From Caulobacter sp. 32-67-35 (lineage in GTDB: Bacteria; Pseudomonadota; Alphaproteobacteria; Caulobacterales; Caulobacteraceae), in assembly GCA_002280875.1 (NCBI GenBank), contig NCEV01000068.1, positions 1-34,967 of the forward strand: DNA of 34,967 bases, given 5' to 3'. The position numbers and the translations under genes were made by a program. The notes below the pieces were generated by a model. It ran no database searches. It was not told the origin of the DNA and saw only the letters and a program-made list of their open reading frames with translations. Positions 1 through 34,967 of this stretch are shown piece by piece. Positions within the stretch are counted from its first letter, which is position 1, and each line of letters begins with the position of its first letter.

Positions 1-56
1 GTTGGTCTTTGAAATGGTTCGAGACGCGGGCGCAGCCCACTAGGAAACCGAGCGAT

Positions 57-365
<309 letters not shown>

Positions 366-380
366 GGAGGGCCGAATCTT

Positions 381-1151
381 ATGACTCTCCCCGCTCAACG
401 CACTGGCGTTATCGCCAAGAAGCTCGGCATGACCCGCTTCTTTGACGAAGCTGGACAGCACATCCCGGTCACCGTCCTGTCGCTCGACGGTTGCCAGGTC
501 ACCGCGCAGCGCACCCAGGAGAAGGACGGTTACACCGCCCTCCAACTCGGCGCTGGCGCCAAGAAGCCGAAGAACACTCCCAACGGTATGCGTGGCCACT
601 TCGCCAAGGCCTCGGTTGAACCCAAGCGGGTTGTCGCCGAGTTCCGCGTCGAAGAAGCCGCCCTGATCGAAGTGGGCGCGGAAATCACCGCCGACCACTT
701 CCTCGCCGGCCAGAAGGTCGACATCCAGGGCGTCACCGTCGGTAAGGGTTTCGCCGGCGCCATGAAGCGCTGGAACTTCGGCGGTCTGCGCGCCACCCAC
801 GGCGTCTCGGTCTCGCACCGTTCGCACGGCTCGACTGGTCAACGCCAGGATCCGGGTCGTACGTTCAAGGGCAAGAAGATGGCCGGCCACCTGGGTCAGG
901 AAACGGTCACCACGCTGAACGTCACCGTCTGGAAAGTCGATGTCGAGCGCGGCCTGATCCTGGTCAAGGGCGCTGTCCCCGGCCACGAAGGCAGCTACGT
1001 GAAGGTTCGCGACGCGATCAAGAAGGCCGCTCCGGCCGACCTGCCGCGTCCGGGCGCCTTCCGCAAGGCTGGCCAGGCTCCGGCGACCGCCGCTGCTGAA
1101 ACCCCCGCTGAGGAAGCCCCCGCGGCATCGACCGAAGAGGGCGAAGGCTAA
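381..1151 (+). CDS. rplC: 50S ribosomal protein L3
   Basis: L3 is an early-assembly 23S rRNA binding protein whose central loop reaches the peptidyl transferase centre. The protein is 256 residues. The core (about residues 1-215) has the L3 signatures [13 protein letters not shown] at the N terminus and the glycine/histidine-rich loop around residues 135-160. The last 40 or so residues are an Ala/Pro/Glu-rich, low-complexity acidic tail absent from the shorter gamma-proteobacterial L3 and common in alphaproteobacteria. A TAAGGAGG Shine-Dalgarno overlaps the rpsJ stop. The stop overlaps the rplD start by one base, suggesting translational coupling. Confidence 0.97.
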
Positions 1152-1789
1152 TGAAACTCGACGTCATCAAACTGGACGGCGGCAAGGCCGGTTCCGTTGA
1201 TCTCGACGACGCCATCTTTGGCATCGCCGACATCCGCGGCGACATCCTGCAGCGCGTCGTCACCTGGCAGCTGGCCAAGCGCCGCTCCGGCAACCACAAG
1301 ATTCAGGTCCGTAACGAGGTCTCTCGCACGGGCAAGAAGATGTACAAGCAAAAGGGCACCGGCGGCGCTCGTCACGGCTCGCGCCGTGCGGCCCAGTTCG
1401 TCGGCGGCGCCAAGGCTCACGGCCCTGTCGTCCGTAGCCACGCGTTCGATCTTCCCAAGAAGATCCGTGCGATGGCTCTGCGTCACGCTCTGTCGTCGAA
1501 GGCCAAGGCCGGCTCGCTCATCGTGCTGGACAACGTTGCTCTGACCGATCCGAAGACGGCCGCCCTGCGCGCCACCTTCGAAAAGATGGGTCTGAAGAAC
1601 GCCCTGGTCATCGCGGGTCCGGAAGTGGACGGCAACTTCAAGCTCGCCGCTCGCAACATTCCGAACATCGACGTGCTGCCGAACGCCGGCCTGAACGTCT
1701 ATGACGTGCTGCGTCGCCACACCCTGGTCCTGACCAAGGACGCGGTGGATGCGATCTCGGCCCGTTTCGCTGAGAAGGAAGCCGCGTAA
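1151..1789 (+). CDS. rplD: 50S ribosomal protein L4
   Basis: L4 binds domain I of 23S rRNA and lines the exit tunnel; in E. coli it also represses the S10 operon. The protein is 212 residues, normal for the group. It contains the conserved extended loop with [18 protein letters not shown] (about residues 57-74) that enters the tunnel. The start is set by the one-base overlap TAATG with rplC, and the stop overlaps rplW in the same way. The upstream leader where L4-mediated control would act is outside the window, so regulation cannot be judged. Confidence 0.97.
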
Positions 1790-2085
1790 TGGCCGCAACT
1801 GCCCGCCACTACGACACGATCCTGTCGCCGGTGATCACCGAAAAGGCCACCCTGCTTTCCGAGCAGAACAAGGTTGTCTTCCGGGTGTCCGCCGATGCGT
1901 CCAAGGACGAAATCGCCGCCGCAGTCGAAGAGCTGTTCAAGGTCAAGGTCACCAAGGTCAACACCATGGTCACCAAGGGCAAGACCAAGCGCTTCCGCGG
2001 CATCATCGGACGTCGCTCCGATGTCAAAAAAGCCATCGTGACCCTGGCCGAAGGCCAGTCGATCGACATCACGACGGGGCTCTAA
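1789..2085 (+). CDS. rplW: 50S ribosomal protein L23
   Basis: L23 sits at the tunnel exit and is the docking site for trigger factor and SRP. The 98-residue protein has the family signatures SPVITEKAT (about residues 10-18) and [19 protein letters not shown] (about 47-65). The ATG overlaps the rplD stop by one base and the gene ends 4 bases before rplB, in the usual S10 order. Confidence 0.97.
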
Positions 2086-2089
2086 TCAG

Positions 2090-2929
2090 ATGGCCTTGAA
2101 GCACTTTAACCCGACCAGCCCAGGCCAGCGCGGCCTGGTCCTGATCGACCGCAGCGAGCTCTACAAGGGTCGTCCCGAGAAGAAGCTCGTTGAAGGCCTG
2201 ACCAAGTCGGGCGGTCGCGGCGGCAATGGCCGTATCGCTGTCCGCTTCCGCGGCGGCGGCGCCAAGCGCCTCTATCGCCTGGTCGACTTCAAGCGTCGCA
2301 AGCAGGGCGTGGCTTCGGTTGTTCGTATTGAATACGACCCCAACCGCACCGCGTTCATCGCCCTGATCAAGTATCAGACCGATGGCGAGCTGGCTTACAT
2401 CCTGGCCCCGCAGCGCCTCAAGGTTGGTGACGAAGTCGTCACCGCCGACAAGGTCGACGTGAAGCCGGGCAACACCTCGCCGCTGCGGACCCTGCCGATT
2501 GGCACGATCATCCACAATGTCGAGCTGAAGCCCGCCAAGGGTGGTCAGATCGCCCGTTCGGCTGGCGCCTATGCCCAGCTGGTCGGTCGTGACGCCGGCT
2601 ACGCCCAGATCCGCCTGAACTCGGGCGAGCTGCGCATGGTCCTCGACACCTGCCTGGCCACGGTCGGCGCAGTCTCCAACCCTGACCACATGAACGAAAA
2701 CCTCGGCAAGGCCGGTCGTGTTCGTCACATGGGTCGTCGTCCCCACGTTCGCGGCGTCGCCATGAACCCGGTCGACCACCCCCACGGTGGTGGTGAAGGC
2801 CGGACCTCGGGCGGCCGTCACCCGGTGACCCCGGCTGGCAAGCCGACCAAGGGCGCCAAGACCCGCGTCAACAAGGCCACGGATAAGTTCATCATCCGTT
2901 CGCGCCACAAAGCGAAAAAGGGCCGCTAA
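2090..2929 (+). CDS. rplB: 50S ribosomal protein L2
   Basis: L2 supports subunit association and peptidyl transferase function. The 279-residue protein is full length. It contains the GRNGRI-like motif ([16 protein letters not shown], about residues 43-58) and the conserved C-terminal block [21 protein letters not shown] (about 222-242) with the histidine linked to peptidyl transferase activity. It starts 4 bases after rplW and ends 3 bases before rpsS. Confidence 0.98.
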
Positions 2930-2932
2930 GCC

Positions 2933-3211
2933 ATGACCCGCTCCGTCTGGAAAGGCCCGTTTGTCGACGGGTACCTCCTGAAGAAGGCCGACGTCGCTTT
3001 GTCGTCGGGCCGCAAGGACGTCATCAAGACCTGGTCGCGTCGCTCGACGATCATGCCGCAATTTGTCGGCCTGACCTTCGGCGTCCACAACGGTCTCAAG
3101 CACGTCCCCGTTATCGTGTCGGAAGACATGGTCGGTATGAAGTTCGGCGAGTTCGCTCCGACCCGCAACTTCCCCGGCCACGCTGCCGACAAGAAGGCGA
3201 AGAGGAAGTAG
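2933..3211 (+). CDS. rpsS: 30S ribosomal protein S19
   Basis: S19 is a head protein that contacts 16S rRNA and bridges to the 50S subunit. The 92 residues begin [16 protein letters not shown], the classic S19 N terminus, and include the signature [17 protein letters not shown] (about residues 32-48) and a basic C terminus. It has three-base gaps to rplB and rplV. Confidence 0.97.
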
Positions 3212-3214
3212 GCC

Positions 3215-3595
3215 ATGAGCCAAGCTAAACAACCTCGCCGCCTGCCGGCCAACGAAGCGATGTGTAAGGTTCGCACCTTGCGCACCAGCGCTCGTAAGCT
3301 GAACCTGGTTGCTCAGTCCATCCGTGGCCTGAACGTCCAGCGCGCTCTGAACGAGCTCGAATTCAGCCACAAGCGCATCGCCCAGGACGTCCGCAAGGCG
3401 CTGTACTCGGCCATCTCCAATGCCGAGAACAACCACAACCTCGACATCGACTCGCTGGTCGTGTCCGAGGCCTATGTGGGCAAGAACCTGGTGATGAAGC
3501 GCTTCTCGCCCCGCGCCCGCGGCCGTGCGACGCGCGTTGAAAAGCCGTTCTCCGAGATCACCATCGTGGTCCGCGAACTGGGTGAGGCCGCCTGA
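3215..3595 (+). CDS. rplV: 50S ribosomal protein L22
   Basis: L22 contacts all 23S rRNA domains and, with L4, forms the tunnel constriction. The 126-residue protein has the L22 core VRTSARKLN-type motif ([17 protein letters not shown], about residues 22-38) and the beta-hairpin [14 protein letters not shown] (about 93-106) that lines the tunnel. The stop shares one base with the rpsC start (TGATG). Confidence 0.97.
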
Positions 3596-4344
3596 TGGGT
3601 CAGAAAGTCAATCCGGTCGGGCTTCGGCTCGGCGTAAACCGCACCTGGGACAGCCGTTGGTTCGCCGACGGTCCCCAGTACGGCAAGCTCCTGCATCAGG
3701 ACATCGCTGTCCGCAAGATGCTGAAGAAGCGCCTGTATCTCGCTGGCGTTTCGCGGATCATCATCGAGCGTCCGCACAAGAAGTGCCGCGTCACGATCTA
3801 TGCCGCCCGTCCGGGCGTCATCATCGGCAAGAAGGGCGCTGACATCGACAAGCTCCGCAAGGACCTGTCGATCATGACGGAAGGCGAGGTTCACCTGAAC
3901 ATCGTCGAAATCCGTAAGCCTGAAACCGACGCCCAGCTGGTGGCCGAGTCCATCGCCCAGCAGCTCGAGCGCCGGATTGCCTTCCGTCGCGCCATGAAGC
4001 GGTCGATCCAATCGGCCGTCCGTCTTGGCGCCAAGGGCATCCGCATCAACGTGTCGGGCCGCCTCGGCGGCGCGGAAATCGCGCGGATGGAATGGTATCG
4101 CGAAGGTCGCGTGCCGCTCCACACCCTGCGCGCCGACATCGACTACGGTTTCGCGGAAGCCAAGACCACCTACGGCATCATCGGCGTGAAGACCTGGATC
4201 TTCAAAGGCGAAGTGCTGGAGCATGACCCGATGGCGCTCGACAAGCGTCTCGCCACTGAGTCCGGCCCGGCCGGCGAAGGTGGTGGGCGCGAGCGCGGCG
4301 ATCGTCCCGACCGGGGCGACCGCGGCCGTCGCGATCGGGGCTAA
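3595..4344 (+). CDS. rpsC: 30S ribosomal protein S3
   Basis: S3 lies at the mRNA entry site and contributes to helicase activity. The 249-residue protein begins [13 protein letters not shown], the invariant S3 start. It has the KH type 2 domain with the GxxG loop [11 protein letters not shown] (about residues 82-92) and the C-terminal S3 domain to about residue 215. The last 25 or so residues form a charged, low-complexity Gly/Arg/Asp-rich tail, an accessory extension. The start overlaps rplV by one base; rplP follows after 12 bases. Confidence 0.97.
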
Positions 4345-4356
4345 GGATAGAGCGCT

Positions 4357-4797
4357 ATGCTGTCACCGAAAAAAACCAAGTACCGCAAGCAGTTCAAGGG
4401 GCGCATTCATGGCGTCTCCAAGGGCGGCACCCTGCTGAACTTCGGCTCCTACGGCCTCAAGGCCGTTGAGCCGGAACGCATCACCGCTCGCCAGATCGAA
4501 GCGGCTCGTCGGGCGATCACTCGCCAGATGAAGCGCCAAGGTCGCGTGTGGATCCGCATCTTCCCCGACGTGCCGGTCACCGGCAAGCCGGCTGAAGTCC
4601 GGATGGGTAAGGGCAAGGGCGCCGTGGATCACTGGGCCGCGCGCGTCGCGCCGGGCCGGATCATGTTCGAAATCGACGGCGTGCCGGACGATATCGCTCG
4701 CGAAGCTCTGCGCCTCGGCGCGGCCAAGCTGCCGATCCGTACCCGTGTCGTCACCCGCATCGACGCTGGTGCGGCTCTGGAGGCCGAAGCGGCATGA
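4357..4797 (+). CDS. rplP: 50S ribosomal protein L16
   Basis: L16 helps position tRNA in the A site and is a late-assembly protein. The 146 residues begin [16 protein letters not shown] and include the signature [26 protein letters not shown] region (about residues 62-87). That segment includes the conserved arginine that is hydroxylated by YcfD in E. coli. The gene overlaps rpmC by four bases (ATGA). Confidence 0.97.
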
Positions 4798-4988
4798 CCA
4801 AGATTGCTGACATCCGGGGCATGACGCCCGACCAACTCGCCGAGCAGCTGCTCAGCCTCAAGAAGGAGCAGTTCAACCTGCGCTTCCAGGCTGCGACCGG
4901 TCAGGTGGAAAAGACCCACCGCGTTGGCGAGATCCGCAAGGACATCGCCCGCATCAAGACCGTGCTGCGCGCCAAGGCCGCGGCTTAA
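4794..4988 (+). CDS. rpmC: 50S ribosomal protein L29
   Basis: L29 is a small helical protein next to L23 at the tunnel exit. It is 64 residues with two helices. The typical [16 protein letters not shown] segment falls at about residues 23-38, followed by VRE-like positions ([15 protein letters not shown]). The ATG overlaps the rplP stop by four bases, and rpsQ starts 10 bases downstream behind an AAGGAGA Shine-Dalgarno. Confidence 0.96.
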
Positions 4989-4998
4989 GGAGAACGAT

Positions 4999-5238
4999 AT
5001 GCCCAAGCGTATCCTCGAAGGGGTTGTCGTCTCCGATAAGGGCGACAAGACCGTAGTAGTTAAGGTTGAACGGACCATCGTTCACCCGCTTCTGAAGAAG
5101 ATCGTGCGCCGCTCCAAGCGGTACCACGCTCATGACGAAGTCAACGCGTACAAGACCGGTGAATCCATCAAGATCATCGAGTGCGCTCCGAAGTCCAAGC
5201 TGAAGACCTGGGAAGCACTTCCCAAGGCTTCCGCTTAA
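4999..5238 (+). CDS. rpsQ: 30S ribosomal protein S17
   Basis: S17 is a primary 16S rRNA binder in the 30S body. The 79-residue protein has the family core [18 protein letters not shown] (about residues 8-25) and the [10 protein letters not shown] segment (about 37-46). The open frame reaches back to 4924 inside rpmC, but the AAGGAGAACGAT leader and the homology both place the start at the ATG at 4999. Confidence 0.97.
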
Positions 5239-5256
5239 GTCTGGAAGGTTTAAACC

Positions 5257-5625
5257 ATGATCCAGATGCAAACTAACCTGGAAGTCGCCGACAACTCCGG
5301 CGCTCGCCGGGTCATGTGCATCAAGGTGCTGGGTGGCGCAGGTCGTCGCTACGCCAGCGTCGGTGACGTGATCGTCGTGTCCGTGAAGGAAGCCATTCCT
5401 CGCGGCCGCGTGAAGAAGGGTGACGTGCTTCGCGCCGTCGTCGTTCGTGTCAACCAAGGCATGAAGCGCAAGGACGGTTCGCTGATCCGCTTCGACAAGA
5501 ATGCCGCGGTCATCGTCAACAAAGCGAGCGAGCCGGTCGGCACGCGGATCTTCGGCCCGGTTCCTCGTGAACTGCGCGCCAAGAACCACATGAAGATCAT
5601 CTCCCTCGCCCCCGAGGTGCTGTAA
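5257..5625 (+). CDS. rplN: 50S ribosomal protein L14
   Basis: L14 lies at the subunit interface and is the binding target of silencing factor RsfS in other bacteria. At exactly 122 residues it starts [19 protein letters not shown] and carries the L14 signature around [14 protein letters not shown] (about residues 49-62). First gene of the classical spc group; only 18 bases separate it from rpsQ and no terminator is visible, so S10 and spc look co-transcribed. It overlaps rplX by one base. Confidence 0.98.
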
Positions 5626-5939
5626 TGGCTGCCAAGATCAAGAAGGGCGACCGCGTTGTCGTCCTGGCGGGCAAGGACAAGGGCAAGCAAGGCTCTGTGT
5701 CTGAAGTTCGCCCGAAGGAAAACCGCGTTGTCGTGGAAGGCGTGAACCTGGTTCAACGCCACACCAAGGCCACGCAGGCCGATCCGCAAGGCGGCATCAA
5801 GAGCAAGGAAGCTGCGCTGCACGTCTCGAACGTCGCCATCGTGGATTCCAACGGCAAGCCCACCCGCGTCGGCTTCAAGATCGAAGGCGACAAGAAGGTG
5901 CGCGTGGCCAAGACCACGGGCGAGGTGATCAATGGTTGA
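5625..5939 (+). CDS. rplX: 50S ribosomal protein L24
   Basis: L24 is an assembly initiator of the 50S subunit. The 104-residue protein has an N-terminal KOW motif ([20 protein letters not shown], about residues 6-25) followed by the L24 C-terminal domain. The start overlaps the rplN stop by one base. The 3' end overlaps rplE by eight bases, which would couple their translation. Confidence 0.97.
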
Positions 5940-6489
5940 TCAAGCTTACGAGCCGCGGCTGAAATCCGAATATCGCGCGCGCATCCGCGCCGCGATGAAG
6001 GAACAGTTCGGCTACACCAACGAAATGCAGATCCCCAAGCTGGACAAGATCGTCCTGAACATGGGTATCGGCGAGGCTGTGGCTGACTCCAAGAAGGCCC
6101 AGACCGCGCTGAAGGATCTGATGGCGATTGCCGGTCAGAAGCCTGTCCCGACCAAGGCCCGTAAGTCCATCGCCGGCTTCAAGCTGCGCGAAGGCATGGT
6201 GGTCGGCGCCAAGGTGACCCTCCGCAAGGACCGCATGTACGAGTTCCTCGACCGCCTGGTCACGATCGCGCTGCCGCGCGTGAAGGACTTCCGCGGCCTG
6301 AACGGCAAGAGCTTCGACGGCCGTGGCAACTATGCCATGGGTCTGAAAGAGCACCTGGTGTTCCCGGAAATCAACTATGACCAGATCGAGCAGATCTGGG
6401 GCATGGACATCATCGTCTGCACCACTGCGAAGACCGATCAGGAAGCCAAGGCTCTCCTGAAGGAATTCCAGTTCCCGTTCACGAATTAA
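5932..6489 (+). CDS. rplE: 50S ribosomal protein L5
   Basis: L5 is the central protuberance protein that binds 5S rRNA and contacts P-site tRNA. The 185-residue protein has the motif [15 protein letters not shown] (about residues 28-42) and the block [19 protein letters not shown] (about 117-135). It starts eight bases inside rplX at [10 protein letters not shown]. Confidence 0.97.
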
Positions 6490-6510
6490 GAGCGGGCAGG
6501 GAAACACACC

Positions 6511-6816
6511 ATGGCCAAGAAAAGCGCCGTCAATCGTAACGAGATGGTCAAGACCCTCGTCAAGCAATTCGCCGACAAGCGCGCTGCGCTCAAGGCGATC
6601 GCCAACGACGAGAGCCTGCCGCTCGAGGATCGCTTCGAAGCTCGTCTGAAGCTCGCGAAGCTGCCGCGTAACTCCTCCGCTGTTCGCATTCGTAACCGTT
6701 GCGAAGTCACGGGCCGTCCGCGCGCCTATTATCGCAAGCTGAAGATGAGCCGTATCGCGCTCCGCGAGCTCGGCTCGTCGGGCCAGATCCCCGGCCTCGT
6801 CAAGTCGAGCTGGTGA
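6511..6816 (+). CDS. rpsN: 30S ribosomal protein S14
   Basis: S14 is a 30S head protein. The 101-residue form is the long, zinc-independent type: the C-terminal [20 protein letters not shown] block (about residues 63-82) has one Cys rather than the four of the zinc-ribbon form. It is preceded by a GGGCAGGGAAA purine leader and followed by rpsH after 10 bases. Confidence 0.97.
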
Positions 6817-6826
6817 GGACGATCAT

Positions 6827-7225
6827 ATGTCGATGAACGATCCCCTGAGCGACCTGATCGCTCGCATCAAGAACGCCGCCACGCGCAAGCGCGCCAAGGT
6901 CGCGACGCCAGCCTCCAAGCTGCGCGCCCGTGTCCTGGACGTGCTGGCCGACGAAGGCTACATCCGCGGCTACTCGCTGGTCGAGAAGCCCGGTGCGTTC
7001 CCCGAATTCGAGATCGAGCTCAAGTATTTTGACGGTGAGCCCGTGATCGCCGAAATCGCACGCGTGTCCAAGCCGGGCCGCCGCGTCTATTCGTCGATCA
7101 AGGACCTGAAGCCGATCAAGAACGGCCTGGGCATCTCGATCCTTTCGACGCCGAAGGGCGTCATGTCGGACTCCGCCGCACGCGACGCTAATGTCGGTGG
7201 CGAAGTCCTCTGCCGCGTCTACTAG
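6827..7225 (+). CDS. rpsH: 30S ribosomal protein S8
   Basis: S8 is a primary 16S rRNA binder and, in E. coli, the repressor of the spc operon. The 132-residue protein starts M(SM)[14 protein letters not shown] and ends with the conserved [26 protein letters not shown] block. A GAGGA leader sits 7 bases before the ATG at 6827; the ATG at 6833 is a possible alternative that removes two residues. The S8 target site next to rplE in E. coli was not recognised here. Confidence 0.97.
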
Positions 7226-7243
7226 GCGCGGGAGGGAAAGAGC

Positions 7244-7777
7244 ATGTCACGTATCGGTAAGAAAGCCGTCGCAATCCCCAAGGGCGTCACGCTGACGCTC
7301 GAGGGTCAGACTGTGTCGGTCAAGGGTCCCAAGGGCCAACTCTCCTGGACGGTTCCGGAAGATATCGAGATCAAGGTCGAAAGCGAAGAGCTGACCCTGA
7401 CCCCGCGGAACGAGTCCACGCGCGCCAAGTCGATGTGGGGTCTGTCCCGCACGCTGGTCGCCAACATGGTGCACGGCGTCACCACCGGCTTTGAGGAAAC
7501 CCTCGAACTGGTCGGCGTTGGTTACCGCGCCGCGATGAAGGGCACTGCGCTCTCCATCCAGCTCGGTTTCAGCCACGATGTGGATGTCGAGGCTCCGGCC
7601 GGCGTCACCTTCGCGGTTCCGAAGCAAACCGAAATCAAGATCGCCGGCGCTGACAAGCAGGCGGTTGGCGAGATTGCCGCGAAGATCCGCCGCATTCGTC
7701 CGCCCGAGCCCTACAAGGGCAAAGGCGTGCGCTATGCCGGCGAGAAGGTTCGCCGCAAGGAAGGCAAGAAGAAGTAA
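7244..7777 (+). CDS. rplF: 50S ribosomal protein L6
   Basis: L6 lies near the factor-binding site and the sarcin-ricin loop. It is 177 residues with two tandem L6 folds. The C-terminal signature [20 protein letters not shown] is at about residues 149-168 and a lysine-rich end follows. A GGGAGGGAAAG Shine-Dalgarno lies ahead of the ATG, and rplR follows after 3 bases. Confidence 0.97.
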
Positions 7778-7780
7778 GCC

Positions 7781-8137
7781 ATGGCGCTCTCACCTCGCGA
7801 ATCCGCCGTGCGTCGTGCCCAACGCACCCGCACCCGCCTCAAGGCCCTGTCCAACGGTCGTCCGCGTCTTACGGTCTTCCGTTCGTCCAAGAACATCTAC
7901 GCCCAGATCATCGATGATGAACGCGGCGTGACCCTGGCTGCCGCCTCCACCCTCGAGGGTGAAGGCAAGACCAAGGGCGCGGACAAGGACGCGGCTGCAC
8001 TGGTCGGCAAGCTCGTCGCCGAGCGCGCCATCGAAAAGGGCGTCAAGGACGTCGTCTTCGATCGCGGCGGCTACATCTTCCACGGTCGGGTGAAAGCCCT
8101 GGCCGACGCCGCGCGCGAAGCCGGCCTGAATTTCTAA
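7781..8137 (+). CDS. rplR: 50S ribosomal protein L18
   Basis: L18 binds 5S rRNA together with L5. The 118-residue protein contains [20 protein letters not shown] (about residues 28-47) and the C-terminal [24 protein letters not shown] block typical of L18. It has normal length and spacing between rplF and rpsE. Confidence 0.97.
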
Positions 8138-8150
8138 GGGAAATCACAGC

Positions 8151-8642
8151 ATGGCTCGTGGTGATCAACAGCGCGGAGACGGCGGCCCCAATCGTGGCCG
8201 TCGCGACCGCAACGCCCCCGAAGAGCGGGTCGACAGCGACATCGTCGAAAAGCTCGTTCACATCAACCGCGTCGCCGCCACCGTTAAGGGCGGCCGTCGC
8301 TTCAGCTTCGCTGCTCTGATGGTCGTTGGCGACCAAAAGGGCCGCGTCGGCTTCGGTCATGGCAAGGCGCGTGAAGTGCCGGAAGCCATCCGCAAGGCGA
8401 CCGACACGGGCGTCATCGCCGGTGGTCCGATGCGCGCGGTTCTCGAAACCCTGGGCGTCCAGGACGTCGTGGCTAAGTCGACGGGTTCTTCGAACCCGTA
8501 CAACATGGTTCGCGCCACGTTCGAGGCCCTGAAGGTTCAATCGTCGCCCCGCCAGATCGCCGCCAAGCGCGGCAAGAAGGTTGGCGACATTCTCGGCCGC
8601 CGCGCCGACGGAGCTTCGGCTCCGGACGCCATCGAGGGCTAA
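8151..8642 (+). CDS. rpsE: 30S ribosomal protein S5, with an internal in-frame deletion
   Basis: S5 supports decoding accuracy and mRNA entry on the 30S subunit. The frame is 163 residues. Residues 1-84 match the N-terminal S5 domain ([17 protein letters not shown], then [21 protein letters not shown]). The sequence then jumps at about 8403-8405 directly to [17 protein letters not shown] of the C-terminal domain. In S5 proteins about 38-39 residues normally lie between these blocks (E. coli has about 38, alphaproteobacterial S5 is near 200 residues in total). The missing part holds the end of the N-terminal RNA-binding fold and the linker, so the product would probably not be functional. The reading frame is kept. 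Either the sequence is faulty here or this copy carries a deletion. Confidence 0.9.
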
Positions 8643-8645
8643 GAC

Positions 8646-8831
8646 ATGGCTGAAGCAAAAACCGTCAAGGTTCGCCAAACCGGCAGCCCGATCCGCCGCA
8701 ACGCCGTCCAGCGCGCAACGCTGGCCGGCCTGGGTCTCAACAAGCTGGGACGCGAGTCCGAGCTGGAAGACACCCCTTCGGTTCGCGGCATGATCCGCAA
8801 GGTCCAGCATCTGCTGGAAATCGTCGAGTAG
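8646..8831 (+). CDS. rpmD: 50S ribosomal protein L30
   Basis: L30 is a small 50S protein that is not universally present. The 61 residues include the core [23 protein letters not shown] (about residues 8-30) and the terminal [14 protein letters not shown]. It begins 3 bases after rpsE. Unlike the rest of the cluster it is followed by a 150-base gap containing a terminator-like hairpin. Confidence 0.96.
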
Positions 8832-8855
8832 GTCTGCTACACGACGCCGAAATCG

Positions 8856-8883
8856 CCACCCCGGTGAAAGCCGGGGTGGTTTT
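8856..8883 (+). terminator. Intrinsic terminator-like hairpin between rpmD and rplO
   Basis: A perfect 9-bp stem, CCACCCCGG paired with CCGGGGTGG, encloses a 6-base loop and is followed directly by TTTT. It begins 25 bases after the rpmD stop and has the form of a Rho-independent terminator, although the T-run is short. It lies inside what is normally a continuous spc operon, so it probably terminates only part of transcription or rplO has a further promoter. Confidence 0.75.
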
Positions 8884-8981
8884 CGTTTGAGACCCGGCCT
8901 CGGTCGGGCGTCAGGCGAGCACTTATTTTTCAAGCCGAGTCTGGCCCCTGGCCAGGCGCAGATCTCCAAGGAGAGGCACAT

Positions 8982-9473
8982 ATGACCAAGCTTAATGAAC
9001 TGGCTCCGGCCCCAGGTTCGACCAAGGGCCGCATGCGCGTTGGCCGTGGTCCGGGTTCGGGCAAGGGCAAGACCGCCGGTCGCGGTGTGAAGGGCCAGAA
9101 GGCGCGCTCGGGCGTCGCCATCGCCGGCTTCGAGGGCGGCCAGATGCCGCTCCACATGCGTATGCCCAAGCGCGGCTTCAACAACCCCTTCCGCCTCGAG
9201 TTTGCTGAAGTGAACCTGTGGCGCCTGGAACAGGCCGTCGAAGCGGGCAAGCTGAAGGCCGGCGCCGACGTGTCGGTGGCTGACCTGGTCGCCGCCGGCG
9301 TGATCCGTCGCGAGCTGGACGGCGTGAAGCTGCTGGGCAAGGGCGAGATCAAGTCGGCCCTGAAGCTGACCGTCTATTCGGCGACCGAAGCGGCCATCAA
9401 GGCCGTTGAAGCCGCTGGTGGTTCGGTGACCGTGACCAAGAAGGTCAAGGTCGCAGCCGAAGCCAAGGCCTAA
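8982..9473 (+). CDS. rplO: 50S ribosomal protein L15
   Basis: L15 is a late 50S assembly protein. The 163-residue protein begins [23 protein letters not shown] and has the Gly-rich N-terminal extension ([22 protein letters not shown]) and the [20 protein letters not shown] signature (about residues 49-68). A strong AAGGAGAG Shine-Dalgarno precedes the ATG. The 150-base gap before it, with terminator-like hairpin 8856-8883, sets it slightly apart from the upstream cluster; no clear promoter was recognised in the gap. Confidence 0.97.
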
Positions 9474-9481
9474 AGTCCATA

Positions 9482-9539
9482 TGTCATCCCGAGGGCGCGC
9501 TGGCCGCGCCCGCGGGACTTAGTTTCGGCCGGGATGACA
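9482..9539. repeat. Branched palindromic intergenic element after rplO
   Basis: An outer 10-bp inverted repeat (TGTCATCCCG at 9482-9491 and CGGGATGACA at 9530-9539) encloses a second hairpin (GGGCGCG at 9493-9499 paired with CGCGCCC at 9505-9511). It looks like a REP-type extragenic palindrome and has no T-run, so it is not a canonical terminator. It may protect or process the rplO 3' end. Confidence 0.6.
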
Positions 9540-9550
9540 GAATTAGGGGG

Positions 9551-9573
9551 CTCGCCGTGACATCACGGCGGGC
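9551..9573. other. 18-bp near-perfect palindrome upstream of secY
   Basis: CGCCGTGA (9553-9560) and TCACGGCG (9563-9570) form an 8-bp inverted repeat separated by two bases. Two more pairs on the outside follow one wobble position. The centre lies 54 bases before the secY ATG. It could be a DNA-protein operator or a short RNA hairpin in the leader. No T-run follows it. Confidence 0.5.
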
Positions 9574-9615
9574 CTCACCTATTTGTGGCTCAGTATTAGA
9601 GTCGTGGGGAATTGA

Positions 9616-10971
9616 ATGGCCTCGGCCGCCGAACAACTCGCAGCCAATATGAATTTCGCGTCGTTCCAAAAGGCGACCGAACTTCACAAGCGCATCTGGT
9701 TCACGATCATCGCCTTGGTCGTCTTCCGTCTTGGCACCTATGTGCCGATCCCCGGCATCAATCCGGAAGCCTTCGCCAACGCCTTCGCGGGCCAGTCGCA
9801 GGGCATCCTGGGCATGTTCAACATGTTCTCGGGGGGCGCCGTCGAACGGATGGCGATCTTCTCGCTGAACGTCATGCCCTACATCAGCGCCTCGATCATC
9901 GTGCAGCTGATGGGCTCGGTGTATCCGCCGTGGGAAAAGCTGAAGAAGGAAGGCGGCGAAGCCGGCCGCAAGACCCTCAACCAGTACACGCGCTATCTGG
10001 CCGTGGTTCTGGCCATCGTGCAGTCGTTCTCGATCGCGGTTGGTCTGCACAGCCAGCCTGGCCTGGTGTTCGAAGGCATCAGCGCGCCCTTCTTCATCGC
10101 CTCCACCGTGGTGGCGCTGACGGGCGGCACGCTGTTCCTGATGTGGCTGGGCGAGCAGATCACCAGCCGCGGGGTGGGTAACGGCGTCTCGCTGATCATC
10201 TTCGCCGGCATCGTGGCGGGCCTGCCGCGCGGCATCGGCCAGCTGCTGGTGCAGTCGCAGACTTCGGGCAACTATCTGCCGCTGTTCGTGATCATGCTGC
10301 TGGCGGTTGCGGCCGTGTGGGCGATCGTCTTCATCGAGCGCTCGCAGCGCCGGCTGCTGGTTCACTATCCCAAGCGCCAGCAGGGCAACCGCATGATCGG
10401 CGGCGACACCTCGTTCATGCCGCTGAAGATCAACACCGCCGGCGTCATCCCGCCGATCTTCGCCTCCAGCCTGCTGCTGCTGCCGACGACCGCCATGGGC
10501 TTCCTGTCGACGGCGACCCTGCCGGCCTGGGCCGGCTGGCTGCCGGGGACCGTGGGCGCGCTGCAGCATGGCCAGCCGGCCTTCATGCTGATGTATGCGG
10601 GCCTGATCATCTTCTTCTCGTTTTTCTACACCTCGGTGGTGTTCAACCCCGATGAGACGGCCGAGAACCTGCGCAAGTATGGCGGCTTCCTGCCGGGCAT
10701 CCGTCCAGGCAAGCGCACGGCCGAGTATCTGGACTATGTGCTGACCCGCCTGACGGTGATCGGCGCGGCCTACATCACGGCGGTCTGCCTGATCCCTGAG
10801 ATCATGATGACCGGGCTGGGCGCGACCCAGTTCGCCCTGGGCGGCACCTCGGTGCTCATCGTGGTGACCGTGACCATGGACACCGTGGCCCAGATCCAGT
10901 CCCAGCTGCTGGCGCACCAGTACGAGGGCCTGATCAAGAAGTCGAAACTCAGGGGCGGCAAGGGCCGCTAG
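9616..10971 (+). CDS. secY: Protein translocase subunit SecY
   Basis: SecY is the channel-forming subunit of the SecYEG translocon in the inner membrane. The 451-residue protein has the ten hydrophobic segments expected. The first signature GTYVPIPGIN lies at about residues 36-45, GIFNMFSGG-like GMFNMFSGGAVERM at about 60-74, and the cytosolic loop with ERSQRRLLVHYPKRQ at about 242-256. Loop C5 carries the essential arginine region FLPGIRPGKRT (about 358-368). A GGGGAATTGA leader precedes the ATG. It sits after rplO in the usual order but 142 bases away, beyond two palindromic structures, and ends in a strong terminator. Confidence 0.98.
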   Translation: MASAAEQLAANMNFASFQKATELHKRIWFTIIALVVFRLGTYVPIPGINPEAFANAFAGQSQGILGMFNMFSGGAVERMAIFSLNVMPYISASIIVQLMGSVYPPWEKLKKEGGEAGRKTLNQYTRYLAVVLAIVQSFSIAVGLHSQPGLVFEGISAPFFIASTVVALTGGTLFLMWLGEQITSRGVGNGVSLIIFAGIVAGLPRGIGQLLVQSQTSGNYLPLFVIMLLAVAAVWAIVFIERSQRRLLVHYPKRQQGNRMIGGDTSFMPLKINTAGVIPPIFASSLLLLPTTAMGFLSTATLPAWAGWLPGTVGALQHGQPAFMLMYAGLIIFFSFFYTSVVFNPDETAENLRKYGGFLPGIRPGKRTAEYLDYVLTRLTVIGAAYITAVCLIPEIMMTGLGATQFALGGTSVLIVVTVTMDTVAQIQSQLLAHQYEGLIKKSKLRGGKGR

Positions 10972-10987
10972 CAACGATAAAGCGTTT

Positions 10988-11027
10988 CGGAAGCCGGTTT
11001 GTCACAAAACCGGCTTCCGTTTTTTTT
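10988..11027 (+). terminator. Strong intrinsic terminator after secY
   Basis: A 13-bp perfect stem (CGGAAGCCGGTTT with AAACCGGCTTCCG) has a 6-base loop and is followed by eight T residues. It starts 17 bases after the secY stop. This is a textbook Rho-independent terminator and should close the long ribosomal transcript before adk. Confidence 0.93.
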
Positions 11028-11092
11028 CGCCGCACTCTAGGTCTGCGGGGAAGTGACCGAGCGGAGACTCGGCGACGCGCGAAGGGGCATTC

Positions 11093-11662
11093 ATGAACTT
11101 GATCCTGTTCGGACCGCCGGCGGCGGGGAAGGGGACTCAGGCCAAGCGGCTCGTCACCGAGCGCGGCATGGTCCAGCTTTCCACCGGCGACATGCTCCGG
11201 GCGGCCATCGCGTCAGGCTCTGACCTGGGCGCGCGCGTGAAGGGCGTTCTGGACCGTGGCGAGCTGGTGACCGACGAGATCGTCATCGCGCTTATCGAGG
11301 ACCGCCTGCCGGAGGCTGAGGCCGCTGGCGGCGCCATCTTCGACGGATTTCCCCGCACCGTAGCTCAGGCGCAGGCGCTGGATAAAATGCTGGCCGCCCG
11401 CGGCCAGAAGATCGACCTCGTCCTCCGACTCAAGGTAGACGAACCGTCCTTGATCGAACGGATCTCCAAGAGATTTGCCGAGCAGGGCAGGGCCGACGAC
11501 AACCCGGAAGTCTTCGTGACGCGGTTGGCCCAGTACAACGCCCAGACCGCCCCTCTGCTGCCCTACTATGTGGAGCAGGGGAAGTTGACGGAGCTGGACG
11601 GGATGGCGGACGTGGAAACGGTCGCCGCCTCTATCGACGCGGCGCTTTCGGGCGCGGCGTAA
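11093..11662 (+). CDS. adk: Adenylate kinase
   Basis: Adk interconverts ATP + AMP and 2 ADP in the cytoplasm. The 189-residue protein has the P-loop GPPAAGKGT at residues 7-15, the AMP-binding STGDMLR motif at about 30-36 and the DGFPRT motif near 84-89. A short LID (about residues 124-138) lacks the zinc-binding cysteines, as in the short alphaproteobacterial form. A GAAGGGG Shine-Dalgarno precedes the ATG. Its place between secY and rpsM is typical, but here it is isolated by the secY terminator upstream and the rpsM promoter downstream. No convincing promoter was seen in the 65 bases between terminator and ATG. Confidence 0.97.
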   Translation: MNLILFGPPAAGKGTQAKRLVTERGMVQLSTGDMLRAAIASGSDLGARVKGVLDRGELVTDEIVIALIEDRLPEAEAAGGAIFDGFPRTVAQAQALDKMLAARGQKIDLVLRLKVDEPSLIERISKRFAEQGRADDNPEVFVTRLAQYNAQTAPLLPYYVEQGKLTELDGMADVETVAASIDAALSGAA

Positions 11663-11700
11663 GACATTTTCAATTCGTTGATTTTCGGCGGATTCAACCA

Positions 11701-11728
11701 TTGACGGCGGCGCAACGATCCCTATAAC
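11701..11728 (+). promoter_or_regulatory. Housekeeping sigma promoter of the alpha operon
   Basis: TTGACG at 11701-11706 and TATAAC at 11723-11728 are separated by 16 bases. The -35 and the CCTATAAC form of the -10 fit the Caulobacter housekeeping consensus (TTGACGS and GCTANAWC type). It lies 39 bases after the adk stop and about 108 bases before the rpsM start, leaving a leader of about 100 bases. Confidence 0.8.
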
Positions 11729-11758
11729 GGGGCGCTTCCGCGAAAGGGCGCGATCTGT

Positions 11759-11796
11759 GCGCGCCGGACTGGGTCGAAAGACCGGGCCGGGCGCGC
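11759..11796 (+). other. Structured 5' leader of the rpsM operon
   Basis: GCGCGCC (11759-11765) pairs with GGCGCGC (11790-11796). Inside lies GGTC-GAAA-GACC (11772-11783), a stem capped by a GAAA (GNRA) tetraloop. It lies between the promoter at 11701-11728 and rpsM, so it would form in the mRNA leader. It could be a ribosomal-protein feedback site; that role is inferred from position only. Confidence 0.5.
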
Positions 11797-11835
11797 CGTT
11801 CGCGTCTTTAGTGCGTGACTAGGAGAACATTAGAC

Positions 11836-12204
11836 GTGGCCCGTATCGCAGGCGTCAACATCCCGACGAACAAGCGCGTTTTGATCGCGCTTCAGTACAT
11901 TCATGGCATCGGCCAGAAGTCCGCTCGTGACATCGTCACGAAGGTGGGCCTGGACGACACCCGCCGCGTCAACCAGCTGACCGACGCTGAGGTCCTGCAG
12001 ATCCGTGAAACGATCGACAAGGACTTCACGGTCGAAGGCGACCTGCGCCGCGAAAACTCCATGAACATCAAGCGCCTGATGGACCTGGCCTGCTATCGCG
12101 GCCTGCGTCACCGTAAGGGCCTTCCGGTCCGCGGTCAGCGCACGCACACGAACGCTCGCACCCGCAAGGGTCCGGCCAAGCCGATCGCCGGCAAGAAGAA
12201 ATAA
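11836..12204 (+). CDS. rpsM: 30S ribosomal protein S13
   Basis: S13 is a head protein contacting P-site tRNA and forming inter-subunit bridges. With a GTG start at 11836 the protein is 122 residues, beginning (M)[13 protein letters not shown], and it has YIHGIG (about 21-26) and the C-terminal [23 protein letters not shown] signature. An earlier in-frame GTG at 11815 lies upstream of the AGGAGA Shine-Dalgarno (11821-11826) and is rejected. First gene of the alpha operon. Confidence 0.96.
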
Positions 12205-12216
12205 GGTAGCCTGACG

Positions 12217-12606
12217 ATGGCCAAGGAACCGGGTCGCGTTAAAAAGCGCGAACGCAAGAACATCACTTCGGGCGTGGCGCACGTGAACGCCTCGTTCAAC
12301 AACACCATGATCACCATCACCGACGCTCAGGGAAACACGATTTCCTGGTCCAGCGCCGGCGCGATGGGCTTCAAGGGTTCGCGCAAGTCGACCCCGTACG
12401 CCGCTCAGATGGCTGCGGAAGACGCGGGCAAGAAGGCTGCCGAGCACGGCGTGAAGACCCTTGAGGTCAACGTGTCGGGTCCGGGTTCGGGCCGTGAGTC
12501 GGCTCTGCGCGCCCTTCAGGCCGCAGGCATGACGATCACGACGATCCGCGATGTCACGCCGATCCCGCACAACGGCTGCCGTCCGCCCAAGCGTCGTCGC
12601 GTCTAG
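12217..12606 (+). CDS. rpsK: 30S ribosomal protein S11
   Basis: S11 forms part of the platform near the mRNA exit. The 129-residue protein contains [19 protein letters not shown] (about residues 22-40) and ends with the conserved [17 protein letters not shown]. It lies 12 bases after rpsM. Its stop is followed by only 29 bases of unexplained sequence before recognisable rpoA codons begin. Confidence 0.97.
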
Positions 12607-12665
12607 TACTTTTTAGACTCAATTCTCCTTCGCCTGGCGCCGACGCGACCCGCAAGGCGCGGATC

Positions 12666-13595
12666 GTGGCTGAGCCTCTCGAGCGTGGCTTCGGCGTGAC
12701 GCTCGGCAACGCGCTCCGCCGCGTTCTGCTCTCGTCGCTTCAGGGCGCCGCCGTTACCGCCATCCAGATTGATGGCGTTGTCCACGAATTCTCCTCGCTC
12801 GAAGGCGTCCGCGAAGACGTCGTCGACATCGTTCTGAACATCAAGCAACTGGCCGTGCGCATGCACGCCGAGGGCCCCAAGCGCATGACCCTGCGCGCCA
12901 CGGGCCCTGGCCCGGTGACCGCGGGTCAGATCGAAACGCCTTCGGACATCGAGATCCTGAACCCCGACCACGTGCTGTGCACGCTGGACGACGGCGCCAC
13001 CGTGCGCATGGAGTTCACGGTCAACACCGGCAAGGGTTACGTCCCGGCCGACAAGAACCGTCCGGAAGACGCGCCGATCGGCCTGATCGCCGTCGACGCC
13101 CTGTACTCGCCGGTCAAGCGTGTCGCCTATCGCGTCGAGCCCACCCGTCAGGGTCAGTCGCTGGACTATGACAAGCTGATCCTGGAAGTCGAAACCAACG
13201 GCGCCGTTACGCCGGTGGACGCCGTGGCCTACGCCGCCCGGATCCTGCAAGACCAACTGCAGATCTTCATCACCTTCGAAGAGCCCAAGGCCAAGTCGGC
13301 CGACGAGGCCAAGCCTGAGCTGCCGTTCAACCCGGCGCTCCTGAAGAAGGTCGATGAGCTGGAACTGTCGGTGCGTTCGGCCAACTGCCTGAAGAACGAC
13401 AACATCGTCTACATCGGCGATCTGATCCAGAAGACCGAAGCCGAGATGCTGCGCACGCCGAACTTCGGCCGCAAGTCCTTGAACGAAATCAAGGAAGTGC
13501 TGGCTGGCATGGCGCTGCACCTGGGTATGGACGTGCCCAACTGGCCGCCCGAAAACATCGAAGACCTGGCCAAGAAGTTCGAAGACCAGATCTAA
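12666..13595 (+). CDS. rpoA: RNA polymerase alpha subunit, 5' end missing
   Basis: RpoA dimerises to nucleate RNA polymerase and binds UP elements and activators. The frame from GTG 12666 gives 309 residues, starting [19 protein letters not shown]. The N-terminal dimerisation domain runs to about residue 205 and the C-terminal domain ([18 protein letters not shown], then [14 protein letters not shown]) to the end. Ten codons upstream of 12666 (12636-12665) still encode [10 protein letters not shown], which also matches RpoA, so the gene originally extended further. Caulobacter-type RpoA is near 338 residues and begins with about 19 residues that are absent here. No in-frame ATG, GTG or TTG and no good Shine-Dalgarno precedes 12636. 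The domain body is intact; the start region is deleted or missing from the sequence. Confidence 0.93.
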
Positions 13596-13620
13596 GGCTA
13601 GAGACTACGCGCTCGATCCG

Positions 13621-13655
13621 GGCCGCTCGTCATCCTTCGGGAATGGCGGGCGGCC
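13621..13655 (+). other. UUCG-capped hairpin between rpoA and rplQ
   Basis: GGCCGCTCGTCATCC (13621-13635) pairs with GGAATGGCGGGCGGCC (13640-13655) with one bulged A and two G-U pairs, capped by the very stable CC-UUCG-GG loop. TTTT follows six bases after the stem (13662-13665), so it is not a standard terminator. It may be an attenuator or an mRNA processing or stability element in the 192-base gap before rplQ. Confidence 0.55.
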
Positions 13656-13787
13656 TGGGCCTTTTGAAGCCGCAACTGCGGTGGAGGGCCCCGGCGCTTC
13701 GTTCTGACCCGGCCGGGAACAGGCTGGGATGGGTGACAATCAGCGCTAGATCGCGCCACTGCGGGCCAAGGCCCAGGAGACACTACA

Positions 13788-14201
13788 ATGCGTCACGGTA
13801 AAGCTCACCGTAAACTCGGCCGCACGTCCGCTCACCGCACCGCCATGTTCGCCAACATGTCGGCGAGCTTGATCAAGCACGAGCAGATCGTCACCACCCT
13901 GCCCAAGGCCAAGGAACTGCGTCCCTTCGTCGAAAAGCTGGTCACCCTGGCCAAGCGCGGCGACCTGCATGCGCGTCGTCAGGCCATCAGCATCGTTCGC
14001 GACGTCGAACAGGTCGGCAAGCTGTTCGCCGCCATCGGCCCGCGTTACCAGTCGCGTCAGGGCGGTTACATCCGCGTCCTGAAGGCCGGCTTCCGCTATG
14101 GCGACAACGCCCCGCTGGCCGTGATCGAGTTCGTCGACCGCGACGTCTCGGCCAAGGGCAAGGACTCGGGCCCGGACTACTCGGCCCAAGCCGAAGACTA
14201 A
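13788..14201 (+). CDS. rplQ: 50S ribosomal protein L17
   Basis: L17 is a 50S protein near the tunnel exit. The 137-residue protein begins [24 protein letters not shown], the invariant L17 N terminus. After the ~115-residue core it has a short acidic tail. An AGGAGAC Shine-Dalgarno precedes the ATG. Last gene of the alpha operon, closed by a bidirectional terminator. Confidence 0.97.
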
Positions 14202-14221
14202 TTCTCAGCTTTTGCTGACGG

Positions 14222-14253
14222 AAAAGGCCCCGGAGCGATCCGGGGCCTTTTTT
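14222..14253. terminator. Bidirectional intrinsic terminator after rplQ
   Basis: GGCCCCGGA (14226-14234) pairs with TCCGGGGCC (14239-14247) around a GCGA loop, extended by AAAA on the left and TTTT on the right, with six T residues in total. The A-tract on the left gives a U-tract for the opposite strand, so it can also terminate the minus-strand ABC transporter operon that ends at 14296. Confidence 0.9.
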
Positions 14254-14295
14254 GCGTTTTGGTGTCCGATCAAGTGAGGCGAGCGCATGCGTGTT

Positions 14296-14511
14296 TTATG
14301 GTTGAAGCGCTCGGATCGTTCCTGAGATCAGGAAAGCCCAAAAGGTAACGTGCAGGGCGAGGACGAGCCAGAAGGCCTTCGGCGCCTTTGCTAGTTCTAC
14401 GTAAAACGGTACCCCGAAAGTCCGGAGGGGCAGAGCTACTCGCCGCCGAAAAACGATTTGGTATCCGTCCCATAGAAGGCCGCCCGTCAGCAATAGGACG
14501 AAGACGATCAT
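14296..14511 (-). CDS. Small membrane protein at the end of the ABC operon
   Basis: I do not recognise a family. The 71-residue product has two hydrophobic stretches: about residues 1-16 (IVFVLLLTGGLLW), then a basic stretch (RRRVALPLR), then about residues 46-66 (AFWLVLALHVTFWAFLISG). It begins 6 bases after the permease stop with GGGAG about 9 bases ahead of the ATG, which supports translation as the third gene of the operon. No ABC or regulatory motif is visible. It could be an accessory subunit of the exporter; that is inferred from context only. Confidence 0.55.
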   Translation of the reverse strand: MIVFVLLLTGGLLWDGYQIVFRRRVALPLRTFGVPFYVELAKAPKAFWLVLALHVTFWAFLISGTIRALQP

Positions 14512-14517
14512 GCGCAG

Positions 14518-15333
14518 CTACTCCCGCGTCAAATCCTGCTGCTGGAACAGCACGATGGCCCCCGCCGTCAGCGCCGCGATCCAGCCCAGCAGAACCAGCA
14601 GCGCCCAGCCCGCCGGTCCGCCGTCCATGCCCGCGTGGGACGGGGCGCTCACGAAGGCGCGGAGCAGGTCGGCGTCATAGGCGGGTATGGCCAGAGCCTT
14701 CCAGGTCGGTTCCGGGGTCATGCCCAGCGTGGCCGCCAGGATCGACTGGACGAAGCGGACCACCAGGCAGACCACGACCGCCGCCATCGGCGAGCGCGCC
14801 ACGACCGCCACGCAGGCGGCAAGGGCGGCGAGACTCATGGCCTCCAGCCAGGTGACCACGAAGACGCCGGCGATTTCCGAAAGGCCCAGGGTCGAGGCGA
14901 CGATGGCCTTGCCGTTGATCCCCGCGCCGATCACGGCCGCCGCCAGGGTCAGCGCCACGGTCAGGACCAGGCTCCACATGATCGCCTCGCCGATCACGAT
15001 CAGCTTGGCGGCCAGCAGGTTGAAGCGGCTGTTGCGCGGCGTGCGCAGGCGCCAGGTCTCCCAGCGATAGTCGCCGGCCAGGATCGAGGCGGCGCCGATC
15101 ATCAGGAACAGCGCCGCCATGGTCGAGGCGCCATTGCCCAGCGCCTTGATAACCTGGGCGGCCAGATCGACGGTCGCGCCCGGCATCGGCCGCTTGATGA
15201 TGGTGCGGACGAACAGGTCGCCGCCCATGGCGAGGATAAAGCCCACCAGCGGCGCGAAGCCGAAGCCCCAGAACAGGGCCGAGCGGTCGCGCAGCAGGCG
15301 GAAGCGTTCGGCGGCGATGGCGTCGGCCAGCAT
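14518..15333 (-). CDS. ABC-2 type transporter permease
   Basis: A multi-pass inner membrane protein of 271 residues with about six hydrophobic segments (around residues 24-40, 75-95, 120-145, 155-180, 185-210 and 245-265). The layout suits an ABC-2 exporter permease, although no sequence signature fixes the substrate. Its start shares one base with the ATPase stop (15333), so the two are translationally coupled and almost certainly form one transporter. Confidence 0.8.
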   Translation of the reverse strand: MLADAIAAERFRLLRDRSALFWGFGFAPLVGFILAMGGDLFVRTIIKRPMPGATVDLAAQVIKALGNGASTMAALFLMIGAASILAGDYRWETWRLRTPRNSRFNLLAAKLIVIGEAIMWSLVLTVALTLAAAVIGAGINGKAIVASTLGLSEIAGVFVVTWLEAMSLAALAACVAVVARSPMAAVVVCLVVRFVQSILAATLGMTPEPTWKALAIPAYDADLLRAFVSAPSHAGMDGGPAGWALLVLLGWIAALTAGAIVLFQQQDLTRE

Positions 15334-16250
15334 CAGGCGGCTCCTTCCGGGGCGGCGGCCGTGGGCGTCTGGCCCAGCGATTTCAGATAGACGCCTTCAA
15401 GGTCGACCTCGCGCCAGCGGGCCTCGACGATCTCGGCGCCGGCCTCGACCAGGGCGCGGATCACGGCCGGCGCCTCGGCGCGCGGAATGTCGGCCAGCAC
15501 GGCGTCGGGTCCATCGGCCTGGCCGCGATCAGCCAGCACCGCCAGGACCGGGGCGAGGGGGGAGGCCAGGGTCAGGCGCAGGCGAGCTTCCCCGGCGGTG
15601 AGTTCAGCCACGCCGCCTTCAGCCACCACCCTGCCGTGCGAGAGGATGGCGACGCGATCGCAGACGCGCTTGACCTCGTCCAGCTGGTGGCTGGCCAGGA
15701 TCACGGTGACGCCCTCGTGTCGGGCCAGGTCCACGATCAGGGCGCGAATCTCCTGAATGCCGGCCGGGTCCATGCCGCTGGTCGGCTCGTCCAGGATCAC
15801 CAGTTCGGGACGGGTGAGGAAGGCGGCGGCCAGGCCCAGGCGTTGCTTCATGCCCACCGAGAAACCGCTGGTGGCGCGGTCGGCGGCGTGGGTCAGACTG
15901 ACCCGCTCGAGCCAGGCGGCGATATCAGGGTTCTGGAACCCGCTCTCCAGCGCCAGCATGCGCAGGGTGTCGCGCGCGGTCAGATAGGGCGGATAGCGCG
16001 GCGTCTCGATCATCGCGCCCACCCGGCGCAGGGCGGCCACGTCGCCGGCGGGCGCGCCAAACAGCCGCGCGGTCCCGCTGGTGGGCCGCACCAGGCCCAG
16101 GGCGATGCGAAACAGGGTGCTCTTGCCCGCGCCGTTGGGACCCAGCACGCCGAACACGCCGCCGGCCGGAATGGCGATGGAAAAGTCGTCGAGCGCGCGC
16201 ACCGCCCCGTAGGTCTTGGTGAGGCCGGTGGCCTCAAGGGCGATGCTCAT
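15333..16250 (-). CDS. ABC transporter ATP-binding protein
   Basis: ATPase that powers the exporter formed with the downstream permease. With the start at 16250 it has 305 residues beginning MSIALEATGLTKTYG. Walker A GPNGAGKST is at residues 37-45, the signature FSVGMKQRL (in place of LSGGQ) at about 130-138, and Walker B LVILDEP at about 150-156 followed by the D-loop SGMDP. A C-terminal domain of about 90 residues is typical of the DrrA/CcmA-like subfamily that drives ABC-2 exporters. An upstream extension to 16295 is open but does not look like ABC protein. Substrate unknown. Confidence 0.88.
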   Translation of the reverse strand: MSIALEATGLTKTYGAVRALDDFSIAIPAGGVFGVLGPNGAGKSTLFRIALGLVRPTSGTARLFGAPAGDVAALRRVGAMIETPRYPPYLTARDTLRMLALESGFQNPDIAAWLERVSLTHAADRATSGFSVGMKQRLGLAAAFLTRPELVILDEPTSGMDPAGIQEIRALIVDLARHEGVTVILASHQLDEVKRVCDRVAILSHGRVVAEGGVAELTAGEARLRLTLASPLAPVLAVLADRGQADGPDAVLADIPRAEAPAVIRALVEAGAEIVEARWREVDLEGVYLKSLGQTPTAAAPEGAA

Positions 16251-16325
16251 GCGAGGGCGGCTTCCATAACGGCAGAATCCTGTCGATGGCGGCAACTATG
16301 GGGGTGCGCTTGTCGCCCGCCAAGT

Positions 16326-16368
16326 TAAGACGAGGTCTTACGCCGCTGTCATACGCCCCTGTCATACG
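16326..16368. promoter_or_regulatory. Inverted and direct repeats in a divergent intergenic region
   Basis: An inverted repeat TAAGAC-GAG-GTCTTA (16326-16340) is followed by two copies of CTGTCATACG (16346-16355 and 16359-16368) spaced 13 bases apart. They sit between the divergent ABC ATPase and phosphodiesterase genes, where regulators of both would bind. No -35/-10 pair was identified with confidence. Confidence 0.4.
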
Positions 16369-16421
16369 GGCGAGACGTCCCACTGGCATCGACGCCGCCA
16401 GACTGTCGAAAGGGTTACGCC

Positions 16422-17666
16422 ATGAAAAGCCTGTTGCGCGCTGTGGCCTTGGGCGCCGCCCTGCTGCTGTCGGCCTGCGCCTCGCTGGGCCAGGACGCCG
16501 CGCCGGCCCAGAGCCGGCTGACCGTCCTGGTGGGCATTGACGGTTTCCGCGCCGACTATCTGGACAAGGGCGACAGCCCGACCCTGGACGCCCTGGCCGC
16601 CAGCGGCGCGCGCGGCGCCATGCGGCCCTCGTTCCCGACCCTGACCTTTCCCAACCACTACACCCTGATCACCGGCAAGCGGCCCGACCGCAACGGCATC
16701 GTCAACAATGTGATGGAGGACGCGCAGTTTCCGGGCGTGACCTTCAAGATGTCCAATGCGCAGGCCGTCCGGGACGGTCGCTGGTGGGATCAGGCCCTGC
16801 CGCTTTGGGTCTCGGCCGAGACGCAGGGCTATAAGGCTGGGGCGATGTTCTGGCCGGGCTCGGAAGCCGAAATCGCCGGGGTGCGGCCCTCGCGCTGGAT
16901 GGTCTTCAACCAGGCCATGCCGTCGAACGACCGGGTCGATACGCTGCTGGCCTGGCTGGATGATCCCAAGGGACCAGAGCTGCGGCTTGCCACCCTCTAT
17001 TTCGACGTGGTCGACACCCAGGGTCACCACTATGGACCAGGCTCGCCGGAGGCGCGCGCCGCCGTCGCCGAGGTCGATCGCGCGATGGCCAGACTGGTCG
17101 AGGGCCTGAAGGCGCGCGGGCGGTTCGACACCACCGACATCGTCGTCGTCGCCGACCATGGCATGGCGCCGGTGCCCGCCGCTCAGCGCTGGCCGCTGGA
17201 CGATGTGGTCGATCTGTCCAAGGTCCGGCTCGTCACCACGGGCGCGGTCGTTGGCCTGACGCCCTTGCCCGGCTTTGAAGCGGAGGTCGAAGCGGCGCTG
17301 CTGAAGCCGCTGCCGCACCTGACCTGCTGGAAGAAGGGCCAGATCCCCGAGCGCTATCACTATGGCCGCAATCCGCGCGTGCCGGCCATTGTCTGTCTTT
17401 CGGAGACGGGGTGGTATGTGACCACCCGCGAGATGATGGCCAGGCCCGGCCGGCGGGACGGGCCGATCGGCGGCCAGCACGGCTTTGATCCCTATGACCC
17501 GGCCATGCGCGCGGTGTTCGTCGCCCATGGTCCTTCGATCCGGTCAGGCGTGGTTCTGCCGGATTTCGACAATGTCGATGTCTATCCGCTGCTGGCCAGG
17601 ATCTCGGGCGTGAAGCCCGAAGACGGCGATGGCAGCCTCAAGGTGGTGGGGCAGGCGCTGAAATAG
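16422..17666 (+). CDS. Nucleotide pyrophosphatase/phosphodiesterase lipoprotein
   Basis: A member of the alkaline phosphatase superfamily (NPP type), which cleaves phosphodiester or pyrophosphate bonds with two zinc ions. The 414-residue protein has a lipoprotein signal with lipobox LLSAC (Cys19), so it is probably anchored in the envelope. Visible metal and catalytic residues are D40 in GIDGFRADY, the nucleophile Thr75 in FPTLTFPNHYTL, DVVDTQGHHYGP, VVVADHGMAPV and GGQHGFDP. All the expected elements are present, and length is normal. It stands alone, divergent from the ABC operon. Physiological substrate cannot be read from sequence. Confidence 0.88.
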   Translation: MKSLLRAVALGAALLLSACASLGQDAAPAQSRLTVLVGIDGFRADYLDKGDSPTLDALAASGARGAMRPSFPTLTFPNHYTLITGKRPDRNGIVNNVMEDAQFPGVTFKMSNAQAVRDGRWWDQALPLWVSAETQGYKAGAMFWPGSEAEIAGVRPSRWMVFNQAMPSNDRVDTLLAWLDDPKGPELRLATLYFDVVDTQGHHYGPGSPEARAAVAEVDRAMARLVEGLKARGRFDTTDIVVVADHGMAPVPAAQRWPLDDVVDLSKVRLVTTGAVVGLTPLPGFEAEVEAALLKPLPHLTCWKKGQIPERYHYGRNPRVPAIVCLSETGWYVTTREMMARPGRRDGPIGGQHGFDPYDPAMRAVFVAHGPSIRSGVVLPDFDNVDVYPLLARISGVKPEDGDGSLKVVGQALK

Positions 17667-17701
17667 GCTTGCACACCTATGCCCCATGACCCAAAGAACC
17701 G

Positions 17702-17839
17702 CCTTCCTGAGCCTTGCGCCCAGGATCCATGTCGGCGGCAGGCCCTGACTTGGGGGCTGTTTGATACGCTCGGGCCTAGAACGCAAACCCAACCCCATGA
17801 CCTCTGAGCCCTGGGTCCTGGGCGCAAGGCCCAGGAAGG
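17702..17839. repeat. Long inverted repeat in the gap before the VOC gene
   Basis: A 27-base arm at 17702-17728 (core GCCTTGCGCCCAGGA) matches the reverse complement of 17813-17839 (core TCCTGGGCGCAAGGC) at 25 of 27 positions, with an 84-base centre. Each arm also contains short self-complementary pieces (CCTGGGC-type). It fills most of the 277-base gap 17667-17943. The form is that of a REP/MITE-like intergenic element; no transposase gene is visible in it. Confidence 0.65.
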
Positions 17840-17884
17840 CAGGGTTTTAGTTAGGCGCTAAGCCCGCCAACTCACACTTGCCCC

Positions 17885-17914
17885 TTGCATAGATAGTTTC
17901 ATTATGCGTTAAAT
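17885..17914 (+). promoter_or_regulatory. Candidate promoter and ArsR-type operator of the VOC operon
   Basis: TTGCAT (17885-17890) and TTAAAT (17909-17914) are 18 bases apart and could be -35 and -10. An inverted repeat GCATA-N11-TATGC (17887-17907) overlaps the spacer, the usual place for an autoregulating ArsR repressor. The region is markedly AT-rich compared with its surroundings. Both assignments are inferences. Confidence 0.35.
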
Positions 17915-17943
17915 ATTGACGATATCTGAAACGGAGTGGCGAC

Positions 17944-18402
17944 ATGGCCGAGGGACGTCCCGATCTGATTTCGGCGGTTCTCTACCGCGACCCGAAGGCG
18001 GCCCTGGCCTGGCTGGAAAAAGCGTTCGGCTTTGAGCTGGTGTTCCTGGTCGAGGACGCCGAGGGCAATCTGGGCCATTCGGAAATGCGCTTTGGCGCGG
18101 CCCGCCTGATGGTGGGGGGTGAGTGGAGCGATGACCACAAGAGCCCGGCCTCGGTGGGCGGCAAGAACACCCAGACGGTGCATATCCAGCTGAGCGACGG
18201 CGATCTGGACGCCCATTGCGAGCGCGCCCGGGCTGCGGGCGCCGAAATCATCGTTGAGCCTGCGACGCAGTTCTACGGCGACCGCACCTATCGCTGCAAA
18301 GATCCCGAGGGCCACATCTGGACGGTGGGGCGCAATGTCGAAACCGTGTCGGTCGAAGACATGGAACGCCGCACGGGCCTGAAGATCACGGGGCAGGTGT
18401 GA
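17944..18402 (+). CDS. VOC family (glyoxalase/bleomycin resistance-like) protein
   Basis: A vicinal oxygen chelate fold protein of 152 residues, made of two beta-alpha-beta-beta-beta modules: residues about 8-60 (VLYRDPKAALAWLEKAFGFELVF) and about 75-130 (VHIQLSDGDLDAHCERARAAGAEI, then FYGDRTYRCKDPEGHIWTVG). The DPEGHIW motif at the end of the second module is typical of the PhnB/YdcW-like subgroup. These proteins include antibiotic-sequestering and isomerase activities; which applies here is unknown. It is the first gene of a unit with an ArsR regulator, an SRPBCC protein and an MFS exporter, which suggests small-molecule handling. GGAG lies 9 bases ahead of the ATG. Confidence 0.85.
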   Translation: MAEGRPDLISAVLYRDPKAALAWLEKAFGFELVFLVEDAEGNLGHSEMRFGAARLMVGGEWSDDHKSPASVGGKNTQTVHIQLSDGDLDAHCERARAAGAEIIVEPATQFYGDRTYRCKDPEGHIWTVGRNVETVSVEDMERRTGLKITGQV

Positions 18403-18415
18403 TCGGGCGCAACGC

Positions 18416-18739
18416 GTGACCGCCGCAATCGACCGCACCCTGGCCGCCCTGGCTGATCCGCACAGGCGCCGGGTGGTCGACCTGCTGCGCCTGCGGCCGC
18501 ATCGGGCGGGGGAGCTTGCGGAGGCCGTGGGCCTGACCCCGCCGGCCATGAGCCGCCACCTGCGCGCCCTGCGCCAGTCGGGCCTGGTCGAGGAAAGCCA
18601 TCCCGATTTCGACGCCCGGGTGCGGGTTTATCATCTGCGGCCAGGCCCGATGGACGAGCTGAAAGCCTGGCTGGAGCTCGCCGAAACCCACTGGGTCGAC
18701 CAGCTGTCGGCGCTGAAGGCGCACGTGGAGGGCTCATGA
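18416..18739 (+). CDS. ArsR family transcriptional regulator
   Basis: A winged helix-turn-helix repressor of 107 residues beginning at a GTG. The recognition region is RAGELAEAVGLTPPAMSRHLRALRQSGLVEE (about residues 30-60), preceded by LADPHRRRVVDLL. It lacks the CxC metal motif of arsenic or cadmium sensors, so it is a non-metal ArsR of the type regularly paired with SRPBCC genes. It overlaps the SRPBCC gene by four bases and probably represses its own operon. Confidence 0.88.
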   Translation: MTAAIDRTLAALADPHRRRVVDLLRLRPHRAGELAEAVGLTPPAMSRHLRALRQSGLVEESHPDFDARVRVYHLRPGPMDELKAWLELAETHWVDQLSALKAHVEGS

Positions 18740-19242
18740 GTTCGCGCGTCGTCGTCGCCCTTCGCATCAAGGCGCCGCCCGTGCGGGTGTTCGAAGCCTT
18801 CACCCGCGAGATCGCCCTCTGGTGGCGACCTAATTCGCTATTTGCCTTCACGCCCCGGTCACCCGGTGTGATGGCCTTCGAAGATGTTGAGGGCGCTCGT
18901 CGTCTGGTCGAGCGTCTGGCCTCCGGCAAGGTGTTTGAGGTCGGCAAGGTGCGGGTGTGGGAGCCGGGTCAGCGCCTGGTGGTCGGCTGGCGACAGGCCA
19001 CCTTTGCGCCTGAGATGGACACCGAGGTCGAGGTGCGGTTCGAGGCGGTCGAGGACGGCACGCGGGTCACCGTCGAGCATCGCGGCTGGGACAGCGTGCC
19101 CTCGGCCCATGTGGCGCGTCACACCTTCCCCGACAGCCTGTTTCTGCGCCGACATGGCGAATGGTGGCGCGATCTGCTGGACGGCCTTGCGCTCGCAGCG
19201 GCGGACCGGCAACCAGGGACCACCGGGGAGGGCCAAGCATGA
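18736..19242 (+). CDS. SRPBCC (AHSA1-like) domain protein
   Basis: A 168-residue START/Bet v1-like ligand-binding protein of the AHSA1 type. The N-terminal VALRIKAPPVRVFEAFTREIALWW (about residues 6-29) and the strand-rich middle with WEPGQRLVVGWR and EVRFEAVEDGTRVTVEHRGW (about 93-118) are typical. These proteins bind hydrophobic ligands. The start overlaps the ArsR gene by four bases and the end overlaps the MFS gene by four bases. An ArsR-SRPBCC pair like this usually forms one regulatory unit. Confidence 0.85.
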   Translation: MSSRVVVALRIKAPPVRVFEAFTREIALWWRPNSLFAFTPRSPGVMAFEDVEGARRLVERLASGKVFEVGKVRVWEPGQRLVVGWRQATFAPEMDTEVEVRFEAVEDGTRVTVEHRGWDSVPSAHVARHTFPDSLFLRRHGEWWRDLLDGLALAAADRQPGTTGEGQA

Positions 19243-20486
19243 CCGACACGATCAAGGGCGGCCGACGACAGGCCGCGCTCGGCTTCATCTTCATCACCGC
19301 CGTGCTCGACGTGCTGTCGCTGGGCGTGATGATCCCGGTGCTGCCGGAACTGGTGAAGCGGTTCAACGGCGGCGACACCGCCGACGCGGCGCTGTGGAAC
19401 GTGCTGTTCGCGACCACGTGGGGCGTGATGCAGTTCTTCTGCTCACCGGTCCTGGGTTTGCTGTCGGACCGCTTTGGCCGTCGCCCGGTGATCCTGACCT
19501 CGATCTTCGGCCTGGGCGTCGACTTCCTGTTCATGGCCTTCGCGCCCAGCCTGTGGTGGCTGTTCATTGGCCGGGTGTTCAACGGCATGACGGCGGCCAG
19601 CTTCTCGACCGCCGGCGCCTATGTGGCCGACGTCACCACGCCAGAAAACCGCGCCAAGGGCTTTGGCCTGATGGGGGCGGCGTTCGGCGTCGGCTTCACC
19701 TTCGGTCCGGCCCTGGGCGGCTTTCTGTGGCAGTTCGACCACCGCCTGCCGTTCCTGGTCTGCGCGGCCCTGGCGCTGTGCAACTGGCTGTACGGCTATT
19801 TCGTGCTGCCCGAATCCCTGCCGCCCGAGCGCCGGATCCAGAAATTCGAGTGGAAGAAGGCCAATCCGCTCGGCTCGCTGACCCTGCTGGCCAGCAAGCC
19901 CAACCTGATGGGCCTGGCCGGCGTGGGCTTCCTGTTCCAGCTGGCCCACAACGTCCTGCCGTCGGTCTTCGTGCTCTATATGGGCTTCCGCTATCAGTGG
20001 TCGGTGCAGACCATCGGCCTGACCCTGATGGCCAGCGGCATTTCGGGCATCCTGCTGCAGGCCTTCCTGGTCGGCCGCATCGTCAAGGCTGTGGGCGAGC
20101 GCGGCGCGCTGATGATCGGTCTGTTCTCCGGCTTCGTCGGCTTCCTCATCTATGCCCTGGCCCCGACCGGCTGGCTCTATCTGTGCGGCCTGCCGATCTT
20201 CGCCTTCTCGGGCCTGATCCAGCCGGGGCTTCAGGGCCTGATGACCCGCCGGGTCTCGCCGCAGGAACAGGGACAGCTGCAGGGCGCCAATTCGGCGATG
20301 ATGGGGATATCCTCGATCATCGGGCCGACGCTGTACCTCGCCCCGTTCGCCTGGGCGGTGCGAAACGACGCCACCCTGCACATGCCGGGCCTGCCGGTGT
20401 TGATCGCGGCGGCTTTGATGCTGGCGGCGACGGGTCTGGCGTTCCGCTTCGCCCACCCTATTTCAACCGAACCGCGTCCGGCATAA
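19239..20486 (+). CDS. MFS transporter, TetA-like (TCR/Tet family)
   Basis: A 415-residue, 12-helix major facilitator. The N-terminal half has the MFS motif LLSDRFGRRPVILTS (about residues 73-87, the loop 2-3 signature of TetA), and helix 1 (LGFIFITAVLDVLSLGVMIPVLPEL) carries the conserved D and P residues of the Tet group. The frame is open to 19161, but GGGAGG ahead of ATG 19239 and the ATGA overlap with the SRPBCC stop fix the start. It probably exports the compound sensed by the ArsR/SRPBCC/VOC unit. Tetracycline itself is only one of several possible substrates. Confidence 0.88.
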   Translation: MTDTIKGGRRQAALGFIFITAVLDVLSLGVMIPVLPELVKRFNGGDTADAALWNVLFATTWGVMQFFCSPVLGLLSDRFGRRPVILTSIFGLGVDFLFMAFAPSLWWLFIGRVFNGMTAASFSTAGAYVADVTTPENRAKGFGLMGAAFGVGFTFGPALGGFLWQFDHRLPFLVCAALALCNWLYGYFVLPESLPPERRIQKFEWKKANPLGSLTLLASKPNLMGLAGVGFLFQLAHNVLPSVFVLYMGFRYQWSVQTIGLTLMASGISGILLQAFLVGRIVKAVGERGALMIGLFSGFVGFLIYALAPTGWLYLCGLPIFAFSGLIQPGLQGLMTRRVSPQEQGQLQGANSAMMGISSIIGPTLYLAPFAWAVRNDATLHMPGLPVLIAAALMLAATGLAFRFAHPISTEPRPA

Positions 20487-20569
20487 CCGGTTAGGTCACG
20501 GCGCGGCCATCAATGCGCCTGAAAGCTCGGCTGATGTCCGGGCCGCTTCCAAGGAGATGCTCCACACCC

Positions 20570-21897
20570 ATGCGAGCCCATCGCGCTTTGCTTCCCGCCC
20601 TGATCCTGCTGGCGGCCTGTTCGCCGGAAGGTCCGTCCAACGCCCAGGCGATCCCGGACCTGGCCCAGCCCAACCGCCGCGCGCCCAGCGACCCGGTCTC
20701 GATGAAGGCCTCGTTCGCGCCGGTCGTGAAGAAGGCCGCGCCGGCCGTGGTCAATGTGGCCAGCAAGCGGGTGGTGCGCCAGCGCGTCGATCCGTTCTGG
20801 GACTTCTTCATGGGCGGCGGCGGCGGCGCGCCCCGCGAGCAGGTGCAGGGCTCCCTGGGTTCGGGCGCCATCGTCCGCGCCGACGGGGTGATCATCACCA
20901 ACCACCACAATATCGCCGGCATCGTGGAAGGCCGGGGCGAGATCACCGTTCAGCTGGCCGACCGCCGCGAATTCATCGCCACCGTCCTGCTGGATGATCC
21001 GCGGGCCGACCTGGCCGTGCTGAAGATCGACACCAAGGGTGAAAGCCTGCCGGTCATGCCCATCGACGACCAGGAAGAGCTGGAGGTTGGCGATCTGGTC
21101 CTGGCCCTGGGCAACCCGTTTGGCGTCGGCCAGACGGTGACCAACGGCATCATCTCGGCCATGGCCCGCACCGACGTGGGCGCGGCCGATTTCGGCAGCT
21201 ACATCCAGACCGACGCCTCGATCAATCCGGGCAATTCCGGCGGTCCGCTGGTCGACATGGATGGCGACCTGATCGGCATCAACACCTTCATCATCTCGCG
21301 GTCCGGCTCGTCGAGCGGGGTGGGCTTCGCCATTCCCGCCGCCGTGGTCAAGCAGGTGGTCAACGCCGCCCTGGGCGGCGGTCATAGCGTGGTGCGTCCG
21401 TGGCTGGGCGTGAAGGGCCAGCCCGTCACCGCCGAGATCGCCCGCAGCCTGGGCATGCGCGCCCCGCAGGGTGTGCTGGTGGCCCAGGTCTATCCCGGCT
21501 CGTCGGCCGACAAGGCGGGGCTGCAGGAAAGCGACGTGATCCTGTCCATCGACGGCAAGGCCGTGAACGACGAGGGCGGCGGCGTCCGCCCCGCGACCAG
21601 AAGACCCTGACCGGCCGCAACCCGTTCGATGGCGCCACGGTGCTGAACCTGTCGCCCGCCGTCGCCCAGGACCTGAATGTCGACCCGTTTGTCGGCAAGG
21701 GTGTGCTGGTCAGCAAGATCGGCCAGGGCTTTGCGCTCAATGCCGGCCTGCGTCCGGGCGACTTCATCCGTGAGGTCAATGGCCGCACGATCAATACGGT
21801 GGCCGAACTGGTCGCCGTGTCGAACGGCGGCAACCGCGCCTGGACCGTCACCATCGAGCGGGGCGGTCAGCGCATCTCGGCGCGGTTCAACACCTGA
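20570..21897 (+). pseudogene. Do-like (HtrA/DegP) serine protease, frameshifted with an internal deletion
   Basis: An envelope quality-control protease of the HtrA family. The start at 20570 follows AAGGAG and opens a lipoprotein signal (LLAAC, Cys17). The trypsin-like domain is intact with His113 (TNHHN), Asp147 (DPRADLAVLKI) and Ser223 (INPGNSGGPLVD). PDZ1 starts with PQGVLVAQVYPGSSADKAGLQESDVILSIDGKAV, then at about 21577-21595 the sequence jumps. The first frame ends at 21610 after 346 residues, while a second frame resumes at RDQKTLTGRNPFDGATVLNL and runs a complete PDZ2 to 21897. About 30-40 residues of PDZ1 appear to be lost, and the frame is shifted. If the loss is real, the protease keeps its catalytic domain but has a broken PDZ1 and no PDZ2. 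Confidence 0.85.
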
Positions 21898-21921
21898 TCA
21901 TTTGATTGAGCCAAGCCAATG

Positions 21922-21950
21922 GACCCGGCGCGGACCCCGCGCCGGGTCTT
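21922..21950 (+). terminator. Terminator after the Do-like protease
   Basis: GACCCGGCGCGG (21922-21933) pairs with CCGCGCCGGGTC (21937-21948) around a 3-base loop, a 12-bp perfect stem followed by TTCTTCGTT. It lies 24 bases after the protease stop and directly in front of rarA, leaving very little room for an rarA translation start. Confidence 0.75.
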
Positions 21951-21955
21951 CTTCG

Positions 21956-23254
<1,299 letters not shown>

Positions 23255-23266
23255 GCGAGTTAAAGC

Positions 23267-23300
23267 TTGCGCTCACCCGAAGATTGTTCTTTATTTGTTC
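23267..23300 (+). promoter_or_regulatory. LexA-box promoter of a small membrane protein operon
   Basis: GTTC-TTTATTT-GTTC at 23286-23300 is a perfect match to the alphaproteobacterial LexA operator (GTTC-N7-GTTC). It overlaps the -10 of a plausible promoter: TTGCGC (23267-23272), 17-base spacer, TTTATT (23290-23295). The box ends 21 bases before the ATG at 23322. It predicts SOS induction of the two small genes downstream. Confidence 0.75.
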
Positions 23301-23321
23301 TCGTTGGATTGCGAGAGCACG

Positions 23322-23549
23322 ATGGCGAAGTCGGTCGATTGGGAAAAGCGCGAGGCTGACCTGAAAGTGCGGCTCAAGCTCTTCGTCACCAATGCGACCA
23401 CCTATGCCTATGCGGTCATGGGCGCATCGTTCATCGAGCCCTATATCAAAGGCGCGGGTTTCAAGGCGGCGAGCTATGTAGGCATCGGGCTCGCGCTCGT
23501 GCTGCACGCGATAGCGTGGTACGCTGCCCCTCACGGAGAGAAGCCATGA
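23322..23549 (+). CDS. Small two-helix membrane protein under a LexA box
   Basis: I recognise no family. The 75-residue product starts MAKSVDWEKREADLKVRLK, a charged cytoplasmic-looking helix. Two hydrophobic segments follow (about residues 20-43 and 49-69, with VGIGLALVLHAIAWYAAP), joined by a short loop. GAGAG precedes the ATG. The frame is open further upstream to 23082, but that part is antisense to nothing and overlaps rarA. The size and shape resemble a holin or a small stress-induced membrane protein. Its stop overlaps the next small gene by four bases. Codons such as ATA and TTA-rich leader DNA differ from the neighbouring genes. Confidence 0.65.
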   Translation: MAKSVDWEKREADLKVRLKLFVTNATTYAYAVMGASFIEPYIKGAGFKAASYVGIGLALVLHAIAWYAAPHGEKP

Positions 23550-23680
23550 CGCCGCTTGAGGCCATGATCTACATCCTCGGGCCGATCTTGATAGCGGTCG
23601 GCATCTATGCGCTTTTCCTCAAGCGCGAGCTTGATGAGTTGCAAGCCCAGCGTCACCGCGAGACTCACTCCGCTGAATAA
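23546..23680 (+). CDS. 44-residue single-helix membrane protein
   Basis: A very short reading frame starting with ATGA overlap to the 75-residue gene and preceded by CGGAGAGAAG. The product is MTPLEAMIYILGPILIAVGI at the start (one membrane helix, about residues 7-24), then an amphipathic charged tail (LKRELDELQAQRHRE, about 26-40). The overlap, the ribosome binding site and the hydrophobic-then-charged layout support it as a real gene. It uses rare codons ATA and TTG. It would be co-expressed with the previous gene under the LexA box. Function unknown; a partner of the 75-residue protein is likely. Confidence 0.6.
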   Translation: MTPLEAMIYILGPILIAVGIYALFLKRELDELQAQRHRETHSAE

Positions 23681-24485
23681 GCCTTTTCCCTCGGACCAAC
23701 GTCCCCCCCGCCGTCCGCCCCTCGCGCCGAAACCCAAGGCCTCCGACGCTCCCATCACCCTGACCGAGGACGAGATCGCCTTGGCGCGGTCGTGGGTGAT
23801 CCATGAGGACGACAGCGTCATCGTGCTGAACAAGCCGGCCGGCCTGTCCAGTCAGGGCGGCCGCATCCAGGCCCATACGCTGGACGACCTGCTGTGGGCC
23901 TTCGCGCGTCCCGGCCGGCCGCGTCCGCGCCTGATCCACCGGCTGGACCGCGACACCTCGGGCGTCATCCTGACCGCCAAGACCAAGCCGGGGGCGGCGT
24001 TCCTGGGCAAGGCCCTGATGGGCAAGCGCTTTCGCAAGTCCTACATGGCCATCGTCGCGCCCGGCGCGCCGGAGCCTAAAGGCGGGATGATCGACAGTCC
24101 GCTACGACGCGAGTCGATCGGCCGCGAGGCCTATATGCGCGTCTGCCCGCCCGATCACGCCGACGCCGAGACCGCTCGCAGCCGCTATCGTACCCTGTCG
24201 TCCAACGCCACCGCCGCCCTGGTCGAACTGTCGCCGGACACCGGCCGCATGCACCAGTTGCGCGTTCACATGGCCTCGATCGGCCGGCCGATCTCGGGCG
24301 ACAGCCGCTATGGCGGAGCGCTTATGCTGGGCGGGACGGCGGTTCCGCGCCTGATGCTGCACGCCGCCCAGCTGGTGTTTCCGCATCCCGAAGGCGGCGA
24401 GCGCCGGATCGCCGCCTCGATCCCCGCCGACATGGCGACCATGCTGGAGAAGCTTGGATTGCCGCTCCCGGAACAGCGCGCCTAG
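23634..24485 (+). CDS. RluA family 23S/tRNA pseudouridine synthase
   Basis: It isomerises uridine to pseudouridine in rRNA or tRNA. The catalytic block LIHRLDRDTSGVILTAKT holds the active Asp (residue 105 from 23634), and LNKPAGLSSQGG (about 65-76) and DTGRMHQLRVHM follow the family pattern. No S4 domain is present, which fits a stand-alone RluA-type enzyme. The start is unclear: the frame is open to 23607, and ATG 23634 lies inside the 44-residue gene. The recognisable protein begins only near PFPSDQRPPRRPP (about 23683). The native start may have been lost; translation may couple to the small gene upstream. Confidence 0.85.
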   Translation: MSCKPSVTARLTPLNKPFPSDQRPPRRPPLAPKPKASDAPITLTEDEIALARSWVIHEDDSVIVLNKPAGLSSQGGRIQAHTLDDLLWAFARPGRPRPRLIHRLDRDTSGVILTAKTKPGAAFLGKALMGKRFRKSYMAIVAPGAPEPKGGMIDSPLRRESIGREAYMRVCPPDHADAETARSRYRTLSSNATAALVELSPDTGRMHQLRVHMASIGRPISGDSRYGGALMLGGTAVPRLMLHAAQLVFPHPEGGERRIAASIPADMATMLEKLGLPLPEQRA

Positions 24486-24517
24486 CCAAGCCGTTTAGCC
24501 AGCAGGAGAAAAACGCC

Positions 24518-25015
24518 ATGAAACGCCTTGCCGGTCTGGTCCTGTCCCTTGCGCTGCTTGGCGGCTGCGCCAGCGCGCCCACCCTCTATGCCGCTAGGGC
24601 GACGCCGGCGGGTGTGGGCTATACCGAGTTCCGGCTCGAGCCTGGCCGCTATCGCGTCACGTTTCAGGGCGGCCCCGGCGCGCCGGTCGAGCAGGTGTCA
24701 GACTATGCGCTGCTGCGCGCCGCTGAACTGGCGGTGCGCGACGGTTATGACTGGTTCCGGGTGTCTGACCGGGTGACGTCCAGCTCCCGCGCCGGCAATG
24801 GCCCGCGCCTGTCGCTCGGCGGCGGCTCCAGCCGCTATGGCGGCCGCAGCGCGGTGGGGCTGGGTGTCGGGACCAGCTTCAACCTTGGCCCGGGCCCGGC
24901 TGTGACCAGCTCGCTGGAGGTGGTGTTCGGCAAGGGGCCCGCGCCACGCGACGCCGACGTCTATGTGGCCCAGGCGATCATCCGTTCCGTCGGCTACGGC
25001 CGTAGCCAGACCTGA
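24518..25015 (+). CDS. CC0125/CC1285-like lipoprotein
   Basis: A 165-residue predicted lipoprotein (lipobox LLGGC, Cys17) that resembles the Caulobacter CC0125/CC1285 family. The recognisable stretch is YTEFRLEPGRYRVTFQGG (about residues 36-53) and ALLRAAELAVRDGYDWFRV (about 67-85). A Gly/Ser-rich flexible region follows. The function of this family is not established. CAGGAGAAA precedes the ATG. Its stop codon abuts the stop of the convergent minus-strand gene, the two forming the palindrome TGATCA. Confidence 0.8.
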   Translation: MKRLAGLVLSLALLGGCASAPTLYAARATPAGVGYTEFRLEPGRYRVTFQGGPGAPVEQVSDYALLRAAELAVRDGYDWFRVSDRVTSSSRAGNGPRLSLGGGSSRYGGRSAVGLGVGTSFNLGPGPAVTSSLEVVFGKGPAPRDADVYVAQAIIRSVGYGRSQT

Positions 25016-26254
25016 TCAGGCGGCTGTCGCCCGGCTGGCCGCCAGCGGATGGGTGGCGCGCAGGCCGGCATGGGTGAGGCCGGCCGTTTCGGCCGCTGCA
25101 AAATAGCCCTCGGCGGGCAGGCCCTGCAGAATGGTCATGGGCGCAACGCCCCTGGTGTCGCGGCCGAAGTTCATGATGTCGGTCGCGATCCGCTCGGCGG
25201 GGCCGGCGAGGTCCGAGGCGTCCAGCGTCAGACCGCTCAGGCGCGCGTCCTTCAGCCCGAGCAAGGCGTCCTTCTCCGGCGGTACACGGGCGATGACGCC
25301 GCGCGTCAGGGCCTTGAGCAGCCCCACTACCTCGATCAGGCGACCAGACGGCGTGCCGCGCGTCACATCGACCAGCTCGATCATCACGCCGCCGCGCAAC
25401 AGGGCCAGCGAGAGGCCAGGCGTGCCGGTCAGCATGTCGCGTCCGCGCTGGGTGGCCAGGGTGCGGAACGAGGCTGGCAGGATCAGGTCGGGCACGTTGT
25501 GACCCTGGGCGCCGCGCGCGAACAGGGCGGCGTATTTCAGGGTCGCCTCGTCGATGAAGGCGATGTCGCGATCGGGCAGGCGGCTGACAGCGCGGGAATT
25601 GGCCTGGCGGCCGCTGCCCAGATGGGTGACCACCGGCTCGATGCGGATGGCCGTGGCGACATTGCGGCGCAGGCTGATGACATGTTCCAGCGTAAAATCC
25701 ACCCGCAGGGCCGCGCCGGAGGCGGTGGTGAAGGCCACCGGAGTGCGTCGCGACTCATCGCCGGCCTCGACGGCGCGCCGCACGGGCGAGCGCTGGGAGT
25801 CGCGCCGCGCGCGGGCCGCCAGCACCGTGGCCGCGTCGATCTTGCGGCAGACAGCCTCGCCGTTTTCCAGCCCGATGACCGAGCTGATCCCCATGTCGCT
25901 GGCGTCGACTGAACCCAGCAGGTGAGTCAGCACGTCTTCCAGGATGCGGACGCTGGTCGCCTGGGCGGCCAGGCCCTGGTCACTGTTCATGGCGATCAGG
26001 AATTCGCTGTCGGAAATACGGGCCCGCATGTCGTTGCGGTCCAGGTGCTCGGCCAGCTTGCGCTCGACATAGGTCCAGACGTCGCCGCGCTTCTGCGCCC
26101 ACCAGTCGCCGGCCCAGGCGCGGATGGCCCGGACGCTGATGACGTTGACCGAGCCGCGCGCGATCAGCTCAGTCCCCGCCAGCCGGTGCAGGACCGGGGC
26201 GGGCAGAGCGAGACGCTGGGTCGTATCGTCCTGGACGTTGCTGTCGAAGGGCAT
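25016..26254 (-). CDS. Degenerate GGDEF/EAL-like protein
   Basis: Not recognised with certainty. The 412-residue protein has an N-terminal region (about residues 35-120) resembling a GGDEF domain: TYVERKLAEHLDRNDMRARISDSEFLIAM has ISDSEF where active cyclases have GGDEF. The C-terminal region (about 275-395; GGVMIELVDVTRGTPSGRLIEVVGLLKAL, then LSGLTLDASDL) has the strand-helix rhythm of an EAL domain without the E-A-L and metal residues. If so, it is catalytically inactive and could act as a c-di-GMP-independent regulator. No signal peptide or membrane segment is seen. It converges with the lipoprotein gene; 125 bases separate its start from the TonB-C-like gene upstream. Confidence 0.5.
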   Translation of the reverse strand: MPFDSNVQDDTTQRLALPAPVLHRLAGTELIARGSVNVISVRAIRAWAGDWWAQKRGDVWTYVERKLAEHLDRNDMRARISDSEFLIAMNSDQGLAAQATSVRILEDVLTHLLGSVDASDMGISSVIGLENGEAVCRKIDAATVLAARARRDSQRSPVRRAVEAGDESRRTPVAFTTASGAALRVDFTLEHVISLRRNVATAIRIEPVVTHLGSGRQANSRAVSRLPDRDIAFIDEATLKYAALFARGAQGHNVPDLILPASFRTLATQRGRDMLTGTPGLSLALLRGGVMIELVDVTRGTPSGRLIEVVGLLKALTRGVIARVPPEKDALLGLKDARLSGLTLDASDLAGPAERIATDIMNFGRDTRGVAPMTILQGLPAEGYFAAAETAGLTHAGLRATHPLAASRATAA

Positions 26255-26379
26255 GGGACTCGGTTCACAAGAGGAAGCCCCAGAATGCCTGCGCCGCGCT
26301 TAACGGCGCGTTCGGAAACAAGGTTGCCAGCGGGGCTACCGTCTTGGTTCATCATGATCCGCAACGCTGCCGGCGAAGC

Positions 26380-27513
26380 TCAAGAGTCCCCCTCGACTGC
26401 GTCCGGGATCGCGTAGATGACCGGAACCAGACAACCGCGATAACCGCTGGCGGGCGGGTTTGGGCGGGCGTTGGCGACCAGGTTGCGGGCGGCCGCGCCG
26501 AAGGCGTCGCTGGGCTGTGACGCCAACACCTCGATATTGCCAACCGCCCCCCACGGCGCGACGTCAAAGCGCAGGATCGCCCAACCCGGAACCTTCCGCG
26601 CGGCATAGGCCGGCGGATACATCTTGGCTTCGGGAATGTTGAGGGCTTCGCGCGTGACCTCGCAGGTGTCGCCAGGACGCTTGTAGGCTTTAAGTTCGGG
26701 TCGTGGGCGGGCTGGCGTGGCGCGGGCGCTGGCCGAGAAGACGGCGTAGCAGGCGGTGCGCGGCGAGCCCGACAGGAAGCGGCTTTCGGCCACGGAGGCG
26801 GCGGCCGTGTCGGCGAAGGCCGCCTCGCCATGGCGGGCGACGATGGTCACGTCGCGCACGGCGCCGTTGGCGTCGATTCCGTATTGGATCCCCGCCCAGG
26901 CCGGCGCGATGCTTGTGTTGTCGAACGCGCGCAGGTCTGGATAGACCACAATCTGGGGCCGCCTTACGGGCTGTTTGTGGCAATCCCCGCGCTTCGACAG
27001 GGCCTCGCTCACGGCCGGGGGCGCCTGGCGTCCCTGTAGCGCGATGATCTCGAACAGCTTGGCCGGCGAGGCCTCCGAGAGGGCGACCGTGGTCGGGGTC
27101 AAATCAAGGCGACATCCCTTGGCCGGGGCGCCGGCGGCGAACCGCCATGTAGCGAGCGCGGCGGCCTGCTCATCGCCGGGCCACATCGTCGGCATCGAGA
27201 GGCGGGTCAGGTCGGTGACCGCGCCCTCCGCGTCGATCGAAAAGGTGTAGATGTCGGCTGTCGGCGGAGCCGGCGGACTCTGCTGGGTCGTTCCAGCCAT
27301 CACGGGCGGAACCCAGGGATGCCAGAGACGGTCATGGAAGGGCGCGCTCTCGACGAGCCGGGCCTGGCCGCTCTGGCAGGCGACAACGGAAGGCGGCGGG
27401 GCGAAGCTGACAATGCGGGGCGGCGGCCTTGGACCGGACGGCGGCAGAGGCAACCGGGCCTGGGCGGCGACGGGCGTGATCAGCGCCAGCGTCAGCAGAA
27501 ACAGTCAGCGCAT
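26380..27513 (-). pseudogene. Secreted TonB-C-like protein with an in-frame stop at codon 3
   Basis: The minus-strand frame from 27513 has a good ribosome binding site (GGAGG at 27522-27518) and ATG CGC, but codon 3 is TGA (27507-27505). After it, CTG TTT CTG CTG ACG continues as a hydrophobic signal peptide (LFLLTLALITPVAAQA) and the frame stays open to 26380. The longest start-to-stop frame begins at TTG 27453 (357 residues). The body shows three similar modules of the TonB C-terminal type: about residues 65-115 (ADIYTFSIDAEGAVTDLTRL), 180-235 (GIQYGIDANGAVRDVTIVAR) and 290-335 (GWAILRFDVAPWGAVGNIEV). So it is probably a periplasmic energy-transducer-like protein. The stop may be a real nonsense mutation or a sequence error. 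Confidence 0.65.
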
Positions 27514-27618
27514 ACGACCTCCGGGATATGTCCTTCGATCATGCTATCACAGGGTGATCCTGGGCGGTCAAGCGCCGCGCGACTTGGCGTTTGGGCGCTC
27601 TGCGCGCATAAGGAGCCA

Positions 27619-28005
27619 ATGACTAAACTGCTTCTCGTGGCCGCCGGCGGCGCCGTTGGCTCGGTCGCCCGCTATCTGGTGGGCGCTCAGGCCCTGCGGC
27701 TGATGGGACCGGCTTGGCCCTACGGCACCTTCGCCGTCAATATCATCGGCGGTTTCCTGATGGGCGTGCTGGCCTCGTGGCTGGCGCACCGGGGCAACGC
27801 CAACCACGAACCGGTCCGCCTGTTGCTCGCCGTTGGCGTCATGGGCGGCTTTACGACCTTCTCGGCCTTTTCGCTGGAGACCGCGCTGATGATTCAGAAG
27901 CGCGCCTACGCCCAGGCCTTCACCTATTCCGCCGCCAGCGTGCTCTTGTCCGTGGCGGCCCTTTTCGCGGGCCTTCTGATCGCCCGCAGGATGTTCGCGG
28001 CATGA
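27619..28005 (+). CDS. crcB: Fluoride channel CrcB/FluC
   Basis: A dual-topology fluoride channel that exports F- and protects against fluoride. The 128 residues hold four membrane helices and the signatures GGAVGSVARYLVG (about residues 10-22), NIIGGFLMG (about 41-49) and VGVMGGFTTFSAFSLE (about 74-89) with the phenylalanines and Thr/Ser that line the pore. AAGGAG precedes the ATG. The frame is open to 27319, but that part is antisense to the TonB-C-like gene. No fluoride riboswitch was found upstream. It overlaps rluC by four bases. Confidence 0.94.
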   Translation: MTKLLLVAAGGAVGSVARYLVGAQALRLMGPAWPYGTFAVNIIGGFLMGVLASWLAHRGNANHEPVRLLLAVGVMGGFTTFSAFSLETALMIQKRAYAQAFTYSAASVLLSVAALFAGLLIARRMFAA

Positions 28006-28991
28006 AAGAAGTACGCACGCTCTATGTGGATGCGGGCGAGGATGGCACCCGGGTGGACCGCTGGTTCAAGCGCCGCTGGCCCCATCTCAACCACATCCAG
28101 CTCAACAAGCTGTTCCGCTCCGGTCAGGTGCGGGTAGACGGCTCGCGGGTGAAGGCCGACACCAAGCTGGTCGCCGGCTCGCAGGTGCGCGTGCCGCCGC
28201 TGCCCGACGCGCCCGATCCAGATGAAAAGCAGGCCCTGTCCAAGCGCGACATCGCGTTTGCCAAGTCGCTGGTGCTGTACGAGGACGAGGAAGTCCTGGC
28301 CCTGAACAAGCCCGCCGGCCTGGCCGTGCAGGGCGGCACCAAGACCACCCACCATATCGACAAGCTGCTGAGCGCCTGGGGCGAGGGCGTCAACCGGCCC
28401 AAGCTGGTCCACCGTCTGGACCGCGACACCTCGGGCGTGCTGCTGCTGGGCAAGACCCCCGCCGCCGCCGCGCGGCTGTCGGGCTCGTTCGCCAAGCGCA
28501 AGGCGCAGAAGACCTATTGGGCCATCGTTCAGGGCAATCCCCACCCGGTCGAGGGGGTGATCGAGCTGCATCTGGCCAAGCGCGGCGTGGGCGACCGCGA
28601 ACTGGTGGTTCCCGCCGAACCCAAGGACAAGGACGCCCAGCCGGCCGAGACCGAGTTCGTCTCGATCAGCCGCGCCGGCCCGCGCGTCACCTTCATGGCC
28701 CTGCGTCCGCACACCGGCCGCACGCACCAGCTGCGCGCCCACATGAAAGCCATCGGCCACCCGATCCTGGGCGATCCGAAATACAGCGACGAGAAATCGA
28801 CCCAGCTGTCGGAAGGCCTGAAGCTGCAGCTGCACGCCCGCTCGGTGATGCTTCCGCACCCGTCGGTGGGCATGCTGTTCATCGAGGCCCCGATCAGCCC
28901 CGAACTGAAGGCCGGCTTCGCCAAGTTCGGCTTCTCGGAAGACGAGGCCGATCAGGATCCGTTCGCCAAGAAGCAGATCAAGCGGCGCTAG
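28002..28991 (+). CDS. rluC: RluC-type 23S rRNA pseudouridine synthase
   Basis: A 329-residue pseudouridine synthase with an N-terminal S4 RNA-binding domain (about residues 15-65; GTRVDRWFKRRWPHLNHIQL, RSGQVRVDG) and the RluA catalytic domain. The active-site motif VHRLDRDTSGVLLLGKT carries Asp140 and is followed by RPHTGRTHQLRAHM. By architecture it most resembles RluC (23S rRNA positions 955, 2504 and 2580 in E. coli), but RluD or RluB-like specificity cannot be excluded. Its ATG overlaps the crcB stop by four bases. Confidence 0.88.
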   Translation: MKEVRTLYVDAGEDGTRVDRWFKRRWPHLNHIQLNKLFRSGQVRVDGSRVKADTKLVAGSQVRVPPLPDAPDPDEKQALSKRDIAFAKSLVLYEDEEVLALNKPAGLAVQGGTKTTHHIDKLLSAWGEGVNRPKLVHRLDRDTSGVLLLGKTPAAAARLSGSFAKRKAQKTYWAIVQGNPHPVEGVIELHLAKRGVGDRELVVPAEPKDKDAQPAETEFVSISRAGPRVTFMALRPHTGRTHQLRAHMKAIGHPILGDPKYSDEKSTQLSEGLKLQLHARSVMLPHPSVGMLFIEAPISPELKAGFAKFGFSEDEADQDPFAKKQIKRR

Positions 28992-28994
28992 GGC

Positions 28995-30263
28995 CTAAAC
29001 TAGTCCCGTCACCGCGCGGGCCTCGGCGCTGTTGGCGAAGACCCTGGACTCCAGCGCCGCGCGATCGAGGCCCATGTGGTCGCCCAGCAGGCCCTTGAAC
29101 AGGCCGCGCATGTCCAGGGTCGGCGCCAGGTCGCGGTTCTCGTAAAGCGCCGGCTGGGCCAGGCCCGGCCAGTCGCCGATGATCCCGCCAGGCTTCAGCG
29201 CGCCGCCCAGCACCAGGGCGGTCGAGGCCGTGCCATGGTCGGTGCCGCCCGTGCCATTGGCGCGGGCGGTGCGGCCAAATTCGGTGACCGTGACCACCAC
29301 GGTATTCTTCCACTCGTCGCCCAGACCCGTGTTGAGGCCCGACAGCACCGCGTCCAGATAGGTCAGGCGCGTATTGATCTGCCCCACCTGGCCGGCATGG
29401 GTGTCCCAGCCGTCCAGCGAGAGGGCCGCGATGCGCGGGCCGCCGTCCTGGACCATGAAGCCCGCCAGGGTGGCGCCCAGCTTGCGCGCGGCGTCGCGGC
29501 CCGCGCGTCCGCCCCGCCCGACGGCGGACGCGGCCATCATGCCCGGCGCGGCCATGCCGCCCGCCGCCACAAGCGGTTCGACCGGCGTGGCCATGGCGGT
29601 CATGGCGACCTGGGCCATGCTCTCGGTTTCCAGACCCCGGGCGAAGGCCGGACCCATCAGGGGGTCGGTCTTGTAGAGGTCCTGCAGCAGGGTGGGCAGG
29701 CGGGCGGTCTCGTCCACGCCCTTGCCGGGGGACCAGCTGGCCGCCTGCACCTTACCGCGCAGGATCAGGGGCGTGGTGGCGCCGACATACAGACCCTGCG
29801 CCTTGCGGGAGGCGGGCAGGGCTTCCAGCGCCCGGTTCAGCCAGCCTGACGTGGTCGCATAGACCTGGGCCGAGCCGCTTTCCAGCACATCCTGGGCTTC
29901 GAAATGCGAGCGGGCGCGGTCGGGCGTCGCCACGGCTGGCGCGATCCGGGCCTGGCCCTTCAGCGCCAGGGCGTGAACCGAGGTCAGGGCGGGGTGCAGG
30001 CCGAAGGTTCCGTCCAGCTTCAGGACATCCTCGGGCTTGAAGGCAATGCCGCGCCTCAGGCCCTGATAGTCCGCGTCACCGACCGGCGGACTGACCGAGA
30101 GGCCGTCCATGCCGCCCCGGCAGATGACGACGACCAGCTTGCGCTTGTCCAGGGCGCCGTCGGTGTCGGCCAGGGCGGGGCGGCCCAGGAAGGTCACCGA
30201 CAGGCCAAGGCCTGCGGCGGAGGCCAGCACGCGGCGACGGTTCATCATCAGGCGATCGGTCAT
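28995..30263 (-). CDS. DUF1501 domain-containing secreted protein
   Basis: A 422-residue DUF1501 protein of the sulfatase-like fold. The N terminus carries a twin-arginine signal (NRRRVLASAAGLGLSVTFLG) ending near ALA, so it is probably exported folded by the Tat system. The family block LDGWDTHAGQ (about residues 288-297) and TEFGRTARANGTGGTDHGTA (about 332-351) are clear. The start overlaps the stop of the DUF1800 gene by four bases, as usual for this pair. The function of the pair is unknown in general; a role with secreted polymers or envelope turnover is only inferred. Confidence 0.85.
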   Translation of the reverse strand: MTDRLMMNRRRVLASAAGLGLSVTFLGRPALADTDGALDKRKLVVVICRGGMDGLSVSPPVGDADYQGLRRGIAFKPEDVLKLDGTFGLHPALTSVHALALKGQARIAPAVATPDRARSHFEAQDVLESGSAQVYATTSGWLNRALEALPASRKAQGLYVGATTPLILRGKVQAASWSPGKGVDETARLPTLLQDLYKTDPLMGPAFARGLETESMAQVAMTAMATPVEPLVAAGGMAAPGMMAASAVGRGGRAGRDAARKLGATLAGFMVQDGGPRIAALSLDGWDTHAGQVGQINTRLTYLDAVLSGLNTGLGDEWKNTVVVTVTEFGRTARANGTGGTDHGTASTALVLGGALKPGGIIGDWPGLAQPALYENRDLAPTLDMRGLFKGLLGDHMGLDRAALESRVFANSAEARAVTGLV

Positions 30264-31606
30264 CGGCGCTGGAACTCCGGACTCATCAGCAACAGGGCGA
30301 TGGCCTCTCGACGGGTTTCGGCCCGCGCCACGGCCTGGGCGGTGGGGGCGGTCAGTCGGGCGCCCAGGGCGGCCGAGGCGGCCTCGTTAGGATCCAGCTT
30401 GTCGGCGACCACGGCGGCGAAGGCCTGGCTCCACTGCAGCCGCTTGATCAGGCCGTCGGGTGAGCACCATTCGCCGGCCATGTCCGACCAGCCCTTGGGC
30501 GAGGGGGGTGAAAAGCCGCGCTGGCCCAGGCCGATCAGGGGCACGGTGATCCGCTCGAAGGCCGAGGGCTGGGCGCCGATCAGCCGCCAGGACGAGATCA
30601 GGAACTCGTAGGGCGTCTTGAACTTGGTCGCCGCCGGCTCCCAGGCTTCCGGGGCCTCGACCAGGGTGAGGGCCACACGGTCCAGCCGGCCGCCGCTCTT
30701 GAGGAAGCTCTGCTCCAGCCGCGCCACCAGGGCGGGCGGCGGATCGTCGGCGACGAAGTGGCGGGCGATCTTGAAGGCGACGTGCCGCGCCGTGGCCGGA
30801 TGAGCGGCCAGGTCCTTCAGGATGGCCACGCCCTGGCCGAGCTGGTCTGGCCTGTAGGCCTTGCCCAGCAGCGTGCGGGCGCCAGGCTCGTGGATGTTTT
30901 CCCGAAACACGAACTGGCCCGCCCGGTCTTCGTCCTCACGCCCCACGCTGAAGCCGGTGAGGGCCCGGGCGAATTCGGTGACGTCGGCCTGGCTGTAGCC
31001 CGCCTCGATGCCGATCGTGTGCAGTTCGAGGATCTCGCGGGCGAGGTTTTCGTTCAGGCCGCGCCGGCCGTTGCGGGCCCCGGCCAGGCTGCCGGGCCCA
31101 ACCGACTGGGCCTGGTCCAGATAGGTCAGCATGGCCGGATGGGTGGTCGAGGCCACCAGCATGTCCTCGAAGCGGCCGAAGGCGTAGGGGCGGATGACCT
31201 CCTGCTCGAAGGGGCCGACCATGACGGCGGTCAGCTCCTTGGCGCCCGACACGGTGAAGTGGTTGGCCCAGAACAGCGCCCAGCGCTCGCGAAAGCTGCT
31301 CGCCGTGCTGGCCCCCAGCCGCGCCCGGGCCAGAAAGTCGGCAGCGGCCTTGTCGCGAATGGCCTTGTTGGCCTGCTGGACCGCGACAGTCCTGGGATCG
31401 CCGTCGTCGCGGGCCTCGCGACGCAGCTCCTGATAGGCGCGCATGGCCACGAAGCGCTGGGCCGCCGTCTCGGGATTGTCCTGCGGCTGATCGGCGCCCC
31501 GGCCGTCGATCTGGTCGATCAGCGCGCCGCGCGGATCGCGCCGGGCGCCGGCGATGTCGCCCGGACGCGCGCCAAGGCCAAACCGCGTCACGGCCAGGGC
31601 GGCCAT
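30260..31606 (-). CDS. DUF1800 domain-containing protein
   Basis: A 448-residue DUF1800 protein, partner of the DUF1501 gene downstream. Typical stretches are FRERWALFWANHFTV (about residues 102-116), LNENLAREILELHTIG (about 182-197) and VTEFARALTGFSVG (about 206-219). The frame is open to 31741, but an AAGGA Shine-Dalgarno lies 5 bases ahead of the ATG at 31606, and homology starts around MAALAVTRFGLGARPG. No signal peptide is obvious with this start. It overlaps the DUF1501 start by four bases. Confidence 0.88.
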   Translation of the reverse strand: MAALAVTRFGLGARPGDIAGARRDPRGALIDQIDGRGADQPQDNPETAAQRFVAMRAYQELRREARDDGDPRTVAVQQANKAIRDKAAADFLARARLGASTASSFRERWALFWANHFTVSGAKELTAVMVGPFEQEVIRPYAFGRFEDMLVASTTHPAMLTYLDQAQSVGPGSLAGARNGRRGLNENLAREILELHTIGIEAGYSQADVTEFARALTGFSVGREDEDRAGQFVFRENIHEPGARTLLGKAYRPDQLGQGVAILKDLAAHPATARHVAFKIARHFVADDPPPALVARLEQSFLKSGGRLDRVALTLVEAPEAWEPAATKFKTPYEFLISSWRLIGAQPSAFERITVPLIGLGQRGFSPPSPKGWSDMAGEWCSPDGLIKRLQWSQAFAAVVADKLDPNEAASAALGARLTAPTAQAVARAETRREAIALLLMSPEFQRR

Positions 31607-31766
31607 TATATCCTTGGAGGGCAGGGACAAGCGCGCTCTTTCCTTGTGGCTGTCTGGCCTTGTGGGTGTCCGGTCTTGTGTCCGGGGTCGTTCTTGATCA
31701 TTCAACGCCCAGAAGATGGCGATCCGTCGTCCGATCCGCAAAACGTCGCCGAAGGAGCCATCAGCC

Positions 31767-32489
31767 GTGGCCGAGAAGACCCCGCCAATCGAAAAACCCC
31801 GCCGGTTCTACAAGGCGGCGACGATTGGACCTGTCGAGGGCGGTTTCGCCGTGTTGCTGGATGGCCGCACGCCCAAGTCGCCGGCCAAGTCGCCGCTCAT
31901 CCTGCCCAGTCCGGCCCTGGCCCAGCTGGTCGCCGACGAGTGGGAGGCGCAGCACAAGGTCATCGATTCGACGATCATGCCGGCCACGCGCCTGGCCTTC
32001 ACCGCCATCGACCGCATCGCCGAGACCCGGGCCGCTGTCGCCGCCGAGGTCGCGGCCTATGCCGGCTCGGACCTGCTGTGCTACCGCGCTGAACACCCCA
32101 CCCCTCTGGTCGAGCGCCAGACCCGCGAATGGCAGCCGGTGCTGGACTGGGCGGGCCGGACGCTGGGCGTGAGCTTTGCACCGGTCACCGGCATCATCCA
32201 CACGCCGCAGCCCCCGCAGACCCTGATCGCCGTCGAGGCCCTGGCGCTGTCGCTGGATGACTTCAGCCTGGCCGGGGTGGCCTATGCGGCCGGCCTGCTG
32301 GGCTCGACCGTTCTGGCCCTGGCCCTGCGCGCGGGCGAGATGAGCGGCCAGCAGGCTCTGGACCTGTCGCGGCTGGAGGAGACCTTCCAGGCCGATATCT
32401 GGGGCCAGGACGACGAGGCGCGGCTGCGGGCCCACAATCTGGCCATCGAAGCCCTGGCCCTGGAGCGGTGGTTCTCGGCGCTGCGCTGA
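31767..32489 (+). CDS. ATP12-type F1-ATPase assembly chaperone
   Basis: ATP12 proteins chaperone the alpha subunit during F1 assembly. The protein has 240 residues from GTG 31767 (after AAGGAG at 31752-31757); ATG 31716 would give 257 residues. The recognised regions are RRFYKAATIGPVEGGFAVLLDGRTPKSPA near the N terminus, YRAEHPTPLVERQTREWQPVLDW (about residues 106-128), and the C-terminal LEETFQADIWGQDDEARLR (about 205-223). The WG.D motif at the end is characteristic. It is divergent from the DUF1800 gene and has no atp genes beside it. Confidence 0.88.
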   Translation: MAEKTPPIEKPRRFYKAATIGPVEGGFAVLLDGRTPKSPAKSPLILPSPALAQLVADEWEAQHKVIDSTIMPATRLAFTAIDRIAETRAAVAAEVAAYAGSDLLCYRAEHPTPLVERQTREWQPVLDWAGRTLGVSFAPVTGIIHTPQPPQTLIAVEALALSLDDFSLAGVAYAAGLLGSTVLALALRAGEMSGQQALDLSRLEETFQADIWGQDDEARLRAHNLAIEALALERWFSALR

Positions 32490-32527
32490 GCATCATCAGC
32501 GGCGAGAGCATTGCTGCGCTGCCGCAA

Positions 32528-32545
32528 GGGCTGGCTTGCCAGCCC
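32528..32545. repeat. Short palindrome between atp12 and pccB
   Basis: GGGCTGGC-TT-GCCAGCCC is an 8-bp perfect inverted repeat with a two-base centre, located 39 bases after the ATP12 stop and 79 bases before the pccB start. A related GGCTGGCAAGCCC appears at 32598-32610 just before the pccB Shine-Dalgarno. No T-run follows, so a terminator is unlikely; it could be an operator or mRNA hairpin. Confidence 0.4.
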
Positions 32546-32623
32546 GACCGCGCGGCTTTACCCCTCGATCCGAAAAGTCGGCCCCCGTGATCACGAGGCT
32601 GGCAAGCCCAGGGGAGTCCATCC

Positions 32624-34054
<1,431 letters not shown>

Positions 34055-34066
34055 GATATCCGCTCC

Positions 34067-34612
34067 ATGCCCGCCGCCCTGATCATCATCGACATGCAGC
34101 GCGGCATGGAGCCGGAGAACACGGGGCCAAGAAACAATCCGCAGGCCGAGGACAATATCGCGCGTCTGCTCGCGGCCTGGCGGGCGGCGGCGCAGCCGAT
34201 TGTTCACGTGCGTCACATGTCGCGGTCGCCAGAGGGCGCGTTCTGGCCTGGCTCGCCCAACTGCGAGTTCCAGCCGCGGTTCGAGCCCCTGTCGTCCGAG
34301 CACCGGATGGAGAAGAACGTCCCCGACGCCTTCGCCGGCAGCGGGCTGGAGCGGTGGCTTCGCCTTCGCGACATCACCGATCTGGTCGTCGTCGGCGTCA
34401 GCACCTCCAATTCGGTGGAGGCCACCGTGCGGGCTGGGTTCTGCAGGGGTTTTGCGGTCACGGTCCCGAGCGACGCCTGCTACGACTATGACAAGGCCGA
34501 CTATCTGGGCGTCGTAAGGCCGGCCAGCGACTGGCACCTAATGTCGTTGTCCAACCTGAGCGGCGAATATGCGACCATCATGGTGACCGAAGAGGTCCTG
34601 GCGGGCCTGTGA
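34067..34612 (+). CDS. Isochorismatase-fold hydrolase with Ser in place of the catalytic Cys
   Basis: A 181-residue alpha/beta hydrolase of the isochorismatase-like group, whose members use a Asp-Lys-Cys triad to cleave amides or vinyl ethers. Asp9 is in LIIIDMQRG, and the Lys is in HRMEKNVPDAF (near residue 84). The nucleophile position, in VVVGVSTSNSVEATVRAGF, holds Ser where typical members have Cys (about residue 114). A serine variant of this motif is known in some subgroups, but hydrolysis by the classical mechanism is uncertain. The gene follows pccB after 12 bases, so it may be co-transcribed. Confidence 0.82.
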   Translation: MPAALIIIDMQRGMEPENTGPRNNPQAEDNIARLLAAWRAAAQPIVHVRHMSRSPEGAFWPGSPNCEFQPRFEPLSSEHRMEKNVPDAFAGSGLERWLRLRDITDLVVVGVSTSNSVEATVRAGFCRGFAVTVPSDACYDYDKADYLGVVRPASDWHLMSLSNLSGEYATIMVTEEVLAGL

Positions 34613-34662
34613 CGACGGGGATAGCGATCGCGCTTTGCCGCGATAGGAACGGGGATCTGCAA

Positions 34663-34829
34663 CCTTCTCCCAGAGGGAGAAGGAGGGGCCCGCGCCGCAG
34701 GCGTGGGAGGATGAGGGGTTTGCGAAGCCCGTCCGGACAGGGCACGGCCCAAGTGCGACAACGTTTGACGGCGTAACCCCTCACCCTCCCACGCCAGCGT
34801 GGGCCCCTCCCTCTCCCTCTGGGAGAGGG
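34663..34829. repeat. Large compound palindromic repeat element
   Basis: A left arm (34663-34720) and the reverse complement of the right arm (34775-34829) agree over about 50 bases with a few mismatches and one 3-base indel. Each arm is itself two hairpins: CCTTCTCCC with GGGAGAAGG, and CCCACGC with GCGTGGG. The 54-base centre contains the palindrome GTCCGGAC. It fills most of the 355-base stretch 34613-34967 with no other clear gene. It looks like a non-autonomous repeat; no transposase or flanking target duplication was identified. Confidence 0.7.
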
Positions 34830-34894
34830 TCGATGGAACAGGGATCGGCGTGGGCGTTCAGCCAATCGATCAGACGCGCTGAAACCTCCCGCAT
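34781..34894 (-). CDS. Short reading frame running into the palindromic repeat
   Basis: A 37-residue minus-strand frame begins MREVSARLIDWLNAHADPCS behind a GGGAG Shine-Dalgarno (34904-34900, about 7 bases before the ATG). From about residue 23 it is encoded by the right arm of the repeat and then stops. It could be the 5' piece of a gene cut by the repeat or a chance frame. I recognise no family. Confidence 0.25.
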   Translation of the reverse strand: MREVSARLIDWLNAHADPCSIDPLPEGEGGAHAGVGG

Positions 34895-34967
34895 AATGCT
34901 CCCACCTCGTCGCGAGGAAAGGGCGCAAGGCCAGCGACCATTGCGGCGGCGGGGGGTGATCGAGCGG

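Follow-up and report, generated by a model that had tools for sequence, protein, structure and literature searches.

A candidate SOS-controlled pair of small membrane proteins in Caulobacter and its relatives

Layout and coding capacity of the cassette

The window analysed here is the whole 34,967-nt stretch of contig NCEV01000068.1 from Caulobacter sp. 32-67-35 (GCA_002280875.1). Within it, two small overlapping genes on the forward strand, here called A and B, lie between rarA (21974–23254; Pfam MgsA_C and AAA, exact start uncertain) and an RluA-type pseudouridine synthase gene (23681–24485; Pfam PseudoU_synth_2, exact start uncertain, frame open from 23607), both on the same strand and both outside the cassette. 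Gene A (23322–23549) encodes 75 residues, with a basic N-terminal stretch of 25 residues, a predicted first transmembrane helix (TM1), a short loop, a second helix (TM2) and the tail PHGEKP. Gene B (23546–23680) encodes 44 residues with one predicted transmembrane helix and a charged helical tail, and starts inside the stop of A, the overlap being ATGA (23546–23549). A LexA box, GTTCTTTATTTGTTC, was read from the sequence at 23286–23300 on the forward strand and ends 21 bases before the ATG of A at 23322. The positions that an earlier, sequence-only reading of the window had given for the box, the two genes and their overlap proved correct base for base.

That reading had also placed the box over the −10 of a plausible promoter and had credited both genes with ribosome-binding sites. 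By eye, the box does overlap a putative −10 (TTTATT, 23290–23295), preceded at a 17-bp spacer by a putative −35 (TTGCGC, 23267–23272, forward strand) that is far from consensus; a sigma-70 consensus scan of both strands of 23150–23800 found no promoter, a result of little weight since 0.2 were expected in shuffles. The heptamer GCTTGCG, which contains the putative −35, is kept in all six copies at the rarA site. The ribosome-binding site of B (GGAGAG, 23535–23540, forward strand) is good, doubles as codons G72 and E73 of A and is placed likewise in most listed relatives, whereas that of A (GAGAG, 23313–23317) is by eye the weaker of the two. Around the B stop (23660–23700) the RluA-type gene of carriers shows no obvious ATG, and by eye a CTG overlapping that stop could be its start. 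Upstream of rarA, a DegP/DegQ-like protease gene (by eye, 20513–21897) is seemingly split into open reading frames at 20513–21610 and 21400–21897; its relative in locus L036 is a single frame of 481 residues, and the split in the window is either an assembly error or a broken gene.

AlphaFold modelled A as helices at residues 3–43 and 49–72 (mean pLDDT 86, pTM 0.67) and B as one helix at residues 3–42 (pLDDT 88, pTM 0.48), predictions that agree with the two-helix and one-helix proteins first proposed. When the A model was compared with PDB structures, 55 matches came up at E ≤ 10 and none at E ≤ 0.001. At every one of the 19 loci the N-terminus of A carried a net positive charge (+1 to +7), TM1 was weakly hydrophobic (Kyte-Doolittle 0.9–1.75 over the 19 loci) with polar T/T/Y residues, and TM2 was more hydrophobic. 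B has a short, neutral or acidic start and a charged tail whose net charge ranges from −5 to +4 and at most loci is not positive. Read by the positive-inside rule, these features suggest an N-in/C-in topology for A and an N-out/C-in topology for B; the former is better supported, and the latter, which draws mainly on basic residues beside the membrane, is uncertain.

Among five copies at the rarA site, dN/dS was 0.06–0.19 for A and 0.04–0.24 for the first 35 codons of B, figures that are ratios of rounded values, in most pairs with synonymous sites that approach saturation. For A it was 0.11–0.42 at a second site behind a glycosyltransferase gene and 0.05–0.24 at hisD. Both frames are conserved beyond synonymous drift, as the sequence-only reading required, and these low ratios support the view that close copies of A and B are real genes under purifying selection. 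B overlaps A by 4–17 nt in 18 of the 19 loci examined, the nineteenth being L160. In the window and at 15 of 18 loci, a start codon stands exactly 25 codons ahead of the TT motif; the exceptions are L034, which is shifted by one, L007 and L160, and several loci have more than one possible start. An alignment of 18 A proteins shows three invariant residues, A65, Y67 and E73, and near-invariance at R10, R17, K19, L20, Y30, P40, P70 and G72; overlap with the ribosome-binding site of B may explain the conservation of the G-E pair. B is much less conserved, with no invariant column over 18, and B proteins from different sites are grouped together by their position, their size and a faint similarity. 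The window's B, used as query, matched 9 of the 75 genomes of the genus, seven of them credibly. As counter-evidence to their being genes, A has an internal stop in G039, where B is open, and a frame shift in G265; both genomes are draft assemblies.

Distribution of the pair and its LexA box

Sixteen clear copies, all found with the window's A protein alone (E 9.5e-47 to 0.0016), are present in 14 of the 75 genus genomes: six at rarA, six behind the glycosyltransferase gene, three at hisD and one at prfC. A profile search, in which 14 of these copies were themselves rows of the profile, refound all 16 at E ≤ 3e-28, with the next match at E 0.0017. The three hisD copies are divergent from hisD (L047 and L048 were read, L046 was judged by eye), and the single other copy precedes a prfC-like gene. 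Three genomes of another family of the order have A-B after hemB, and one of them has it after ruvA as well; that ruvA copy is the weakest member (E 6e-4 when first found). Neighbours were named from Pfam matches of pieces, above the curated cut-off for RuvA, RuvC and the glycosyltransferase and just below it for HemB and HisD; the name prfC comes from a GTP-binding domain match only. A functional tie to rarA had been suggested by its position next to the pair. With 10 of the 16 genus copies elsewhere (six glycosyltransferase, three hisD, one prfC) and further copies at hemB and ruvA in the other family, we rejected this tie; rarA is one location of several and the link looks incidental.

Wider profile searches matched 15 of 348 genomes of the window's own family (14 credible, all in its genus), 6 of 60 of the other family of the order (three credible), 8 of 299 across the order (four credible: the window and three of the other family) and 12 of 385 sampled across the class (the window being the single credible one; of the eleven remaining, low-scoring matches five were read). 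In the sampled searches misses are possible, because only part of each genome's first-look candidates (15–19) was scored. Weak matches were discarded as chance after being read (L015, L030, L033, L067, L071, L073, L074, L075, L079, L082, L086–L088 and L258) or on score and frame alone (L025, L026, L031, L032, L068, L072, L076–L078, L080, L081 and L083). The match at L066/L160 (G058:C12; E 0.0017 to the profile) is a possible member, resembling by eye a diverged hairpin and one-helix pair; L160 has no LexA box, and its B was not found by the overlap rule used on the 19 loci.

The 3' end of rarA was located in 71 of the 75 genus genomes, and the 400 nt downstream were scanned in all 71, two intervals (L098 and L131) being shortened by contig ends. 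A-B lies between rarA and the RluA-type gene in six of the 71; five of these carry a perfect box and the sixth (G030) has one mismatch, while none of the 65 intervals without the pair has a box. At the second site, relatives of A follow a gene for a family-2 glycosyltransferase (Pfam Glycos_transf_2) and precede a gene starting MFAAF, the first part of which had no Pfam match. This glycosyltransferase was found in 70 of the 75 genomes, and one interval was read in each, a weaker second match in G072 being omitted. Six intervals hold A-B, five with a perfect box and the sixth with one mismatch, and the 64 without A-B again have none. Pooled over both sites, a perfect box accompanies 10 of 12 occupied and 0 of 129 unoccupied intervals (Fisher p about 1e-13, a value that is not corrected for the kinship of the genomes and so overstates the significance, but each site repeats the test separately). 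On its own the LexA box is weak evidence and barely counts: GTTC-N7-GTTC occurs three times in the window against 0.93 expected, and the other two (at 2887 and 8508) apparently fall, by eye, within coding sequence. The co-occurrence of box and pair at two different sites makes SOS control of A-B there a well-supported reading of the sequences.

At hisD, prfC, hemB and ruvA, none of the eight copies is preceded by a box within 250 nt, even with one mismatch allowed. SOS control would thus be a trait of the rarA and glycosyltransferase forms and not of the whole family. Joint conservation of pair, box and rarA neighbourhood, a question raised by the sequence-only reading, holds for the pair and the box at two sites and fails for rarA. 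The hisD-divergent copies L008, L009 and L010, which lack a LexA box, share by eye a partly palindromic, AT-rich segment immediately ahead of A, perhaps the site of another repressor.

Where the site is empty and compact, the last bases of rarA are often ATGA, at which the RluA-type frame seems to begin; in carriers rarA stops with TAG or TAA and some 440 bases are added. Because these boundaries are shared, they suggest a single original insertion at the rarA site. In a small tree of RarA/RluA that covers 65 of the 71 genomes and has many weakly supported forks, carriers are scattered among non-carriers, and exchange or repeated loss therefore probably followed. The GC content of 23255–23677 is 57.4% against a mean of 66.2%, as low as in 0.6% of equal-sized segments. 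The inference of acquisition that had been drawn from locally AT-richer DNA gains from this value, and low GC, scattered carriers and compact rarA–RluA sites without A-B together support acquisition or patchy inheritance of the cassette. Those carriers of the rarA form that have a name are Caulobacter hibisci KACC 18849, Caulobacter sp. D5 and three metagenome bins.

Known systems and possible functions

Scans of Pfam (A and B relatives), NCBIfam (the window's A and B) and PHROGs and PADLOC (A relatives) gave no convincing match; the best weak library match, of a single B protein to Pfam, had E 0.0011, and all weak matches came from single members. By the libraries scanned, the A-B family is apparently undescribed, and a search of open-licence literature found no paper on the pair. 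Two A proteins had no match in 50,697 phage records, none of 62 pattern matches in viral contigs encodes an A relative, and the plasmid search gave three Shinella matches (E about 0.7, 32% identity) that were discounted; a phage or plasmid origin was rejected on these searches with A. The immediate neighbours that were read include no lysis or mobility gene. Class II holins are small and have a two-helix hairpin layout, as A does, but A has no phage match and no lysis neighbour was seen.

Several known damage-induced proteins invite comparison. SidA of Caulobacter crescentus is described as a 29-residue, SOS-induced division inhibitor that binds FtsW (PMC4211646). It resembles A-B as a small inner-membrane protein (a location predicted for A-B) under LexA control in Caulobacter, but it is single-pass, whereas A-B consists of overlapping genes for 75 and 44 residues, with A predicted to be two-pass and B to have one helix. 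That A-B is SidA under another name was set aside on size, as SidA is described in that source. DidA of the same species, described there as a 71-residue protein with one transmembrane segment that binds FtsN and is SOS-independent (DriD), is likewise a damage-induced small membrane protein of similar size, the induction of A-B being suggested by its box; it is DriD-controlled and single-pass, in contrast to the LexA box of A-B and the predicted two passes of A. The SOS division inhibitors YneA, SosA (of Staphylococcus) and ChiZ are described as having one transmembrane segment, several with an extracellular LysM part (PMC6851548). They share with A-B their small size, membrane location and LexA control, but for A and B only short stretches are predicted on the periplasmic side. 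TisB and DinQ, type I toxins, are also LexA-controlled tiny membrane peptides; DinQ is reported to depolarise the membrane (PMC3567139), and the dinQ RNA is processed and antisense-controlled. A-B differs in having a presumed short leader (about 20 nt) and two overlapping protein genes; as to an antisense RNA, the two-strand scan of 23150–23800 gave no promoter-like site where only 0.2 would be expected.

The reading we favour, tentatively, is that A-B is an SOS-induced two-protein inner-membrane brake on division, working like SidA and DidA with no membership of either family claimed. LexA bound over the −10 would repress the pair and would be cleaved on DNA damage, giving one short-leadered mRNA that carries both genes. 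B would be translated by coupling to A and both proteins would be made together; their overlap suggests coupled translation and a complex. A would form a membrane hairpin with its basic N-terminal helix probably in the cytoplasm, and B a single-pass helix with a charged tail. The two would most likely assemble into a single small complex in the inner membrane, which would hold back division or septal wall synthesis for a time, until LexA is back. The sequences themselves show the genes, their overlap, the box, its co-occurrence with the pair, the selection and the predicted helices. LexA binding, induction, translational coupling, the complex and its topology are what we infer, and the division machinery as target is a guess; a role as division brake is put first because LexA-controlled small membrane proteins act in this way in Caulobacter and elsewhere. 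In its favour are the co-occurrence of box and pair, the low dN/dS, the overlap, the start spacing shared by most loci, the helical models and the SidA, DidA and SosA precedents. Against it, no library match to a division inhibitor was found, A is predicted to be two-pass where the precedents are single-pass, and the pair is dispensable, being present in 14 of 75 genus genomes. The eight box-less copies at hisD, prfC, hemB and ruvA also imply that the ancestral function need not have been an SOS function.

The main rival, which we regard as somewhat unlikely, is a depolarising or pore-forming SOS effector of the TisB/DinQ or class II holin kind, in which A would form the lesion and B would tune or localise it, leading to dormancy or lysis after heavy damage. 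The two predicted helices of A, its basic N-terminus and its weakly hydrophobic first helix with polar T/T/Y would suit such an effector, and SOS peptides of this kind are known, DinQ being described as depolarising the membrane (PMC3567139). The presumed leader of about 20 nt, however, is unlike the processed, antisense-controlled dinQ RNA, and the phage records and viral contigs yielded no relative of A, nor the neighbours read a lysis gene. It is unlikely, too, that A-B is a small regulatory complex that binds one enzyme or transporter of the inner membrane, outside the divisome, and modulates it, with SOS control recruited in some lineages only. The box-less members at hemB, ruvA, prfC and hisD would fit this, and the invariant A65, Y67 and E73 may mark a specific partner (E73 overlaps the ribosome-binding site of B), but there is no consistent metabolic neighbour and the pair carries its own SOS box at two different sites. 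A selfish or addictive cassette, with B restraining A and the SOS box timing expression, is improbable: patchy presence at fixed sites, low GC and the close A-B linkage (18 of 19 loci) would be expected of it, and the stopped A beside an open B in G039 fits retention of B and equally plain decay, yet no mobility gene stands among the neighbours read, A has no phage match and the three plasmid matches reach only E about 0.7. Chance, that is, spurious small frames beside a random GTTC-N7-GTTC, could be entertained from the three boxes of the window alone, but is exceedingly improbable given the conservation, the selection (dN/dS contradicts it for the genes) and the co-occurrence of box and pair.

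The small membrane proteins that serve SOS division checkpoints differ between bacteria. More tentatively still, A-B may represent a new class of two-subunit SOS membrane effectors, known to date from Caulobacterales alone, whose hairpin and single-pass proteins would be produced in concert and act as one complex; the unit, complete with a LexA operator, would come and go at fixed chromosomal sites and so give related species different division or membrane checkpoints. A patchy yet conserved, self-regulated cassette with matching empty sites lets the exchangeability of checkpoint modules be asked directly, and the pair lets one ask whether inhibition by two membrane proteins follows a mechanism other than that of SidA. 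Named carriers (Caulobacter hibisci and Caulobacter sp. D5) make A-B testable.

Other LexA boxes in the genome

The AT-cored form of the box, GTTCNNNWWWNGTTC, occurs 19 times in the genome of the window, and the reversed control does not occur. The neighbours identified, a minority, include lexA (Pfam LexA_DNA_bind; box upstream) and ssb, each beside one box, and one box stands beside a gene that is imuA-like by eye, for a scanned piece of which Pfam gave nothing. For comparison, a study of the C. crescentus SOS regulon reports 47 LexA-bound genes (PMC12700426). In locus L250, GTTC-N7-GTTC boxes at 939–953 and 1094–1108 both lie upstream of lexA (other strand, 182–919). A 15-mer identical to the A-B box, GTTCTTTATTTGTTC, is found at L249:8228–8242 (reverse strand; contig G000:C18), at the 5' end of a portal-like gene (Pfam Phage_portal below the cut-off, on a short piece) that adjoins a terminase gene (Pfam above the cut-off) and a DUF559 gene. 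By eye this region resembles a gene-transfer-agent cluster, and SOS control of the cluster is possible.
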